The translations under genes were made by a program, and so were the position numbers. This document shows positions 1-64,000 of a DNA stretch of 64,000 nt, one piece after another. A model generated the notes under the pieces. It was given only the letters and a program-made list of their open reading frames with translations, made no database searches and was not told the origin of the DNA. How positions within the stretch are numbered: the stretch's first letter is position 1; each line of letters starts with the position of its first letter. The stretch is taken from contig NZ_CP141059.1 of NCBI RefSeq assembly GCF_034661235.1, forward strand, positions 4,401,501-4,465,500, written 5' to 3'. The DNA is from Nocardioides bizhenqiangii. GTDB taxonomy: Bacteria; Actinomycetota; Actinomycetes; Propionibacteriales; Nocardioidaceae.

Positions 1-525
1 GCAGCCGGCCGCCACCGCCGGCCCGATCTTGCGGGTGCCCATCGCGAGCGGGAAGTTCCAGGGCGTGATGAACAGGCACGGCCCGACCGGCTTCTTCACG
101 GTCAGCAGCCGGCTGCCTCCGGCCGGCGCATGCATCCAGCGCCCGTGGATCCGCACTGCCTCCTCGGAGAACCAGCGGAGGAACTCGCCGCCGTACGTCA
201 CCTCGCCGCGGGCCTCGGCCACGGTCTTGCCCATCTCCAGGCTCATCAGCAGCGCCAGGTCGTCGGCCCGGGCGTTGACCAGGTCGAACGCCCGGCGCAG
301 GATCTCGCCGCGGTCGCGCGGCGCGGTCGCCGCCCACGCCGGCTGCGCGGCCACGGCAGAGTCGAGCGCGGCCTTTGCGTCGTCCACCGTGCCGTCCGCG
401 ACATCGGTGAGGACCGACCCGTCCGCGGGGTCGATCACGTCGAAGCGACCGCCCCCCGAAGCCGGGCGCCACTCGCCCCCGATGAAGAGCTGACGACGGT
501 CGAGGTGCAGCGGTTCGGAGCTCAT
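1..525 (-). CDS. Aldehyde dehydrogenase, N-terminal part (succinate-semialdehyde dehydrogenase type)
   Basis: NAD(P)-dependent oxidation of an aldehyde, most likely succinate semialdehyde, in the cytosol. Only the first 175 residues lie in the window; the gene runs off the left edge. The N-terminus (LFIGGEWRPASGG) is the usual ALDH opening, and the conserved Rossmann motif FITPWNFPLAMGTRKIGPA lies near residues 155-173. The catalytic Cys and Glu would lie outside, so activity cannot be judged. The ATG at 525 gives the normal family start. It is transcribed leftwards, away from a 336-bp gap. The family is secure; the substrate is a guess from resemblance to GabD. Confidence 0.85.
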   Translation of the reverse strand, partial: MSSEPLHLDRRQLFIGGEWRPASGGGRFDVIDPADGSVLTDVADGTVDDAKAALDSAVAAQPAWAATAPRDRGEILRRAFDLVNARADDLALLMSLEMGKTVAEARGEVTYGGEFLRWFSEEAVRIHGRWMHAPAGGSRLLTVKKPVGPCLFITPWNFPLAMGTRKIGPAVAAGC

Positions 526-667
526 GGAGCCACTCTGGCACCGCCATCGAAACTTCGCCCGCCGAGCCCCGCCCGGCGCTGAAAATCTTCACCCGAAACC
601 TGTGTACAGGCCCCGTTGCCGAGCTATCGTTAGTGTGTCGTCTCGGAGGGAGCACTTTCGACGCGAC

Positions 668-713
668 CAGGCCCCGACGCTGACCCCATGCGGCGCGGGG
701 CCTGCTTGTTTTT
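668..713 (+). terminator. Rho-independent terminator hairpin, possible end of a small RNA
   Basis: CAGGCCCCG (668-676) pairs perfectly with CGGGGCCTG (696-704) and is followed by GCTTGTTTTT, a strong intrinsic terminator in the plus direction. There is no plus-strand gene before it: the nearest upstream gene runs the other way. The sequence from about 600 to 667 contains a GGAGGGAG run and short self-complementary stretches, so the hairpin may end a roughly 80-nt transcript. Confidence 0.6.
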
Positions 714-741
714 GATGGCCCGAGAGTGTCTCCGCTCCGCC

Positions 742-786
742 GGTGGTCGAGTAGCCCGAGCCGCCAGGCGAGGGCGTATCGAGACC
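742..786 (+). repeat. Dispersed palindromic repeat, copy 1
   Basis: Reads GGTGGTCGAG...GTATCGAGACC, the same arrangement as the copy at 59430-59472 and inverted relative to 829-874. It is one of at least seven related elements in the window (also 7215, 24893, 51974, 52133). Confidence 0.75.
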
Positions 787-828
787 CCGCAACTGTGGCC
801 ACCCACCTTGGGGCTGACATCCGCCGCG

Positions 829-874
829 GTCTCGATACTGCCTCGCGCCAGAGCGCTCGGCCTACTCGACCACC
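829..874 (-). repeat. Dispersed palindromic repeat, copy 2, overlapping a gene end
   Basis: Reads GGTCTCGATAC...CTACTCGACCACC on the plus strand, the inverse of copy 1, with 42 bases between them. It overlaps the 3' end of the penicillin-binding protein gene: the terminal Val-Val-Glu and the TAG stop are encoded by the conserved GGTGGTCGAGTAG end of the repeat. Confidence 0.75.
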
Positions 875-2769
875 GAAGAAGCGCGCAGGAACTCCTCGAG
901 GATCGGACCGGCGGTGCGGGAGCCGGACTCGCCGACCTCGACGAACGCCGCGACGGCGAGGTCGCCCTGGGCGGCGACCATCCAGGCATGGGTCTGCACG
1001 GTGCCGTCCGCGCCGACGAACTCCGCCGTGCCGGTCTTCGCGATCACCGGTGGGCCCGGGACGTCGGCGAGCTGGCTGCCGCTGCCCTCGGTGACCACCG
1101 CCCGCAGCATGTCCTGCAGCTCCGCGGCCTCCTCGCCGGTGAGCGGCGCGTGGTCGTGGTCGGAGACGTCGACCTGCTCGACCAGGCGGGGTACGACGAG
1201 CCGCCCCTCCCGCACGGTGGCGATCACGGCGGCCATCGTCATCGGGGACGCCAGGACCGTGCCCTGACCGATCAGGTCCGCAGCCGCCTCGGTCTCGCTC
1301 GCCGGCGGCTCGACGCTGCCGAAGTAGGCGGGGAAGCCGAGGTCGTGGTCGACGCCGAGGCCCAGGCTCGCGGCGGCGTCCGCCAGGTCGTCGGCGGAGA
1401 GCTCGTCGCGGGCGCCGATGAAGGCGGTGTTGCAGGACTGGGCGACCGCGGTGCGGAGCGGGATCTCCCCGTTGGCCGAGCTGGGGTAGTCGCTGTAGTT
1501 GCCGAACTCCTTGCCGTCGACCGTCAGTGTCGGGGGGCAGCTCACCGTGCTGTCGGGCGTGAGGCCGGCGCGGAGAAGGGCCAGGCTGCTGACGATCTTG
1601 AACGTCGAGCCCGGTGGGAACTGTCCGTAGGTGGCGAAGTTCAGTCCTCCGGTGCCCGGCCCGTTGGCGGCCGCGAGGATGGCGCCGTCGCTGGGCCGGA
1701 TCGCGACCAGCGCGCTGGCGGACGTGACGTCGGCGAGCAGCGCCTCCGCCTCCGTCTGCAGGTCCGGATCGAGCGTGAGCTCGAGCGGGTCGCCGTCGGA
1801 CTCCTGGACGCGGAACAGGTCGCGCGCCGGACCGGACTCGGTCTCCGAGACCGCCTCGACCAGCCGGCCCGGCGATCCACCGAGCTGCTCGTCGTACCGC
1901 GCCTGCAGGCCGCTGATCCCCGCGATGTCGCCGACCCGGTAGCGGTCGGGATCCTCCTTGATCATCTCCGCCGTCACCGGGCCGACCCGACCGAGGATCG
2001 GCGCCGCGAACTCCCGCGTCGGCGCCAACGAGATGTCGTCGGCGAGCGCGACGGCACCGGCGATGCCCTCGTAGCTCGCGAGCACCTCGGCCGGCACCTC
2101 CGCCCTGCGGAACGAGATCGCCTCGACGAACGCACGGTCGCCGGCGGCACGCACCGCGCGGACGTACGGCGCCACGTCGACGCCCACGAGCTCCGCGAGC
2201 GCCCGGGCGGAGCCGGCCGCCTCCGCGTCGCTCACCCGCACCCGGTCGATGCCGAACCGCACCACGGGGCGGTCGGTGACGATGACCTCGCCCCCGGCGC
2301 CGAGGATCTCGCCGCGGGTGGCCGGGATGGTGGTGGCGTCGAGTACCTCGTGGTCGGCGAGGCTCGGCTCGATGATCGTCGGCACCCAGGCGACCGCCCA
2401 CTCGCCGCCCGCCTTCTCCAGCTCGACGGTCGTCTCGTAGGTCCAGGGCTCCTCGGACTCGACCACCTGCCAGGTCCAGGTGAGGGTTGCCGTGGCCGTG
2501 CTCCCGTCCACCTCGACGGCACCGGGCTCGATGGCCGGCTCGATGCCGTCCATGCCCTCGACGACGTCGGCGTACCGCTGCGCGATCGGCCGGTTCTTGC
2601 CGCCGACGAAGCCCACTTCCGCCAGTCCGGCCCCGCTCGGGTCGACGAGACCCACGGCGAGGCGGTCCACCGCCTCGTCCGCGCCCGCCTGGTCGACGTC
2701 GTCCCCGTCGTCACTGCAACCGGCGAGCACGAGCAGGCAGGTCAGCAGCGCCACCGAGATCCGTCGCAT
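862..2769 (-). CDS. Penicillin-binding transpeptidase, lipoprotein with MecA-N-like domain
   Basis: Class B peptidoglycan D,D-transpeptidase of the outer membrane face. 635 aa. The N-terminus is a lipoprotein signal (LLVLAGC, Cys18). An NTF2-like/MecA_N-type domain covers about residues 25-140, then a PBP dimerisation region, then a transpeptidase domain with S-T-F-K (Ser388 nucleophile), S-C-N (445-447) and K-T-G near 576. Actinobacterial homologues with this order resemble PbpA/PbpB-class proteins. The stop codon lies inside a dispersed repeat, so the last three residues are repeat-derived. It is 45 bp from the next gene and may form a loose unit with the esterase at 2815. Confidence 0.92.
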   Translation of the reverse strand: MRRISVALLTCLLVLAGCSDDGDDVDQAGADEAVDRLAVGLVDPSGAGLAEVGFVGGKNRPIAQRYADVVEGMDGIEPAIEPGAVEVDGSTATATLTWTWQVVESEEPWTYETTVELEKAGGEWAVAWVPTIIEPSLADHEVLDATTIPATRGEILGAGGEVIVTDRPVVRFGIDRVRVSDAEAAGSARALAELVGVDVAPYVRAVRAAGDRAFVEAISFRRAEVPAEVLASYEGIAGAVALADDISLAPTREFAAPILGRVGPVTAEMIKEDPDRYRVGDIAGISGLQARYDEQLGGSPGRLVEAVSETESGPARDLFRVQESDGDPLELTLDPDLQTEAEALLADVTSASALVAIRPSDGAILAAANGPGTGGLNFATYGQFPPGSTFKIVSSLALLRAGLTPDSTVSCPPTLTVDGKEFGNYSDYPSSANGEIPLRTAVAQSCNTAFIGARDELSADDLADAAASLGLGVDHDLGFPAYFGSVEPPASETEAAADLIGQGTVLASPMTMAAVIATVREGRLVVPRLVEQVDVSDHDHAPLTGEEAAELQDMLRAVVTEGSGSQLADVPGPPVIAKTGTAEFVGADGTVQTHAWMVAAQGDLAVAAFVEVGESGSRTAGPILEEFLRASSVVE

Positions 2770-2814
2770 GCGACGGTTCTACCAGCCGCTGCCGACCCGC
2801 CTTGCCGTGGCTCG

Positions 2815-3663
2815 TCAGGCAGCGCCGACCAGCAACGGGCTGACCAGCGGCGTGTAGCCGGAGGACTGCCCGAGGCGGTTGGGGTGGTAGCTCTCGCTGA
2901 TCGGGTTGGACAGGCCGTTGATCCACTCCACGTCGTCGCAGACGGCATGCCCGATGTACCGGCTGGTCGGGTTCGCGAACTTGAACCCCCTGGCCGCGGC
3001 GGCCGCGGACAGCTTGCCGTTGAGCAGGTCCGCGGTCTGGTTGAGCCGCGTCTGCTCGGACGGGGAGAACCAGGTGCCGGCGTTGCAGTCCTCGCCCATG
3101 AACACCCGCGGGTAGCCGGTCACCACGACGACGGCGCTCGGCGCCCGCGACCTGATCGAGGCGTAGAGCGTGTTGAGCCGGCCAGGGAGCGTGTTGTTGA
3201 TGAACGACTGCGCGGTGTTGACCGCGCCGTCGCAGTTCGACATCCAGCCTGGCTGCGCGCACTCGGTGATCACGCTGGAGAAGCCGGCGTCGTTGCCGCC
3301 GACGGAGATGGTGACGTACTTCGTCGTCGACACGACCGCGCTCAGCTGGCTGTTGGTGACCGTCGAGGTGGTCGCACCGGAGCAGGCCTTGAAGTTGAGG
3401 GTGTACCCCTTCTGCTGGGCGAGTAGGTAGGGATAGGCGTACGTCGAACGCTGGCAGCTGGTGCCGTCGTCGATGTAGCTGCGGGTGCCGACGCCGGAGG
3501 CGTAGGAGTCGCCGAGGGCGACGTACGACGGCCCGGCCGCTTGCGCCGGCGCCTGGACGCCGAGCGGGACCAGCGCCGCCAGGACCGGGACGACGCCGGC
3601 GAGCAACAGCCGGAGTCTCTTGGGCAGACGGCCGCGGAGCCGGGAGGGAGCGAGTGCTGACAT
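2815..3663 (-). CDS. Secreted SGNH/GDSL esterase or lipase
   Basis: Exported hydrolase of the Streptomyces lipase/phospholipase-like SGNH group. 282 aa from ATG 3663. Sec signal with a hydrophobic core LLLAGVVPVLAALVPLG and an A-Q-A-A cleavage region near residue 40. Block I is YVALGDSYASG (nucleophile Ser), block III GGNDAG, and the Cys pair around KACSGATT is also seen; a catalytic His follows near the end (ESYHPN). An in-frame extension to 3858 exists but would bury the signal peptide and read through the upstream site, so I reject it. A CRP-like site and a 7-bp inverted repeat lie just upstream. Confidence 0.92.
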   Translation of the reverse strand: MSALAPSRLRGRLPKRLRLLLAGVVPVLAALVPLGVQAPAQAAGPSYVALGDSYASGVGTRSYIDDGTSCQRSTYAYPYLLAQQKGYTLNFKACSGATTSTVTNSQLSAVVSTTKYVTISVGGNDAGFSSVITECAQPGWMSNCDGAVNTAQSFINNTLPGRLNTLYASIRSRAPSAVVVVTGYPRVFMGEDCNAGTWFSPSEQTRLNQTADLLNGKLSAAAAARGFKFANPTSRYIGHAVCDDVEWINGLSNPISESYHPNRLGQSSGYTPLVSPLLVGAA

Positions 3664-3693
3664 GGATGGACCTTCCCCATGAAGGCGGCCCTG

Positions 3694-3708
3694 GGTACGG
3701 GCCGTACC
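3694..3708. promoter_or_regulatory. Inverted repeat upstream of the esterase gene
   Basis: GGTACGG-G-CCGTACC is a perfect 7-bp inverted repeat, 31 bases before the esterase start codon. The position fits an operator or part of the promoter. The regulator is unknown. Confidence 0.35.
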
Positions 3709-3710
3709 AA

Positions 3711-3726
3711 TGTGACGCGGGTCACT
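3711..3726. promoter_or_regulatory. CRP/GlxR-like binding site
   Basis: TGTGACGCGGGTCACT matches the actinobacterial CRP-type consensus TGTGA-N6-TCACA at all but the last base. It lies 48 bp upstream of the secreted esterase. A second such site lies at 14629 before the YceI gene. Confidence 0.45.
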
Positions 3727-4193
3727 CAAGCACGTGCAGGCAGGTGTTGGCCAGGGCCAGGGTGGCGGCCGGGGTGCAGCCCGCGGCGGGTGCCGGCCAC
3801 CAGGTCCGCGACGTGCGCCCGGAAGTTCGGGCAGTTCGCGACGTCGTGGGCGCGGCACTCCAACGCGTGCTCGGTCAGGTGCCGCGACCGCTCCATCTCC
3901 GCCATCCGCGCGGCCAGGTCCGCCAGGTGGTCGGTCAGGATCTGCCGCCGGTCGTCGGCGCCGGCGTCGAGCAGCGAGCGGATCTGGTCGAGGCTCATCC
4001 CCGCTGCCTTGCTCGAGACGATCGCCGCCACCCGGTAGGCGTCGTCCTCGCGATAGCGCCGCCGCCCGGCGGCATCCCTCTCGGGCGCGAGCAGCCCCAT
4101 CGTCTCCCAGTGCCTCAGCACGTGGGTCGGCAGCTCGAACCGGTGCGCCAGCTCCCCTACGGACCAGCGGATCTCATTGCGGCTTGACTTCAT
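3726..4193 (-). CDS. MerR-family transcriptional regulator
   Basis: 155 aa. The N-terminal winged helix reads WSVGELAHRFELPTHVLRHWETMGLL, typical of MerR, followed by an RRYREDDAYRVAAI segment and a coiled region (MSLDQIRSLLDAG...). The C-terminal part carries Cys-x8-Cys and His residues (LECRAHDVANCPNFRAH) that could sense metal, thiol or redox state; this is inference. It is divergent from the thioredoxin-reductase-like gene at 4252, and its own ATG lies within a perfect palindrome, so it probably controls both itself and that gene. Confidence 0.88.
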   Translation of the reverse strand: MKSSRNEIRWSVGELAHRFELPTHVLRHWETMGLLAPERDAAGRRRYREDDAYRVAAIVSSKAAGMSLDQIRSLLDAGADDRRQILTDHLADLAARMAEMERSRHLTEHALECRAHDVANCPNFRAHVADLVAGTRRGLHPGRHPGPGQHLPARA

Positions 4194-4208
4194 GTTGACA
4201 TGAAGTCA
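4185..4208. promoter_or_regulatory. MerR operator, perfect 10-bp inverted repeat
   Basis: TGACTTCATG-TTGA-CATGAAGTCA, perfect dyad with a 4-base centre. A TTGACT at 4184-4189 followed by 19 bases and CAGGCT at 4209-4214 gives the overlong -35/-10 spacing typical of MerR-activated promoters, reading towards the flavoprotein gene at 4252. The merR start codon (4193-4191) is inside the dyad. Confidence 0.65.
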
Positions 4209-4251
4209 CAGGCTGCTGACCAGCACAAGTCTTCAGCCAAGGGAGAGTCCG

Positions 4252-5187
4252 ATGAACAACACAACGTATGACGTCGCGGTGGTCGGCGCAGGAGCCGCCG
4301 GGCTGCAGGCGGCGCTCACGCTGGGGCGGATGAACCGCCCGGTCGCGGTGTTCGGCACCGACCGCTACCGCAACGACCCGGCCGCCGAGATGCACAACTT
4401 CCTCGGCCACGACGGGACCCCACCGGCCGAGCTCCGCGCCGCCGCCCGCGCGGACCTGGAGCGCTACCCGGCGGTCGAGCTCAAGGAGCAGGCGGTGACC
4501 GCCATCGAGGGCGCGCCCGGCGCCTTCACCCTCCACACCCTGGACGGAAGCGAGGTCGCGGCCCGCCGGGTGCTGCTCGCGACCGGCGCCGCAGACACGC
4601 TGCCCGACATTCCCGGTCTCGACGCGCTGTGGGGCGACGTCGTGGCGCACTGTCCCTACTGCCACGGTTACGAGTTCTCCGGCACGCCGGTCGGCATCCT
4701 CGGGTCGGAGGCCAGCGTGCCGCTGCGCGCGGCGATGCTCGAGCGGATCGCCAGCCGGCTCGTCGTCCTCACCAACGGAGCCGAGCTCGAGCAGGCCGTC
4801 GCCGGTGCGCTCAAGCGGATGGACGTCGACGTGCGGACCGATCCCGTGGTGGGCGTGTGCCGGGGCCCGCTCGGCATCAGCGTCGAGCTCGCCGGGGGCC
4901 CGGTGCTCGAGCTCGGCGGCCTCTTCGTCGGACCGGGCTGGGCACAGGCCGCGCCGTTCGCGGAGCAGCTCGACCTCGACCGGTCGCCGATGGGCGCGGT
5001 CCTCGTCGACGCGTTCGGCCGCACCAGTCGCCCCGGCGTCTACGCGGCCGGCGACATCGCCCAGGCGCCCGGGCTGCCGATGCCGATGTCGTCCGTCCTC
5101 GTCGCGGCGGCGAGCGGGCAGGTGGCCGCGGCCGCCTGCGACCGCGAGCTGGCCGCCGCCGACAACGGGCTCGCGCTGCCGGTCTGA
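4252..5187 (+). CDS. Thioredoxin-reductase-like FAD/NAD(P)-dependent oxidoreductase
   Basis: Flavoprotein disulfide reductase-like enzyme, 311 aa, cytosolic. The FAD-binding motif is VVGAGAAGLQAALTLGR near residue 9, and a redox-active C-P-Y-C pair lies at 134-137 in the place of the C-A-T-C of thioredoxin reductase. The C-terminal FAD-contact motif is GVYAAGDIAQ. The second nucleotide-binding motif is weak (GILGSEAS), so the NADPH preference is uncertain. Its substrate is unknown; similar proteins are often called thioredoxin reductase. A good GAGAG ribosome site precedes the ATG. It is likely induced by the divergent MerR protein. Confidence 0.88.
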   Translation: MNNTTYDVAVVGAGAAGLQAALTLGRMNRPVAVFGTDRYRNDPAAEMHNFLGHDGTPPAELRAAARADLERYPAVELKEQAVTAIEGAPGAFTLHTLDGSEVAARRVLLATGAADTLPDIPGLDALWGDVVAHCPYCHGYEFSGTPVGILGSEASVPLRAAMLERIASRLVVLTNGAELEQAVAGALKRMDVDVRTDPVVGVCRGPLGISVELAGGPVLELGGLFVGPGWAQAAPFAEQLDLDRSPMGAVLVDAFGRTSRPGVYAAGDIAQAPGLPMPMSSVLVAAASGQVAAAACDRELAAADNGLALPV

Positions 5188-5196
5188 TCCTCGGAG

Positions 5197-5210
5197 TTGA
5201 ACGCGTTCAA
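5197..5210. promoter_or_regulatory. TetR-type operator 1
   Basis: TTGAACGCGTTCAA is a perfect 14-bp palindrome. The copy at 5240 differs only in the centre. The two centres are 43 bp apart (about four helical turns) and flank the likely promoter of the membrane-protein/tetR pair. Confidence 0.65.
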
Positions 5211-5239
5211 AACATGGGATACAGTCGCCTCATCACGAT

Positions 5240-5253
5240 TTGAACACGTTCAA
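5240..5253. promoter_or_regulatory. TetR-type operator 2
   Basis: TTGAACACGTTCAA, a near-identical palindrome to 5197-5210, 14 bases upstream of the GTG at 5268. The TetR protein encoded at 5685 is the obvious candidate to bind both. Confidence 0.65.
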
Positions 5254-5267
5254 CTTTAGGAGTAGCC

Positions 5268-5675
5268 GTGAACTGGACGCTCGCGAACCACTTGCTCTAC
5301 GTCGTCGTCTGCCTGCCCGTCATCGTCTGGGTGGGTCGCACCCTGGCCCGCAACGGACAGGTGTTCCTGGCCGACGTCTTCGACGACGAGGCGGTGGCGA
5401 CCGCGACCAACCGGCTGCTCGTCGTCGGGTTCTACCTGCTCAACGTCGGGTTCGTGCTGCTCTACCTCCGCGCCGGCGGCCAGGTGGGCACGGCAGAGGG
5501 CCTCATCGAGTCGCTGAGCCTCAAGGTCGGAGTCGTGCTGCTGGTCCTCGGCCTGATCCACGTCATCAACGTGAAGGTCTTCTCGGCCATGCGGCACCGG
5601 CACGTCGTCGACGACCAGCGGGTCCGCGCCTACGAGACCCAGCTGGACGCCTGGGCCGCCCAGCAGCGCCGCTAG
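5268..5675 (+). CDS. Small integral membrane protein
   Basis: 135 aa from a GTG preceded by AGGAG. Three hydrophobic segments are visible: HLLYVVVCLPVIVWVG near residue 8, LLVVGFYLLNVGFVLLYL near 50, and VGVVLLVLGLIHVINVKVF near 87. The tail is basic and hydrophilic. I do not recognise a function. The gap to the TetR gene is 9 bp and the two palindromic operators lie upstream, so it is probably the gene regulated by that repressor, together with the repressor itself. Confidence 0.8.
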   Translation: MNWTLANHLLYVVVCLPVIVWVGRTLARNGQVFLADVFDDEAVATATNRLLVVGFYLLNVGFVLLYLRAGGQVGTAEGLIESLSLKVGVVLLVLGLIHVINVKVFSAMRHRHVVDDQRVRAYETQLDAWAAQQRR

Positions 5676-5684
5676 GTTGGCGAC

Positions 5685-6407
5685 GTGACCGACCCCGACG
5701 CCGCCGCAGCCGCAGCCGCAGCCGCAGCCGCAGCCGACGCAGGCTCGTCCTCCAAGTCGCAGCAGACCCGCGCGGCGATCGTCGCGGCAGCGACCAAGCT
5801 GTTCCGGACCGGGGGGTACGACGCCACCACGATGCGGGCAGTCGCGCGGGAGGCCGGGGTCTCGGTGGGCAACGCCTACTACTACTTCGGCTCGAAGGAG
5901 CACCTCGTCCTCGCGTTCTACGACGAGATCTTCGCCGCCCACGTCGCGGGCTGCGAGCGGGTGTTGGTGACGGAGACCGGGTTCGTCCAGCGGATGTCGG
6001 CGGTCCTCGACATCTGGCTCGACGTCGCCGAGTCGTCCCACGAGTTCGCCGGTAAGTTCTTCAAGCACGCGGCGGAGCCGACCAGTCCGCTGTCGGTCTT
6101 CAGCCCGGAGTCGGCTCCGACCCGCGAGGCGGCGATCGACCTGATGCGCCGGGTGGTGGAGGGCTCCGACCTGAAGGTCGCGCCGGCCCTGCGCCAGGAG
6201 CTTCCGCTCCTGTTGTGGCTGGTCCAGATGGGCATGGTCCTGTTCTGGGTGTACGACGGCTCCCCCGGCCGCACCCGCACCCGGCAGCTGGTGCGCCAGG
6301 CGGTCCCGATCCTCGACAAGCTGCTGCGGGCGACCCGGATCCCGGGCGTGCGCGGCATCGCCGACGACGTCGTCACCCTCGTCAGGTCTCTGGTTCCGCC
6401 TGCTTGA
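5685..6407 (+). CDS. TetR-family transcriptional repressor
   Basis: 240 aa from GTG. An unusual N-terminal run of 12 alanines, encoded by GCAGCC repeats, precedes the DNA-binding domain (TRAAIVAAATKLFRTGGYDA, then VAREAGVSVGNAYYYFGSKE at about 50-70). The C-terminal ligand domain is long and has aromatic residues (LLLWLVQMGMVLFWVYDG), suggesting a hydrophobic ligand. A TAGGTT box ends 6 bases before the GTG, so a leaderless transcript is possible besides read-through from 5268. It likely binds the two TTGAAC palindromes upstream of 5268. Confidence 0.9.
   Translation: MTDPDAAAAAAAAAAAADAGSSSKSQQTRAAIVAAATKLFRTGGYDATTMRAVAREAGVSVGNAYYYFGSKEHLVLAFYDEIFAAHVAGCERVLVTETGFVQRMSAVLDIWLDVAESSHEFAGKFFKHAAEPTSPLSVFSPESAPTREAAIDLMRRVVEGSDLKVAPALRQELPLLLWLVQMGMVLFWVYDGSPGRTRTRQLVRQAVPILDKLLRATRIPGVRGIADDVVTLVRSLVPPA
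5706..5735 (+). repeat. Hexanucleotide microsatellite (GCAGCC)5 in the tetR 5' end
   Basis: Five exact GCAGCC units encode alternating Ala codons GCA-GCC. Unit gain or loss keeps the frame and only changes the length of the alanine tract. Confidence 0.85.
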
Positions 6408-6599
6408 TGATCCAAGCGGCTGTCGCGGAGACCGCGGGCGCCGTAGCGGAGAGAGCGAGGAACGAGCGACCGGAGCGGAGAAGCTCGCGCTTTCCGCGCG
6501 CCGCTCCGCAAGTCGCCCGTTCGCCCTGGCCCGAGACCACGTCACCTGCGGCGCGGCAGCGTGGCGCGACGAAGGAGCGACATGCTCGCGCAATTCAAC

Positions 6600-7193
6600 T
6601 CAGTACCAGCCGACCCGCTCCGAGTGAGCCCAGGCGCGCTCGGGTGAGCCGTACCGGGCGGCGATGTAGGCCAGCCCCCACCGGATCTGGGTCTCGGGGT
6701 TGGTGCGCCAGTCCGGTCCCACGACGGCCATCTTGGTGCCGGGCAGCGACTGCGGGATGCCGTAGGCGCTGGACGTCGGGTTGTCGGCCAGGTGGTTCCA
6801 TCCGGACTCGCGGTGCCAGAGCGCGTCGAGGTACTGCCACTGCTGCTCGGCGAACCCGAAGTCGAGCATGAGTCGGTAGCCGAGAGCGCGGTTGGTGCCG
6901 GGATCGATGTCGATCGGCGTCGCCGTCGGCGTGGGCGGCGCGGTGTAGTTCCGCGCGATCCGCTCGGCCGCCAACCGCAGCTGCTGGAGGATCACCTCGT
7001 CCGGCACCTCGAAGCGGGCGCCTCCCTCGGCGCGCGAGGTCGGCTGGGACCGCTCGGGTCGGTCCGGGCTCACGTCGGTCGAGGTCGGGGCTGCCTCCTC
7101 CGGCGCCCCCGACGTGTCCGGCTCGGTGGCGGCGCAGCCAGTGAGGGCCACCGCGAGCAGCGCGGCGGCCGCGGCCGACCTCGATCCCCCCAT
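6600..7193 (-). CDS. Lipoprotein with lytic transglycosylase-like domain
   Basis: Probable peptidoglycan-cleaving enzyme anchored to the cell surface. 197 aa from ATG 7193. The signal is short with lipobox ALTGC and is followed by a Pro/Thr-rich linker. The C-terminal domain carries the SLT-like elements LWHRESGWN (the Glu as likely catalytic residue), AYGIPQSLPG, and WGLAYIAARYG, as in actinobacterial goose-lysozyme-type proteins. A GTG at 7211 would add six residues; ATG 7193 places the signal peptide normally. It is monocistronic, with a dispersed repeat just upstream. Confidence 0.85.
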   Translation of the reverse strand: MGGSRSAAAAALLAVALTGCAATEPDTSGAPEEAAPTSTDVSPDRPERSQPTSRAEGGARFEVPDEVILQQLRLAAERIARNYTAPPTPTATPIDIDPGTNRALGYRLMLDFGFAEQQWQYLDALWHRESGWNHLADNPTSSAYGIPQSLPGTKMAVVGPDWRTNPETQIRWGLAYIAARYGSPERAWAHSERVGWY

Positions 7194-7214
7194 CGGAGCA
7201 TTGTGGCCCACGGA

Positions 7215-7288
7215 TGGGTCTCGATACGCGTGGGTCTCGATACGCGCTACCGCGGCTTCGCAAGCTCAGCCGTGGGCGCTATTCGACC
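7215..7288. repeat. Degenerate dispersed repeat with 16-bp tandem direct repeat
   Basis: TGGGTCTCGATACGCG occurs twice in tandem (7215-7230 and 7231-7246) and the element closes with CTATTCGACC. It is related to the family at 742 and 59430 and lies between two divergent genes. Confidence 0.6.
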
Positions 7289-7352
7289 TCCTCGCGCGAC
7301 GTCGCCCGCTCGGTCCTCGCGGTCGACTTGCGCTCGGACCTAGGGTGACCGG

Positions 7353-7952
7353 GTGCCCTCGCTCGGTCGGCTGACCCTCCTGATCGGGGGCTGCGTCGTT
7401 CTCGGCGTCGGGGTCGCCCTGTTGCTCACGGCCGATCTCGGGTCCGACGGCTACTCGACGCTCGTCAACGGGATCGCGCTCTCGACCGGTCTGGCGTTCT
7501 GGCTCGCCAACCTGCTCGTCGGCGTGGCCTTCGTCGCCGCCGCTGCGGCGCGGAAGGTCTACCCGGGCATCGGCACCGTCGTGCAGGTCGGGCTCGTGGG
7601 CGTGACCGTCTCGGTGGCGATCGACCTGATGACGACCCCCGACGGCTGGCCGGCCCGGATCGCCTTGCTGGTGGCCGCGTTCCCGGTGCTCGCGCTCGGC
7701 ATCGCGGCGTACCTCGGCAGCCGCACCGGTGCCGGCCCCGCCGAGGCTGCCGGCCTGGCGTGGGACCCGCCGGTGCCGTTCAAGTGGAGCTACAGCGCGG
7801 TCCAGGGCGGCGGCGCGCTGGTCGGCTGGCTGCTGGGCGCCACCATCGGCCCCGGCACCATCGCCGTCATCCTCCTGCTGGGACCACTGGTCGACCTCGC
7901 CGCGCGGATCCTGCGCGTCGACGTGCACCAGAACCAGCCGGTCGAGAGCTGA
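7353..7952 (+). CDS. YczE/YyaS-type integral membrane protein
   Basis: 199 aa with five or more predicted membrane segments: LTLLIGGCVVLGVGVALLL, LAFWLANLLVGVAFVAAAAA, TVVQVGLVGVTVSVAIDL, IALLVAAFPVLALGIAAYLG and TIAVILLLGPLVDLAARIL. The opening GVALLLTADLGSDGYSTLVNGIA is the hallmark of the YczE-like family, whose function is unknown and possibly transport. The GTG lies 6 bases after a TAGGGT box, so it is likely leaderless. The gene faces the helicase gene across a 21-bp tandem repeat. Confidence 0.82.
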   Translation: MPSLGRLTLLIGGCVVLGVGVALLLTADLGSDGYSTLVNGIALSTGLAFWLANLLVGVAFVAAAAARKVYPGIGTVVQVGLVGVTVSVAIDLMTTPDGWPARIALLVAAFPVLALGIAAYLGSRTGAGPAEAAGLAWDPPVPFKWSYSAVQGGGALVGWLLGATIGPGTIAVILLLGPLVDLAARILRVDVHQNQPVES

Positions 7953-7968
7953 CCCGGCTCGTTTGAAC

Positions 7969-8109
7969 GCGACGGGTCGGCGTTCAGATGCGACGGGTCG
8001 GCGTTCAGATGCGACGGGTCGGCGTTCAGATGCGACGGGTCGGCGTTCAGATGCGACGGGTCGGCGTTCAGATGCGACGGGTCGGCGTTCAGATGCGACG
8101 GGTCGGCGT
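7969..8109. repeat. 21-bp tandem repeat, six full copies plus a partial one
   Basis: The unit GCGACGGGTCGGCGTTCAGAT starts at 7969, 7990, 8011, 8032, 8053, 8074 and 8095; the last copy is cut after 15 bases by the helicase stop codon. Copies appear identical. Each unit carries a small CGAC-GG-GTCG stem. The array fills the space between two convergent genes, and its unit of 21 keeps every frame open. Confidence 0.95.
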
Positions 8110-9821
8110 CAGTCGCGGGGCTTGCGAGAGCCCTTGTTGGGCGGGCCGTAGTCGCGCTGGAGCTCGATCAGCTTGCCGCTGATCCGCGTCGTCTTGAGCT
8201 TCTCCCACACCGGCCCGGGCAGCTTGGCCGGCAGCTCGACGATGGAGTAGTCGGGCCGGATGGTGATCCGGCCGAAGTCGTTGCGGCCGAGGCCGCCCTC
8301 GTTGGCCAGGGCACCGACGATCTGACGCGGCTCGACCCGGTGGCGCTTGCCGACCGCGATCTTGTACGACGCCATCGGCTTGTCGGACGGGCGACGGGGA
8401 CCGCGGTCGGCGCGGCCCCGGTCAGCACCGTCGCGCGCGCCGCGGTCGTCGTACTCCCGCTTCGGGCGCTCGGGCGCCTCCTCCAGCACCAGCGGGCTGT
8501 CGCCGTGGAGCACGATCGCCAGTGCCGCGGCGACGTCGGCCTCGGGGACGTCGTTGTTCTTGACGTAGTGGCCGATCACGTCGCGGAAGAACCCGATCTG
8601 CGGCGACTCGAGCGCGGCCGTGATCCGGTCGTCGAACCGCGCCAGCCGGGTGGCGTTGACGTCGCCGACGCTCGGGAGCTGCATCTGGGTGAGCGGCTGC
8701 CGGGTGGCCTTCTCGATGTGCTTGAGGAGGTAGCGCTCGCGCGGGGTGACGAACGAGATCGCGTCGCCGCTCCGCCCGGCGCGGCCGGTGCGGCCGATCC
8801 GGTGCACGTAGGACTCGGTGTCAGTGGGGATGTCGTAGTTGACGACGTGGGTGATCCGCTCGACGTCGAGGCCGCGGGCGGCGACGTCGGTGGCGACGAG
8901 GATGTCGAGCTTGCCGGCCTTGAGCTGGTTGACGGTCCGCTCGCGGACCGCCTGCGGCACGTCGCCGTTGATGGCGGTCGCGCCGAAGCCACGGGCGCGC
9001 AGCTTCTCCGCGAGGGTCTCGGTCTCGTTCTTGGTCCGGACGAAGACGATCATCCCCTCGAAGTTCTCGACCTCGAGGATCCGGGTGAGGGCGTCGACCT
9101 TCTGCGGGTAGCTGCAGATGAGGTACCGCTGGGCGATGTTGTCGGCGGTGCGGGTCTTCCGCTCGATGGAGATCTCGACCGGGTCGTGGAGGTACTTCTG
9201 CGACAGCGTCCGGATCTGCTTCGGCATCGTCGCCGAGAACAGCGCGACCTGCTTGGAGTCCGGGGTGTCGGCCAGGATCGTCTCGACGTCCTCCGCGAAG
9301 CCCATGTTGAGCATCTCGTCGGCCTCGTCGAGCACCAGGAACCGCAGTTGAGTGAGGTCGAGGGTGCCCTTGTCGAGGTGGTCCATGATCCGGCCGGGAG
9401 TCCCGACCACGATGTGCACACCGCGCCGCAGCGCCGAGAGCTGGACGCCGTACCCCTGGCCGCCGTAGACCGGCAGCACGTGCACGCCCCTGGTGGTGGA
9501 CGCGTACTTCTCGAACGCCTCGCAGACCTGCAGCGCCAGCTCACGGGTCGGCGCGAGCACCAGGGCCTGCGGTGACTTCTGAGAGAGGTCGAGCCGGTCG
9601 AGGATCGGTAGCGCGAACGCCGCCGTCTTGCCGGTGCCGGTCTGGGCGAGGCCGATGACGTCGCGGCCCTCGAGGAGGTGCGGGATGGTCTGCGTCTGGA
9701 TCGCCGACGGCGACTCGTAGCCCACGTCGGAGAGCGCCTTCAGCACCTTGGTGCCGAGGCCGAGGTCGCCGAAACCCGGGGCGTCGTCGGTGGGGGCGGG
9801 GTCAGGTGCTACGTCATTCAC
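8109..9821 (-). CDS. DEAD-box ATP-dependent RNA helicase, DeaD/CsdA type
   Basis: RNA unwinding in ribosome assembly and mRNA turnover, often cold-induced. 570 aa from GTG 9821. All helicase motifs are visible: Q-motif GYESPSAIQTQTIP, AQTGTGKT, PTREL, TPGR, DEAD, SAT and HRIGRTGRAGR. After a charged linker (about 440-480) comes a DbpA-type RNA-binding domain (YKIAVGKRHRVEPRQIVGAL to the end), which marks the DeaD group. An upstream in-frame ATG at 9938 would add an Arg/Cys-rich stretch unlike the family. The stop touches the tandem repeat. Confidence 0.93.
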   Translation of the reverse strand: MNDVAPDPAPTDDAPGFGDLGLGTKVLKALSDVGYESPSAIQTQTIPHLLEGRDVIGLAQTGTGKTAAFALPILDRLDLSQKSPQALVLAPTRELALQVCEAFEKYASTTRGVHVLPVYGGQGYGVQLSALRRGVHIVVGTPGRIMDHLDKGTLDLTQLRFLVLDEADEMLNMGFAEDVETILADTPDSKQVALFSATMPKQIRTLSQKYLHDPVEISIERKTRTADNIAQRYLICSYPQKVDALTRILEVENFEGMIVFVRTKNETETLAEKLRARGFGATAINGDVPQAVRERTVNQLKAGKLDILVATDVAARGLDVERITHVVNYDIPTDTESYVHRIGRTGRAGRSGDAISFVTPRERYLLKHIEKATRQPLTQMQLPSVGDVNATRLARFDDRITAALESPQIGFFRDVIGHYVKNNDVPEADVAAALAIVLHGDSPLVLEEAPERPKREYDDRGARDGADRGRADRGPRRPSDKPMASYKIAVGKRHRVEPRQIVGALANEGGLGRNDFGRITIRPDYSIVELPAKLPGPVWEKLKTTRISGKLIELQRDYGPPNKGSRKPRD

Positions 9822-9991
9822 CCGACAACGGTAGTCGCGGAGGCAACACCTGGCGCATTCGTCGTCGCGGTGCGCTGGGTCACCTGTGCACCACGGCCGG
9901 CGCTCGCCGCGGCTGCGATGTCCGTTTCCCGCGCGCAAGCGAGGGCCGATCCCCGCCAGCGCCGCACGTCTCGGGCCGCCACGCTGGACAC

Positions 9992-10795
9992 ATGGACCTG
10001 ATGCTGAACGACAAGGTGGCAGTGGTGACCGGCGCGTCGCAGGGGATCGGGCTGGCGACGGCCCTGACCCTCCGCGCAGAGGGCGCGGCGGTGGTCGCGG
10101 TGTCCCGGAGCCGTTCGCCCCGGCTCGAGGCGGCGCTCGACGACTCGCTCGTCCACGTGCCGGCCGACCTCGCCAGCATCGACGGCCCGGGCCGGGCAGT
10201 GGCCGCCGCGGTCGAGCGGTTCGGTCGCCTCGACGTCCTGGTCAACAACGTCGGCGGGCCCCCGCCGGGCGTCACCATGCCGCGGTTCTCCTTCGACCTC
10301 CTCGACGACGCGGACTGGGCCGCGATGCTGGACTTCAACCTGCTGAGCGCGGTGCGGGCGGTGCGAGCCGCACTGCCGCACCTGCTCGAGCGGGGCGGCT
10401 CGATCGTGAACGTGTCCTCCACGCACGCCCACGTCCCGAGTGCCATCAACGTCGACTACGGCGCCGCCAAGGCCGGCCTCGGCAACCTGACCCAGGCGCT
10501 GTCGGAGGAGTACGGCCCGCGCGGAGTCCGCGTCAACACGGTGACCCCAGGACCGGTGCGCACGTGGTGGTGGACCAAGGACGGCGGCGCGGCCGACGTG
10601 CTCGCCGCGGCGACCGGCCATGACCGCGACACCGTGCTCGACCAGGCCGCGCCGGACCTGATGAGCCTGACCACCGGCCGGCTGATCGAGCCGCAGGAGG
10701 TCGCCGACGTCATCGCACTGCTGGCCTCCCCGCGGTCGGCGAGCACGACCGGCTCCGACTTCGTCGTGGACGCCGGGCTGCGCAAGGCGGTCTGA
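9992..10795 (+). CDS. Short-chain dehydrogenase/reductase
   Basis: NAD(P)-dependent oxidoreductase, 267 aa from ATG 9992. It has the TGASQGIG cofactor motif near residue 13, NNVGG near 83, the catalytic Ser of VNVSSTHAHV, and Y-G-A-A-K (Tyr and Lys). The C-terminus SDFVVDAGLRKAV is standard. The substrate is unknown. The longer open frame starting at 9806 adds sequence without SDR character. It converges on glmS with a 4-bp gap. Confidence 0.9.
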   Translation: MDLMLNDKVAVVTGASQGIGLATALTLRAEGAAVVAVSRSRSPRLEAALDDSLVHVPADLASIDGPGRAVAAAVERFGRLDVLVNNVGGPPPGVTMPRFSFDLLDDADWAAMLDFNLLSAVRAVRAALPHLLERGGSIVNVSSTHAHVPSAINVDYGAAKAGLGNLTQALSEEYGPRGVRVNTVTPGPVRTWWWTKDGGAADVLAAATGHDRDTVLDQAAPDLMSLTTGRLIEPQEVADVIALLASPRSASTTGSDFVVDAGLRKAV

Positions 10796-10799
10796 GCAC

Positions 10800-12638
10800 C
10801 TACTCGACGGTGACCGACTTGGCGAGGTTGCGCGGCTTGTCGATGTCGTGTCCCAGTCGCTTCGCCGCGTGGTAGGCGAGCAGCTGCAGCGGGACGGTCA
10901 GCAGGATCGGGTCGAGCTCCCGCTCGCTCCGGGGTACGACGATCCGCTCGACTCCCTCGTCGGGGAGGCCCTCGAGCGAGACCTCTTCGTGGGTGACGAC
11001 GACCAGCGGCCCGCCGCGGGCGGCGATCTCGTGGAGGGCCGCCACGTTGCGCTCGACCAGCTCGTCGTCGGGGACGATCGCGACCGTCGGGACGTCCGGG
11101 TTGATCAGCGCGAGCGGCCCGTGCTTGAGCTCGGAGGTCTGGTAGGCCTCGGCGTGGCGGTAGCTGATCTCCTTGAACTTCTGCGCACCCTCGCGGGCGA
11201 CGGGGAAGCCGCGCACCCGGCCGACGAAGAACAGGCTCTCGGCCTCGGCCAGCCGTTCCGCCACTGCCTCGAGCTGCTCCTCGGTCGCGAGGATCTCCTC
11301 GATCTTGCGGGGCAGCGCCTCGAGTCCGGCGATCAGCCGCCGGCCGTCGGCGATCGACAGGTCACGGACCCGGCCGAGCTGGAGCGCGAGCATCGCGAAG
11401 CCCAGGAACATGTTGGTGAGCGCCTTGGTCGACGCGACCGCGACCTCTGGCCCCGCGTGCAGGTAGATGCCGCCGTCGACCTCGCGGGCGATCGCCGAGC
11501 CGACCACGTTGACCAGGCCGATGACGTAGCCGCCCTTGCGCCGGATCTCCTGCACCGCCAGGAGGGTGTCGATGGTCTCCCCCGACTGGCTGACCGCGAC
11601 GTAGAGGGTGTCCGGCTCGATGATCGGGTTGCGGTAGCGGAACTCCGACGCAGCCTCGGCATCTGCCGGGACCCGCGCGAGGTCCTCGAGCAGCTCGGCG
11701 CCCATCTGGCCGACGTAGTAGGCAGATCCGCACCCGAGCACCTTGACCCGGCGGATCGCCCGCAGTTCGCGGGCGTCGAGGTTGAGCCCGCCGAGGTGAC
11801 CGGTGGCGAACCGGTCGTCGAGCCGGCCGCGCAGCACCCGCTCGGCGGCAGCCGGCTGCTCGAGGATCTCCTTGTGCATGAACGACTCGTGCTCGCCGGC
11901 GTCGTAGGCCGCCGGGTCGACGTCGACGATCGCGGGCCGCCGGTCGGTGGCGGAGAGACCGCTGGCCTCGAGGCGGTACGTCGTGAAGCCGCCCGCGGTG
12001 ATGGTCGCCATCTCTCCGTCGTCGAGGTGGGCGACCGTTGTCGTGTAGCGCACCAGCGCCGCCAGGTCGGACGCGACGTGCATCTCCTTGTCGCCGACCC
12101 CGATGATCAGCGGGCTGCCGTTGCGCGCGACCACGATCCGGTCGGGGAAGTCGACATGGACCACCGCGACGCCGTACGTCCCGTGGATCCGGCCCAGCGC
12201 CTCGGCCACCTTGTCCTCGAGGGTGTCGGCGTCCGAGCGCGCGACCAGGTGGGCGATCACCTCGGTGTCGGTGTCGGAGACCAGGTCGACCCCGGCCGCG
12301 GCGAGCTCGTCGCGCAGCGCCGCCGCGTTGTCGATGATCCCGTTGTGCACGACGGCGACCAGCTCCTTGCTGTCGGCGTGCGGATGCGCGTTGGTGTCGT
12401 TGGCGGGGCCGTGGGTCGCCCAGCGGGTGTGGCCGATGCCGACCTTGCCGCTGAACCGCTTCGGCAGCTGCTCGCCCAGGTCACGCACCCGCCCGGCCCG
12501 CTTGGCGAGCCGGATGCCAGAAGGGCCGAGCACGGCCACGCCCGCCGAGTCGTAGCCACGGTGCTCGAGGCGGCCGAGCCCCTCCAAGAGCAGCGGGGCC
12601 GCCTGGTGGGTGCCGAGGTATCCGACGATGCCGCACAT
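10800..12638 (-). CDS. glmS: Glutamine-fructose-6-phosphate aminotransferase (isomerizing)
   Basis: Makes glucosamine-6-phosphate from fructose-6-phosphate and glutamine, the first step of UDP-GlcNAc and peptidoglycan precursor synthesis. 612 aa, usual length. It starts MCGIVGYLG with Cys2 as the glutaminase nucleophile, followed by GHTRWATHG. Two SIS sugar-binding domains follow (CGSAYYVG and SQSGETIDTLLA in the first, FFVGRG-like FFVGRVRGFPVAREGAQKF in the second). The end NLAKSVTVE is typical. A small gene lies 13 bp upstream in the same direction. No glmS ribozyme is recognisable upstream. Confidence 0.98.
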   Translation of the reverse strand: MCGIVGYLGTHQAAPLLLEGLGRLEHRGYDSAGVAVLGPSGIRLAKRAGRVRDLGEQLPKRFSGKVGIGHTRWATHGPANDTNAHPHADSKELVAVVHNGIIDNAAALRDELAAAGVDLVSDTDTEVIAHLVARSDADTLEDKVAEALGRIHGTYGVAVVHVDFPDRIVVARNGSPLIIGVGDKEMHVASDLAALVRYTTTVAHLDDGEMATITAGGFTTYRLEASGLSATDRRPAIVDVDPAAYDAGEHESFMHKEILEQPAAAERVLRGRLDDRFATGHLGGLNLDARELRAIRRVKVLGCGSAYYVGQMGAELLEDLARVPADAEAASEFRYRNPIIEPDTLYVAVSQSGETIDTLLAVQEIRRKGGYVIGLVNVVGSAIAREVDGGIYLHAGPEVAVASTKALTNMFLGFAMLALQLGRVRDLSIADGRRLIAGLEALPRKIEEILATEEQLEAVAERLAEAESLFFVGRVRGFPVAREGAQKFKEISYRHAEAYQTSELKHGPLALINPDVPTVAIVPDDELVERNVAALHEIAARGGPLVVVTHEEVSLEGLPDEGVERIVVPRSERELDPILLTVPLQLLAYHAAKRLGHDIDKPRNLAKSVTVE

Positions 12639-12651
12639 GGTTCAAGGTTTC

Positions 12652-12915
12652 CTATCCATAGATGATCCGGCGCAGTTGACGCTCGGACAGGTCGGGCGCC
12701 GCGACCAGGCGGTCGGCCAGCTCGTCGCGCAGGAGGGTGAAGATGTCGGCGTTCTTGGCACCGCGGAGCTTGAGCTCGGCGTGCCGACGCCGCACGTAGG
12801 CCTCCACCGGCTCGTGGTGGAACGCCAGCACGTCCTCGATCACCCGGGTGGCGTCGGCCGGCACGAGTCCGGTCGTCGCCACGACGTGGCGCACGAGACG
12901 GGGATCGACGGGCAC
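12652..12915 (-). CDS. Small conserved-looking protein upstream of glmS
   Basis: 87 aa from GTG 12915. It is largely alpha-helical and charged, ending DLSERQLRRIIYG, with a middle FHHEPVEAYVRRRHAELKLRG and NADIFTLLRDELADRLV. I recognise no named domain. It is 13 bp from glmS and so very probably co-transcribed with it. A longer open frame to 13293 runs antisense into the glycosyltransferase and has no coding character, so the GTG is preferred. A role in amino-sugar synthesis is only inferred from position. Confidence 0.7.
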   Translation of the reverse strand: MPVDPRLVRHVVATTGLVPADATRVIEDVLAFHHEPVEAYVRRRHAELKLRGAKNADIFTLLRDELADRLVAAPDLSERQLRRIIYG

Positions 12916-13043
12916 GCGTCGATGATCGACCCTTGGGCCACCCAATGCCAAGTTCCTGCCCGAATTCGGGCACAAAGCGCTTGATCGGTACTTCCCGCCG
13001 TGGCGGAGCCCCTTGCCGAAACGCGCGCACGTAGGGTGTCCGC

Positions 13044-13085
13044 ATGAAGCGCACCCTCGGTCCGGGCACGCCGTTCCTGTCATGA
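13044..13085 (+). CDS. Putative 13-codon leader peptide coupled to the glycosyltransferase
   Basis: ATG at 13044 opens a frame reading MKRTLGPGTPFLS and stops with TGA at 13083-13085, overlapping the glycosyltransferase start as ATGA. A TAGGGT box (13032-13037) ends exactly 6 bases before the ATG, the spacing of leaderless actinobacterial transcripts, so ribosomes would start on this peptide first and reach the glycosyltransferase by coupling. No ribosome site is evident for 13082 itself. It could instead be chance. Confidence 0.45.
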   Translation: MKRTLGPGTPFLS

Positions 13086-14251
13086 CCGAAGGTGATGCCG
13101 GGAAGCCGTCCGCCGCCGGCCGGGTCTGCACGGTGACGACCCTCTGGGACTCCCTCGACAACGTCCGGCAGTTCGTGGCCCGTAACCTCGCGGCCGGGGC
13201 GGACCACATGTTCATCTTCCTGGACGCGCCGGCTCCGGACGTCGGGGAGTACCTCGAGGGCCTCGACGCGGTCACGGTCGTCCGCACCGGCAAGCGCTAC
13301 TGGCGCGGCCACCGGCCGGACGACCTGAACGTCCGCCAGATCGTCAACGCCAACACGGCGAGCTACCTGCTGAGCCCGTTCGACTCCGTGCGGTGGCTCT
13401 TCCACATCGACGGGGACGAGGTGCTCGACATCGACCGCGACGAGCTCCTGTCGAGCGACGCACCGGTGGCCCGCCTGTCCGTGCTGGAGTCCGTCAGCCG
13501 GGCCCACTGGGACGGCCCCGTCGACAGGTTCAAGCGCACGCCGACCCCCGAGGAGCTGGTCCGGTTGACTCGGCTCGGCGTGATCCCGCGTCCCCACCTC
13601 CACGAGTACTTCCACGGCCACATCCGGGGCAAGGTCGGGATGCGGCCGACCCTGGACCTCCGGCTGAGCATCCACAACGTCTTTACCCGAGCCGGCGAGC
13701 GGGTCGTGGCACAGCCGTCCCCCGAGTGGCACGTCCTCCACTACGACTGCTGGTCGAGCGAGGAGTTCCTGCGTAAGTGGGCCTCGCCGATGGCGAGCCG
13801 GAAGGCGAAGTTCGCCGGCAGACGCGGGCGGCTGCGGGATGCCGTGAACGCCGTCCTCGACACTCCGTCGCTCGCCGACGAGGAACGTGACCGGCGGTTG
13901 ATGGACATCTACAACACGTACATCGCCGACGACGTCACCGCCCTCGAGGAGGCCGGGCTCCTGGTCGCGCCCCGCTCCGACCTCCACACACCCCGGGGCC
14001 TGGGTCCCGACCGGGAGGCCGTGCACCGGCTGCTCGACCACCTCGTGTCGGTCGAACGGCGCTACTTCATGTCCCCGCGCAGGAAGGCACACCCGCGCGA
14101 GCTGTTCGAGGAGCTGCTGCGGAGCGGTTCCCTCGACGCCGATCTGCAGTCGCGGCTGGCCGCCACGCTGGCACGACCGCCGGCGACGGTGGCGACGGTG
14201 GCGGATTCGGACGGCGCCGAGCGGCGAAATGGAGGGACCGACCGCTCCTGA
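13082..14251 (+). CDS. Glycosyltransferase (GT2/GT92-like fold)
   Basis: 389 aa from ATG 13082. The N-terminal half has the pattern of the glycosyl-transferase-2-type proteins that act on surface glycans: VTTLWDSLDNVRQFVARNLAAGADHMFIFLD, then a D-x-D-like HIDGDEVLDID around residue 112 and a later acceptor-region His cluster (EWHVLHYDCW). No membrane segment is visible. The donor and acceptor sugars cannot be told from sequence. It is probably translated by coupling to the leader peptide at 13044. The C-terminal 25 residues are Ala/Thr-rich and poorly ordered. Confidence 0.8.
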   Translation: MTEGDAGKPSAAGRVCTVTTLWDSLDNVRQFVARNLAAGADHMFIFLDAPAPDVGEYLEGLDAVTVVRTGKRYWRGHRPDDLNVRQIVNANTASYLLSPFDSVRWLFHIDGDEVLDIDRDELLSSDAPVARLSVLESVSRAHWDGPVDRFKRTPTPEELVRLTRLGVIPRPHLHEYFHGHIRGKVGMRPTLDLRLSIHNVFTRAGERVVAQPSPEWHVLHYDCWSSEEFLRKWASPMASRKAKFAGRRGRLRDAVNAVLDTPSLADEERDRRLMDIYNTYIADDVTALEEAGLLVAPRSDLHTPRGLGPDREAVHRLLDHLVSVERRYFMSPRRKAHPRELFEELLRSGSLDADLQSRLAATLARPPATVATVADSDGAERRNGGTDRS

Positions 14252-14362
14252 GGCACCGGTCGGTCGCCAGGTGGGGCGGGCGGCGCTCATCTGCCCGTTA
14301 ACTGTCGGTCCAAGTGGGGGCTGTGGTATCTTGGTGAACAGACGGTGAACAGGAGGTTGCCC

Positions 14363-14527
14363 ATGTACGACGTGACGATGACTGAACGGGTGTCGAGCGT
14401 CCCCCAGCCCGCGCATCTCGAGATGCGCTGGCTCCCGGTGACCGATGCACAAGGCACCACCCGCATGCAGGCTGTCTGGATCGAGGCCGGCGCAGCGATG
14501 CCCGTCGCGCCGCACCACGCGGCGTGA
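14363..14527 (+). CDS. 54-aa small protein gene with its own terminator
   Basis: ATG 14363 lies 7 bases after AGGAGG, a near-perfect ribosome site. The product includes PAHLEMRWLPVTDAQGTTRMQAVWIEAG, an ordered-looking beta-rich core, and ends in APHHAA. A 9-bp direct repeat GGTGAACAG (14333 and 14344) overlaps the leader, and a strong terminator follows at 14567. I do not recognise a family. The strong signals argue it is expressed at a high level as a single gene. Confidence 0.7.
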   Translation: MYDVTMTERVSSVPQPAHLEMRWLPVTDAQGTTRMQAVWIEAGAAMPVAPHHAA

Positions 14528-14566
14528 CGCACGACCGCTAGCAGCAAGCCGGCCTGCCGGTCCCAC

Positions 14567-14610
14567 CCGAGGGATCGCGTCCATCGAGGACGCGGTCCCT
14601 CGGCGTTTTT
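14567..14610 (+). terminator. Rho-independent terminator
   Basis: CCGAGGGA (14567-14574) pairs with TCCCTCGG (14596-14603) and CGCGTCC (14576-14582) with GGACGCG (14588-14594), followed by CGTTTTT. It ends the 54-aa gene. Confidence 0.9.
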
Positions 14611-14628
14611 GCGTCGCCCTTGCGTCGA

Positions 14629-14644
14629 CGTGACCCAGGTCACA
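14629..14644. promoter_or_regulatory. CRP/GlxR-like binding site upstream of yceI
   Basis: CGTGACCCAGGTCACA fits TGTGA-N6-TCACA except for the first base. It lies 89 bp before the YceI start. It is the same class of site as 3711-3726. Confidence 0.45.
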
Positions 14645-14661
14645 TCATCTTCGACGGAATA

Positions 14662-14673
14662 GGACCATGGTCC
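14662..14673. promoter_or_regulatory. 12-bp palindrome upstream of yceI
   Basis: GGACCATGGTCC, perfect palindrome in the leader/promoter region between the CRP-like site and the YceI gene. It may be an operator; no partner regulator is adjacent. Confidence 0.35.
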
Positions 14674-14733
14674 GCTTTGGTTCAGTTGATTGAGAGTTCA
14701 ACCAACCACGATCACCCGATCCCAGGAGGAACC

Positions 14734-15294
14734 ATGACCGAGACCCTCATCCCCGCACTGACCGACATCGCCGGCGACTACACCATCGACACCTCGCACA
14801 GCCGGCTCGGCTTCGTCGCCCGGCACGCGATGGTGACCAAGGTCCGCGGCTCGTTCGAAGAGTGGCAGGGCACCGCCCACATCGACACCGCCAACCCGGC
14901 CAACTCGTGGGTCAAGCTGACGATCAACGCCCCCAGCGTCGCCACCGGCAGCGCCGACCGCGACGGCCACCTCAAGTCGGCCGACTTCTTCGACGTCGAG
15001 AACTTCCCCGAGCTGACGTTCGCCTCGACCGCCGTCAGCCGCGACGGCGACGAGTGGACCATCGCCGGCGACCTCACCATCAAGGACGTCACCCACCCCG
15101 TCACGATCGAGTTCGAGGAGGGCGGCTCCGCCAAGGACCCGTTCGGCAACCTCCGGGTCGGCTTCGAGGGCGAGACCACCGTCAACCGCAAGGACTGGGG
15201 CCTCACCTGGAACGCCGCGCTCGAGACCGGCGGCATCCTGGTCTCCGAGAAGATCAAGCTCGAGTTCGACATCTCGGCGATCCGCAACGCCTGA
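14734..15294 (+). CDS. YceI-family lipid/isoprenoid-binding protein
   Basis: 186 aa, ATG behind AGGAGGA. The YceI beta-barrel pattern is clear: Y-x-I-D-x-x-H-S (YTIDTSHSRLGFVARHAMVTKVRGSF), DVENFPELTF, and a W-x-I-x-G-D-L-T-I-K-D-V segment, ending KIKLEFDISAIRN. Family members bind polyisoprenoid or amide lipids. There is no signal peptide, so this copy is probably cytosolic. An open frame to 14620 runs into the terminator region and is rejected. Control may be by the CRP-like site and palindrome upstream. Confidence 0.93.
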   Translation: MTETLIPALTDIAGDYTIDTSHSRLGFVARHAMVTKVRGSFEEWQGTAHIDTANPANSWVKLTINAPSVATGSADRDGHLKSADFFDVENFPELTFASTAVSRDGDEWTIAGDLTIKDVTHPVTIEFEEGGSAKDPFGNLRVGFEGETTVNRKDWGLTWNAALETGGILVSEKIKLEFDISAIRNA

Positions 15295-15351
15295 TCGACC
15301 TGCACGAAAACCGATCGCGGCAGCGCACCCGGGTGGAGCAGACTCCCCCGG

Positions 15352-16266
15352 GTGTCTGCTATTTCCCTGCCACCGAGCCTCACGACCCGCCCGTTGGTCC
15401 CCTCCGACTCGACCGAGGTCCACGCGCTGATCGCAGCCCAGGAGCTCCACGACATCGGCACCGTCGAGATCGAGGAGGAGGACCTGATCGCGGAGTGGCA
15501 GCGCCCGTCGTACGACCTCGGCGCCAGCTCGATCGCCGTCCTCGAGGACGACCGGATCGTGGCGTACGCCGAGCTCATGGGCGCCGACCGGTACGACGCC
15601 GCGGTCCATCCCGACGTGCGCGGCCGCGGGATCGGCACCTGGCTCGCCTCGTGGGTGCGAGAGCTCGCACGGTCCCGCGGGGCGACCGTGGTGGGCATGC
15701 CGGTGCCGGAAGGATCGCCGGGGGACCGGCTGCTGGCCGCCCTGGGCTACCGGATCCGGTGGACCAGCTGGGTGCTGCGGCTGCCTCCCGGCCGCACGAT
15801 CGAGGAGCGCCCGCTGCCGGACGGTTACGTCCTCCGGGTCGCCACCGCGGCCGACCGCGAACAGGTCTGGCACGTCACCGAGGACGCCTTCCTCGAGTGG
15901 TCGGTGCGCGACAAGCAGACGTTCGAGGACTTCGCGGCCGAGGTGTGGCTGCGACCCGGCTTCGAACCGTGGCACCTGCAGGTCGTCGCGGCGCCCGACG
16001 GCTCCGTCGTCGGCTCGGTCTTCATCACCGTGAGCGAGATCGACGGCAATCGGGAGACCTACGTGTCCCGGCTCGCCGTCCACAAGGAGCACCGCCACCG
16101 CGGGCTGGCACAGGCGCTGCTCGTCGCCGCGTTCGCCGCCGGCCGGGAGCACGGCGCCGCCAGCTCATGCCTCTCCACGGACTCGCGCACCGGGGCGCTG
16201 TCGCTGTACGAGAAGGTCGGGATGGTCACCGACTCGGTGTGGGTGAATCGCGCGATCGACCTCTGA
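15352..16266 (+). CDS. Tandem GNAT-domain N-acetyltransferase
   Basis: 304 aa from GTG 15352, two GNAT folds in one chain. The first has VHPDVRGRGIGTWLASWV near residue 84, an acetyl-CoA loop; the second has LAVHKEHRHRGLAQALLVAAF near 240. The second acetyl-CoA loop is more divergent. The layout resembles MshD-like double-GNAT proteins, but the substrate is not shown by the sequence. It follows YceI by 57 bp and the two may be co-transcribed. Confidence 0.85.
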   Translation: MSAISLPPSLTTRPLVPSDSTEVHALIAAQELHDIGTVEIEEEDLIAEWQRPSYDLGASSIAVLEDDRIVAYAELMGADRYDAAVHPDVRGRGIGTWLASWVRELARSRGATVVGMPVPEGSPGDRLLAALGYRIRWTSWVLRLPPGRTIEERPLPDGYVLRVATAADREQVWHVTEDAFLEWSVRDKQTFEDFAAEVWLRPGFEPWHLQVVAAPDGSVVGSVFITVSEIDGNRETYVSRLAVHKEHRHRGLAQALLVAAFAAGREHGAASSCLSTDSRTGALSLYEKVGMVTDSVWVNRAIDL

Positions 16267-16368
16267 CCCTTTGCTTGTTATCAGTTCCGAGGAGGAAGGG
16301 ATGGTCGACCGGCGGACGCGCGCCTAGCGTGGTGGGGCGCCGGATCGCGCCGACAGAGGGGACCAGCC

Positions 16369-17898
16369 ATGGGGGACCGAATCTCGGGCACAGCGGTGCG
16401 CGCCGCCGTGCTCGCACTGCTCGCAGGCCTGCTGCTCGCAGCACCACCGACCGGGGTGGCGCGCGCTGCCGATCCGGACCCGCGCTTCGTCACCACCTGG
16501 CAAGGGACCGAAGCCGTCCTGCACCTGTACGGCGACGTCGACGTCTCGATCGACTGGGGTGACGGCACGACCAGGACGGTCTCCGGTGTCCGCGACGCCG
16601 TTGACGACGGGCCGATCACGCACACCTTCACCGACAGCGCGTCGACTCACCAGGTGGAGGTCACCGGCACCTTCCGGCGGCTCGGCGCGCTGGACTACCG
16701 GGACTTCCGGGACCCGCCGGTCGGTCTGCTGTCGGTCGACGAGTGGGGGCCCACCGACACCCGCACCGCCGCTCAGGCTTTCCGGGGCGCGAAGAACCTC
16801 GGCGCCGTCGCCGAACCTCCGCCGACGGTCCGCAACATGTTCGGCATGTTCCAGGAATCGGGTTTCAACCAGCCGATCGGCGACTGGGACGTCTCCCAGG
16901 TCACCGACATGTCCTACATGTTCAGTGAAACCCCGTTCAACCAGCCGATCGGCGACTGGGACGTCTCCCAGGTCACCGACCTGTCGTGGATGTTCTTCCG
17001 TTCCGACTTCAACCAGCCCATCGGCGGATGGGACGTCTCGAACGTCACCAGCCTCTACGCCACCTTCTGGAATTCCCCCTTCAACCAGCCGATCGGGCGC
17101 TGGGACGTCTCCAACGTCACCGACATGACGTTCACCTTCGCCGACACTCCGTTCAACCGGGCCCTCCGCGCCTGGGACGTCTCCTCGGTCGAGTCCATGA
17201 ACAGGACCTTCTACGGAGCGGCCTTCAACCGGCCGATCGGGAGCTGGGACGTCTCCAACGTCACTGACATCGCCGTGATGTTCGCGAACTCCCGCTTCAA
17301 CCAACCGATCGGCAGCTGGGACGTGTCCTCGGTCGAGTTCATGGTCTTCACCTTCTCCGGCGCACGCAGGTTCAACCAGCCCCTCGGGGACTGGGACGTC
17401 TCCAACGTCACCGACATGGACTTCATGTTCAGCGGTGCCCGCTCCTTCAACCAGGACCTGTCCGATTGGTGCGTCACCGACGTTCCTCGCCCCGAGGACT
17501 TCGACGAGGGCGCGACCGCCTGGACCGAACCGCGCCCCATCTGGACGACCTGCGCCGGGGTCGACAGCACCCCACCGGTCGTCCGCTTCGCCGACCTCAC
17601 CGGGACCGGAAAGCTGCGGATGAGGGCGTTCGCGAGGGACAACATCGGCGTGGACGCGGTGCTCGTCTCCGTCCAGGACCAGGCGACCGACCGTTGGCTC
17701 CAGGGGAACGGCACCTGGGGCTCCTCCTTCGCCCGGTTGCCCGCGAACGTCGTGAGCCCGGGCGAGGTGCGCACCGGTGCCTGGTTCAGGCGTCTGGTCC
17801 CCGCGGGCCGCTACCTGGTCGGCCTCGTCGCGGTCGACACGTCCGGCAACAGGTCGACGGTCCCTCGGCCTTGGCAGGTTGTCGAGGTCACCCCCTGA
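16369..17898 (+). CDS. Secreted BspA-like surface protein with DUF285 repeats
   Basis: 509 aa. N-terminal signal MGDRISGTAVRAAVLALLAGLLLAAPPTGVARA. Residues about 155-370 hold eight to nine repeats of a 20-25-residue unit with the core F-N-Q-P-I-G-x-W-D-V-S-x-V-T-D-M-x-x-M-F, the DUF285/BspA leucine-rich-like type common in Mycoplasma, gut bacteria and some marine groups. An Ig/PKD-like domain precedes it (VDVSIDWGDGTTRTVSG) and a C-terminal beta domain with GRYLVGLVAVDTSGNRSTVP follows. No cell-wall anchor is visible. A ligand-binding or adhesion role is inference. It lies just ahead of a Ser/Thr kinase, 32 bp apart. Confidence 0.88.
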   Translation: MGDRISGTAVRAAVLALLAGLLLAAPPTGVARAADPDPRFVTTWQGTEAVLHLYGDVDVSIDWGDGTTRTVSGVRDAVDDGPITHTFTDSASTHQVEVTGTFRRLGALDYRDFRDPPVGLLSVDEWGPTDTRTAAQAFRGAKNLGAVAEPPPTVRNMFGMFQESGFNQPIGDWDVSQVTDMSYMFSETPFNQPIGDWDVSQVTDLSWMFFRSDFNQPIGGWDVSNVTSLYATFWNSPFNQPIGRWDVSNVTDMTFTFADTPFNRALRAWDVSSVESMNRTFYGAAFNRPIGSWDVSNVTDIAVMFANSRFNQPIGSWDVSSVEFMVFTFSGARRFNQPLGDWDVSNVTDMDFMFSGARSFNQDLSDWCVTDVPRPEDFDEGATAWTEPRPIWTTCAGVDSTPPVVRFADLTGTGKLRMRAFARDNIGVDAVLVSVQDQATDRWLQGNGTWGSSFARLPANVVSPGEVRTGAWFRRLVPAGRYLVGLVAVDTSGNRSTVPRPWQVVEVTP

Positions 17899-17930
17899 GC
17901 GTCGCCGGCCCGCGCCACTAGGCTCGGGCC

Positions 17931-19010
17931 ATGGGTGAGGTGTTCGCCGGTCGCTACGAGCTGATCGATCCGATCGCCTCCGGCGGCATGGGCACCGTCT
18001 GGCGGGTGCGGGACCGGGTCGACGGCCAGGTGAAGGCCGCCAAGATGCTCAACCAGAGCGACGCTGCCATGCTGCTGCGGTTCGTGCGGGAGCAGTCGCT
18101 GCGGATCGACCACACCCACATCGTCACGCCGCAGTCGTGGGCCGCGGTCGACGACCGGGTGCTGTTCACGATGCCGCTGGTGGCCGGCGGCTCGGTGTCG
18201 CAGCTGCTCCGGAAGTACGGCGCGCTGCCGCCGCGCTGGATCGGCCGCCTCGTCGACCAGACCCTCCAAGCGCTCGAGGCCGTGCACGCCGCGGGGATCG
18301 TGCACCGCGACGTGAAGCCCGGCAACCTGCTGGTCGAGCCGACCGGACGTGGCGTGCCGCACCTGCGGCTCACCGACTTCGGGATCGCGGTGCCCACCGA
18401 CGAGGCGCGGCTGACCCACATCGCGATGGTCATCGGCACTCCCGGCTACATGCCGCCGGAGCAGCAACTCGGGGCCGACCCCGACGCCAGCGCGGACATC
18501 TACGCCCTCGGCAGAGTGATCCTCGAGATGCTCACCGCGACCAAGCCGCCGCGAGACCCGGCGGCCGTCGACATCGCCGGCCTGCGAACCGGCGACCCCG
18601 CGCGGGACGCCGTGGTGGACCTGATCGAGGCGACTTCGTCCGACGACCCGGCAGCCCGGCCGAGCGCGACCGAGCTCCGCGCGCACCCCTCGCTGCGGCG
18701 GCTGCTGGAGCTCCCGCCGGACCCGGCCGACCCCATCGTGATCACCGAGGTCTTCCCGCCGTTGCCGAGCGGCACGGGCGGATCGGGCGACACCCTGCCG
18801 CGCGCGACGGCGCCCCACCCGCCCCCCACGACCGGACCGGCCTCGGCGCCGACGATGCCCCCACCGCCGCCACCTCCGCGACGCACGCAGGAGGAGACGG
18901 TGCTGCCGTCGCCCGCGGCACCCATCCCCGCCGGCGTGCTCGCTCCCGTGCTGCTCCTGGTCGTCGGCCTGCTCGGGCTCGCCGTCAGCGGCTGGTTGCT
19001 GCTCGGCTAG
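17931..19010 (+). CDS. PknB-like membrane Ser/Thr protein kinase
   Basis: 359 aa, leaderless: TAGGCT (17919-17924) ends 6 bases before the ATG. The catalytic domain spans 1-260: glycine loop ASGGMGTVWR, Lys in VKAAKML, HRDVKPGN (Asp127), DFG in LRLTDFGIA, and PGYMPPEQ. A Pro-rich linker (TMPPPPPPPR) leads to one C-terminal membrane helix (VLAPVLLLVVGLLGLAVSGWLLLG). No extracellular sensor (PASTA) is present, so it is a tail-anchored kinase. The gene ends 26 bp inside the opposing gene at 18985. Confidence 0.93.
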   Translation: MGEVFAGRYELIDPIASGGMGTVWRVRDRVDGQVKAAKMLNQSDAAMLLRFVREQSLRIDHTHIVTPQSWAAVDDRVLFTMPLVAGGSVSQLLRKYGALPPRWIGRLVDQTLQALEAVHAAGIVHRDVKPGNLLVEPTGRGVPHLRLTDFGIAVPTDEARLTHIAMVIGTPGYMPPEQQLGADPDASADIYALGRVILEMLTATKPPRDPAAVDIAGLRTGDPARDAVVDLIEATSSDDPAARPSATELRAHPSLRRLLELPPDPADPIVITEVFPPLPSGTGGSGDTLPRATAPHPPPTTGPASAPTMPPPPPPPRRTQEETVLPSPAAPIPAGVLAPVLLLVVGLLGLAVSGWLLLG

Positions 19011-20358
19011 ACAGACGACGGGTCAGCCAGACCCCGCCGGCCGCACAGCAGGCGAGGCTGACCACGCCGAGGCCGAGACCGACGCCGCGTCGGAGCCCCC
19101 ACCAACCCTCGCCGTCCTCGCCCTCGGGCGTGAACGGGTTGCCCGACGCCACTGCCGAGAACTCACCGTCGCCGACGAGGAAGGGCGTCTCCGGCGAGTA
19201 CCCCTCGGGACCGTCGCCGCCGCCCTGGGCCAGGACGGCGCCCTTGTAGGTCGGAGGAGTGGCGTCGCTCCCGGTGACCTGGAAGGTGAGCTGAATCGGG
19301 ACGTCGAGCGCCGCCCGCTCCTCAGGCGCCGCCGCGGCGGTCACCGAGACCCAGTGGTCGCCGGGCAGCACGGGATCGACGTCGGAGGAGTAGCGGTTCG
19401 TGTAGCGGAGCGGGTAGGTCCCTGCGACAAGGCCGCTGCCCTCGGGGGTGCCGTAGTAGCCGTAGGAGCTGTCGTCGTCGCGAGTCAGGACGAAGGCATC
19501 GCGACTCGGCTGGATGATCGCCAGCTTCAGGTAGACGCTCGGGGAGCCGAGCTCTTCGGCCTCGCCCTCGGGGAGACCGGGCAGGTCGGCGCGCGCTACG
19601 AGACGGTCACCCCATTCCAGGGGGACCCGCCAGAGCAGCTCGGTGCCCTCCGCGATCGTGGTGTCGAGCGTCACCGGACCGTCATGCGCGTCGACCACGG
19701 GCGCCTCGTCGAAGGAAGGGGCTCCTGCGGGGGTCGATGCCGGATCGGTCGGATCGGGCACCTGGTAGTCGAGCTCCTCGCTCTCGGGCGGCTCTTCGGC
19801 ACTGGACACCGGCGCTTCCTCGACGATCTTGATGGCGACCGGGAGGTCGACACTGTTGTAGCCGGAGTAGCGGGCGAGCCTGAGCTCCACCGTGTCGGCC
19901 GAACGGCAGGGAGTGTTGGTGGTGTGGTCCTCCTCGTCGCCCGCGATCACCTGCGCCCCGACCAGCCCGTAAGGGGCAGAAGAGTCGGTGGAAGACTGAT
20001 CGGTGCCGCAGTCGACGGGTTCGGTGCCCTCGGTCGCCGCGACGGTCGCGGTGAGCTCGAGTCCCTCGCCGTCGGGTCCGGCCGGCGCACCGATCGCGCC
20101 GATGTGGACGGTGCTGTCCTCGATCTGCCGCTCGTACGTGAAGAACTGCGCCTGCGACTCCGGACCGAGCGAGACGGTCCACAGACCGGGCTCGAGAGGA
20201 GTCGGCTCTCGTGGATCGGTGCTGCTGACCACCGGCTGCCCGCCGAGGTCGACGGGTTCGGCGGCCGGCACCGGCACAGCGGCCGCGAAGGGCGCCCACG
20301 TCCCCAAGCCGAGCGCGAGGGCCACGGCAGCGGCGGCTCTCCGGACGACAGACCTCAC
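18985..20358 (-). CDS. Secreted membrane-anchored protein of unknown function
   Basis: 457 aa. Signal peptide MRSVVRRAAAAVALALGLGTWAPFAAA at the start and a transmembrane helix GVGLGLGVVSLACCAAGGVWLTRRL at the end, so the bulk faces outside. The body has two beta-rich segments (LEPGLWTVSLGPESQAQFFTYER and GTELLWRVPLEWGDRLVARADLPG) separated by an acidic Pro-rich stretch. The first part resembles pre-peptidase-type C-terminal modules; this is a weak suggestion. Its 3' end overlaps the kinase gene by 26 bp, tail to tail. Stop is TGA at 18985. Confidence 0.75.
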   Translation of the reverse strand: MRSVVRRAAAAVALALGLGTWAPFAAAVPVPAAEPVDLGGQPVVSSTDPREPTPLEPGLWTVSLGPESQAQFFTYERQIEDSTVHIGAIGAPAGPDGEGLELTATVAATEGTEPVDCGTDQSSTDSSAPYGLVGAQVIAGDEEDHTTNTPCRSADTVELRLARYSGYNSVDLPVAIKIVEEAPVSSAEEPPESEELDYQVPDPTDPASTPAGAPSFDEAPVVDAHDGPVTLDTTIAEGTELLWRVPLEWGDRLVARADLPGLPEGEAEELGSPSVYLKLAIIQPSRDAFVLTRDDDSSYGYYGTPEGSGLVAGTYPLRYTNRYSSDVDPVLPGDHWVSVTAAAAPEERAALDVPIQLTFQVTGSDATPPTYKGAVLAQGGGDGPEGYSPETPFLVGDGEFSAVASGNPFTPEGEDGEGWWGLRRGVGLGLGVVSLACCAAGGVWLTRRLSSRAATSR

Positions 20359-20396
20359 CCGCGGCAGCCTAGTGGCCGCCGCGGGTGGGTCGACTG

Positions 20397-21095
20397 CTAC
20401 TCGTCGTCGGTGGTCTCGTCGGGAGCCGGCCCGTCGGCGAGGATTCCGTAGAGCTTGCGCCGGGCGTCGACGAGGACCTCGACCGCCGCGCGTCGCTGGA
20501 CGTCGTCCCCCGAGGTGACGATCTGCCAGACGGCGCTCATCACCTGCGGGATCTCGGCCTTGATGTCGGCGTGCTCACCCGGCCACGCGGACTCGGCGGC
20601 CTCGAACGGCGCCCATACCGCGGCGAGCTCGTCGCCGTGCTCGGCGCAGTAGGTCGCACCCTCCGGCGTGAGCCGCAGCGAACGTCGACCGCGCTCGTCG
20701 TCGGTCTCGACCAGGCCCTCGTCCTCGAGCTGCTGGATGGTCGGGTACACCGAGCCCGGGCTCGGGCGCCAGGCGCCGCCGCTCTTGTCGGTGATCTGCT
20801 GGATCACCTGGTAGCCGTTGATCGACTCCTCCCGCTGCTGGGCGGCATGGAGCACGTCGAGGATCGCCGAGCGGACGTCGCCGCGTCGTACCCGAGCGCC
20901 GCGCGTCCCCTCCGGTCGACCCATGCCGAGCAGGCCGGCGAGCCACGGCGGCGGGCCGCCCGGCCCTCCGCCGCGGTGATGGGAGCCGCGCTCCCACGGG
21001 TTGCCCCACGGACTCGGGCGATGCTGCTGGTAGGGACCGCAGTCCCCCATGGCGGCGGCCCAGAACGGGCCGAAGCTCTTGTTGAAGCGATGCAT
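20397..21095 (-). CDS. PadR-family transcriptional regulator
   Basis: 232 aa from ATG 21095 behind GGGAGG. The N-terminus is Gly/His-rich (PWERGSHHRGGGPGGPPPW), common in actinobacterial PadR proteins. The winged helix is VRRGDVRSAILDVLHAA...INGYQVIQQITDKSGGAWRPSPGSVYPTIQQLEDEGLV. The C-terminal helix (FEAAESAWPGEHADIKAEIPQ) is the dimer part. An upstream ATG at 21191 would cross its operator and is rejected. It probably represses itself through the palindrome at 21132. Confidence 0.92.
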   Translation of the reverse strand: MHRFNKSFGPFWAAAMGDCGPYQQHRPSPWGNPWERGSHHRGGGPGGPPPWLAGLLGMGRPEGTRGARVRRGDVRSAILDVLHAAQQREESINGYQVIQQITDKSGGAWRPSPGSVYPTIQQLEDEGLVETDDERGRRSLRLTPEGATYCAEHGDELAAVWAPFEAAESAWPGEHADIKAEIPQVMSAVWQIVTSGDDVQRRAAVEVLVDARRKLYGILADGPAPDETTDDE

Positions 21096-21131
21096 GATTT
21101 CCTCCCTTGTCGCGACCTTCGGAATCATGTC

Positions 21132-21143
21132 GCGATATATCGC
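21132..21143. promoter_or_regulatory. PadR operator palindrome
   Basis: GCGATATATCGC, a perfect 12-bp palindrome in an otherwise GC-rich leader, 37 bp upstream of padR. AT-rich TCGCGATATATCGC-type sites are typical PadR targets, so this is a likely autoregulatory site. Confidence 0.65.
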
Positions 21144-21196
21144 TACTGTATCGGGCGTTGAACGCCCACACAAGCCACGGGCAGACACCAAGAGGA

Positions 21197-21610
21197 CTAC
21201 GCGGGCTGCCAGGGAACGACCGACGTCCGGTACTCCTTGCAGAGGTGCAGGTGGCTCCCCGCCGCGAGGTCCTTCGCGCCCACGACGGCGTAGTAGCTCC
21301 GGCCAGGACGGAGGTTCGTCGGTACCACCCAGTAGCCGTCCCCGTTGCCGGACGGGACGCCCGTACGACGGTCCACGCCGACCTGGAGGTCGCGACCGGG
21401 ACGGACCAGGTAGAGCTTCACCTTCCGGTTGTTCACGCAGGCCGCGTTCGGCGATGAGACCCTGCCGAGCGCGGCCTCACCCCCCGATGCCGTCAGGCCG
21501 AACGACGAGACCGTGCCGTACCGCACGGTGTGCGCCGCTGCCGGGTCCGCCGGCAGCAGCGCCAGGACGGTCGTGCCGAGCGCGATGAGCATCGCCAGTC
21601 GCTTCTTCAT
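21197..21610 (-). CDS. Small secreted beta-sandwich protein, paralogue of 43474-43866
   Basis: 137 aa from ATG 21610. Signal peptide MKKRLAMLIALGTTVLALLPADPAAA. The mature part has a Cys pair (ACVNNRKVKLYLV near 61, HLCKEYRT near 123) and G-YW and RPGRSYYAVVGA cores. The same layout (C-x-x-NRKV-x-L ... G-x-W ... YA-V ... C) recurs in the protein at 43474, so both belong to one unnamed family. Function unknown. A reading to 21880 would run antisense into the peptidase and is rejected. Confidence 0.78.
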   Translation of the reverse strand: MKKRLAMLIALGTTVLALLPADPAAAHTVRYGTVSSFGLTASGGEAALGRVSSPNAACVNNRKVKLYLVRPGRDLQVGVDRRTGVPSGNGDGYWVVPTNLRPGRSYYAVVGAKDLAAGSHLHLCKEYRTSVVPWQPA

Positions 21611-21669
21611 ACGGTTTCCTCTCAGGGTTCGCCCGAGGGTGTCACGCCGAGGCCGCGCTGTCCTCCGGA

Positions 21670-23640
21670 TCAGCGCGCGAGCCAGGCGGAGTACGAGTCG
21701 AACGAGTACGGGCGCCCGAGGAAGTCGGCGACCAGGTCGGCGGCGTCCTTGGTGCCGCCGGGGGCGAGCACCGCGTCGCGGTAGCGGGTGGCGACCGCGA
21801 GCCGCTCGTCGGAGAACAGGTCGCCGGGGCCATCGGCGTCGAACGCGCTGAACATGTCCTTCGCGATCACGAGCGACCACATGTAGGTGTAGTACGCCGA
21901 GCTGTAGCCGCCGAGGTGCCCGAACGACGCGAACATGTGGGTGCCCTCGAGGTAGGGCAGCGCGGCGTACTTGCGCTGGAGGTCGACCATCCGGTCGCTC
22001 AGCGGCGCGACCTCCTCGCCGGCGGCCCGGCGGGCCTCGTCAGCGTGGAACCAGTAGGACATCGCGGCGTAGAACATCTGGGTCCGCGCGTAGATGCCCT
22101 TGCCGTAGTCGTCGGAGCGCCGCATCGCCTCGACCAGCTCGACCGGGATCGGTTCGCCCGCGTCGTTGGTCGCGAAGCTTCGCAGCACGGCGGGGTCCCA
22201 TGCCCACTCCTCGAGCATCTGGCTCGGCGCCTCGACGAAGTCCCACTCGGTGGCGACACCGGCGAAGCGGAACCACTCCCCGTGGCCGGCCAGCACGTGG
22301 TGCAGCAGGTGCCCGAACTCGTGGAACAGCGTCACGACGTGGTCGTGCTCCATCAGGCCGCGGGAGAAGTTGCAGACCAGCACCCCTTCGGGCAGCTGAT
22401 CGCCCGCGACGCCGTCGGTCAGCGTGAACTGCGCGGCGTGCTTGTACTTGCCCTCCCGCGGGTGCAGGTCGAGGTAGATCCGCCCGAGCGGCTCGACGTC
22501 GTCGCCCCGGAAAACGTCGTACGCCGCGACGTCCTCGTGCCACACCGGGACGTCGGCCCGCTCGTAGCGCAGCCCGAACAGCCGGCCGGTGACGTCGAGC
22601 AGACCCTGCCGCACCTTCGGGAAGGCGAAGTAGGCGCGCACCTGCTGGGCGTCGACGTCGAACTGCTCCTGGCGCACTCGCTCCTGGTAGTAGAACGAGT
22701 CGTACAGCGGGATCTCGGTGGCGTCGGGGTGGTCGCGACGGTAGCGCTCGAGGAGGGTGTCGAGGTCGGCCCGCATCGGCTCCGCCGCCGCCGCCGCGAT
22801 CTTCTCGATGAACTCGGGGATGGCCGAGCCGGAGCCGATCATCTTCACGTCCGCGTCGTACGACGGCCAGTCGTCGTAGCCCACCAGTGACGCGAGCTCC
22901 TGGCGGAGCGCGAACATCTCCTCGAGCAGCGGCTCCGCGTCCGGCCAGCCGCGCTGCAGGAACGCGATGACGATGTCGCGCCGCACGTCTTGGTCGTGGG
23001 CGAACATCCGCACGGGGATCGCGTCGGGATAGTCGGTCGTGACGGTGACCAGCCCGTCGTCGCCGGCGGGGTGGGCGGCCAGCCAGTCGTCCGGCAGGCC
23101 GGCGAGCCGGTCGGGCGCGACCTTGATGGAGCGCACGTCGTCACGGGTGAGCTTGCTGAACTCCTGGTCGAGCTCGGTGAGCCGGTCCCGGATCGCGGAG
23201 ATCCGCGACCGGGTCTCGTCATCGCGGTCGACGCCCGAGCGCCGGAAGTCCTTGCGCACCTTCTCGAGCAACCGGGCCGACGTGGCGTCGAGGCCCTCCT
23301 CGGCGAGGCCGGCGAACACCTCGTAGAGGGTGCGGTCGAGGCTCCACTCCGTCGACAGCTTGTCCGCATCCTGCTCCGCGGCGTCGGCGACGTCGCGCAC
23401 CGCCTGGTCGGGGTGCACGTTGCCGAAGAGCGAGCCGGACGCGGCGACCCCGCCGAGGTGCCCGGCGGCGTGGTCCCAGAGCCGCAGCACCTCAAGCGCC
23501 TCGGCCGGCGGATCCGTGCGCAGCCGGTCGACCAGGGTCCGGGCCCGATCGAGCTCCTCGGACGACCGCGAGCGGACCCACTCACCCCAGGTCGCGGCGT
23601 CGTCGGTTTCGGGGAGGTTCAGCGGCTCGAGATGCGACAT
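21670..23640 (-). CDS. M3-family metallopeptidase (oligopeptidase/Dcp type)
   Basis: Zinc peptidase that degrades short peptides in the cytosol. 656 aa from ATG 23640, usual length for the family. The zinc motif is H-E-F-G-H at 440-444 (LFHEFGHLLHHVL), with the third ligand Glu a short distance on in the region FVEAPSQMLEEWAW. The substrate-closing loop YYQERVRQEQF is present. It lacks a signal peptide. An upstream TTG would add eight residues. It is 30 bp from the sigma factor gene upstream, so a transcript may run through all three genes. Confidence 0.93.
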   Translation of the reverse strand: MSHLEPLNLPETDDAATWGEWVRSRSSEELDRARTLVDRLRTDPPAEALEVLRLWDHAAGHLGGVAASGSLFGNVHPDQAVRDVADAAEQDADKLSTEWSLDRTLYEVFAGLAEEGLDATSARLLEKVRKDFRRSGVDRDDETRSRISAIRDRLTELDQEFSKLTRDDVRSIKVAPDRLAGLPDDWLAAHPAGDDGLVTVTTDYPDAIPVRMFAHDQDVRRDIVIAFLQRGWPDAEPLLEEMFALRQELASLVGYDDWPSYDADVKMIGSGSAIPEFIEKIAAAAAEPMRADLDTLLERYRRDHPDATEIPLYDSFYYQERVRQEQFDVDAQQVRAYFAFPKVRQGLLDVTGRLFGLRYERADVPVWHEDVAAYDVFRGDDVEPLGRIYLDLHPREGKYKHAAQFTLTDGVAGDQLPEGVLVCNFSRGLMEHDHVVTLFHEFGHLLHHVLAGHGEWFRFAGVATEWDFVEAPSQMLEEWAWDPAVLRSFATNDAGEPIPVELVEAMRRSDDYGKGIYARTQMFYAAMSYWFHADEARRAAGEEVAPLSDRMVDLQRKYAALPYLEGTHMFASFGHLGGYSSAYYTYMWSLVIAKDMFSAFDADGPGDLFSDERLAVATRYRDAVLAPGGTKDAADLVADFLGRPYSFDSYSAWLAR

Positions 23641-23670
23641 GGATGCAGCGTAAGGAGTCGCCAAGAAAGC

Positions 23671-24939
23671 TCAAACCAGCTGGTCGCGCCGCCGGGTCAG
23701 GTAGGCGCGCTCCGCGGTGTTGTCGCAGACGGCGAGCGCGGCGTCGTACGCCTCCCTCGCATCGGCGCTACGCCCGAGGCGCCGCAACAGATCGGCCCGC
23801 GTCACGTGGAACGCGTGGTACGACGCCAGCACGGGTGCGGCCTCGGCCAGCTTGTCGACCTGTGCCAGCGCCACCTCCGGCCCGTCGAGCTCCGCGATCG
23901 CGACCGCCCGGTTGAGGGCCACGATCGGCGACGGGTCGACCTGGACCAGCTGGTCGTAGAGCGCGGCGATCTGGGTCCAGTCGGTCGCGTCGGCGGTCGG
24001 TGCGTCGGTGTGGACCGCGTTGATGGCAGCAAGGATCTGGTAGCGGCCCGGCCGGTTGATCGCGAGGCACTCGCGCACCAGGCCGTGGCCCTCGGCGATC
24101 AGCGACCGGTCCCACCCGCCGCGGTCCTGGTCGTCGAGCCGTACCAGCTCGCCACCCCGGACCCTCGCCTCGCGCCGGGCCTCAGTGAGCAGCAGCAGCG
24201 CCAGCAGCCCGGTCACCTCCGGCTCGTCGGGCATCAGGCCGTGCAGGATCCGGGCCAGCCGGATCGCCTCGGCGGTGAGGTCGGTGCGCACCGGGTCGCC
24301 GTCACCGGACGCGAGGTAGCCCTCGTTGAAGACCAGGAACAGGACGGCGAGCACGGTCGCCACCCGAGCGGGCAGGTCCTCGGCCTCGGGCACCCGGTAG
24401 GGGATCTTGGCCGCGGCGATCTTCTTCTTCGCCCGGGTGATCCGCTGCCCCATCGTGGTCTCGGGGACGAGGAACGCCTGCGCGATCTCCTCGACCGTCA
24501 GGCCGCCCAGCAGTCGCAGCGTCAGCGCGATCCGCGCCTCGGGCGCGAGCGCAGGGTGGCAGCAGGTGAACATGAGCCGCAGCCGGTCGTCCTCGTTGTC
24601 CTCGAACAGCCCGAGGGACTCATGGGGTGTGTCGTCGTACATCTCAGCAGCCTGTCGGTGCTTGGTGTCCCGCAGCTTCTCGCGGCGGAGCCGGTCGATG
24701 GCCCGGTTGCCGGCGGTGGTCGTCAACCAGCCGCCGGGGTTGGGCGGTACGCCGGACTCCGGCCACTTCTCGAGCGCGGCGACCAGCGCCTCGCCGGCCG
24801 CCTCCTCGGCGATGTCGATGTCGCCGAAGCGGCGGACCAGCGAGGCGATCAGCCGGCCGTACTCCTCCCGGAAGACCCGCTCGATCTCCCCGTTGGTCGA
24901 GGAGGTCAGTCCGCGACCGTCTCGAGACCCGAGGGACAC
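23671..24939 (-). CDS. ECF sigma factor with C-terminal TPR-like extension (ECF42 type)
   Basis: 422 aa. Region 2 is at VFREEYGRLIASLVRRFGDIDIAEEAAGEALVAAL and PNPGGWLTTTAGNRAIDRLRREK; region 4 at LTLRLLGGLTVEEIAQAFLVPETTMGQRITRAKKKI. A long alpha-helical TPR-like tail follows (about 190-420), which defines ECF42, a group known to sit beside YCII/DGPF proteins, as here. GTG 24939 lies 7 bp after the DGPF gene. Residues about 4-16 are encoded by a dispersed repeat (24893-24930), so the native N-terminus may have been altered. ECF42 usually lacks an anti-sigma, and none is seen. Confidence 0.9.
   Translation of the reverse strand: MSLGSRDGRGLTSSTNGEIERVFREEYGRLIASLVRRFGDIDIAEEAAGEALVAALEKWPESGVPPNPGGWLTTTAGNRAIDRLRREKLRDTKHRQAAEMYDDTPHESLGLFEDNEDDRLRLMFTCCHPALAPEARIALTLRLLGGLTVEEIAQAFLVPETTMGQRITRAKKKIAAAKIPYRVPEAEDLPARVATVLAVLFLVFNEGYLASGDGDPVRTDLTAEAIRLARILHGLMPDEPEVTGLLALLLLTEARREARVRGGELVRLDDQDRGGWDRSLIAEGHGLVRECLAINRPGRYQILAAINAVHTDAPTADATDWTQIAALYDQLVQVDPSPIVALNRAVAIAELDGPEVALAQVDKLAEAAPVLASYHAFHVTRADLLRRLGRSADAREAYDAALAVCDNTAERAYLTRRRDQLV
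24893..24930. repeat. Dispersed repeat within the sigma factor 5' end
   Basis: TTGGTCGAGGAGGTCAGTCCGCGACCGTCTCGAGACC differs from the intergenic copy at 51974-52011 at only three positions (AGTCC against GCTCT). It encodes roughly residues 4-16 of the sigma factor. Confidence 0.75.
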
Positions 24940-24946
24940 GGGCCGC

Positions 24947-25309
24947 TCAGGCCTCGGACGGCTCGGCCTGGAACGGCCGGACCTCGACCTTGCCCTGACA
25001 GGCCTTCGACCCCTCCGCGGCCCACCGGAGCGCCTCGTCGAGGTCAGGGACGTCGATGATCCAGAACCCGCCGATGTGTTCCTTGGTCTCGAGGTAGGGG
25101 CCGTCGGTCATCACCGGGGCGTCTCCCGTGCCGTCGACGACGGTCGCGGTCCCCGGGGACTCGAGACCACCGGCGAACACCCAGATGCCGGCCTCGCGGA
25201 CCTTGTCGTTGAACCTGTCGGTCTCCTCGAACATCTGCTGCATCGTCTCGGGGTCGATCGCGGCGTAATCCTCGTCGCTGCCATGCACGGCCAGCAGGTA
25301 CTGCGTCAT
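24947..25309 (-). CDS. YCII/DGPF-domain protein, partner of the ECF sigma factor
   Basis: 120 aa from ATG 25309, with AGGAG placed before it. It carries the signature TDGPYLETKEHIGGFWIID (DGP-F motif) and the fold-opening MTQYLLAVHG. DGPF proteins occur with ECF42 sigma factors, and they may be the target or the signal protein of that sigma factor. The gene lies 7 bp upstream of the sigma gene in one operon. No catalytic function is established for the family here. Confidence 0.92.
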   Translation of the reverse strand: MTQYLLAVHGSDEDYAAIDPETMQQMFEETDRFNDKVREAGIWVFAGGLESPGTATVVDGTGDAPVMTDGPYLETKEHIGGFWIIDVPDLDEALRWAAEGSKACQGKVEVRPFQAEPSEA

Positions 25310-25401
25310 GTCGATCTCCTCATGTCCGGGCGGCCTCCTGTGGCCGCCTTCCACCCTCTCTACGAACCCCCCGGTGCCGATACGACAACCTGCCACATAT
25401 T

Positions 25402-25460
25402 TTCTCGAACGGAGGGCGTCCGGCCGCCATCAGGTCGACACGACGGATGGCGTTCGAGAA
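25402..25460. repeat. Long-armed inverted repeat in the intergenic region
   Basis: TTCTCGAACG (25402-25411) and CGTTCGAGAA (25451-25460) are perfect inverse complements, 39 bases apart, between the DGPF gene and the SDR gene. It could be an operator pair or part of a transcript structure. Nothing else is visible in this 200-bp gap. Confidence 0.4.
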
Positions 25461-25512
25461 GGGCGCCGTGCGGCTCGGGCTGCTCGACGACCGGCCGCCC
25501 TAGAGTTTCCTC

Positions 25513-26169
25513 ATGAGCGCGCCCGTGTACGTCGTCCTCGGCGCAGGTCCCGGCCTGGGGCTCGCGGTCGCCCGCCGGTTCGCGCAGGAGGGGTACGTCG
25601 CCGTCCTGGCCACGCGCACGAAGGCCGACGCCGAGCCGCTCGCCGCTGCCCTCCAGGAGGAGGGCCACGCGGCGCAGGGCGTCGGGGTCGACCTGACCGA
25701 CGCGGCCGACGTCTCCGCGGTCGTGACCGCAGTCGGGGAGCGGAACGGGCGGATCGACGTGCTCCACTTCAACCCGAGCGCGTGGCGCGAGAAGGACCCG
25801 CTGCACCTCACCGTCCCCGAGCTGCTCGAGGACGTCGCGCTCGGCGCCGGCGCACTCCTGCCCGCGGTCCAGGCGGCGCGGCCCTATCTCGCGTCCGGCG
25901 CGCGGGTGCTGGTGACCGGTAGCGCGGCGGCGGACAAGCCGTCGCCAGCTGCGGCCTCGCTGGGCGTCCAGAAGGCCGCGGTCCGCAACCTGGTCAGCAG
26001 CCTGGACGCGACCCTGGCCCCCGACGGCATCCGCGCTGTCGCCGTCCAGATCAACGGCGTGCTGGGCAGGGACGGCGCGTTCTCGCCGCCGCCGATCGCC
26101 GACGCGATGTGGGCGGCCGTCTCGCGTCCTGACGACGCGTGGACGCCGCACGTCCCGTACGACGGATGA
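25513..26169 (+). CDS. Short-chain dehydrogenase-like protein (atypical)
   Basis: 218 aa, leaderless: TAGAGT (25501-25506) ends 6 bases before the ATG. The cofactor loop is VLGAGPGLGLAVARRFAQEG, and GSAAADKPSPAAASLGVQKAAV covers the catalytic region, where the usual Y-x-x-x-K Tyr is not present (LGVQK). This suggests a different or lost catalytic mechanism. The substrate is unknown. It overlaps the downstream MFS gene by ATGA, so the two are co-translated. Confidence 0.83.
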   Translation: MSAPVYVVLGAGPGLGLAVARRFAQEGYVAVLATRTKADAEPLAAALQEEGHAAQGVGVDLTDAADVSAVVTAVGERNGRIDVLHFNPSAWREKDPLHLTVPELLEDVALGAGALLPAVQAARPYLASGARVLVTGSAAADKPSPAAASLGVQKAAVRNLVSSLDATLAPDGIRAVAVQINGVLGRDGAFSPPPIADAMWAAVSRPDDAWTPHVPYDG

Positions 26170-27476
26170 GGGGCCTCCTCGCCGACACCCGGCCACTCGC
26201 CGTTCCGCACTTCCGCCGCCTCTGGACGGCGAACATCGTCACTGTCGTCGGAGCCCAGCTCACGGTGGTCGCGGTGCCGGCGCAGATCTACGTCGAGACC
26301 GGCTCCTCGGCGTACGTCGGCCTCACCGGCGTGTTCGGCCTGGTGCCGCTGGTGGTCTTCGGGCTCTGGGGCGGTGCGCTCGCGGACCACTTCGACCGGC
26401 GCACCCTGCTGCAGGTCACCACGGTCGGCCTGATCGGGACCAGCGCGTGCTTCTGGCTCCAAGCCGCGATGGGCAGTGGAAACGTATGGCTCCTGCTGGG
26501 CCTCTTCTCCGTGCAGCAGGCGTTCTTCGCGATCAACCAGCCGACCCGGAGCGCGATCCTCCCGAAGCTGATCTCCGACGAGCTGCTGCCGGCGGCCAAC
26601 TCGCTGAACATGACGGTCTTCCAGGCCGGGGCGATCGCGGGGCCGCTGGTGGCGGGGGCGCTGATCCCGGTGCTCGGCTTCTCCTGGATCTACCTGATCG
26701 ACACGCTCTGCCTGTTCGCGACGCTGTGGGCGGTGGTGAAGCTGCCGTCCCTGCGGGTCGAGGGAGCCAGCGGCCGACCACCCGGCCTGCGGTCGGTGAT
26801 CGAGGGCATCGCCTACCTGCGCGGTCATCCCGTGCTGATGATGTCCTTCGTCGTCGACATCATCGCGATGGTGTTCGGGATGCCCCGGGCGCTGTTCCCC
26901 GAGATCGCCCACGAGAGCTTCTCCGGTCCCGACGAGGGCGGGCTTGCGTTCGCGCTGCTGTTCGCGGGCATCCCCGCGGGCGCCGTCCTCGGCGGCATCT
27001 TCTCCGGCTGGGTCTCGCGGATCAGCGCGCAGGGCAAGGCCGTGGTCTGGTGCATCGTCGTGTGGGGCCTGGCGATGGTGGGCTTCGGCGTCGCTGTCGC
27101 TGTCGCCGACCACTCGGCGGACGCGGCGGCGTGGATGCTGAGTGCGGCGGTCGTCATGCTCATCGTCGGCGGCGCGGCCGACATGGCCTCGGCGGCGTTC
27201 CGGCAGAGCATCCTGCAGTCGTCGGCGGCCGACGAGGTGCGCGGCCGGCTGCAGGGGATCTTCATCGTCGTGGTGGCGGGTGGGCCGCGGATCGCGGACG
27301 TCGCGCACGGCGCCACCGCCGCCATGGTCGGTACGGCGGTCGCGGCCGCCGGTGGCGGGGCTCTGGTCGTCGTGCTGACTGCTGCCTCCGTGGTCGCGGT
27401 CCCCGTGCTCTGGCGCTACCGGCTGGCGCGGCCCGCCCAGACGCAGACCGGTCCGTTACCGCCCTCCGACGGCTAG
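26166..27476 (+). CDS. MFS transporter (EntS-like group)
   Basis: 436 aa with 12 predicted membrane segments, starting ATG 26166 that overlaps the SDR stop (ATGA). The N-terminal half shows [30 protein letters not shown] and the loop [20 protein letters not shown], typical of the EntS-like exporters; a second loop [20 protein letters not shown] follows. Substrate unknown. Its last four bases overlap the opposing DUF1905 gene. Confidence 0.9.
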
Positions 27477-27769
27477 GAGAGCCGTTCGGTCAGGTGGACG
27501 ACGACCTGGTCGCCGGCCTGCTTGCCGCTCTCGACCCGAAGGGCGGTGGCGACCGGCAGCTTGTGGTTGCCGTCGCCGAGCGCCATGAACGACGTCTCGA
27601 ACGGCTCGCCGTCGACTGTGCCGCGCACCTTCACCCGGCCGCGGGTGCCGAAGTAGGCCGGTGACTCGGGCCAGACGATGTAGGTCCAGCCGCCCTTGGC
27701 GGGGCTCAGCCGGAGCGTCTCCGTGAACGTGACGTCGAGCGGCCCGACGCCGTGGGTCTCATTGGTCAT
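27473..27769 (-). CDS. DUF1905-domain protein
   Basis: 98 aa. It contains [34 protein letters not shown], the DUF1905 core, an eight-stranded domain of unknown function found alone or fused to a YdeI-type domain. No signal or membrane part. It overlaps the MFS gene 3' end by 4 bp. Confidence 0.88.
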
Positions 27770-27812
27770 GACGAGACAGACCTAGCTGCCCGTCACGACT
27801 CATCGTTCGGCG

Positions 27813-29057
27813 TCAGCGGATGGCGAGCGGCACACTGGCCGGCCGCCTCACGTAGGCGCCGGGCGCCCACTCGATCCGGTCCGGGTCGACGGTGAACCGC
27901 GGGATCCGGGTGACCAGCTCCTCGAGCGCGACCCGGGCCTGCAGCCGGGCGGCGGCCGCCCCGAGGCAGTGGTGGTGGCCCTGGCTGAAGGTCAGGATCT
28001 GGGTCGGCCGGCGCCGGATGTCGAGGTGCTCGGCGTCGGCGCCGTACCTGCGCCAGTCGCGGTTGGCGGCGCCGTACAGCAGCAGGACCCGCCGGCCGGC
28101 CGGGATCCGGGTGCCGTGCAGCTCGATGTCGCGGGTGGTGGTGCGGGCCAGGCCCTGGACGGGGGACGTCAGCCGCAACAGCTCCTCGACGGCGTCGGCC
28201 ACCAGGCGCGGAGACTCGGCGAGGTCCTCGCACTGGTCGGGGTGGGTCGCGAGCAGCTCCATGGTGCCGCCGAGCAGTCCGGTGGTCGTGTCGTTGCCGC
28301 CGGTCACCATGGTGAACACGAAGGCGAGGATGCCCATGATGTCGGTCTGGGCTTCCTCGTCGTGGCCCCCGGCCGCCGCGACCAGGTGCGAGACGGTGTC
28401 CTCCGCCCTCACGCCGGCGGCCTGCTCCGCGCGGCGTCGCTCGATCAGCGCCGAGAAGTACGCCATCAGCTCGACGGTCGCTCCGGCCGCGCCGGTGGCA
28501 GCGCCCCCTGCACCGTCCGTGGCGTTGGCCGCGACGATCGCGTTGGTCCACTCGTCGAAGCGCGGCCGGTCCTGCTCGGGCACGCCGAGGTAGTGGGCGA
28601 CCACCATGCTCGGCAGCGGCTTGAACAGCTCGGTGACGATGTCGCCACCGCCCGCGGCGCACAGGCGATCCAACCGCTCGACGACGAATGACCGGACCGC
28701 GGGCTCGAGCTCGGCCACCTGACGAGGGGTGAAGCCGCGGGCGACCAGTCGCCGGAAGGCGGTGTGGACCGGAGGGTCGGTCATCACGAACGGCGGGTTG
28801 TCGGCGAGGCCGATCCGCTCCAGCTCGTCGTACTCCACGGTGAGGCCGCGGGCGCTGCTGAACGTCTCGGTGTCGACGGCGGCTGCGAGCACGTCGCCGT
28901 GCCGGGAGAGCACGTAGTAGTCGTCCTCGGGACGACCTGCAGGCACGACGTGGTGCACCGGGTCGTGCTCGCGGAGGGCGGCGTACGCCGGCCACGGGTC
29001 GCGCCACGCCGCCCCGCCTCCCGGCACGTAGCGGGCGACAGTCGACTCGATCCCCAT
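27813..29057 (-). CDS. Cytochrome P450 (1)
   Basis: Soluble haem monooxygenase, 414 aa from ATG 29057. The I-helix oxygen-activating motif is MVTGGNDTTTGLLGG, the K-helix E-x-x-R is VEELLRL, and the haem loop is FSQGHHHCLGAA with Cys364. Substrate unknown; the family supports actinobacterial oxidation of hydrophobic compounds. It is divergent from the DrrAB-like exporter genes. The open frame extends far upstream (to 30188) but that is antisense to the exporter, so ATG 29057 is chosen. A 7-bp inverted repeat at 29086 lies in the divergent promoter region. Confidence 0.93.
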   Translation of the reverse strand: MGIESTVARYVPGGGAAWRDPWPAYAALREHDPVHHVVPAGRPEDDYYVLSRHGDVLAAAVDTETFSSARGLTVEYDELERIGLADNPPFVMTDPPVHTAFRRLVARGFTPRQVAELEPAVRSFVVERLDRLCAAGGGDIVTELFKPLPSMVVAHYLGVPEQDRPRFDEWTNAIVAANATDGAGGAATGAAGATVELMAYFSALIERRRAEQAAGVRAEDTVSHLVAAAGGHDEEAQTDIMGILAFVFTMVTGGNDTTTGLLGGTMELLATHPDQCEDLAESPRLVADAVEELLRLTSPVQGLARTTTRDIELHGTRIPAGRRVLLLYGAANRDWRRYGADAEHLDIRRRPTQILTFSQGHHHCLGAAAARLQARVALEELVTRIPRFTVDPDRIEWAPGAYVRRPASVPLAIR

Positions 29058-29085
29058 CGACAAAGGATGGAGCAGGTTCTTGTTG

Positions 29086-29104
29086 ACGTCGAGTGCTTCG
29101 ACGT
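29086..29104. promoter_or_regulatory. Inverted repeat in the P450/drrA divergent promoter region
   Basis: ACGTCGA-GTGCT-TCGACGT, 7-bp arms with a 5-base spacer, overlapping a TTGACG box. It may be an operator for joint control of the P450 and exporter genes. Confidence 0.35.
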
Positions 29105-29180
29105 AAACGGCGATGAATTCGGTTGTCGGCGGCCGTCTGTAGGTTGAAAACTCGGTCGGGGGACACGCGAAGGGAGCAAC

Positions 29181-30170
29181 GTGACAGACATGATCCGCGC
29201 CAGCGGACTGGTGAAGCGCTACAAGGAGGTCACCGCCCTCGGGGGGCTCGACCTGAACGTTCCCGAGGGCGAGGTGCTGGCACTGCTCGGGCCCAACGGC
29301 GCCGGGAAGACTACGGCGGTGCGGTGCCTGACCACCCTCTTGGTGCCGGATGCCGGCAGCGCCGAGATCGCCGGCGTCGACGTGCTCGCCGAGCCGGGCG
29401 AGGCCCGGGCCTTGATGGGACTGTCGGGGCAGTACGCCGCCGTCGACGAGCACCTGACCGGCTACGAGAACCTGGTCATGGTCGGTCGGCTCTACCACCT
29501 CGGCAAGGCGCGGTCCCGGCAGCGGGCGCGGGAGCTGCTCGAGCGGTTCGACCTCACCGACGCCGCCGACCGGCCGTCGAAGACCTACTCGGGCGGCATG
29601 CGACGTCGGCTCGACCTCGCAGGCGCGCTCGTCGCCGAGCCGCCGGTCCTGGTGCTCGACGAGCCGACCACCGGCCTCGACGTGCGCAGCCGCCAGCAGA
29701 TGTGGGAGGTCATCCGCGAGCTGGTCGCCGGCGGCTCGACGCTGCTGCTCACGACGCAGTACCTCGAGGAGGCCGACCGTCTGGCCGACAACATCGTGGT
29801 CATCGACCACGGCCTCGCGATCGCGGAGGGCACCGCCGACGAGCTCAAGGCCCGCACCGGCGGCGAGCGGATCGAGGTCGTCCTCGCCGACGTGGAAGAC
29901 CGCGAGGCGGCTGAGCGGGTGCTCGCCGAGGTGGCCGTCGACGGCGTCCGGGTCAGTGAAAACAGCCGAGAGCTGACAGCCGCGGTGCGCGGGAGCGCGA
30001 CGGGCGACCTGCTCCGGGTGCTGCAGGGGTTCGAGCGCGAGACCGTCACGGTGCTCGACGTCGGCCTGCGCCGACCGACCCTCGACGACGTGTTCATGAC
30101 ACTGACCGGACATGTCGCCGAGGCGGACGACGGCCAGAGCGACGACAGCAGCAAGGAGATGGCGAAATGA
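29181..30170 (+). CDS. DrrA-like ABC exporter ATP-binding protein
   Basis: 329 aa from GTG with an AGGGAG ribosome site. Walker A GPNGAGKTT near 38, signature YSGGMRRRLD near 135, Walker B VLVLDEPTTGLD. The C-terminal extension after about residue 240 matches the DrrA/daunorubicin-exporter type. It pairs with the permease at 30167 by an ATGA overlap. This subfamily exports hydrophobic compounds and drugs; the actual substrate is unknown, but the neighbouring P450 genes suggest a lipophilic one. Confidence 0.93.
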   Translation: MTDMIRASGLVKRYKEVTALGGLDLNVPEGEVLALLGPNGAGKTTAVRCLTTLLVPDAGSAEIAGVDVLAEPGEARALMGLSGQYAAVDEHLTGYENLVMVGRLYHLGKARSRQRARELLERFDLTDAADRPSKTYSGGMRRRLDLAGALVAEPPVLVLDEPTTGLDVRSRQQMWEVIRELVAGGSTLLLTTQYLEEADRLADNIVVIDHGLAIAEGTADELKARTGGERIEVVLADVEDREAAERVLAEVAVDGVRVSENSRELTAAVRGSATGDLLRVLQGFERETVTVLDVGLRRPTLDDVFMTLTGHVAEADDGQSDDSSKEMAK

Positions 30171-30973
30171 GCACCGCTGTGCGGGCACTGTCCGACGGCT
30201 GGGTCGTCGCCCAGCGCAACCTCATCAAGGTCAAGCGGGTGCCCGACATCCTCGTGTTCGTCCTGATCAGCCCGATCATGTTCGTGCTGCTCTTCGCCTA
30301 CGTCTTCGGCGGAGCCATCGACGTGCCGGGCGAGGTGGACTACAAGGAGTTCCTGGTCCCCGGAATCTTCGCCCAGACCGTGGTGTTTGGTGCGACGTTC
30401 ACCGGCTACGGCCTGGCCGACGACATGCAGAAGGGCATCATCGACCGGTTCAAGTCGCTGCCGATGGCGCGCTCAGCGGTCCTGGTGGGCCGGACCACCT
30501 CGGACGTCGCTTACAACGTGATCTCGCTCGCCATCATGGCGCTGACCGGTCTGGTGGTCGGGTGGCGGATCCGCGAGGGCGTTGTCGACGCAGCCCTGGC
30601 GTTCCTCCTGCTGCTGGTGTTCGCCTACGCGATCAGCTGGATCATGGCGTACGTCGGGCTCATCGTGCCCAGCGTCGAGGTCGTCAACAACGCCTCGTTC
30701 ATCGTGATCATGCCGCTGACCTTCGTGTCCAACGCGTTCGTGCCGGCGGAGTCGTTCTCCGGCGTGCTGCAGACGTTCGTCGAGTGGAACCCGGTGTCGA
30801 CCGTCACCCAGGCCTGCCGCGAGCTGTTCGGCAACACCGATCCGAGCATTGCGGTGCCCGACTCCTGGGCGTTGCAGAACCCGGTCGTCTACACCCTGTT
30901 GTGGGCCGTGGCCATCGTGGCGGTCTTCGCGCCGCTCTCGTCCCGCCAGTACCGCCTGTCCACGTCGAAGTGA
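30167..30973 (+). CDS. DrrB-like ABC exporter permease
   Basis: 268 aa ABC-2 type permease with six predicted membrane helices, among them ILVFVLISPIMFVLLFAYVFGGAI and VIMPLTFVSNAFVPAESF; the second is the conserved ABC-2 signature region. It starts inside the stop of drrA (ATGA). It ends 9 bp before the opposing P450 gene. Confidence 0.93.
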   Translation: MSTAVRALSDGWVVAQRNLIKVKRVPDILVFVLISPIMFVLLFAYVFGGAIDVPGEVDYKEFLVPGIFAQTVVFGATFTGYGLADDMQKGIIDRFKSLPMARSAVLVGRTTSDVAYNVISLAIMALTGLVVGWRIREGVVDAALAFLLLLVFAYAISWIMAYVGLIVPSVEVVNNASFIVIMPLTFVSNAFVPAESFSGVLQTFVEWNPVSTVTQACRELFGNTDPSIAVPDSWALQNPVVYTLLWAVAIVAVFAPLSSRQYRLSTSK

Positions 30974-30982
30974 TCCTCGCGG

Positions 30983-32290
30983 CTAGGCGGTCTCCTCCAG
31001 CTCGCCGTAGAGGGACACGGGGAGCGCCTCGACGCCGTAGACGGCGGAGAGCTTGCGGAAGTCGAGGTCGCCGATGTCGGCCGCCATGGTGAGGTCGGGA
31101 TAGCGCTCGGCGAGCATCCGGAGGGCGGTGCGCAGTTCCATCCGCGCCAGCTCGGCGCCGACGCAACGGTGCATGCCCCAGCCGAAGGAGAGGTGGCGCA
31201 CCGGCTCGCGGGTCGGGTCGAACCGGTCGAGGTCGGGGCCGAGTCGTGGGTCGCGGTTGGCGGCGAGCAGCGAGACGCCGACGGCGTCGCCCTCGTTGAT
31301 GGTGACGCCTCCGACGACGACGTCCTGCTTCGCGAACCGGAGGAAGGCGAGCTGGACGACGCACAGGTGCCGGAGCAGCTCCTCGACGACCTTGTTGACC
31401 GACTCCGGGTCGGAGCGGAGCATCCGGCCGGCATCGGGAGTGGTCGCGATCAGGTAGGTGCCGAGTGCCAGCATGCTGGCGCTGGTCTCGTAGCCGCCGA
31501 GGAAGACGCCGTCGGCGATACCGCCCAGCGTGACGTCGTCCAGCTCGTCGCCGTACTCCTCGAGGAGTGCGCCGATCAGCCCGTCGCCCGGCTGCTCCCG
31601 CTGCTGACGGACTGCGTTGATGAGGAAGTCGCGGGTGTGCGCGGCGGCGCCGAAGGCACCCGCGCCGCCCTCGCTGAGGTCGAAGCGCGCGACGCCGAGA
31701 TCGAAGAAGCGGGACCGGTCCTCCACCGGGAGGCCGAGCAGGTCGCAGATCACGTCGAACGGCACGGCGAACGCGAACTCCGCGACCAGGTCGACCTCGG
31801 GTCCGGCCGCCTCCATCGCGTCGAGCCGCGTCTGCACGATCGCCTCGATGCCCGGCTGCAGCCGCGCGAGACGGCGCATCGTGAACTCGGGGGTGAGGTA
31901 CTTGCGCAGCTGGGTGTGGAGCGGCGGGTCGGTCATGCCGAGGCCGCCGATCTGCTCCTCGGCCGACCGGCCCTCCTGCGAGACGAACTGGCCGAGGTCG
32001 TTGGACCAGACCGCCGGGTCACCGGCCAGGACGTCGCGGGCCTCGTCGTACCCGCTGACCAGCCAGATCCCTCGTCCGAACATGTTCGCCAGCAGCTTCA
32101 CCGGCTCGTCCACCTGGGCCTGCATGAGCGCCGGCAGCGGGTCCAGGCCGTCCCGCTTGATCGGAAGCGTGAACGAGTCGGGCAGGAACCGCAGCTTGCG
32201 GAGGTCGATGCCGTCGCGCATCGTCCGTTCGAGGAGGATCTTGCCGACCCGGCGCTTGACCGGTCCCAGCAGGTCCAGGGGGAGAGCCAT
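30983..32290 (-). CDS. Cytochrome P450 (2)
   Basis: 435 aa from ATG 32290. Haem loop FGWGMHRCVGAEL with Cys376, K-helix E-x-x-R in VEELLRHL. The I-helix reads GVFLGGYETSAS, with Glu-Thr in place of the usual acid-Thr pair, still an accepted variant. Substrate unknown. It converges on the DrrB gene, so this end of the exporter locus is not in one operon with it. Confidence 0.93.
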   Translation of the reverse strand: MALPLDLLGPVKRRVGKILLERTMRDGIDLRKLRFLPDSFTLPIKRDGLDPLPALMQAQVDEPVKLLANMFGRGIWLVSGYDEARDVLAGDPAVWSNDLGQFVSQEGRSAEEQIGGLGMTDPPLHTQLRKYLTPEFTMRRLARLQPGIEAIVQTRLDAMEAAGPEVDLVAEFAFAVPFDVICDLLGLPVEDRSRFFDLGVARFDLSEGGAGAFGAAAHTRDFLINAVRQQREQPGDGLIGALLEEYGDELDDVTLGGIADGVFLGGYETSASMLALGTYLIATTPDAGRMLRSDPESVNKVVEELLRHLCVVQLAFLRFAKQDVVVGGVTINEGDAVGVSLLAANRDPRLGPDLDRFDPTREPVRHLSFGWGMHRCVGAELARMELRTALRMLAERYPDLTMAADIGDLDFRKLSAVYGVEALPVSLYGELEETA

Positions 32291-32398
32291 GCCGGGTATT
32301 CCATCAGACCTGTCCGGCGCCCGCCTGAGTATTCGTACCCAGACCTCCCTGGGTCGACCCTGACCCGCCCCTGACCCTTCCTCGTTAGGCTGTTGCCC

Positions 32399-33145
32399 GT
32401 GGCCGAGGTTGATTGGGACCAGTACGACGCCGCGCTGTTCGACCTCGACGGCGTGGTGACGCCCACCGCCGAGGTGCACATGCGCGCATGGGCGGCGATG
32501 TTCAACGACTTCCTGGCCGGCGTGCAGGGCCAGCCGCCGTACACGGACCAGGACTACTACGACTACGTCGACGGCAAACCGCGGTACGACGGCGTCCGGA
32601 CCTTCCTGCTGGCGCGCGGGATCACGCTCCCCGAGGGCGACCCGTCCGACCCGCCCGAGGCGGAGACCGTCGCCGGGCTCGGCAACCGCAAGAACGAGTA
32701 CTTCAACCGGGTGCTGACCGAGCAAGGGGTCCAGGCCTACCCGGGGTCGGTGCGGCTCCTCGACGTCCTCCGCGAACGGGGACTCCCGATGGCGATCGTC
32801 TCGTCATCCCGCAACGCACCGGCGGTCCTGGACGCCGCCGGGGTGACGGACTACTTCGGCACCGTCATGCATGGTGGGGTGGCCGCCGAGCGGCGCCTGG
32901 CCGGCAAGCCGGCGCCCGACACGTTCCTCGCCGCGGCTGCCGACCTGGGTGCGACCGCGGAGCGTGCGGTCGTGCTGGAGGACGCCATCAGCGGCGTCCA
33001 GGCCGGCGCCGCCGGCGACTTCGCCCTCGTGGTCGGCGTCGACCGCGGCGCCGGCCCCGCCGCCCTCACCGAGGCGGGGGCCGATGTCGTCGTCGCCGAC
33101 CTCGCCGAGTTGCTCCCCGACGACCAGGAGGAGGTGGTGGAATGA
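32399..33145 (+). CDS. HAD hydrolase, beta-phosphoglucomutase type
   Basis: 248 aa from GTG 32399, supported by TAGGCT ending 7 bases earlier; a TTG at 32393 would add two residues. Nucleophile motif FDLDGVVTPT, catalytic Asp pair DLDG, motif II SSSRN, motif III GKPAP, motif IV LEDAISG. In the beta-phosphoglucomutase group it would turn beta-glucose-1-phosphate into glucose-6-phosphate. It overlaps the GH65 gene by ATGA, the same order as mycobacterial Rv3400-Rv3401. Confidence 0.92.
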   Translation: MAEVDWDQYDAALFDLDGVVTPTAEVHMRAWAAMFNDFLAGVQGQPPYTDQDYYDYVDGKPRYDGVRTFLLARGITLPEGDPSDPPEAETVAGLGNRKNEYFNRVLTEQGVQAYPGSVRLLDVLRERGLPMAIVSSSRNAPAVLDAAGVTDYFGTVMHGGVAAERRLAGKPAPDTFLAAAADLGATAERAVVLEDAISGVQAGAAGDFALVVGVDRGAGPAALTEAGADVVVADLAELLPDDQEEVVE

Positions 33146-35667
33146 GTGCGCACCACCGGTCCGACGGCCCGTCCCACGTCGCGCCCCCCGTCGCCGACCC
33201 GCTCGACCGCAGCCGGTTCCCCACCGACGCGTGGCGCCTCGTCGAGACGCGGTTCGAGGGCGACGACGTGGGCACCACCGAGTCGCTGTTCGCGGTCGGC
33301 AACGGCTATCTCGGCATGCGGGGCAACTACTCCGAGAGCCGCGACGCCCACGTCGACGGCACCTACATCAACGGCTTCCACGAGACCTGGCCGATCCTCC
33401 ACGCGGAGGAGGCCTACGGCTTCGCCAGGATCGGGCAGACCATCGTCAACGCCCCCGACGCCAAGGTCATCCGGCTGTACGTCGACGACGAGCCGCTGCA
33501 CATGTCGATGGCGGACCTCCTGGAGTACGAGCGGGCGCTCGACTTCCGCAGCGGCCAGCTCACGCGGGAGCTGATCTGGCGCACTCCGGGCGGCAAGGAG
33601 GTCCGGGTCCGCAGCACCCGGATGGTGCCCCTGGCGCAACGGCACCTCGCGGTGCTCACCTTCGAGGTCACCTTGCTCGACCAGAAGGCGTCGGTGGCGA
33701 TCTCGTCCCAGCTGATCAACCGGCAGGACGTCGCGGCCGAGATGATCCTCGCCACCGAGACGGGCGCGCCCGACCCACGCAAGGCCGATCGGTTCGAACG
33801 CCGGGTGCTCGAGCCGGTCCTGCACTCCGCCGACGAGGAGACCGGTCGCCTCTCCCTGGGCTACCGCGCGGCCGAGAGCGGGATGACGATCGGGGTCGTC
33901 GCCGACCACGAGCTGCAGACGGCATCGCCGTGCTCGATGCGGGTGCAGGCCGAGGAGGACATGGCCAAGGTGATCTACCAGATCGCGGCCGAGCCCGGCG
34001 TACCGATCAAGCTCACCAAGCTCGTGAGCTACCACACCGCGGCTTCCGTCCCCCCGCGTGAGCTGATCGACCGCTGCGAGCGCACCCTGTCCCGCACCCA
34101 CGAGCAGGGCGTGGAGCACCAGTTCGCCGAGCAGCGGCAGTGGCTCGACGACTTCTGGGCCCGCTGCGACGTGGAGATCCCCGGCCACCCGAAGCTGCAG
34201 CAAGCGGTGCGCTGGAACTTGTTCGCGCTCTGCCAGGCCGCCGCGCGCGCCGAGGGTCAGGGCATCGCGGCGAAGGGCGTCACCGGGTCCGGCTACGGCG
34301 GTCACTATTTCTGGGACACCGAGATCTATGTGATGCCGTTCCTGACCTACACGATGCCCTGGGCCGCGCGGAACGCGCTCCGGTTCCGATACTCGTTGCT
34401 CAAGTCCGCACGGTCCCGGGCGCACGAGCTCTCCCAGCGCGGGGCCCTCTTCCCGTGGCGCACCATCAACGGCCACGAGGCCTCGGCCTATTACGCCGCC
34501 GGCACGGCGCAGTACCACATCGACGCCGACATCGCCTACGCGCTGAGCAAGTACGTCGGCGCTACCGGTGACGACGACTTCCTCACCCGCGGGGCGATCG
34601 ACATCTTCGTCGAGACGGCCCGGTTGTGGGCGGACCTCGGGTTCTGGCGCGACGAGAACCGGCGTACCTTCCACATCCACGGCGTCACCGGTCCGGACGA
34701 GTACACGACCGTCGTCAACGACAACCTCTACACGAACGTGCTCGCGCGCTTCAACCTGCGCCGGGCGGCGAAGGCGGTCTGGCGGCTCGAGCGCGACGAC
34801 CCCGACGCGTTCGCCGAGCTGGTCCGCCGTACCGGGCTGGACCGGGACGAGCCGATCGAGTGGTCCGAGTGCTCGGACGCGATGTTCATCCCCTACGACG
34901 AGTTCCTCGGCATCCACCCGCAGGACGCGCACTTCCTCGAGCGGGAGATGTGGGACCTGGAGCACACACCGCTGGAGAAGCGGCCGCTCCTCCTCTACTA
35001 CCACCCGTTGGTGATCTACCGGTTCCAGGTGCTCAAGCAAGCCGACGTGGTGCTCGCGCTGTTCCTCCAGGGCGAGGAGTTCTCCGCGGAGCAGAAGCGG
35101 GCGGACTTCGACTACTACGACCCGATCACGACTGGCGACTCGACGCTGTCGGCGGTGGTGCAGTCGATCATCGCGGCCGAGGTCGGGTACGCCGACCTCG
35201 CCCTCCGCTACTTCCTCGCGGCTCTCTTCGTCGACCTCGACGACCGCCACAACAACACTTCCGACGGGGTGCACGTCGCCTCGACCGGCGGCGTGTGGAG
35301 CGCCCTCGTCAGCGGCTTCGGCGGTTTCCGTGACTGCGGCGCCGACAACGGCGACGAGCAGTGGCAGATCGACCCGCGGCTGCCGTCCTCGTGGGAGGCA
35401 CTGGTCTACCGGATCACCTTGCACGGCACCCGGGTCCGGGTCACCGTCCGTACCGACGAGCTGGAGCTGTACGTCGAGGACGGCGCCGGACCGCTCACGT
35501 TCGACGTGCGCGGCGAGCAGGTCGTGGTGAAGGAGGGGCCGGCGGTCGTCGTACCCCTGGAGCACCAGGGCCCGATGCTCGTGGGCGAACCGCCGAACCC
35601 GGCCGGTATCCAGCGCGCCGACGGCACCGTGATCTCCGCGATCGTGCCGAGCGGCGACGGTGCCTAG
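33142..35667 (+). CDS. Glycoside hydrolase family 65 (disaccharide phosphorylase)
   Basis: 841 aa. The catalytic Glu520 lies in TGPDEYTTVVNDN, the family signature, and the (alpha/alpha)6 barrel follows the N-terminal beta-sandwich. It would phosphorolyse an alpha-linked glucose disaccharide (trehalose, maltose or kojibiose) to beta-glucose-1-phosphate, which the upstream HAD mutase uses. Which disaccharide cannot be told from sequence. Start ATG 33142 overlaps the previous stop; the longer open frame is a shadow. Confidence 0.95.
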   Translation: MSAHHRSDGPSHVAPPVADPLDRSRFPTDAWRLVETRFEGDDVGTTESLFAVGNGYLGMRGNYSESRDAHVDGTYINGFHETWPILHAEEAYGFARIGQTIVNAPDAKVIRLYVDDEPLHMSMADLLEYERALDFRSGQLTRELIWRTPGGKEVRVRSTRMVPLAQRHLAVLTFEVTLLDQKASVAISSQLINRQDVAAEMILATETGAPDPRKADRFERRVLEPVLHSADEETGRLSLGYRAAESGMTIGVVADHELQTASPCSMRVQAEEDMAKVIYQIAAEPGVPIKLTKLVSYHTAASVPPRELIDRCERTLSRTHEQGVEHQFAEQRQWLDDFWARCDVEIPGHPKLQQAVRWNLFALCQAAARAEGQGIAAKGVTGSGYGGHYFWDTEIYVMPFLTYTMPWAARNALRFRYSLLKSARSRAHELSQRGALFPWRTINGHEASAYYAAGTAQYHIDADIAYALSKYVGATGDDDFLTRGAIDIFVETARLWADLGFWRDENRRTFHIHGVTGPDEYTTVVNDNLYTNVLARFNLRRAAKAVWRLERDDPDAFAELVRRTGLDRDEPIEWSECSDAMFIPYDEFLGIHPQDAHFLEREMWDLEHTPLEKRPLLLYYHPLVIYRFQVLKQADVVLALFLQGEEFSAEQKRADFDYYDPITTGDSTLSAVVQSIIAAEVGYADLALRYFLAALFVDLDDRHNNTSDGVHVASTGGVWSALVSGFGGFRDCGADNGDEQWQIDPRLPSSWEALVYRITLHGTRVRVTVRTDELELYVEDGAGPLTFDVRGEQVVVKEGPAVVVPLEHQGPMLVGEPPNPAGIQRADGTVISAIVPSGDGA

Positions 35668-35676
35668 ATGTAGCCG

Positions 35677-36147
35677 TCAGCGCACCGGGTGGTGGCTGGT
35701 GATGGAGATGCGGTTGAAGGCGTTCATGTTGACCGCGGCCCAGGCGACCACGGCGTAGGCCGCGTCGCCGAGCACCCGGCGCGCGACGTCCTCCACCTCC
35801 CCGCGCACGGCGGGCGCGGGGATCCGGGTGATGCACTCGGCCAGCTCGAGCGCCGCGCTCTCGGTGTCGTCGAAGAGGTCGGTCTCCTGCCAGTCCTGGA
35901 GCACGGCGAGCCGCCGCGGATCCTCGCCCAGCCGGATCGCCTTGCTGTGGTGGATGTCGAGGCAGTAGGCGCAACCGTTGATCTGCGAGATCCGGAGGTT
36001 GACCAGCTCCAGTAGCCGCTCGCTGATGCCCGCCTCGCCCGCCGCCGCCACGATCTTCTTGGAGACGCCGGACATCGCGGCGAAGATGTCGGGCTCGGCC
36101 TTGTCGAGGTAGAGCGGTCCGTCGGGCACGCCGGTCGTCTGACTCAT
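35677..36147 (-). CDS. Carboxymuconolactone decarboxylase-fold protein, AhpD-like
   Basis: 156 aa. Carries the AhpD redox motif C-A-Y-C-L-D-I-H-H (two Cys in C-x-x-C followed by His), consistent with a peroxidase/thiol-redox role rather than lactone decarboxylation. The usual helical fold follows. It opposes the GH65 gene with a 9-bp gap, and is 9 bp from the next gene upstream, so it may form an operon with YhhN at 36157. Confidence 0.92.
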   Translation of the reverse strand: MSQTTGVPDGPLYLDKAEPDIFAAMSGVSKKIVAAAGEAGISERLLELVNLRISQINGCAYCLDIHHSKAIRLGEDPRRLAVLQDWQETDLFDDTESAALELAECITRIPAPAVRGEVEDVARRVLGDAAYAVVAWAAVNMNAFNRISITSHHPVR

Positions 36148-36156
36148 GGGGGGAGC

Positions 36157-36831
36157 CTAGGCGAGGCGGGCAGCGCCCTCGCTGATCAAGAACTGGGCGG
36201 CCGTGTACGTCGCCATCACGCCCCCCTCGACCAGTGGACTCGGGTCGTCGAGCACGAACTTCCGCATGCCGAGCGTCGCGTCGGACGCGAGGAAGGTGAG
36301 CGCGCCGGCCGCGACCAGCCGGCGGCCCGCCGGCGATTGCGCGCGGTCGAGCCGGGTCGCCGCGACCGCCATCGACGTCAGCAGCACGGAGTACGCCGCC
36401 ACCACCTTCGCGACCCCGTCCTTGCGCGCGTCCCACGCCATCGCCGGCGCGGTCGCGGCCCACAGTGCGGCGAGCGCACGAGCGCGGGGGTCCTCGGTCA
36501 GGCGCGGCTGGTCACGGCGCCGCGGCGCGAACGCCGCGACGTAGGCGAGGTGGCCGACGCCGAACCCCGCTGTCCCTATGACGAACGGCTTCCTCTGCTC
36601 GCTGAGCAGTGCGACGTCACCGAACCAGCCGCCGGCCTGCGCCGCGAGCACGGGGAGGCGGGCGGTCGACGAGCCGGGGGTCGCGGCGAGGGACGCCGAC
36701 AGCAACGGCATCAGCAGCGGCTTGGTCAGGAACCGCGTCCGGTGCGCCATCGGCCGGGTCGAGGCCGACAGCGCGGTGTCAATCGCGGCGACAGCGCCGT
36801 ACGCCATCTTGAGCCGGGTGGCGAGGTTCAT
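36157..36831 (-). CDS. YhhN-family membrane protein (lysoplasmalogenase-like)
   Basis: 224 aa with about eight short hydrophobic segments. YhhN/TMEM86 hallmarks: TKPLLMPLLSAS near 36, AGGWFGDVALL near 66, FVIGTAGFGVGHLAYVAAF, and SDATLGMRKF near 190. The family cleaves the vinyl ether of lysoplasmalogens in animals; the bacterial function is less clear. It is upstream of the AhpD-like gene in the same direction. Confidence 0.88.
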   Translation of the reverse strand: MNLATRLKMAYGAVAAIDTALSASTRPMAHRTRFLTKPLLMPLLSASLAATPGSSTARLPVLAAQAGGWFGDVALLSEQRKPFVIGTAGFGVGHLAYVAAFAPRRRDQPRLTEDPRARALAALWAATAPAMAWDARKDGVAKVVAAYSVLLTSMAVAATRLDRAQSPAGRRLVAAGALTFLASDATLGMRKFVLDDPSPLVEGGVMATYTAAQFLISEGAARLA

Positions 36832-36865
36832 GTCCGGACGCTAGCGCCTGCGGCCGGTCGGCCCG

Positions 36866-37822
36866 TCACCGCTCCACCGCCGCGATGTGCACGAGCGCGT
36901 CGCCGGCATTGACGATCGGCGCCCGGGTCAGGCCGATGACGATGCCGGACCGGTCCGCCCTGACCAGGCGCACCCGCTTGCCGAAGGTGTCGGAGAGACC
37001 GCCCAGCCGTTCGCCGGTCTCGACGAAGGCACCCAGCCTGGTCTCGAGGTTGAGGATGCCGGTGCCCCGCGCGCGGACCCAGCCGCTGCTCCGCGACTCC
37101 AGGCTCGGGGGGAGCTCGTTGGGGGGATCGGGTTCGATCATGTCGAGGAAGGCGAGCACCCTGCGGATGCCGGCGACCCCGGTGGCGATCGACTCGTCGT
37201 CGAACCGCAGTGCCTCGCCTGCCTCGTAGAGCAGCACCTTGGCGCCGACCTCGACCGCAGCCTGTCGCAGGGAGCCGTCGCGGACCCGGGCGTGGACCAT
37301 GACCGGGGCGCCGAACGCCTCGGCCAGCTCGCGAGTGCGCCGGTCGTCGAGGTCGCCGCGGACCTGCGGGAGGTTGGCCCGCTTGTCCGCCGCCGTGTGC
37401 ACGTCGACGCCGACCTCGCACTTCGCGACCACCTCGGTCATGAAGAGGTGCGCGATCCGGCTGGCCAGGGAGCCGCGCGGGGAACCGGGGAACATCCGGT
37501 TGAGGTCGCGCCGGTCCGGGAGGTAGCGGTCGCCCGCCATGAAGCCGAGCACGTTGACGACCGGTACGGCGACCAGCGTCCCGCGGAACTCCTTCGGCTT
37601 CAGGGTCGCGATCAGCTCGCGGATCACCTCGACCCCGATCACCTCGTCGCCGTGGATCGCGCCGCTCACCCACACGACCGGACCGGGCTCGCGTCCGTGG
37701 ACGACCCGCACGGGGAGGCTGACGTCGCCACCGGTGACGAGCCGGGTGATCGGCAGCTCGACGTCGCGGGCGGCACCAGCGCGCACCCGGACGTTGCCGA
37801 TGGCGAAGGACTCGCGCGCCAT
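36866..37822 (-). CDS. AstE/aspartoacylase-like zinc deacylase
   Basis: 318 aa from ATG 37822, which overlaps the upstream stop codon (TGATG). Zinc ligands: His and Glu in SGAIHGDEVIGVEVI, third His in DVHTAAD. The core is M14-like, as in succinylglutamate desuccinylase and aspartoacylase. The C-terminal beta domain (ILNLETRLGAFVETG...) is an extra part of the superfamily. It is cotranscribed with the RimB-like protease and divergent from the RimK-like ligase, so it may hydrolyse what the ligase attaches; the substrate is unknown. Confidence 0.9.
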   Translation of the reverse strand: MARESFAIGNVRVRAGAARDVELPITRLVTGGDVSLPVRVVHGREPGPVVWVSGAIHGDEVIGVEVIRELIATLKPKEFRGTLVAVPVVNVLGFMAGDRYLPDRRDLNRMFPGSPRGSLASRIAHLFMTEVVAKCEVGVDVHTAADKRANLPQVRGDLDDRRTRELAEAFGAPVMVHARVRDGSLRQAAVEVGAKVLLYEAGEALRFDDESIATGVAGIRRVLAFLDMIEPDPPNELPPSLESRSSGWVRARGTGILNLETRLGAFVETGERLGGLSDTFGKRVRLVRADRSGIVIGLTRAPIVNAGDALVHIAAVER

Positions 37823-38325
37823 CAGGCCGACGTCCCTTCGTCGGCCTTCCCGCGGTTGCGGCGCCGGACGATCTTCTCGGGCCGCCCGCCCATGTAGGAC
37901 CGACCGGGGTCGACGACGAACCCCTGCCGCAACGCCTCGCGCCCGATCAGCAGCCGGAAGCCCATCTCGTCGCGCCGGGTCAGCGTGACCTCCGTGGTGA
38001 CGCGGCGCAGGCCGATCCGGACGGCGACGAGGACGACGTACCGCTCCTGGACGTGGCCGGACGAGCTGCGCACGTGCCGTACGTCGTGCACCGGCAGCGC
38101 AGCGGTCACCGCGTCCTCGGCGTTGCCTTGCCAGGGGTGGATGGAGAACCGGACCCATGCCTGGCCGTCCCGATCGATCTCCTCGATGTCGAACGCGTGG
38201 AGGGCGGAGGTCCGGGCACCGGTGTCGAGCTTGGCCTTGATCCAGTCGACGCCGAGGTCCGGCAGACTCACCCACTCGCGCCAACCCGCGACGCTGGTTA
38301 GATGGGATCTCGGCACGACCCCCAT
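37822..38325 (-). CDS. RimB-like Zn-protease-family protein (ATP-dependent zinc protease family)
   Basis: 167 aa from ATG 38325. It has the conserved KLDTGARTSALHA segment near residue 32 (D-T-G-A resembles retropepsin-type aspartyl proteases), a WVRFSIHPW strand and LLIGREAL. In Pseudomonas the RimB member acts with RimK on glutamylated S6. The start is uncertain: a GTG a few codons on is possible, and an upstream frame to 38394 crosses the rimK-side promoter. It is divergent from rimK by 41 bp. Confidence 0.85.
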   Translation of the reverse strand: MGVVPRSHLTSVAGWREWVSLPDLGVDWIKAKLDTGARTSALHAFDIEEIDRDGQAWVRFSIHPWQGNAEDAVTAALPVHDVRHVRSSSGHVQERYVVLVAVRIGLRRVTTEVTLTRRDEMGFRLLIGREALRQGFVVDPGRSYMGGRPEKIVRRRNRGKADEGTSA

Positions 38326-38366
38326 CCAAGCAGGCCGGTCCTCTGAAGCTCGACGAGGCGGCGTGC

Positions 38367-39593
38367 ATGTCCGTTCCTCCGACCGATCAGGCACCCGACG
38401 TGAAGCTGGCGATCCTCTCGCGCGCCCCCCGGAGCTACAGCACGCAGCGGCTGCGCACCGCTGCCCTCGACCGCGGACACGCGGTGAAGGTGCTCAACAC
38501 GCTGCGCTTCGGCATCGACCTGTCCGGCGACGAGCCGGACCTGCAGTTCCGCGGCCGGCAGCTCTCGACGTACGACGCGGTGCTGCCGCGGATCGGCAAC
38601 TCGATCACCTACTACGGCACCGCCGTGGTGCGGCAGTTCGAGCAGATGAGCGTCTACACGCCCAACACCGCGGGCGGGATCACCAACTCGCGCGACAAGC
38701 TGCGCGCGACCCAGATCCTGTCGCGTCACGGTGTCGCGATGCCGCCGACCACGTTCGTGCAGGACCGCGCCGACGTGATCCCCGCGATCGAGCGGGTCGG
38801 CGGTGCGCCGGTGGTGATCAAGCTGCTCGAGGGCACGCAGGGGATCGGCGTCATCCTGGCGCCGACGATCAAGGTCGCCGAGGCGATCATCGAGACCCTC
38901 CAGAGCACCCGGCAGAACGTGCTGATCCAGTCGTTCGTCAAGGAGAGCAAGGGCCGCGACATCCGGGCCCTGGTGGTGGGCGACCGGGTGGTCGCCGCGA
39001 TGCGTCGTACCGCCAAGGGCGACGAGTTCCGCTCCAACGTCCACCGCGGCGGCAGCGTCGAGAAGGTCGACATCACCCCGGAGTTCGAGCACGTCGCCGT
39101 CCGAGCGGCGCAGATCATGGGGCTCAAGGTCGCCGGTGTGGACATGCTGGAGGGCAAGAAGGGCCCGCTGGTGATGGAGGTCAACTCCTCCCCCGGCCTG
39201 GAGGGCATCGAGGAGGCCACCAAGCTCGACGTGGCCGGCGCGATCATCGACTACATCGACAACCAGGTCGCCTTCCCGCACATCGACGTGCGCGAGCGGC
39301 TCAGCGTCTCGACCGGGTACGGCGTCGCCGAGCTCCTCGTCAACGGCGATCCCGAGCTGATCGGCAAGCGCCTCGGTGACTCCGGGCTCGACGAGCGCGA
39401 CATCACCGTCCTCACCCTGCACCGCGGGGTGCAGGTGATCCCGAACCCGCGACCGCGGCACGTCCTCGAGGACGGCGACCGGCTGCTGTGCTGGGGCAAG
39501 CTCGAGGAGATGCGGTCGATGATCCCCGAGCGGCCGAAGCGCCGCTCGCGGGTCAAGAAGCTGCCGAAGCAACCGATCCACGACGTCGGCTGA
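38367..39593 (+). CDS. RimK-type ATP-grasp ligase fused to an RCK_C (TrkA-C) domain
   Basis: 408 aa, longer than RimK (about 300). The ATP-grasp part fits RimK: KLLEGTQGIGVILA, DIRALVVGDRVVAAMRR, VAGVDMLEGKKGPLVMEVNSSPGLEGIE. From about 311 a second domain starts (SVSTGYGVAELLVNGDPELIG...VIPNPRPRHVLEDGDRLLCWG), which has the RCK_C/TrkA-C pattern found on K+ channel and transporter subunits and as a nucleotide-binding regulator. It would add glutamate or other amino acids to a protein or metabolite. The RimB-like and AstE-like genes are divergent, 41 bp away. Confidence 0.9.
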   Translation: MSVPPTDQAPDVKLAILSRAPRSYSTQRLRTAALDRGHAVKVLNTLRFGIDLSGDEPDLQFRGRQLSTYDAVLPRIGNSITYYGTAVVRQFEQMSVYTPNTAGGITNSRDKLRATQILSRHGVAMPPTTFVQDRADVIPAIERVGGAPVVIKLLEGTQGIGVILAPTIKVAEAIIETLQSTRQNVLIQSFVKESKGRDIRALVVGDRVVAAMRRTAKGDEFRSNVHRGGSVEKVDITPEFEHVAVRAAQIMGLKVAGVDMLEGKKGPLVMEVNSSPGLEGIEEATKLDVAGAIIDYIDNQVAFPHIDVRERLSVSTGYGVAELLVNGDPELIGKRLGDSGLDERDITVLTLHRGVQVIPNPRPRHVLEDGDRLLCWGKLEEMRSMIPERPKRRSRVKKLPKQPIHDVG

Positions 39594-39663
39594 GACTGAT
39601 CTCACTCGTCAATCGGCGAGATCGTTTCGGTCCCGCGGGCTCGGCAGGCGTTGACTGTGCCGG

Positions 39664-40896
39664 GTGCCCCCTCAGCTGATCGGCGCCGACGAGCCGTCGG
39701 CACCGCCGTCCGACGTCTCGGTACGGCGGCGCTGGGCCATGCTCGCCGTCGGTACGGCGGCGCAGGCATCCTCCGCCACGATGGTGCACGGTCCGGCGTT
39801 CCTGATCCCGGTGCTGCACACCCGCGCGGGGATGACGCTCGCAGAGGCGGGACTGGTCGCCGCGGCGCCGATGGCCGGCCTGATGTGCACCCTGGTGGCG
39901 TGGGGCCTGGTCGTCGACCGGCGAGGTGAGCGGTTCGCCCTGCTGGCCGGGATCAGCGGGGTCGTCGCCGCCGGCCTCGCCGCGGTGCTCGTCGACGGCG
40001 TGTGGCTGGTCGCCGCCGCGCTCTTCCTGGCCGGCGCCTCGTCGTCGGCGACGAACGCCGCCTCCGGCCGGATCGTGGTCGGCTGGTTCCCGCCGGAGCG
40101 GCGCGGGCTTGCGATGGGCATCCGCCAGTGCGCGCAGCCGCTCGGCGTCGGACTCGGCGCCCTCACCATGGCGTTCCTCGCCGACGCCCACGGCATCGCC
40201 GCCGCGCTGTGGGTCCCGCTGGTCGCCGCGGCGGTCGCGCTGGTGCTCGTCGCGCTCCTCGTGATCGACCCGCCGCGACCGCCGGCCGCCGAGCGGACCG
40301 GGGCGCCGAACCCCTATCGTGCCGACCGCTACCTGGCCAGGATCCACTCCACGTCGATGCTGCTCGTCGTGCCGCAGTTCGTCGTGTGGACGTTCGGCCT
40401 GACCTGGCTGGTCGACGAGCTCGGGTGGGCCGCGGGCTTCGCGGGCATCGTGATCGCCGGCACCCAGCTGATCGGCGCGGTGGGGCGGATCGGTGCCGGT
40501 CACCTGTCCGACCTGGTCCGCAGCCGGACCCGGCCGATGCAGTGGATCGCCTGGGGCGCCGCCGGGACCATGCTGGCGCTCGGCGCCGCGGCATCGGGCT
40601 CGGGACCGGCGGTCGTCGCGCTCGCCGTACTCCTCCTCGTGGTGGCCTCCGCCGTCACCGTCGCCGACAACGGCCTCGCCTATGCCGCCGTCGCCGAGCG
40701 GGCCGGCGCGTTCTGGTCCGGCCGCGCGCTCGGCATCCAGAACACCGGCCAGTACGTCGTCGCCGCGGCCGTCCCTCCCGTCGCCGGCCTGGTGATCACG
40801 GCGTGGGGGTACGGCGCCGCCTTCGCGTTGGCCGCGGGGTTCGGGCTCGTCGCGGCCGCTGCGGTGCCCGTCGCGCAGGAGTGGGCGCCGAGCTGA
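39664..40896 (+). CDS. MFS transporter (nitrate/sugar-type uptake or export)
   Basis: 410 aa from GTG 39664, 12 membrane segments with the MFS loop GLVVDRRGERFALLAG between TM2 and TM3 and LSDLVRSRTRP after TM8. No closer subfamily can be named from sequence. The gene stands alone; the upstream neighbour rimK ends 70 bp before it. Confidence 0.88.
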   Translation: MPPQLIGADEPSAPPSDVSVRRRWAMLAVGTAAQASSATMVHGPAFLIPVLHTRAGMTLAEAGLVAAAPMAGLMCTLVAWGLVVDRRGERFALLAGISGVVAAGLAAVLVDGVWLVAAALFLAGASSSATNAASGRIVVGWFPPERRGLAMGIRQCAQPLGVGLGALTMAFLADAHGIAAALWVPLVAAAVALVLVALLVIDPPRPPAAERTGAPNPYRADRYLARIHSTSMLLVVPQFVVWTFGLTWLVDELGWAAGFAGIVIAGTQLIGAVGRIGAGHLSDLVRSRTRPMQWIAWGAAGTMLALGAAASGSGPAVVALAVLLLVVASAVTVADNGLAYAAVAERAGAFWSGRALGIQNTGQYVVAAAVPPVAGLVITAWGYGAAFALAAGFGLVAAAAVPVAQEWAPS

Positions 40897-40924
40897 GGGC
40901 ATTCCCTCCATTACCTTTCGGAGT

Positions 40925-40960
40925 ATCCTTGGGTAAGGAGAGACTTGGAATGTAAGGAGA
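40925..40960. promoter_or_regulatory. Likely VapB/VapC operator region
   Basis: TCCTT-GGGT-AAGGA (40926-40939) is an inverted repeat, and GTAAGGAGA is a 9-bp direct repeat starting 19 bp apart (40933 and 40952). The second copy overlaps the ribosome site of the antitoxin gene. Antitoxins of this type autorepress by binding such repeats. Confidence 0.5.
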
Positions 40961-40966
40961 CTCCAC

Positions 40967-41245
40967 GTGCCGTCGTCGACCATGACCAGCAAGGGGCAGA
41001 TCACCATCCCGAAGGAGGTCCGCGACGACCTGGGGCTTGAGGCCGGCTCGACGGTGCTGTTCGTAAAGGTGGGAGAAGGCAGCTACCGGATGGTGGCTCG
41101 GACCGGGCGCATCCAGGACCTCGCCGGGATCCTCCAGCGGAGCGACCAGCGGCCACTCACGATCGAGGAGATCAACGAGGGCATCGCCGACGCCGCCGCC
41201 GAGAGCGGTCGGCGAGGTCTGGACGCCGACGCCGAGAGCCGATGA
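40967..41245 (+). CDS. vapB: AbrB/SpoVT-type antitoxin (VapB-like)
   Basis: 92 aa from GTG behind AAGGAG. The N-terminal swapped-hairpin motif is MTSKGQITIPKEVRDDLGLEAGSTV, which binds DNA as a dimer. The C-terminal half (LTIEEINEGIADAAAE) should bind and block the PIN toxin. The start of vapC overlaps its stop (ATGA), so both are made together. Confidence 0.93.
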   Translation: MPSSTMTSKGQITIPKEVRDDLGLEAGSTVLFVKVGEGSYRMVARTGRIQDLAGILQRSDQRPLTIEEINEGIADAAAESGRRGLDADAESR

Positions 41246-41652
41246 TCGGCATCGACACCAACGTGCTCGTGAGGTACGTCGTCCGCGACGACGAGCCGCA
41301 GTACGCCGTGGCAGCGGAAGCGCTCGAGTCCCTGACCGAGACGAGTCCCGGGTTCATTGCACAGGTCGTCCTCGCGGAGCTCTACTGGGTACTGGCCCGC
41401 AGCTACCGCTACCCGGCTGCGACCTGCCTGGCGGTGATCCGCTCACTCGTCGCCACGGCGTCCCTCGAGTTCGACGACGCCGAGGGGGTCGTGCGCGCCC
41501 TCGAGCTGGCCGAGGCCGGTGCCGACTTCGGCGACGCGCTCATCCAAGGGGCGATGGAGCTCTTCGGTGTCGTTGAGACGGTCACGTTCGATCGTGGGGC
41601 TGCTCGTGGTCTCGGATGGAGGGTGCTCGGAGGTCCCGACGAATCGCCCTAG
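41242..41652 (+). CDS. vapC: PIN-domain toxin (VapC-like RNase)
   Basis: 136 aa. Acidic residues of the PIN site: Asp5 in MIGIDTNVLVRY, Glu in VVLAELYWVL, Asp in DFGDALIQG, and Asp in VVETVTFDRGAA. It cleaves RNA, typically tRNA or rRNA, and is neutralised by the antitoxin at 40967. Confidence 0.92.
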   Translation: MIGIDTNVLVRYVVRDDEPQYAVAAEALESLTETSPGFIAQVVLAELYWVLARSYRYPAATCLAVIRSLVATASLEFDDAEGVVRALELAEAGADFGDALIQGAMELFGVVETVTFDRGAARGLGWRVLGGPDESP

Positions 41653-41689
41653 TCGAGACACGTCTTGGCATCGCCCATACGGTGGCGAC

Positions 41690-42472
41690 GTGCGTCGCGT
41701 CCTGGGAGTCATGCTGACCGGAGCCGTGGTGCTCGTGGTCGGCTGCTCGTCCGATGACAGGGCGCCGAAGACTCCCCTCCAGAGCCCGCCGTCGACCCAC
41801 TCGCCGAGAGCGCCCGCCCCGACGACTACTTCCCCGCAGGACACCGAGCGGCCGCGTCCCATCCCGCAGCGGAAGGAGGTGCGGGTGAAGCACCGCGGCG
41901 TCGACGCCTCGCACCACCAGGGCGCCATCGACTGGAACGCGGTCGCGAACGACGGCGTCTCCTTCGCCTACCTCAAGGCGACCGAGGGCACGACGTACAC
42001 AGACCCCACCTTCGCCGGCCATCGCGCCGCGGCGCAGGACGCCGGCCTCGAGGTGGGCGGGTACCACTACTTCCAGCTCTGCTCCCCCGGCGTCGACCAG
42101 GCGAGGCACTTCAACTCCGTGCTCGGCGACCTCGACGGCGACGACCTGCCGCCGGCGGTCGACCTCGAGCTGGCCGGGAGCTGCCCGACGCCACCACCGC
42201 GCGCCATACTGCTCGCCGAGGTGCGGGCCTTCCTCGAGCAGGTCGAGGCGACGACCGAGCGGGAGCCGGTCGTCTACCTCTACCCCGAGTTCGAGGAGGA
42301 GTACGGCGTCGCCGGCGCGCTCGGGGAATACCGGCAGTGGGTGCGCAGCCTCGACGGGCGCCCCGACCGGGAGTGGTGGATCTGGCAGCAGACCGACAGC
42401 GGGTCGGTCGACGGCATCGCCGGACCGGTCGACGTCAACCTGATCTGGACACGCGAAACAGTGGCCCGGTGA
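41690..42472 (+). CDS. GH25 lysozyme-like lipoprotein
   Basis: 260 aa from GTG 41690, leaderless: TACGGT ends 6 bases before it. Lipobox VVGC near residue 18. A Pro/Thr-rich spacer follows, then the GH25 muramidase domain: GVDASHHQGAIDWNAV (first catalytic-site Asp), FAYLKATEGTTY, VGGYHYF, and PPAVDLEL with Asp-x-Glu. It hydrolyses the glycan of peptidoglycan. The C-terminus (WQQTDSGSVDGIAGPVDVNL) is typical of the family. Confidence 0.93.
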   Translation: MRRVLGVMLTGAVVLVVGCSSDDRAPKTPLQSPPSTHSPRAPAPTTTSPQDTERPRPIPQRKEVRVKHRGVDASHHQGAIDWNAVANDGVSFAYLKATEGTTYTDPTFAGHRAAAQDAGLEVGGYHYFQLCSPGVDQARHFNSVLGDLDGDDLPPAVDLELAGSCPTPPPRAILLAEVRAFLEQVEATTEREPVVYLYPEFEEEYGVAGALGEYRQWVRSLDGRPDREWWIWQQTDSGSVDGIAGPVDVNLIWTRETVAR

Positions 42473-42528
42473 TCCTCCTCGAGGATGACTTCCGGAATAC
42501 CGGCCGCACGTGCGACCGTTGACCTGCC

Positions 42529-42870
42529 ATGTCCACGATCGACCTGACCTCCGCGACCTTCGAGCAGACCGTGCTCGACAACGACATCGTCCTCGTGGAC
42601 TTCTGGGCGTCGTGGTGCGGTCCGTGCCGGATGTTCGCGCCGATCTACGAGAAGGCCGCGGCCACCCACACCGACATGGTCTTCGCCTCGATCAACACCG
42701 AGGAGGAGCAGGCGCTGTCACAGGCTGCGCAGGTCACCTCGATCCCGACCCTGATGGCGTTCAAGAAGGGCCAGCTGGTCTTCCGGCAGGCCGGTGCGCT
42801 GCCCGCGCCCGCGCTCGAAGAGCTGATCACCGCCGTCCGCGCGCTGGACGTCGAGGCCGCCTCGGACTGA
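42529..42870 (+). CDS. trxA: Thioredoxin
   Basis: 113 aa, standard length. Active site W29-C-G-P-C33 and the conserved cis-Pro in TSIPTLMAF. Disulfide reductase in the cytosol. The gene stands apart from the flavoprotein at 4252, which could serve as a reductase but is not linked. Confidence 0.96.
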   Translation: MSTIDLTSATFEQTVLDNDIVLVDFWASWCGPCRMFAPIYEKAAATHTDMVFASINTEEEQALSQAAQVTSIPTLMAFKKGQLVFRQAGALPAPALEELITAVRALDVEAASD

Positions 42871-42983
42871 GTGGGGGTCTTCGCGCTCGGCGAGACCCTG
42901 TTCCAGCCGACGATCCCAACGGTGTCGCCGCGCCGCGGCCCGCGGCATCCACGCAGGCCGACGAACGGCTGCTGGAGGGCTAG
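42871..42983 (+). pseudogene. Remnant of an MFS transporter gene
   Basis: Just after the thioredoxin stop, one frame reads VGVFALGETLFQPTIP, which matches a membrane stretch typical of MFS transporters of the DHA1 group (ALGE-x-x-x-x-PT). After that a shift to another frame continues DDPNGVAAPRPAASTQADERLLEG and stops, resembling an MFS C-terminal tail. It looks like an internally deleted, broken copy of which only two pieces are left. The reading is tentative. Confidence 0.35.
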
Positions 42984-43112
42984 CGCGACTCGGGGTCGCT
43001 TCGGGGTGGCGTACGCGCCTCGTCGTACGTCGATGACGCTTGCCGTCCGATGTGCGCGGCAACCGTTCGGACGAGGGTGGAGCCATCCGAGAACGAACGT
43101 GAGGAGGACCCC

Positions 43113-43379
43113 GTGTCCGTCACCGACAGCATCAGCACCCTTGCCATCACCGCCGACCGCTGGGACGGCGATAGGACGGACTTCTGGCCGATCTTCCCGA
43201 TCCTCTGGTTCCTGTTCATCGCCGGGATCATCGTCGCCGCGGTGCTCTACCACCGCCGGAACCGCGACATCGGCCCCCGCCGCGCGGGTGAGGCCCGGCT
43301 GGCCGAGCGGTACGCCGCTGGCGAGATCGGCGAGGAGGAGTACCGCACCCGCCGGGACGTGCTCAGGGAGAGCCAGTGA
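43113..43379 (+). CDS. SHOCT-domain single-pass membrane protein
   Basis: 88 aa from GTG 43113, preceded by GAGGAGG. One membrane helix IFPILWFLFIAGIIVAAVLYH, then the SHOCT pattern EARLAERYAAGEIGEEEYRTRRDVL. SHOCT is a short helical module often at the C-terminus of membrane proteins, of unknown role. The in-frame extension to 43050 lacks a ribosome site. Confidence 0.85.
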   Translation: MSVTDSISTLAITADRWDGDRTDFWPIFPILWFLFIAGIIVAAVLYHRRNRDIGPRRAGEARLAERYAAGEIGEEEYRTRRDVLRESQ

Positions 43380-43398
43380 CGCACTGACCGACGACCGA

Positions 43399-43445
43399 GC
43401 CACTCGGTGAGCCGCAGCCATCAGGCCTGCGGCTCACCGAGTGGC
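43399..43445. terminator. 19-bp hairpin between convergent genes (bidirectional terminator)
   Basis: GCCACTCGGTGAGCCGCAG (43399-43417) pairs perfectly with its inverse at 43427-43445 across a 9-base loop. It sits between the convergent SHOCT gene and the secreted-protein gene at 43474 and would act in both directions; there is no T-tract. Confidence 0.8.
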
Positions 43446-43473
43446 CGTGCGGATCAACAGTTGTCCCGGGCGC

Positions 43474-43866
43474 TCAGTCCTCCGGGACCGTGATGGTGGG
43501 GCTGAAGTCCGCGTTGCACAGCGCGGTCTTGGTGACCTTGGCGTAGAACTTGCCGGCCAGACCGGTGTTGCCGGTGCTCCAGACGCCGACGCCACTCTGG
43601 ACCTCGGAGGTGTCCGAGGCGACGCGGACGTCGTCCCCGCCACCGCGGGTACCGCGCTGCTTGAACAGCACGACCTTGCGGTTGCCCTCGCACGAGGGGC
43701 GCGAGCTGGAGACGGTCCCGAAGAGGTCGGACCCGGCCCGGTCGATGGTCACCCTGGTGGCCGCCGGAGCGGCGGCCGAGGCGATGCCGCTGTCGATTCC
43801 CAGCGGCAGTGCGATCAGCGCGGCGACAGGAAAGGCAGCACGTGCGATGTTGCGGATGTTCGTCAT
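43474..43866 (-). CDS. Small secreted protein, paralogue of 21197-21610
   Basis: 130 aa from ATG 43866. Signal peptide MTNIRNIARAAFPVAALIALPLGIDSGIASA. The mature part has SCEGNRKVVLFKQ, GVGVW, and KFYAKVTKTALCNADFSPTI, parallel to the protein at 21197 (C-x-x-NRKV-x-L ... W ... FYA-V ... C). Function unknown. It is the nearest gene downstream of the methyltransferase, with 218 bp between; an open frame to 44379 would run into that gene and is rejected. Confidence 0.78.
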   Translation of the reverse strand: MTNIRNIARAAFPVAALIALPLGIDSGIASAAAPAATRVTIDRAGSDLFGTVSSSRPSCEGNRKVVLFKQRGTRGGGDDVRVASDTSEVQSGVGVWSTGNTGLAGKFYAKVTKTALCNADFSPTITVPED

Positions 43867-44084
43867 TTCAATGGTTCCTTCGTGTTGATCTTCATGGATG
43901 GGCTTCTTCTTGATCCCGAGACGGTCAGCCGGATCAGCCGGACAGCAGCCCGAGGGCGGGGACGACGGTTGCCGCCGCGACCCAGCGGGCGGTCGGGGTC
44001 GCCGCGGCGCGGTCCGAAGGCCGCACGTGGCGTGGCGTGCCGCGGCCGCGGTAGCGGTCAGGTGCGGGGTGGGTGCGCATCTGC

Positions 44085-44936
44085 TCACGCCCGCTTCGCG
44101 GTGAGCACCAGGTACTCCCAGTGCATGGTCGGGCGGCCGTCGACCTCGGCCAGGTGGTCGCTCATCACCTCGCGCAGGGCAGCATCGAGCTTCGCGGTCC
44201 CGCCCGGAATCTGCTCCACGTGGCGGTAGGTCACGATCGTCGGGCCATAGCAGCGCTTGAAGTACTCGAGCACGGCGTCGGCGGTCGCGAAGTGCGTGAC
44301 CGGCAGGAACCGGCGCTCCCACGAGATGGACTCGACCCGGTCGCCGAGGAGACCCTCGACGTACGAGGGGTCGCCCCACATCGGCGGAGGCAGCGCACCG
44401 GCGGGCGCCGGCGGGGCGAACGGCTTCATCGCCCGGAACATCTGGCCGATGAAGCCCTCCGGGGTCCAGTTGAGGACGCCGAGGGTGCCGCCCGGGCGGG
44501 TGACGCGGACCATCTCGTCGGCGGCCTGCTGGTGCCGCGGTGCGAACATCACGCCCAGGGCGGAAAGGACGACGTCGAAGTCACCGTCGTCGTAGGGCAG
44601 GTCCTCGGCGTCGGCGTCGTGCCAGAAGATGTCCAGCCCTCGGCGCTTCGCCTCGCGGCGTCCCTCGGTGCACAGCTCCGGGGTCAGGTCGCAGGCGACC
44701 ACCTGGGCGCCGCGCAGCGCGGCAGGGATCGCGGCGTTGCCGGTGCCGGCGGCGACGTCGAGCACGGACTGGCCGGCCTCGACGCCGCACTGCGCGACGA
44801 GGGCCTCGCCGATCGGCGTGATCAGGTCGCGGACCACGGCGGGGTAGTCGCCGGCGGCCCACATCGCGCGGTGCCGCTGCTTGACCTGTCCCCAGTCGGT
44901 GGTGTTGACGAGCGTGCTGCTCGGTCGGTCGGTCAT
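44085..44936 (-). CDS. Class I SAM-dependent methyltransferase
   Basis: 283 aa. SAM-binding motif I is VLDVAAGTGNAAIPAA near 58, followed by CDLTPE and a motif II DFDVVLSALGVMFAP. The C-terminal part is typical of small-molecule methyltransferases. The acceptor is unknown. An 18-bp SARP-type site lies 54 bp upstream of the ATG, identical to the one ahead of the secreted-protein operon, so the neighbouring SARP regulator is a likely activator. Confidence 0.88.
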   Translation of the reverse strand: MTDRPSSTLVNTTDWGQVKQRHRAMWAAGDYPAVVRDLITPIGEALVAQCGVEAGQSVLDVAAGTGNAAIPAALRGAQVVACDLTPELCTEGRREAKRRGLDIFWHDADAEDLPYDDGDFDVVLSALGVMFAPRHQQAADEMVRVTRPGGTLGVLNWTPEGFIGQMFRAMKPFAPPAPAGALPPPMWGDPSYVEGLLGDRVESISWERRFLPVTHFATADAVLEYFKRCYGPTIVTYRHVEQIPGGTAKLDAALREVMSDHLAEVDGRPTMHWEYLVLTAKRA

Positions 44937-44990
44937 CGGTTCTCCTCAGAAGGTTCGTGGTGAGTTCTGAGGAAGAGACTCGACGGCGCT

Positions 44991-45008
44991 CGTTGAGTTC
45001 GCGTTGAG
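44991..45008 (-). promoter_or_regulatory. SARP-type heptamer direct repeat upstream of the methyltransferase
   Basis: On the minus strand it reads CTCAACG-CGAA-CTCAACG: two identical heptamers with an 11-bp period. The copy at 50066 is the same at all 18 bases. Its gene-proximal edge is 54 bp from the ATG at 44936. Confidence 0.75.
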
Positions 45009-45027
45009 GGCCTGTGGAGACCTCCGG

Positions 45028-48000
45028 TTACCGCCGTTCCGCGGGTGCTGGGTCCCGGACCCGGGCGGCGGTCGCGTGCGCACCAAGCTCCTCGAGGAGC
45101 CGTACGGCGCGCTCGCGGTGGCGTGGCTCCGTGGAGTCGGCCAGCACCATGGCTTCGGTGAAGGGCTCGCGGTTCTCCGCCCACCAGCCGGCGGCCTCGT
45201 CGATCCGACCTTCCGCGGCCGTGGCGTAAGGCGAGGCCAAAGCCCCGTGCTCTGCCGGGATCCCGAGACGGCGTAGCCAGGCAGCCAGCTCGCCAGTCGC
45301 CCACTCCGTGCCGGGCGTGCCGGCGACCGCAGCAAGCTCTGCGGGTGCGTCGCGGACGACCCGCTGGTCGACGGTTCCCGTGGTCCACATGATCTCGGCC
45401 AGGCCCGAGTAGAACGACAGCCGCCGGATGGGCTCGTCGATCGACCGCATCAACAGCCAGGCTGCATCCAGCGCGGACGGGTCCGGGGTGCCGTGACGTC
45501 TGAGGGACGTCAGCGCGAGCAGCAGGTTCGGCCACAGCTTCGCCACGGCCATGCCCTCGCGACCGAGCGCCTCCCGGACGTCGGCCAGCGCCGCCTCCCA
45601 GTCTCCGCGGGCGTGTCTGACCCGCGCGCGCACGCTCGTCTGCCAGTGGTTGCAGATCGGGATGTCGCGCTCCTCCGCGAACGGCATCGACACCTCGAGC
45701 ACGGCCGCGGCCTTGTCGAACCGCCGGTTCTCGACGTCGATGCTGACGATCTGGGAGTACCCCGTCGACGCCAGCTCGTCCCAGTGCTCTGTCCGTGCGT
45801 CCCGGATCAGCTGCTCGAGGTCACCGCGCGCGGTTTCGTCACCCGTCGCGAGCGACGCCAGCAGCTCGACCATGCGGGCCCGGGTGCGGAGGAACTCCCC
45901 GCCCGTCCGGTCGGCGATCTCCGCCGCCTCCGACGCGCAGGCCGTCGCCAGGTCCAGCTCGCTGCGCAGGTATGCCAGGAACCCACGGGTGGCGCGCGCG
46001 GAGCTCTCGACAACAACCGCTCCGGTGCCCTCGGCGAGCCCGGCCGCCCGGTCGACGAGCTCCTCCGCCTCCGTGCGGTGGGCGGCGTAGTACTCGTACA
46101 TGCCCGTCCGCTCGTGGGCCGCCGCCACGCCGGCGTCGTCGCCGACCTCGCGCCACAGCGGGATGGTGGCGCGCACGGTGTCGATGGCGTCGCCGAGCCG
46201 GTCGGTGAGGTACTGCTCGAAGCTCAGCCGCTGCAGAAGCGCGGCCCGCTCCGCCACGTCGTCGTCGGCAACGTGGTCCAGCGCGACCTGGAAGAACGCC
46301 ACGGCTTCACCGTGAGCGCCCTTGCGGCACGCCTCCTCTGCGGCGGCGCACGCGTAGCGTCGGGCCCGTTCGGAGTCCCGTGCCGCCACCGCATGGTGGG
46401 TCAGCACCGCCGGCTCCTGGACCCCGGCCCGCTCCAGCCCTTCGACCACGCGCAGGTGCAAGCCCGGTCCCGCGCCGGCAGGGATGGTGCTCTCGATCGC
46501 CTGCCGCGCGAGCTCGTGACGGTAGGCGAGACCACCCCGCGCGTGCGTCAACAGTCCGGTGTCCTCCAACCGGGTGAGCGCGGACAGGTCGAGTTCGAGG
46601 GCCGGCAGCACCCGGTCGTCGAGGCGGTCGGGCGAGGTCGCCAGCAGCTGCAGCACCTCGAAGTCCTCCGCGGTCACGTCGGCCGTGCGCGCCAGCACCG
46701 CATCGCGGACCGTGCGCGGCAGCGGCCGGTCGGGGTCCTTGGCGATCTCCGTGACGAAGAACTGGTTTCCACCTGTCAGCGCGTGCACCTGTTGCGCGTC
46801 GAGCGACGTACCGTCCACCAGACGGCGGACGCCGTCCACCGAGAGCGGTGCGAGTCCGATGCTGCTCAACCGCTCGTGGCTCGCCATGTCGCCGAGGAGC
46901 TGGCGGGCCGGGTGCCGGGGGCCGATCTCGTGTTCGCGGTAGGTCACCAGCAGAGCAAGGGGCAGGGATCGGATCCGGCGGGCGACGAACCGGAGCACCT
47001 GGGCGGTCGCCGCGTCGACCCAGTGCAGGTCCTCGACCACGAGCACGGTCGGCTCGGTCGAGAGGGCGGCGAGCACGTCCTCGCACACCTGGGGCAGCAA
47101 CACGTCATCCTCGCTGACGACCGCTGAGAATCCGGCGTCCACGGCGAGGTCGCGCAGCGGACCTAGCGGGCGCGGGGTGCTCAACGGGTCACATCCGCTG
47201 CGCAGCAGGCGGAGCCGCGGACCGTCCGCACACGCCACCTGGACCAGGGTCGACTTGCCGGTGCCGGCGTCGCCGGCCACCGCAATACCCGAGCCCTCGC
47301 CGCGTGCCGCGGCCGCGATCGCCTCGGTCAACAGTGCCCGTTCGTGCTCACGCTCCATCAGCTCCATGTGACCTTGGGCCAACGACCTCGCGGCGTGGGC
47401 CTCCGCACTCGTGCTCGCCCCGGAGACGCTCGCCCCGGTCCAGCGCTCGGCCGGTCTCGGCTCGGTGGCGTCGAGCTCGGGGCTCTGGCGCAGCATCGAG
47501 GTCTCGAGGTCGCGCAGCTCCGGACCTGGGTCCAGCCCCAGCTCCTCGGCCAGGCGGAGCCTCGTCGCAGCCGAGACGGCCAGCGCGTCGGCCTGGCGTC
47601 CCGACCGGTAGAGCGCCAGCATCAGTTGCGCGGAGAACCGCTCCCGGAACGGGTGCTCGTCCACCAGCGCCTGCAATCGGGTCACCACCGCCCGGTGGCG
47701 GCCCAGCGCGAGCTGGGCATCCAGCCAGCCCTCCCATGCCACCAGGCGCAGCTCGTTGAGGTGGGCGACGGCCGAGGACGCGAAGTCCGGTGGTCCGAGG
47801 TCGACCAGGACCTCACCCCGCCACAGGTCGAGCGCCATACCGAGGACCTCGTCGGCCACGGCCGGGCCGTCCGCAGCGGCGCGCTGCTGGCCCTCGCGCA
47901 GCAGCCGCTCGAAGGAGCCCGCGTCGATCGCCGCCGGGTCGGTGTCGAAGCAATAGCCACCGCTGCGGCTGTCCAACGTCGCCGGCGCGGCGGCCCGGTC

Positions 48001-48228
48001 GAGGATCTTGCGCACCTGTCCGACGTACGTCCGCAGCGTGGTCGCCGCGCCCGCGGTAGCCGCCTCGCCCCACAGGTGGTCGACCAGCCGGTCGACGGTG
48101 ACGATCTGCCCCCGGTGGAGCAGCAGCGCAGCCAGCAGCTCTCGCGGCTTCTGGCCCCCGAGCGACACCGGGGTGCCGTCAGCGTCCCGCACCTCCAGCG
48201 GGCCGAGAACACCGAAGGCCGGCTCCAT
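45028..48228 (-). CDS. Large SARP regulator: OmpR-like HTH, BTAD, AAA ATPase and TPR domains
   Basis: 1066 aa. Residues 1-95 form the OmpR/SARP winged helix (LGPLEVRDADGTPVSLGGQKPRELLAALLLH), about 100-245 the BTAD (AAADGPAVADEVL...RLRLAEELGLDPGPELRDLE), about 300-560 an AAA/LuxR-type ATPase (Walker A AGDAGTGKST near 318, Walker B LVVEDLHWVDA), and the remainder TPR-like helices. Such SARPs activate antibiotic and surface-product genes; here two identical heptamer sites lie before the methyltransferase and the secreted-protein operon. No PKS or NRPS gene is close. The gap to the downstream gene is 91 bp. Confidence 0.93.
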   Translation of the reverse strand: MEPAFGVLGPLEVRDADGTPVSLGGQKPRELLAALLLHRGQIVTVDRLVDHLWGEAATAGAATTLRTYVGQVRKILDRAAAPATLDSRSGGYCFDTDPAAIDAGSFERLLREGQQRAAADGPAVADEVLGMALDLWRGEVLVDLGPPDFASSAVAHLNELRLVAWEGWLDAQLALGRHRAVVTRLQALVDEHPFRERFSAQLMLALYRSGRQADALAVSAATRLRLAEELGLDPGPELRDLETSMLRQSPELDATEPRPAERWTGASVSGASTSAEAHAARSLAQGHMELMEREHERALLTEAIAAAARGEGSGIAVAGDAGTGKSTLVQVACADGPRLRLLRSGCDPLSTPRPLGPLRDLAVDAGFSAVVSEDDVLLPQVCEDVLAALSTEPTVLVVEDLHWVDAATAQVLRFVARRIRSLPLALLVTYREHEIGPRHPARQLLGDMASHERLSSIGLAPLSVDGVRRLVDGTSLDAQQVHALTGGNQFFVTEIAKDPDRPLPRTVRDAVLARTADVTAEDFEVLQLLATSPDRLDDRVLPALELDLSALTRLEDTGLLTHARGGLAYRHELARQAIESTIPAGAGPGLHLRVVEGLERAGVQEPAVLTHHAVAARDSERARRYACAAAEEACRKGAHGEAVAFFQVALDHVADDDVAERAALLQRLSFEQYLTDRLGDAIDTVRATIPLWREVGDDAGVAAAHERTGMYEYYAAHRTEAEELVDRAAGLAEGTGAVVVESSARATRGFLAYLRSELDLATACASEAAEIADRTGGEFLRTRARMVELLASLATGDETARGDLEQLIRDARTEHWDELASTGYSQIVSIDVENRRFDKAAAVLEVSMPFAEERDIPICNHWQTSVRARVRHARGDWEAALADVREALGREGMAVAKLWPNLLLALTSLRRHGTPDPSALDAAWLLMRSIDEPIRRLSFYSGLAEIMWTTGTVDQRVVRDAPAELAAVAGTPGTEWATGELAAWLRRLGIPAEHGALASPYATAAEGRIDEAAGWWAENREPFTEAMVLADSTEPRHRERAVRLLEELGAHATAARVRDPAPAERR

Positions 48229-48347
48229 GCCGCTCAGCGTAGGACGTCATACGGGGCGTTCGCGCTCGATTTCTCGATCGCCGGTGCCAGGCCGACGCGG
48301 CCAGCAGAGGCGGGAGTGGCGGCCGAGGAGGCTCGCGGCAAGCGGAC

Positions 48348-48378
48348 CCAGGACGAAACGGTCACCGTCTCGTCCTGG
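48348..48378 (-). terminator. Hairpin at the end of the secreted-protein operon
   Basis: CCAGGACGA (48348-48356) pairs with TCGTCCTGG (48370-48378), and inner ACGGT with ACCGT, forming a stem of about 14 bp with one mismatch. It lies 11 bp after the stop at 48389, between the operon and the SARP gene. No T-run follows. Confidence 0.6.
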
Positions 48379-48388
48379 TCCACTCGCG

Positions 48389-48883
48389 CTAGGCCTGCAC
48401 GCACATCGCCCACCCGAACACCAGCGCCTCGGCGCCGCCTTCGTTGACGACGCTCACCAGCCAGTGCGCGCCGTCGACGGTCGACCGCTCGATGGAGACG
48501 AGGTCGGGCCGGGTGGACGACACGCCACCGCTGACCGCGGTCTCGTGCAGGTCGCAGGAGATCGTCCAGCTGAGCCGATCCCCGGCGCCCAGCGTCCGTG
48601 GCTCCGATCGCTGGACCAGGCCGGGCACGCCGTTCGCCCCGGGGAGTCCCGGTGGCCCGGCCTCGCCCTTCGGACCGACCGGCAGGTTCTCGACGTCGGG
48701 CAGGCTCAGCGAGCCGTCGCGGACGTCGCCCCCCGTGAGGCTGCCGTTGCGGACGTCGGCACCGCGCACCGAGCCGTCCTTGATCTGTGCGCCGGTCACG
48801 AGCGCGCCGGCCGTGGCGCTGCCGGCGGTGACGCCGACCAGCACGATGGCAGCGGCCGCGACAGTGCGGATCCGTGTCCTCAT
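48389..48883 (-). CDS. Secreted protein 3 of the SARP-linked operon
   Basis: 164 aa from ATG 48883, which overlaps the previous stop (TGATG). Signal peptide MRTRIRTVAAAAIVLVGVTAGSATA, then repeats VTGAQIKDGSVRGADVRNGS and LTGGDVRDGSL, then a short collagen-like GPKGEAGPPGLPGANGVPG and a beta domain with a Cys pair (ISCDL, AMCVQA at the end). It resembles the two proteins upstream in layout. A surface-exposed or released adhesive-type protein; function unknown. Confidence 0.82.
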   Translation of the reverse strand: MRTRIRTVAAAAIVLVGVTAGSATAGALVTGAQIKDGSVRGADVRNGSLTGGDVRDGSLSLPDVENLPVGPKGEAGPPGLPGANGVPGLVQRSEPRTLGAGDRLSWTISCDLHETAVSGGVSSTRPDLVSIERSTVDGAHWLVSVVNEGGAEALVFGWAMCVQA

Positions 48884-49467
48884 CACCGCACCTCCGCACA
48901 GACCGCGTAGGCCACCATGGTGGCGTTGGGTCGCCCCGGGGGGTTGTAGGCCCGCACGACCCATCCGGGCCGGGACTCGGGCGCTGACCCCAGCGGGGAG
49001 GAGTCGAGCAGCTGCAGCTGGCCGGCGGCCGAGGCGTGCAGCCCGCCGCCGATCGCGACCCTGCCGTCGCCGCACGTCAAGAAGGCGTTGCTGATCGTGC
49101 CCGGGGACAGGAGCTGCGGCTCGGTGCTGACGGACCCGACGACCTCGAGCCCCGTCTGGCCGGTCCGGCCCTGCTCGCCGCGCGGACCCGCGGGTCCGGT
49201 CTGGTCACCGACGATGTCCGCCATGGTGATGGCGCTGTCGGCGACGTCGCGTCCGGTGACGGTCGCGTTGCGCACGTCCCGGTTCGTGACGGTGCCGTCC
49301 TTGATCTGCTGCCCGGTGATCAGTGCCGCCGCCTGCGCGCCGCCGGTGACCCCGAGCGCCGTACCGAGTGCGCCGACGACCAGCAGTGACGCCAGCCCTC
49401 TCCTCGCACCGGTCGTCCTCAGGTGGTTCCTCATGTCCTTGCTCATTTCCTTGGTCCTCGTGCTCAT
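48883..49467 (-). CDS. Secreted protein 2 of the SARP-linked operon
   Basis: 194 aa from ATG 49467 overlapping the previous stop as ATGA. Signal-like start with a core LASLLVVGALGTALGVTGGAQA, then ITGQQIKDGTVTNRDVRNATVTGRDV repeats, GPAGPRGEQGRTGQTG collagen-like stretch, and a beta domain with LTCGDGRVAIGGG and a final AYAVCAEVR Cys. Other in-frame Met codons lie 7 and 10 residues later. It shows the same domain order as its two neighbours. Confidence 0.82.
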   Translation of the reverse strand: MSTRTKEMSKDMRNHLRTTGARRGLASLLVVGALGTALGVTGGAQAAALITGQQIKDGTVTNRDVRNATVTGRDVADSAITMADIVGDQTGPAGPRGEQGRTGQTGLEVVGSVSTEPQLLSPGTISNAFLTCGDGRVAIGGGLHASAAGQLQLLDSSPLGSAPESRPGWVVRAYNPPGRPNATMVAYAVCAEVR

Positions 49468-50012
49468 GACGCGGTCACGCACAGTGCCCAGGCGTAGCCC
49501 GTCACGGTGCTGTTGGTCTTGTTGCGCATCCCGACCCACCAGCCGGTCCCGGCGTCGTCGACGGGGCCGGACTCGGTGAGCTGCACCACGCCGGGCGTGT
49601 CGGCGGAACCACCGCCCGACAGCACCCGGGTGCCATTGGGGCAGGGCGCGCCCCACGTGCGCGTGGTGTCCTTCGGGATGGCGAAGGGCTCGATGCTGTA
49701 AGTCAGCCCCGCCGTGCCCGGTGCTCCGGGCTGGCCGATGTCACCTGACGGTCCGGACATGCCGATGATGCGCGCGTCGAAGTCGCGCCGGGTGAGCGAG
49801 TCGTCCTTGACGTCCGCGCTCCGGAGGTCCGCGTCCCTGAGGTCGCGGCTCGTGATCGTCCCGTCCTTGATCTGCTTGCCGGTGACGACGACGCCCGCGG
49901 TCGCGCTGCCGGCGAACCCGAGCAGCAGCGTCGTCATCGCCACGAGCATGAGCGCCCGGCTGCTCGACGGGTGGCTACCGCGAGGGCCATCCTTCGCTTC
50001 TGGTACTGCCAT
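49464..50012 (-). CDS. Secreted protein 1 of the SARP-linked operon
   Basis: 182 aa from ATG 50012, the first gene of the operon. Membrane-targeting core ALMLVAMTTLLLGFAGSATA after an unusually long polar N-terminus. Then VTGKQIKDGTITSRDLRDADL and SADVKDDSLTRRDF repeats, GPSGDIGQPGAPGTAG collagen-like part, and a Cys-flanked beta domain (APCPNGTRVLSGGG ... ALCVTAS). The SARP-type site at 50066 is 54 bp upstream. Confidence 0.83.
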   Translation of the reverse strand: MAVPEAKDGPRGSHPSSSRALMLVAMTTLLLGFAGSATAGVVVTGKQIKDGTITSRDLRDADLRSADVKDDSLTRRDFDARIIGMSGPSGDIGQPGAPGTAGLTYSIEPFAIPKDTTRTWGAPCPNGTRVLSGGGSADTPGVVQLTESGPVDDAGTGWWVGMRNKTNSTVTGYAWALCVTAS

Positions 50013-50065
50013 GGTGGTTCTCCTTGGTCTCTGACTGGTTTGTCGAGACCACGGTTTCCACCGGG

Positions 50066-50083
50066 CGTTGAGTTCGCGTTGAG
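50066..50083 (-). promoter_or_regulatory. SARP-type heptamer direct repeat upstream of the secreted-protein operon
   Basis: Minus-strand CTCAACG-CGAA-CTCAACG, identical over 18 bp to 44991-45008, 53 bp from the ATG at 50012. Both are preceded on the minus strand by a similar TCCACA-type stretch, which extends the likeness beyond the heptamers. Confidence 0.75.
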
Positions 50084-50101
50084 ACCGTGTGGACGCTCGC
50101 G

Positions 50102-50650
50102 TCAGCTGCCGCCGTCGGCCTCCCCCTGGACGAACTGCTCCTGGGGTCGGGTCCATCGCCATTCCCAGACGACGCCAACCTCGGGGTCTTCCTGATCGGC
50201 GACATGCTCGAAGTCCAGCGCCACGAGTACACCGGTCGATGCGTTCGGTCCCGGCAGCGTGTGCGCGACGACATGGTCGACCTCGCCACTAGCGACAGCG
50301 GCCGCGACCAGCGCCCGAGTAGAGGCAGCGCCGAAGCCCCTGCCTCGGAACTCAGGGGCGACCTCGTAGCCGATCTCGACAGTGCGGTCGACTGGCGGGG
50401 CGGCGAAGCCGCCCGAGCCGAGCAGACGCCCGGTCGCGTGATCGATGAAGAACTGCATCGACCACGAGCGGTCAGCCTCCGGCGCGTTCGAGAGATGCTC
50501 CAAGGTAAAGGCGATGGCCTCTGGGAACTCGGGCCAACCGTCCGGAACGGGCGAGCCGATCAACTCACCGAATACGGCCCGGTCCTCGTTCAGCGCGCGC
50601 AACAACGGCACGGTGGCAGCGACAAGGCGGATCTGTGGGTCAGTCGACAT
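50102..50650 (-). CDS. GNAT-family N-acetyltransferase
   Basis: 182 aa from ATG 50650. RimJ/RimL-like layout: LRLVAATVPLL start, FFIDHATGRLLGSGGF, and VAPEFRGRGFGAASTRALVAAA, the acetyl-CoA loop. Substrate unknown. It ends 18 bp before the SARP-type site, so the operon's promoter region begins right after it. Confidence 0.88.
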   Translation of the reverse strand: MSTDPQIRLVAATVPLLRALNEDRAVFGELIGSPVPDGWPEFPEAIAFTLEHLSNAPEADRSWSMQFFIDHATGRLLGSGGFAAPPVDRTVEIGYEVAPEFRGRGFGAASTRALVAAAVASGEVDHVVAHTLPGPNASTGVLVALDFEHVADQEDPEVGVVWEWRWTRPQEQFVQGEADGGS

Positions 50651-50891
50651 ACGGATCTCCAATCGCGGAGGCGGCCCCCAACCCGGAGATGAGAGCAACC
50701 GACGAGCAGGAGCGGAGCGAGACGAGGGCACGCCCGCCAGACACCATAGCGATCACCAGAAGTGTGTCGGGCTCCTGAAACTGCGCGCGGTCGCCCGGAC
50801 GCAGATCGGGGAGGGCGTCGAGTGCGTCTTCGTCCTGCAGCTCGGGTCGGAACTGCTTGAGGTCCTCCCAGTCCTGGTAAAGGGACCGCAC
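50640..50891 (-). CDS. Possible small protein of unknown function
   Basis: 83 aa from GTG 50891, starting VRSLYQDWEDLKQFRPELQDEDALDAL. Codon usage of the first 60 codons resembles neighbours, but the last part is compositionally odd and overlaps the acetyltransferase start by 11 bp. No family recognised. It may be spurious or a decayed gene. Confidence 0.35.
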   Translation of the reverse strand: MRSLYQDWEDLKQFRPELQDEDALDALPDLRPGDRAQFQEPDTLLVIAMVSGGRALVSLRSCSSVALISGLGAASAIGDPYVD

Positions 50892-50915
50892 GCCGATTAG
50901 GGCGTCCGGAGACGC

Positions 50916-51317
50916 TCATCCGCCGACGTAGGTCGGATCTTCCTCCCACTCGTAGTCGGGGAAGCGGATCGCGCAGAAGTCCTCCGGCTCGAGCAGGCTG
51001 CCTCCGCGCGCCCGGATCTCCGCCTCCTCCTCGGCGACGCACTCGGCCCAGCCGGCCGGCGGTCCGCTCGGCCCAGCGTCGTCGCCCGATCGGGAGATGC
51101 CGACGCCGATGCCGGCGACCACCAGGACCCCGACGATCCCGACCATCCCGCTCGTCACGCTTGCAGGACGCGACCCGGGCGCAGAGCCGCTGCCGCGCCT
51201 CGGCTGCCAGCTGGCCGGGCGGCTGCGGCGGCGGGGCCGGTCCGGCTCGAACTTCTCCCACCGCGGTGCCGGGTCGTCGGGCTCCGGCTCGGTCGGCGGT
51301 CGGTAGGGGTCGTACAC
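50916..51317 (-). CDS. Single-pass membrane protein with short acidic extracellular part
   Basis: 133 aa from GTG 51317. A basic, Pro-rich cytosolic segment (about 1-55) is followed by a helix MVGIVGVLVVAGIGVGIS and a short outside part with acidic residues and a Cys pair (CVAEEE and DFCAIRF). No family recognised. It follows the acetyltransferase gene at 51333 by 15 bp in the same direction. Confidence 0.65.
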   Translation of the reverse strand: MYDPYRPPTEPEPDDPAPRWEKFEPDRPRRRSRPASWQPRRGSGSAPGSRPASVTSGMVGIVGVLVVAGIGVGISRSGDDAGPSGPPAGWAECVAEEEAEIRARGGSLLEPEDFCAIRFPDYEWEEDPTYVGG

Positions 51318-51332
51318 GGAGTGGACCGTCCC

Positions 51333-51878
51333 CTACACCTCCGCGGTGAAACGCGCATCGTCGTCGAGGTCCAGGTCGTACCGGACCTCGACCAGGTCCT
51401 GGCCGAAGCGGTGGCCCGGCACCTCCTCGGTGCGGCGGAAGCCGAGGCTGGTGTAGAGGCGCGACGCCGCCTCGAGACCGTCGACCGTCCAGAGCTTGAT
51501 GTGGGTCAGGCCGATCACGCGGGCCTGGTCGAGCAGGGCGGCCATCAGCCTGCGGCCGAGCCCGCCCCGGGCGTGCGGCGCGACGAGGAACCACCGCACC
51601 TGGCCGACCCCGTCGCCCTCGACGGTCAGCCCGACCATGCCGACCACCTCCGGGTTCGGATCGGTGCCGTCCTCGGCGATCCACAACCAACCCGGCTCGG
51701 GCAGGGAAGGGTCCTCGCGCCACCGGCCGAGGGCGGCAGCGAACCCGGCGAGTCCCTTGGCGACGTGGGCCTCGAAGTCCTCGTCGTACCCGAACTCCTC
51801 GGCGTAGAGGCGGCCGTGCATCTCGAGCACCCGACCCAGGTCACCCGGGCGGGGTCCGAGGCGGATGGTGGCAGGCAT
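51333..51878 (-). CDS. GNAT-family N-acetyltransferase
   Basis: 181 aa from ATG 51878. Acetyl-CoA loop VAPHARGGLGRRLMAALL and the closing LYTSLGFRRTEEVPGH strand are typical; the acceptor is unknown. Upstream in-frame starts lie in the repeat-rich spacer and are rejected. Confidence 0.88.
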   Translation of the reverse strand: MPATIRLGPRPGDLGRVLEMHGRLYAEEFGYDEDFEAHVAKGLAGFAAALGRWREDPSLPEPGWLWIAEDGTDPNPEVVGMVGLTVEGDGVGQVRWFLVAPHARGGLGRRLMAALLDQARVIGLTHIKLWTVDGLEAASRLYTSLGFRRTEEVPGHRFGQDLVEVRYDLDLDDDARFTAEV

Positions 51879-51973
51879 GCCGGAATTATCGCGCGGGTGC
51901 CAGCAGCTGCAGGCCGCGAGCGGTTGCGACCGAAAGGCTCGGGAGGGGCGGAGGGGTGCTGCGTTGCGCCGTC

Positions 51974-52011
51974 GTTGGTCGAGGAGGTCGCTCTGCGACC
52001 GTCTCGAGACC
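51974..52011. repeat. Dispersed palindromic repeat, intergenic copy
   Basis: GTTGGTCGAGGAGGTC...CCGTCTCGAGACC, with only three differences from 24893-24930. It reads in the same strand sense. Confidence 0.7.
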
Positions 52012-52132
52012 CTCGGGGCCATTGAGCGCTCGCTGCGGGCCCTGCGCGGCTGCGGCCGATAAGGCTTTGGACGGGGACAAGGCGGCGCGGGGTTGCGGCT
52101 CGCTGCCGGGTTCCAGGCCGTACGACGTCGAC

Positions 52133-52176
52133 GGTGGTTGAGGTGCGACGAGTGCAGCGAGGTGCCTCGAAACCAC
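52133..52176. repeat. Dispersed repeat, second subclass
   Basis: GGTGGTTGAGGTGCGACG...GGTGCCTCGAAACCAC, palindromic with GGTGGTT/AACCAC ends; related but distinct from the ...GAGACC type. Confidence 0.6.
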
Positions 52177-52308
52177 TCGACGAGCCACTTGTCGTCCACA
52201 GCCCTAGTGTTGCGTTTCCCCTGTCCACAGGCGGGTTCTGAGTATTTCGTTGTGTCGGATGTCGGGGGTTGACTTAGGCGCACGACAGGTACTCGGGAGG
52301 TCTCCATC

Positions 52309-53553
52309 GTGGTCGCGCAGTTGATGCCCCAGCCGCACCCGATCCTGGCCTGCGCCGCCCAGCTCCAGGCCACGATCGGCGACGTGCGTGACCTGCAGCC
52401 GGTGTACCTGTCCCCGGCGGAGAAGAAGACCGCGGTGGTCGAACTCGACAAGGCCGCCGCGATGCTCGCCGAGCTCAAGCTCCGGGTTGTCGCGACGGCG
52501 GAGGACGCCGCGTGCCTGGCCCTGGCCCGCGACACCGGTGCCTGGCTGGCGTCGGTGACCAAGGCCGACTTCCCCGTCAGCCGCGCCCAGGCCCGGTTGG
52601 CCGACGCCCTGGACCGGCGCTGGCAGCGGGTCGCGGCCGCGATGGCCGACGGAACGGTGTCATTGCCGCAGGCGCAGGTGGTGGTTGATGCACTCGATGC
52701 TTTGCCCGACCACCTCGACCCGGCTCTGGTGGCGGATGCCGAGGCGCGGATGGTGGGCTACTGCGAGGAGTTCCGGCCCAGCGAGCTGCGCCGCCTCGGT
52801 CGGCACCTGCTCGAGGTCGTTGCCCCCGAGATCGCCGAGGCCGAGCTGGCCAAACGGCTCGAGGACGAGGAACAACACGCAAGGGAGAGGACCAGCCTGC
52901 GGTCCCGGCTGATCGGCGAGGGCCTGGCCCGGACCACCATCGTCCACCCGGTCTTGGACCGGGACCGGCTGCTGACCTACCTCGAAGCGTTCACCTCACC
53001 CCGCAAGGCCGATCACGCTCTGAGTGGGGAGGAGGACCGGATCCCCTACCCCCGTCGCCTCGGGCAGGCCTTCTGCGCGCTGCTGGAGCATCTCGACCCG
53101 ACCAAGCTGCCCCAGCATGGTGGGGATGCGACCACGGTGATGGTCACCATCGGCCTCGACTCGCTGCGCGCCGAGCTGGGCGCCGGCAGCATTGTCGGCG
53201 GCGAACCCCTCTCCGCCACCCAGGTCCGGCGGCTCGCCTGCAACGCGGACATCATCCCGGTCGTCCTCGGCGGGAACGGCGAGATCCTCGACCTCGGCCG
53301 CAGCCGGCGTCTGTTCTCACCGGCGCAACGCAAAGCGATGCGGCTACGTGACCAGCGCTGCCGGGCCGAGGGCTGCACGATCCCCGCCGCCTGGACCGAA
53401 GCCCACCACTTGAAACCCTGGGCCGCCGGCGGGAACACCGACCTCGACGACGGCATCCTCCACTGCAACTACCACCACCACCTCGCCCACGACCCCACCC
53501 ACACCACCGAACGACTCCCCAACGGCGACATCCGCTACCACCGCCGGACCTGA
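52309..53553 (+). CDS. DUF222/HNH endonuclease domain protein (13E12-type)
   Basis: 414 aa from GTG 52309 with a GGGAGG site before it. An N-terminal DUF222 (about 10-290) leads to a C-terminal HNH part with a Cys/His cluster (RCRAEGC, EAHHLKPWAAGG, and HCNYHHHLAHDP). These 13E12-like proteins are multicopy in actinobacteria and may be part of mobile elements. It is beside repeat-rich DNA. The frame is intact and full length; no tnp gene or terminal repeat is seen. Confidence 0.93.
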   Translation: MVAQLMPQPHPILACAAQLQATIGDVRDLQPVYLSPAEKKTAVVELDKAAAMLAELKLRVVATAEDAACLALARDTGAWLASVTKADFPVSRAQARLADALDRRWQRVAAAMADGTVSLPQAQVVVDALDALPDHLDPALVADAEARMVGYCEEFRPSELRRLGRHLLEVVAPEIAEAELAKRLEDEEQHARERTSLRSRLIGEGLARTTIVHPVLDRDRLLTYLEAFTSPRKADHALSGEEDRIPYPRRLGQAFCALLEHLDPTKLPQHGGDATTVMVTIGLDSLRAELGAGSIVGGEPLSATQVRRLACNADIIPVVLGGNGEILDLGRSRRLFSPAQRKAMRLRDQRCRAEGCTIPAAWTEAHHLKPWAAGGNTDLDDGILHCNYHHHLAHDPTHTTERLPNGDIRYHRRT

Positions 53554-53572
53554 GCTGAAAACGGGCAGGCTT

Positions 53573-53977
53573 TCAGGGGCCAGGGTTCCGTATCGCATTC
53601 ACCAAAGCTCTGCGCACGTCCAGATGGGCGGGAGGAGGCAGTTCCTCCAAACCAAACCATCCGATGTCGTCGTGTTCCTCGGGAGCAACGTTCGCTGGCG
53701 TTCCGTGCCACTCGCGCACGAGCCAAGCGCTCAGTAGTGCTGACTCTTCTTCAGGTCCAGCAGTCACCCGACACAGATGGGACGCCGAGCCTGTCGCAAT
53801 CTGCACGTCGAGCTCCTCCTGCAGCTCGCGCGCGAGCGCGCCCAGCTCTGACTCGCCAGTCTCCATGACTCCCCCGGGCAACTCCCATACGTCCGGGTAC
53901 GCACGCTTGTCCGGACGCCGATGGACGAGCAGGACTCGACCTTCACGAACCAGCGCGCCGACAACGACCTTGTGCAT
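53573..53977 (-). CDS. NUDIX hydrolase
   Basis: 134 aa from ATG 53977. The Nudix box begins GGVMETGESELGALARELQE, with the remaining EL. It removes nucleoside diphosphate-linked moieties from (d)NTPs or similar compounds. The exact substrate is unknown. It opposes the HNH gene with a 19-bp gap. Confidence 0.92.
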   Translation of the reverse strand: MHKVVVGALVREGRVLLVHRRPDKRAYPDVWELPGGVMETGESELGALARELQEELDVQIATGSASHLCRVTAGPEEESALLSAWLVREWHGTPANVAPEEHDDIGWFGLEELPPPAHLDVRRALVNAIRNPGP

Positions 53978-54025
53978 TCGCGGATTGAAGCACTGACATC
54001 CGACACTCGATGTCCGCGATTGCCG

Positions 54026-54904
54026 TCAGTCCACCATCGCCAACAGGTGCCTGGCCTGCGCCTCGGTCGTGCCGGGCGGGTTGCGGCGGAAGCCGCCGTT
54101 GCCCGGGAGCAGCATGGCCAACCAGAAGGCGGCCCACACCGGACGGAAGGCCTCCATCCGGGCCCGGTCCTCGGCTGACAGGCCGACCGCCTCGACCAGA
54201 CCGGCGGCGTCATAGACCGGTGGGATGCGACCAGCGATGTGCTCGATGTGGTCGGCGAGCTCGTACGCCGGATCAGTGAGACCGCCGTCCTCAAAGTCGA
54301 CGAGTCGGCAGGCGGTGCCGTCCCAGATGACGTTGGCGGGGTTGAGGTCTGCGATCCCGAGTGCGGTCAGCTGCGGCTCAGGACGCTGATCGGGTCGCGC
54401 CAGCCAGTCGAGAGCTGCGTCGACCGCCTCCGCGACCAGCTGCGGCTCGCGACACTCGCTGACGTCGTTCGAGTCGCTGAGCCATCCCGCCACGATGTCG
54501 TGGTGCGTCGACGGTCCGTAGCGACGCTCGCCGATCCCGGCGTCACGGACGGCGGCGAGAGGGACGTCGTACACCCGCCGCAGTGCTCGTCCGAGAGCAC
54601 GGGTCTGGTGCGCATCGAGTGGCGCGGCGCCGAGCGGCTCGCCGGGCAGCCGATCCATGACGACGACCGGGCCGCCGGACTCCGACTCGCGGCGCAGCGG
54701 CCGCGGGGCGACGCCGGGCGCGTGCTCGGCGAGCACGCTCAGGCAGAGCCACTCGCGGTCGGCCTCGCCGTCGTCCCACAAGACGTACCGCTTGCGCACC
54801 TCCGTCGCGGTGAAGGCGAGATGGTGGGTGTGGGTCTGCACGTCGGCGAGGGTAGTCCCGGGCTTGGGATCCGGACCGAGACCGACGGGTTGCGACGGGC
54901 ACAT
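54026..54904 (-). CDS. Aminoglycoside phosphotransferase-family protein
   Basis: 292 aa from ATG 54904. Kinase-like core: VVVMDRLPGEPLG, then the catalytic loop IADLNPANVIWDG (Asp and Asn present, the preceding His replaced) and LVDFEDGG, where DFE replaces DFG. Acts on a small-molecule or sugar-type substrate; drug resistance is not indicated. An earlier ATG is not present. It is divergent from a small acidic protein gene at 54922. Confidence 0.85.
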   Translation of the reverse strand: MCPSQPVGLGPDPKPGTTLADVQTHTHHLAFTATEVRKRYVLWDDGEADREWLCLSVLAEHAPGVAPRPLRRESESGGPVVVMDRLPGEPLGAAPLDAHQTRALGRALRRVYDVPLAAVRDAGIGERRYGPSTHHDIVAGWLSDSNDVSECREPQLVAEAVDAALDWLARPDQRPEPQLTALGIADLNPANVIWDGTACRLVDFEDGGLTDPAYELADHIEHIAGRIPPVYDAAGLVEAVGLSAEDRARMEAFRPVWAAFWLAMLLPGNGGFRRNPPGTTEAQARHLLAMVD

Positions 54905-54921
54905 CGGGGAACTGGTCCCTT

Positions 54922-55131
54922 ATGACGAATCGCAGCGACGAACCTCGGGAGAGCGGGAGCGAGGCGGACATCGTCGAGCAGACGCAGGAGCTGGACGGCG
55001 CCGGCTCGGTGAGCGACGGACCGGACGTCTCGAGCGCCGAGGCCGACGTGGCGGACGCGCTGGACCAGGGCGCGATCCTGGACGCCGACGAGGACGACTA
55101 CCCGCACCAGGCCGAGCAGACCGACCGCTAG
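54922..55131 (+). CDS. Small acidic protein
   Basis: 69 aa, about a quarter Asp/Glu, with no recognised domain (DEPRESGSEADIVEQTQELDG, then VADALDQGAILDADEDDYPHQ). Probably disordered. Codon use is like the neighbours. It is divergent from the phosphotransferase with an 18-bp gap. Confidence 0.65.
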   Translation: MTNRSDEPRESGSEADIVEQTQELDGAGSVSDGPDVSSAEADVADALDQGAILDADEDDYPHQAEQTDR

Positions 55132-55153
55132 GACTCTCGCAGTCCCCGGGCGG

Positions 55154-55172
55154 AACTAGAACGCGTTATCGT
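55154..55172. promoter_or_regulatory. KstR-like operator ahead of the SDR gene
   Basis: AACTAGAACGCGTTATCGT, containing TAGAAC-GC-GTT, which fits the AAC-N2-GTT core of KstR/TetR sites. It is identical at all 19 bases to 62914-62932. Its TATCGT end would be the -10 box, 7 bases from the GTG at 55180. Confidence 0.6.
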
Positions 55173-55179
55173 TCCGGGC

Positions 55180-55923
55180 GTGGATCGATACGCGGGCAAG
55201 GTCGTGCTGGTCACTGGTGCGTCGTCGGGGCTGGGAGCGGCGTGCGCCCAGCTGTTCGCCGCGCACGGGGCGCGGGTGTTTGCCGTGGCGCGCGACGAGA
55301 CCCGCCTCGCCAAGGTGGCGGCGGATGCGACCGGCGAGGTCACCACGCACGTGGCCGACCTCGCGGACCCGGATGCGTGCGGCGACGCGGTCTCGGCATG
55401 CGTGCGTGAGCTCGGTCGGCTCGACGTCGTGGTCAACAACGCGGGGCGGCACGACTTCCGCATCACCACCGAGGTCACCCAGCAGCAGTGGTCCCGGGAT
55501 CTCGCGGTCAATCTCGACAGCGTCTTCTTCACCAGCCAGGCCGCACTCCCCCACCTGCTCGAGAGCCGCGGCAACATCGTGAACGTAGCCTCCGTCGCCG
55601 GGGTCCTCGGCGAGGCCTACTCGGCGGCCTACACCGCGGCGAAGCACGGTGTCGTCGGGATGACCAAGGCGCTGGCCGTCGAGTACGCGCGGTCTCCCGT
55701 GCGGATCAACTGCGTGTGCCCCGGCGGCATGGACACGCCGCAGGCGCACACCATCGACGTGCCTGAGGGCGCCGACTGGGAGCTGATCATGCGGGTCGCT
55801 GCTCTGCGCGGCTTCATGTCCGCCGAACAGGTCGCTCAAGTCGTCGCGTTCGTCGCCTCGGACGAGGCGTCAGCGATGCACGGCAGCATCCTCGCCGTCG
55901 ACCAGGGCCACACCGCCGGCTGA
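55180..55923 (+). CDS. Short-chain dehydrogenase/reductase
   Basis: 247 aa from GTG 55180, leaderless by the TATCGT box. TGASSGLG cofactor motif, NNAGRHDF, Ser in VNVASVAGV, Y-T-A-A-K (Tyr and Lys). Substrate unknown; the KstR-like operator suggests a lipid or steroid intermediate but does not prove it. A weak 7-bp hairpin follows its stop (55927-55955). Confidence 0.9.
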   Translation: MDRYAGKVVLVTGASSGLGAACAQLFAAHGARVFAVARDETRLAKVAADATGEVTTHVADLADPDACGDAVSACVRELGRLDVVVNNAGRHDFRITTEVTQQQWSRDLAVNLDSVFFTSQAALPHLLESRGNIVNVASVAGVLGEAYSAAYTAAKHGVVGMTKALAVEYARSPVRINCVCPGGMDTPQAHTIDVPEGADWELIMRVAALRGFMSAEQVAQVVAFVASDEASAMHGSILAVDQGHTAG

Positions 55924-55945
55924 TCGCCGGCTCGACCGAAGGCTC

Positions 55946-56263
55946 TCAGAGCCGGCCGGGGTCCGCCTCGACGCCGAGCTCCGCCGCGGCGACGGAGATC
56001 TCCCGGGCCAGCGCCACGTCGCGCTCGGTCAGGCCGTCGACCTCGTGCGTGGACAGCCGCACCGTCACCATCGGGTAGCGCAGATCGACGTCGGGGTGAT
56101 GGTCCGCGGCATCGGCCAGCGCCCCGATCCGGACGACGAAGTCGACCCCCTTGTTGAAGGAGCCGGTGCGGAACACCGTCCCGGCCTGGCCGCTCTCGAG
56201 CACCCGCCAGTCGGCTACCCCGTCGGCAGCGCTGAACTCATCCGCAGTGATCGCCTCGACCAT
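55946..56263 (-). CDS. Pterin-4a-carbinolamine dehydratase
   Basis: 105 aa. The family signature DHHPDVDLRYPMVTVRLSTHEV (His-His-Pro) carries the catalytic His residues. Regenerates tetrahydrobiopterin-type cofactor for phenylalanine hydroxylase; no hydroxylase gene is in the window. It is adjacent to the tyrosine-catabolic genes, which fits Phe/Tyr breakdown, but a non-pterin role of some actinobacterial copies is possible. Confidence 0.92.
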   Translation of the reverse strand: MVEAITADEFSAADGVADWRVLESGQAGTVFRTGSFNKGVDFVVRIGALADAADHHPDVDLRYPMVTVRLSTHEVDGLTERDVALAREISVAAAELGVEADPGRL

Positions 56264-56295
56264 GTCGCCGACCCTAGGTGCGGCCGACGTGCCGA

Positions 56296-57045
56296 TCAAC
56301 CGAGGCGGTCCTCGGGACCCCGCGGCAGGATCACGGCAGCGATCCCCGGCCACGCGTCGTCGATCAGCGCCGCCATGTCGAAGTCGGTCGCCCGGCGGAC
56401 GTAGGGCTTGGCGAGCTCGGTGCGGACCACCTTGACCAGGAACCGTCGCAGCTCGGACTCGAGGCCTGCCACCTTCTGCAGCACCGCTCCACGGCGGGTG
56501 TCGGCCTGCAGGGTGAGGGCCACCTCGTCCTCCCCCGGCACCGTGATGTCGATCCGGACCCGCAGCGGCGCCGCGGTGTGGACGGTCAGGGTGAGAGGCA
56601 CGACCACGTCGGCCGTGAACCGGTGCTTGTCGACCCGCAGGTCGACGTCGAAGACCACGCTGATCGGGAGGAAGACCCGGTAGGAGAGCAGGTCGCCGGG
56701 GATCTCCTCGCCCTTGGTCTCGCGGAACGTCCCGAGCACGCTGACCATGGCCGCCTTGCGGCCGGGTCCGGCGCCGATCGGCCCGAGCTCGATCGTCGGG
56801 CCGAGCACGTCGTTGACCATCTTCAGGATCCGGTCCTTGTGCAGGACCTGGCGGATGTAGGCGGCGCCGAACTGCTCATAGCTGATCTCGGGCGCCGGCT
56901 CGTCCTCCGGTCGGCCGCCCTGGGCGACGATGACCACGCCCTCGGCGACGTCGAGACCCGCGAAACCCGGGAGCTGGTCGACACCCTCGCCCATGGCGTC
57001 GAGGAGGACCTCGACCGAGTCGTCCTGCTGGTCTGCCTCGGTCAC
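56296..57045 (-). CDS. Conserved-looking protein of unknown function
   Basis: 249 aa from GTG 57045. Charged N-terminus, then a two-strand core AAYIRQVLHKDRILKMVNDVLGPTIELGPIGAGPG and a long beta-rich part (VFLPISVVFDVDLRVDKHRF...VPLTLTVHTAAPLRVRIDITVPG). No signal or membrane helix. I do not recognise a family. It lies 9 bp downstream of the fumarylacetoacetase gene, in the same direction, so it may be the last gene of the tyrosine operon. Confidence 0.75.
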   Translation of the reverse strand: MTEADQQDDSVEVLLDAMGEGVDQLPGFAGLDVAEGVVIVAQGGRPEDEPAPEISYEQFGAAYIRQVLHKDRILKMVNDVLGPTIELGPIGAGPGRKAAMVSVLGTFRETKGEEIPGDLLSYRVFLPISVVFDVDLRVDKHRFTADVVVPLTLTVHTAAPLRVRIDITVPGEDEVALTLQADTRRGAVLQKVAGLESELRRFLVKVVRTELAKPYVRRATDFDMAALIDDAWPGIAAVILPRGPEDRLG

Positions 57046-57054
57046 CCAGCGAGT

Positions 57055-58196
<1,142 letters not shown>

Positions 58197-58200
<4 letters not shown>

Positions 58201-59414
58201 GAACGACGCCCGCCCGTCCAGGACCAGGCGTACTCGCCGTCGTCGCTGGCGCGACCGGCCTCGCCGATCTCCAGCGGCCGGAAGGTGTCGACCATGACCG
58301 CGAGCTCGTCGAACCGCTCCGCGCCGAGACTGGCCTCGATCGCACCCGGCTGCGGACCGTGGGCGTGCCCGCCGGGGTGCAGCGTGATCGACCCGATCCC
58401 GATGCCCGAGCCCTTGCGCGCCTCGTAGTCGCCGGCCACGTAGAACATCACCTCGTCGCTGTCGACGTTGGAGTGGTAGTAGGGCACCGGTACCGCCAGC
58501 GGGTGGTAGTCGACCTTGCGCGGCACGAAGTTGCAGACCACGAAGTTGTGGCCCTCGAAGACCTGGTGGACCGGCGGCGGCTGGTGCACCCGCCCGGTGA
58601 TCGGCTCGAAGTCGTCGACGTTGAAGGCGTAGGGATAGAGGCAGCCGTCCCAGCCGACGACGTCGAACGGGTGGTTCGGCACGACGTGCACCGACCCGGC
58701 CAGTCCGCCCGGTCCGACGCCGCGGTGCTTGATGTAGACCTCGACGTCCGTGTCGCCGCCGTGCGTCTCGACCAGCTCGAACATCGATGCAGGCGGGCGC
58801 AGGTCGCGCTCGCAGTACGGCGCGTGCTCGAGGAGCTGCCCGAAGCGGGACAGGTAGCGCTTCGGCGGGGTGATGTGGCTGTTGGCCTCGATCGCGTACA
58901 GCCGGAGCGGTTCCTCACCTGACGTGACCCAGCGGTGGGTGGTCGCCCGGGGGATGACGATGTAGTCGCCGGGACCGGCCTCGAGCAGGCCGAAGACGGT
59001 CTCCACGGTCGCCGTACCGCTCTCGACGAAGACCACCTCGTCGCCGACCGCGTTGCGGTAGAGCGGGGAGGTGGTGCCGACGACCGCGTAGCTGATCCGC
59101 ACGTCGGCGTTGCCGAGCACGAGCCGGCGGCCCGTGACCGCGTCGACCCCCTTCCACCCGTCGCCCGGGAACAGGCCGTGCAGGCTGAGGTGCCGCGGCA
59201 TCAGCGGCGCGTTGGTCTCGGTCGACTGGTCCGGCAGGTCCCACGTCCGGGCGTCGACCATCGCCGACGGGACGTTGCAGTGGTAGAGCAGCGAGGAGTC
59301 GGACGAGAACCCCTCCTCGCCCATCAGCTCCTCGTAGTAGAGGCTGCCGTCCGGGTCACGGTGCTGGGTGTGCCGCTTCGGCGGTACGTCGCCGACCCGC
59401 TGGTAGTGCGCCAT
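58197..59414 (-). CDS. hmgA: Homogentisate 1,2-dioxygenase
   Basis: Opens homogentisate to maleylacetoacetate with Fe(II). 405 aa. Iron ligands are His314, Glu321 (YYHSNVDSDEVMFYV) and His350 in LHPGGHAHG. The N-terminal cupin part includes GTTSPLYRNAVGDEVVFVESG. It follows HPPD in the same direction after a 58-bp gap holding one dispersed repeat, and overlaps fahA. A maleylacetoacetate isomerase gene is not seen in the window. Confidence 0.96.
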
Positions 59415-59429
59415 GTCTCTCCCGCTTTC

Positions 59430-59472
59430 GGTGGTCGAGTAGCCGAGCCGCTAGGCGAGGCGTATCGAGACC
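59430..59472 (+). repeat. Dispersed palindromic repeat between HPPD and HGD genes
   Basis: GGTGGTCGAGTAGCCGAGCC...GGCGTATCGAGACC, the same type as 742-786, immediately after the HPPD stop (59473-59475). It sits inside the tyrosine operon and may alter the transcript between these genes. Confidence 0.75.
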
Positions 59473-60783
<1,311 letters not shown>

Positions 60784-60786
60784 ACC

Positions 60787-61287
60787 ATGCACCTCGACCG
60801 CCTCGACCTCGCCCTGCTCACCGCGCTGCGCGATCATCCGCGCGCCGGCGTGCTCGAGCTGTCACGGCTCACCCAGGTCGCCCGGGCGACCGTCCAGGCC
60901 CGGCTCCAGCGGCTCGAGTCGACGGGGGTGGTGACCGGCTACGGCCCCGACATCGACCTCGAGGCGGCCGGTCAGCACGTGTCGGCGTTCGTCACCCTCG
61001 AGATCGCGCAGGGCGCCCTCGACCAGCTCGCCCCCGAGCTCGAGGCGATGCCGACCATCCTCGAGGCCTACGTCACCACCGGCACCGCCGACGTGCTCTG
61101 CAAGGTCGCGGCAACGTCGCACTCCGACCTGCAGGAGACGCTGATCGAGCTCAACCGCTCCCCCTCCGTCGTCCGTACGACGAGCGTGGTCGTGCTCGGC
61201 ACCGTGATCGCACCCCGGGTGCTGCCGCTGCTCGAGCGCTCGGCCGAGCAGCGCGACGCCCGCGCGCCGGCGTACCGCTCCCGCTGA
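60787..61287 (+). CDS. Lrp/AsnC-family transcriptional regulator
   Basis: 166 aa from ATG 60787. N-terminal HTH LDRLDLALLTALRDHPRAGVLELSRLTQVARATVQARLQRLESTGVV, then the RAM ligand/oligomer domain (GQHVSAFVTLEIAQGA...EAYVTTGTADVLCKVAATSHSDLQ). Probable regulator of tyrosine catabolism with a tyrosine or hydroxyphenylpyruvate-type effector, inferred from the divergent layout and dyads. In-frame ATGs at 60727 and 60736 exist but would overlap the dyads. Confidence 0.9.
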   Translation: MHLDRLDLALLTALRDHPRAGVLELSRLTQVARATVQARLQRLESTGVVTGYGPDIDLEAAGQHVSAFVTLEIAQGALDQLAPELEAMPTILEAYVTTGTADVLCKVAATSHSDLQETLIELNRSPSVVRTTSVVVLGTVIAPRVLPLLERSAEQRDARAPAYRSR

Positions 61288-61296
61288 GCAGGCAGG

Positions 61297-62250
61297 TCAC
61301 GCCACGAACAGGTCGCCGCGCGCCGACCGCCGGTAGTCAACGTGCCGGCCACGCCGGCTGGCGACGAGCAGTCCGGCAGCAGCGAGCGCTCCGAGGTGGT
61401 GCGAGACGGTGGCCTTGGCGAGCGAGTGACGGGCGCTGAGCTCCGTCGTCGTGCGGGGGACGTCGAGGTCGCGCAGCAGCGCTGCTCGGGAGCTGCCGAG
61501 GAGCTCCCCGAGCCCGCCGCCACCGCCACGGTGCCTGCCCTCGCCGAACGCGGTCGCGGGAAAGACGACGCTGCCCCTGCTCTCGTGGACCACCTGGACG
61601 GTGAGCCGCGGCCAGGTCAGCACCGAGGGCGACAGGACCAGCTCCTGGTCCCGGTAGCGGACGGACTCGTCGAAGGGCTTGGCGATCCGAAGCTCGCCAC
61701 CGGTCCACCGGACATCTCGGTGCATCCCGTCGAGCACGGCGCCCACACCCTCACGAGCGGCGGTCGCCGCTGCCTCGTGCGTCGACCGCTCCAGCATCCC
61801 GGTGACGGACTCCCACCGATCTCCCATCGCCCGACGGGCGGCCGCGAGACCACGCGCCGCCAGCCGACCGAGATCGCCGCGATCGACCGCATCCCGGACC
61901 CGGCGCGGTGCGGGCCGCCCGGCCGACCACCACGCGACCTCGGTCGCGCTCTGGGCCTGGTCGGCCGCAGCGACCGCGTCGAGCTGGTCGCCGAACGCGG
62001 TCTGGACATCGCCACAGCCGGCCACGGGCGTGAGGAGGTCGGGCTGGTAGCCACCTCCGGCCACCATGGCCGCGACCAGCGACACGTCGGGATCGCGCAG
62101 CGCCGCCCGGTCGGATGCGTTCGCCCGCCCGTAGACGGGGTGCCGGTCGCCCGAGGCGATGAGGCGGAGCCAGCCGATGACCTCATGGACGGGCGACGGC
62201 CGGATCGTCATCCGGGCGAGGGTCGACGCGTCGAGGTCGGCCACGATCAT
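61297..62250 (-). CDS. ArsR-type winged-helix regulator with DUF5937-like N-terminal domain
   Basis: 317 aa from ATG 62250. The N-terminal 220 residues resemble the DUF5937-type region (MIVADLDASTLARMTIRPSPVHEVIGWLRL). The C-terminal HTH is ELLGSSRAALLRDLDVPRTTTELSARHSLAKATVSHHLGALAAAGLLVASRRGRHVDYRR, an ArsR-like fold. No metal-binding Cys cluster is seen. It is divergent from the NTF2-like gene, with an inverted repeat between them. Confidence 0.85.
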   Translation of the reverse strand: MIVADLDASTLARMTIRPSPVHEVIGWLRLIASGDRHPVYGRANASDRAALRDPDVSLVAAMVAGGGYQPDLLTPVAGCGDVQTAFGDQLDAVAAADQAQSATEVAWWSAGRPAPRRVRDAVDRGDLGRLAARGLAAARRAMGDRWESVTGMLERSTHEAAATAAREGVGAVLDGMHRDVRWTGGELRIAKPFDESVRYRDQELVLSPSVLTWPRLTVQVVHESRGSVVFPATAFGEGRHRGGGGGLGELLGSSRAALLRDLDVPRTTTELSARHSLAKATVSHHLGALAAAGLLVASRRGRHVDYRRSARGDLFVA

Positions 62251-62294
62251 GCCCGCCAACGTAGGCGGCGCGACAACAGGCGACGAAGTGCAGG

Positions 62295-62314
62295 GATTCG
62301 ATCGTGACCGAATC
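62295..62314. promoter_or_regulatory. Inverted repeat between the ArsR-type and NTF2-like genes
   Basis: GATTCG-ATCGTGAC-CGAATC: 6-bp arms with an 8-base centre, in the 132-bp divergent promoter region. Candidate operator of the ArsR-type protein. Confidence 0.45.
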
Positions 62315-62382
62315 GTTGGCCGGTCGGAACGGGCGCGATGTCTCCTGGGGCGACCCACCTCACCCTCGGATCGGAGATCCCC

Positions 62383-62877
62383 ATGTCCAGGATGCGTATC
62401 GCCACCCTCTCGACCACCGTGCTCGCGGCCTTCGCGGTCGGCGTCGGCGCGCCGGCCGTCACGTCGGCTCACGACTCGGCGGAGCAGAGCCGCCCGTTCA
62501 ACCACTGCCAGCGCAGCTTCGCCGGCGCGGTCGAGGACTACCGGCAGACCACGTTCGACAAGGACGCAGACGGCTTCAACGACCTGCTGCACGACGACGT
62601 CTCGGCGATCTTCGCCGACGGCAGCACGCTGCTCGGCAAGGAGGCGACCGCCGGGTTCATCGAGAGCTTCTTCGCCGACGAGGAGTGGACGCAGACCCTC
62701 GACGTCGTCCACACCGAGGTCGAGGGCTGCCGCAGCGGCTTCGTCCTCTTCGACTCGGTCTACACGCCGTCGCCGTCCAGTGAGGGCGTGCCCCTGGCCA
62801 TCGGCGTGACCTTCACCTTCGAGCGGGGCGAGTGGCTGGTGCTGCACAACCAGGACAGCGACGGCCCCGTCTCGTAG
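62383..62877 (+). CDS. Exported NTF2/SnoaL-like protein
   Basis: 164 aa from ATG 62383, behind CGGAG. Signal peptide MSRMRIATLSTTVLAAFAVGVGAPAVTSA. The mature part fits a SnoaL/NTF2-like cone: FAGAVEDYRQTTFDKDADGFNDLLHDDVSAIFADGSTLLGKEA...VTFTFERGEWLVLHNQDSD. A Cys pair (HCQRS, EGCRSG) may be bridged. Binding or catalytic role unknown. Likely controlled by the divergent ArsR-type regulator. Confidence 0.83.
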   Translation: MSRMRIATLSTTVLAAFAVGVGAPAVTSAHDSAEQSRPFNHCQRSFAGAVEDYRQTTFDKDADGFNDLLHDDVSAIFADGSTLLGKEATAGFIESFFADEEWTQTLDVVHTEVEGCRSGFVLFDSVYTPSPSSEGVPLAIGVTFTFERGEWLVLHNQDSDGPVS

Positions 62878-62913
62878 CGCCCGTCACTTGCGGCGGACGG
62901 CGTGACTTCGGCC

Positions 62914-62932
62914 AACTAGAACGCGTTATCGT
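62914..62932. promoter_or_regulatory. KstR-like operator ahead of the lipase gene
   Basis: AACTAGAACGCGTTATCGT, identical over 19 bases to 55154-55172. The TATCGT end would be the -10 box, about 28 bases before the ATG at 62960, with a GGGAGG ribosome site between. Confidence 0.6.
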
Positions 62933-62959
62933 CCTGGGACCCCGGGAGGAGCAACAACC

Positions 62960-63925
62960 ATGCGCCGTCGTCACGCCGTCATCGCCGCTCTGGTCGCCGT
63001 CACAGCGCTGCTCGGCGCGACGGGTGGCGTCGTGACTGCGCCGGTCGGCCACGCCGAGGACGGCGGTAGTGGCGACCTGCCGGTCAGCTACAACTTCCTC
63101 CTCAGCGCGGTGACGGCGGGTGCGCAGGTCGACGCCGACCCGCCGGGTGGCAACGACTGGTCCTGCCGGCCCACCGCCCGGCACCCGCGGCCCGTCGTAC
63201 TCGTGCACGGCACCGCCGGCAACAAGAACTCGAACTGGCAGACCTACTCGCCGCTGCTCGCCAACGAGGGCTACTGCGTCTTCGCGCTGACCTACGGCGT
63301 CCCCCCGGGCGCGCCGCCCGTCCAGGACCAGCTCGGAGGCATCACCGCCATGCAGGGCAGCGCCCGTCAGCTCAAGGCCTTCGTCGCCCGGGTCCTGCGG
63401 GCGACCGGCGCCAGCAAGGTCGACATCGTGGGGCACTCCCAGGGGACGTTGATCCCGGAGTACTACGTGAAGCTCCTCGGCGGAGCGAAGCACGTGAAGC
63501 GCTACATCTCGCTCGCGCCGCTCTGGCACGGCACCACGATCGCCAACTACTACCGCCTGCTCGCCAAGGTGTTCGGCGTGCCGGAGGACCAGATCCCGTT
63601 GTGCCAGGCGTGCGGGCAGTACGCGGCGACGTCGGACTTCATGCGCCGGCTCCGGGCGGGCGGGCTCGTGGTCGGCGACATCGAGTACACCAACATCATG
63701 ACCAAGTACGACCAGCTGGTGGTCCCGTACAGCAGTGGCCGCGAGCCCGGGATGCGCAACGTCGTCGTGCAGGACCACTGCCGCACCGACTACTCCGAGC
63801 ACTTCGAGATCGCGGCCGACCCGGTCGCCGCCCGGATCGTGCTGAACACCCTCGACCCGGCCCACAAGCGACCAGTTCCTTGCATGGTCGTGCTGCCCTT
63901 CATCGGACCGGTCGGCGGCCCCTAG
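62960..63925 (+). CDS. Secreted triacylglycerol lipase/esterase (alpha/beta hydrolase)
   Basis: 321 aa. Signal peptide MRRRHAVIAALVAVTALLGATGG. Oxyanion strand VVLVHGTAGNKNSNW, nucleophile elbow GHSQGTL, catalytic Asp probably in EYTNIMTKYDQLV, and the catalytic His in DHCRTDYSEHFE. Cys residues pair in LCQACGQY and elsewhere. Hydrolyses acylglycerols or other esters outside the cell. The KstR-like operator links its control to the SDR at 55180. Confidence 0.92.
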   Translation: MRRRHAVIAALVAVTALLGATGGVVTAPVGHAEDGGSGDLPVSYNFLLSAVTAGAQVDADPPGGNDWSCRPTARHPRPVVLVHGTAGNKNSNWQTYSPLLANEGYCVFALTYGVPPGAPPVQDQLGGITAMQGSARQLKAFVARVLRATGASKVDIVGHSQGTLIPEYYVKLLGGAKHVKRYISLAPLWHGTTIANYYRLLAKVFGVPEDQIPLCQACGQYAATSDFMRRLRAGGLVVGDIEYTNIMTKYDQLVVPYSSGREPGMRNVVVQDHCRTDYSEHFEIAADPVAARIVLNTLDPAHKRPVPCMVVLPFIGPVGGP

Positions 63926-63961
63926 CGGCCCGCTGAACATCGCACTCCTAGGCTCGGCGCC

Positions 63962-64000
63962 ATGCCGCTGCCGTTCCGCCAGGTCAACGTCTTCAGCCCC
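63962..64000 (+). CDS. First 13 codons of a PhzF-like protein
   Basis: ATG 63962, leaderless: TAGGCT (63949-63954) ends 7 bases before it. Only MPLPFRQVNVFSP is in the window. The opening FRQV-D/N-VF is how PhzF-type isomerases begin, so that family is suggested with low certainty; the gene runs off the right edge. Confidence 0.4.
   Translation, partial: MPLPFRQVNVFSP

Follow-up and report, generated by a model that had tools for sequence, protein, structure and literature searches.

We analysed a 64,000-nucleotide stretch of Nocardioides bizhenqiangii DNA (the window; genome positions 4,401,501-4,465,500), whose minus strand carries, in this order, the genes sp1-sp2-sp3, a SARP gene, MT and sp4. 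The genes sp1 (49464-50012), sp2 (48883-49446) and sp3 (48389-48883) encode secreted collagen-like paralogs; sp2 follows sp1 after 17 bp and overlaps sp3 by one base, so the triplet reads as a single operon with sp1 as its first gene. A strong hairpin (48300-48400, minus strand; -58.6 kcal/mol, z -4.84) stands after sp3 and before the SARP gene (45028-48228), as a possible terminator or attenuator. MT (44085-44936) encodes a class I SAM methyltransferase of 283 aa, and 218 bp after it lies sp4 (43474-43866), whose 130-aa product has a signal-peptide-like start. N. silvaticus, N. thalensis and the genome G137 likewise have sp4 close to MT, and it probably belongs to the MT unit; the initial annotation had named the methyltransferase as one of two targets, which comparison with relatives supports, and the unit is probably wider than described by the secreted sp4. 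No polyketide or peptide synthase was found among the 27 window proteins scanned against Pfam (from 61 gene calls), in agreement with the earlier statement that no antibiotic core enzyme is near. Genes for tyrosine/homogentisate breakdown occupy 57055-60546 of the window, 7-10 kb from the sp operon; in N. silvaticus such genes, assigned by eye, adjoin the sp operon directly (L042).

The regulator is a large protein of 1066 aa with an OmpR-type DNA-binding domain, a BTAD domain, an AAA_16 domain and a LAL-like C-terminal half. Its Pfam matches to Trans_reg_C (3e-11) and then BTAD (3.6e-40) give it the domain content of a SARP, and its DNA-binding part aligns to the AfsR structure with an E value of 1.4e-42. 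Assignment as an AfsR ortholog was rejected, the curated NCBIfam AfsR model scoring 188 bits on the full-length protein against a cut-off of 1430, and so was assignment as a LuxR-type LAL, no C-terminal GerE domain being found by Pfam. Judged by sequence and operator, the window regulator is thus classed as a SARP that is neither an AfsR ortholog nor a LuxR-type LAL. The sensor half, for its part, shares 44-55% identity with LuxR-type LALs from related genomes. In five LAL loci (L276, L277, L278, L279 and L280) the gene of a protein of about 94-98 aa with the start M-x-R-F-I-I-E-R-E-I, putatively DUF4242-like, was seen just upstream of the LAL gene, with one gene in between at L277; in G061 such a gene (L048:8522-8818) lies just upstream of a SARP.

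The initial annotation had reported an identical 18-bp block 54 and 53 bp before two minus-strand start codons, with a SARP/AAA gene between them, and each of these points was reproduced. The block, CTCAACG-CGAA-CTCAACG with an 11-bp pitch, is exact on the minus strand at 44991-45008, ending 54 bp before the MT start codon (ATG 44936), and at 50066-50083, ending 53 bp before that of sp1 (ATG 50012). Both are predicted SARP operators. Beyond the earlier description, each site has a third, weaker heptamer 11 bp upstream (CTCCACA at 45013-45019 for MT, GTCCACA at 50088-50094 for sp1) and a -10-like hexamer 9 bp downstream of the 3′ heptamer (GAGTCT at 44976-44981 and AACCGT at 50051-50056, respectively), all on the minus strand.

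Scanning the window with up to three mismatches returned those two sites alone, and 100 shuffled sequences gave a mean of 0.04 matches per window, none of them yielding two. Over the whole genome (4.55 Mb, a single contig) the 18-mer occurs twice exactly and three times with three mismatches, no copy with one or two mismatches being found, and the reversed pattern gave five matches at up to three mismatches; the abundant unrelated copies that would have spoken against the idea did not appear. When the 4-bp spacer was left free and up to two mismatches were allowed, 30 matches were obtained in the same genome (2 exact, 2 with one mismatch and 26 with two), the reversed pattern giving 22. The exact pair alone therefore stands out and, with counts at two mismatches near those of the control, no extra regulon member is claimed.

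The spacing of heptamers and hexamer follows the published SARP pattern, in which, according to the part of PMC10936776 available, direct repeats are spaced by 11 or 22 bp and 8 bp separate the 3′ repeat from the -10; two or three heptamers separated by 4-bp spacers are the usual layout in excerpts of PMC10972967 and PMC5930380. For afsS, the same part of PMC10936776 gives a weak -10, CACTGT, a downstream repeat starting at -29, and AfsR contacts to the first 8 bp of each repeat. When the hexamer of our sites is set as -12 to -7, the 3′ heptamer is computed to occupy -28 to -22, matching the AfsR register, and the predicted element thus has the SARP feature of 11-bp direct repeats close 5′ of the -10. 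Of 15 sites in seven genomes, 14 have A at +11 and all 15 have T at +15 (nAnnnT, counted from the 3′ heptamer). The search pattern for the G161 and G226 sites itself contained the -10; among the 11 sites found without using it, A+11 and T+15 occur together in 10, and alternative offsets from 1 to 59 place nAnnnT at no more than two of those 11 sites each.

A flavin monooxygenase gene (FAD) follows the operator in some relatives and offers an independent check of the register through its leaderless-looking start. All four FAD loci among the seven genomes have an in-frame start codon at +22, where transcription is expected to begin; it is ATG in three and GTG in N. thalensis. The open frame of N. 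caldifontis spans 634 codons against 633 from the +22 ATG, leaving hardly any room for an earlier start; in N. thalensis, G161 and G226 the frame stays open beyond that codon in the 5′ direction, which makes the +22 start a choice in these three. In G226, the FAD ATG is at +22 and the ATG of a small gene at +42. Elsewhere, the FAD start falls at +23 in a second locus of N. silvaticus (L186) and at +43 in a Tetrasphaera metagenome-assembled genome (MAG; L188).

The operator with its -10 was found at 13 further sites in six relatives. With the SARP as query, 149 genomes of the family yielded full-length SARP relatives in N. silvaticus (73% identity) and G078 (55%), and in N. thalensis, N. caldifontis (G050) and G061 relatives that correspond to the N-terminal part; the sites of G161, G226 and G078 came from later searches. 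N. silvaticus has one site before MT and a doubled triplet, six genes in all, each half of which is preceded by a site (L042:11821-15327), the operator 5′ of the second half having diverged to CTCCACG-TTCCACG. In N. thalensis, sites precede MT and FAD, both beside the SARP, and an operator also precedes the orthologous triplet, which lies 2.58 Mb from the SARP on a 4.57-Mb contig, or about 2.0 Mb if that contig is circular. N. caldifontis has a site before MT, with four heptamers in a row, and another before FAD; in G161 and G226 a site is followed by a small gene, MT and the SARP, after which a second site precedes FAD. The heptamers of G078 have drifted to CTGCACG/TTGCACG with pitch and -10 kept, and its site precedes MT, behind which lie three secreted paralogs in tandem that belong to a different family. 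Operators were also seen before short genes, of about 70-80 aa in G161 and G226 (L165:7433-7700; L166, near 11645) and of about 42 aa in G078 (L043:15940-16140). Arrays of CTCAACG/CTCATCG with an 11-bp pitch occur at L049:9781-9840 (contig 5 of G050) and L170:8374-8402 (G061), away from SARPs of this group, and are possibly operators of other regulators.

Genome scans tied the operator to one kind of SARP. The exact heptamer pair gave eight matches in the 149 genomes against three for the reversed pattern; five of the eight lie at regulon genes, and for the pairs in G009, G065 and contig 5 of G050 neither a SARP nor a target gene was found in the stretch examined. A strict pattern, combining the heptamer pair (the first slightly looser) with the -10, matched 13 times in 215 genomes of the genus (reversed control, 0). 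Eleven of these matches fall in five of the seven genomes whose SARP domain is close to that of the window (E up to 1e-55); of the other 208 genomes, 2 have a strict match. Over 341 family genomes the same pattern gave 16 matches against one in the control, with 12 at regulon genes; no SARP or target gene was found in the stretches examined around the matches in G054, G279, G118 and G142. A scan with a relaxed operator, limited to the best 80 loci, added at least two Prauserella species and Amycolatopsis tucumanensis among named genomes, together with the Tetrasphaera MAG, two Nitriliruptoraceae MAGs and the second N. silvaticus locus.

A midpoint-rooted tree built from 88 SARP DNA-binding domains places the 14 rows that bear the operator, without exception, within one group of 21 (support 100/95, bootstrap not settled), and none of the 67 rows outside it bears an operator. 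Seven rows of the group lack one in the stretch examined: the contigs of L179 and L169 are short, L175 and L047 represent one locus, and the operator was sought and not found in G061 (L047, L048) and in the Mycobacteriaceae members L180 and L222. In three Solirubrobacter loci that fall outside the group, no operator was found 5′ of MT either. Relaxed operators number 19 in 289,170 bp of group loci, 0 in 849,704 bp of the 67 loci outside it and 1 in 805,687 bp of other loci, the last being L168, itself picked for such a match. The relaxed operator had been widened after inspection of loci of the same group and the sites are related by descent, so these counts show association and are not independent trials. 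We propose that this group of SARPs has its own operator, predicted as roughly YTCMACR heptamers at an 11-bp pitch, 9 bp and nAnnnT.

The genes next to these operators suggest that the group usually targets a flavin monooxygenase together with a methyltransferase, to which an exporter is added in some loci. FAD is present in 9 and a related MT in 10 of the 20 distinct group loci; the 67 loci outside the group have no FAD and three MT genes (Solirubrobacter). In both Prauserella loci the operator is followed by an MFS exporter, FAD and MT, and in the Amycolatopsis locus by an MFS exporter and FAD; Pfam identified the exporters of P. endophytica and A. tucumanensis. The window genome has no close flavin monooxygenase (best match, 39% over half the length), and its second operator stands before the collagen-like triplet. 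At E 1e-20, sp1-type proteins occur in 4 of the 215 genus genomes, namely the window genome, N. silvaticus, N. thalensis and G137. Distant PDB relatives of FAD and MT include rifampin monooxygenase (E 7e-13) and MitM (E 4e-11), matches too distant for a substrate to be assigned.

MT alone was tried as a marker of the circuit and rejected: none of 40 MT loci examined, drawn from 60 further matches at E up to 1.2e-71 with the window, N. silvaticus and N. thalensis left out, carries this SARP domain. Members of one protein cluster (one of them HxlR by Pfam) are encoded at 22 of these 40 loci; among the 32 loci whose MT was caught by the gene calls, 19 have the cluster member immediately 5′ of MT. 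Genes of the MT family occur widely across the genus (L104-L143), and the regulators beside them vary, some being LuxR-type.

Comparison of whole regulators points to an exchange of parts. The SARPs of N. thalensis, N. caldifontis, G161 and G226 are 54-61% identical to the window protein in the DNA-binding part, their sensor halves aligning to it only partially at about 30%; the N. thalensis sensor half is about 49% identical to those of the other three. Conversely, a G137 regulator (L273:5279-10257) combines a sensor half like that of the window protein (44% over 775 aa) with a C-terminal LuxR domain and lies beside MT (39%), an sp1-like protein (31%) and sp4 (66%); the strict SARP operator was not found in the G137 genome. 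Sensor, DNA-binding part and targets are thus combined differently from locus to locus while the operator persists. Sensor halves and targets would have been swapped under a kept DNA-binding domain and operator (window versus N. thalensis), and the SARP domain swapped for LuxR under a kept sensor, MT and secreted proteins (window versus G137). That the parts exchange independently as a plug-in promoter module, and that collagen-like proteins thus took over the window circuit, is a reading we hold to be evenly balanced.

The operator, its -10 register, the orthology of the genes behind it and its restriction to one SARP group are observed in the sequences, and from them we infer a circuit in which the large SARP very probably binds the direct heptamers and activates both the MT unit and the sp1-sp2-sp3 operon under the control of its ATPase half. 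That half would sense a signal and gate the activator, as NOD/TPR does in AfsR; SARP monomers would sit side by side on the heptamers, which would stand in for a -35 box, and guide RNA polymerase to the weak -10 that follows. The biological output would be the switching on of the MT unit, probably with sp4, and of the secreted-protein operon. In six genomes, G078 being the exception among the seven, the SARP gene lies 3′ of a promoter with an operator and on the same strand, so that positive feedback would be possible; in the window, the hairpin between sp3 and the SARP gene may limit it.

The two sites could also be true SARP operators served in vivo by another SARP of the genome, the adjacent one acting elsewhere, and the genome does encode four further matches to the protein (35-41% identity among the matches listed). 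In that genome only the window SARP's own domain passes E 1e-55, and operators accompany the close domain in five of seven genomes versus 2 of 208 others, which makes this alternative improbable. Still less probable is that the SARP binds both sites as a repressor. Operator position by itself leaves the sign of control undefined, but SARPs in such a register are activators: according to the available part of PMC10936776, AfsR turns on afsS, whose promoter combines a weak -10 with repeats that overlap the -35. We give equally little credence to an origin of the repeats by chance, or through promoter DNA that was recently duplicated, with no control by a SARP: the window sites are letter-identical over 18 bp, yet their flanks differ, 0 of 100 shuffles yielded two sites, and relatives keep the layout despite changed heptamers and spacers. 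Activation of both units by the adjacent SARP thus remains the preferred reading. The circuit with two local operators put forward in the initial annotation gains support from the comparison, operator and -10 standing before orthologous genes in relatives and tracking one SARP group. Its description as unusual holds for part of it: most of the group appears to control FAD and MT, so the MT target is usual and the secreted triplet is the unusual part.

SARPs are known chiefly as antibiotic-cluster switches in Streptomyces. Our searches for SARPs in Nocardioides, for SARPs with a collagen-like or secreted regulon and for Nocardioides collagen-like proteins, which covered few subscription papers, found nothing on this circuit. 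A recognisable operator and targets readable from sequence would make a SARP regulon outside a classical antibiotic cluster traceable across several actinobacterial families, and the two types of exchange (sensor swapped with targets kept, and DNA-binding domain swapped with sensor and targets kept) would make the rewiring of large regulators testable. Given the precedent of EmbR (PMC9239209, seen in part), the kind is already known and this variant appears new within the literature searched.

Among known systems, EmbR of Mycobacterium tuberculosis is likewise a SARP-fold regulator outside antibiotic clusters according to the portion of PMC9239209 consulted, and its structure matches the window SARP at E 1e-39; it differs in having an FHA domain, in lacking the STAND/TPR half and in its targets. 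The G137 LuxR-type LAL shares the sensor half and the MT, sp1-like and sp4 neighbours, its DNA-binding domain being a C-terminal GerE/LuxR instead. PimR-type SARP-LALs place a SARP domain on a large ATPase half and, in the part of PMC5930380 available, PimR uses two or three heptamers with 4-bp spacers; the PimR operator there has a different heptamer and does not overlap the -35, and PimR acts in an antibiotic cluster. AfsR of Streptomyces coelicolor, at the afs box of afsS, is similar in its SARP and ATPase architecture, 11-bp direct repeats and weak -10. It differs in its targets and its heptamer, given in the source text available as CGTT(T/C)ATCG against CTCAACG in the window, and its similarity to the window SARP over a useful length is confined to the N-terminal part. 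In register, the 3′ heptamer computed here at -28 to -22 compares closely with the AfsR contacts at -29 to -22 (PMC10936776, available part).
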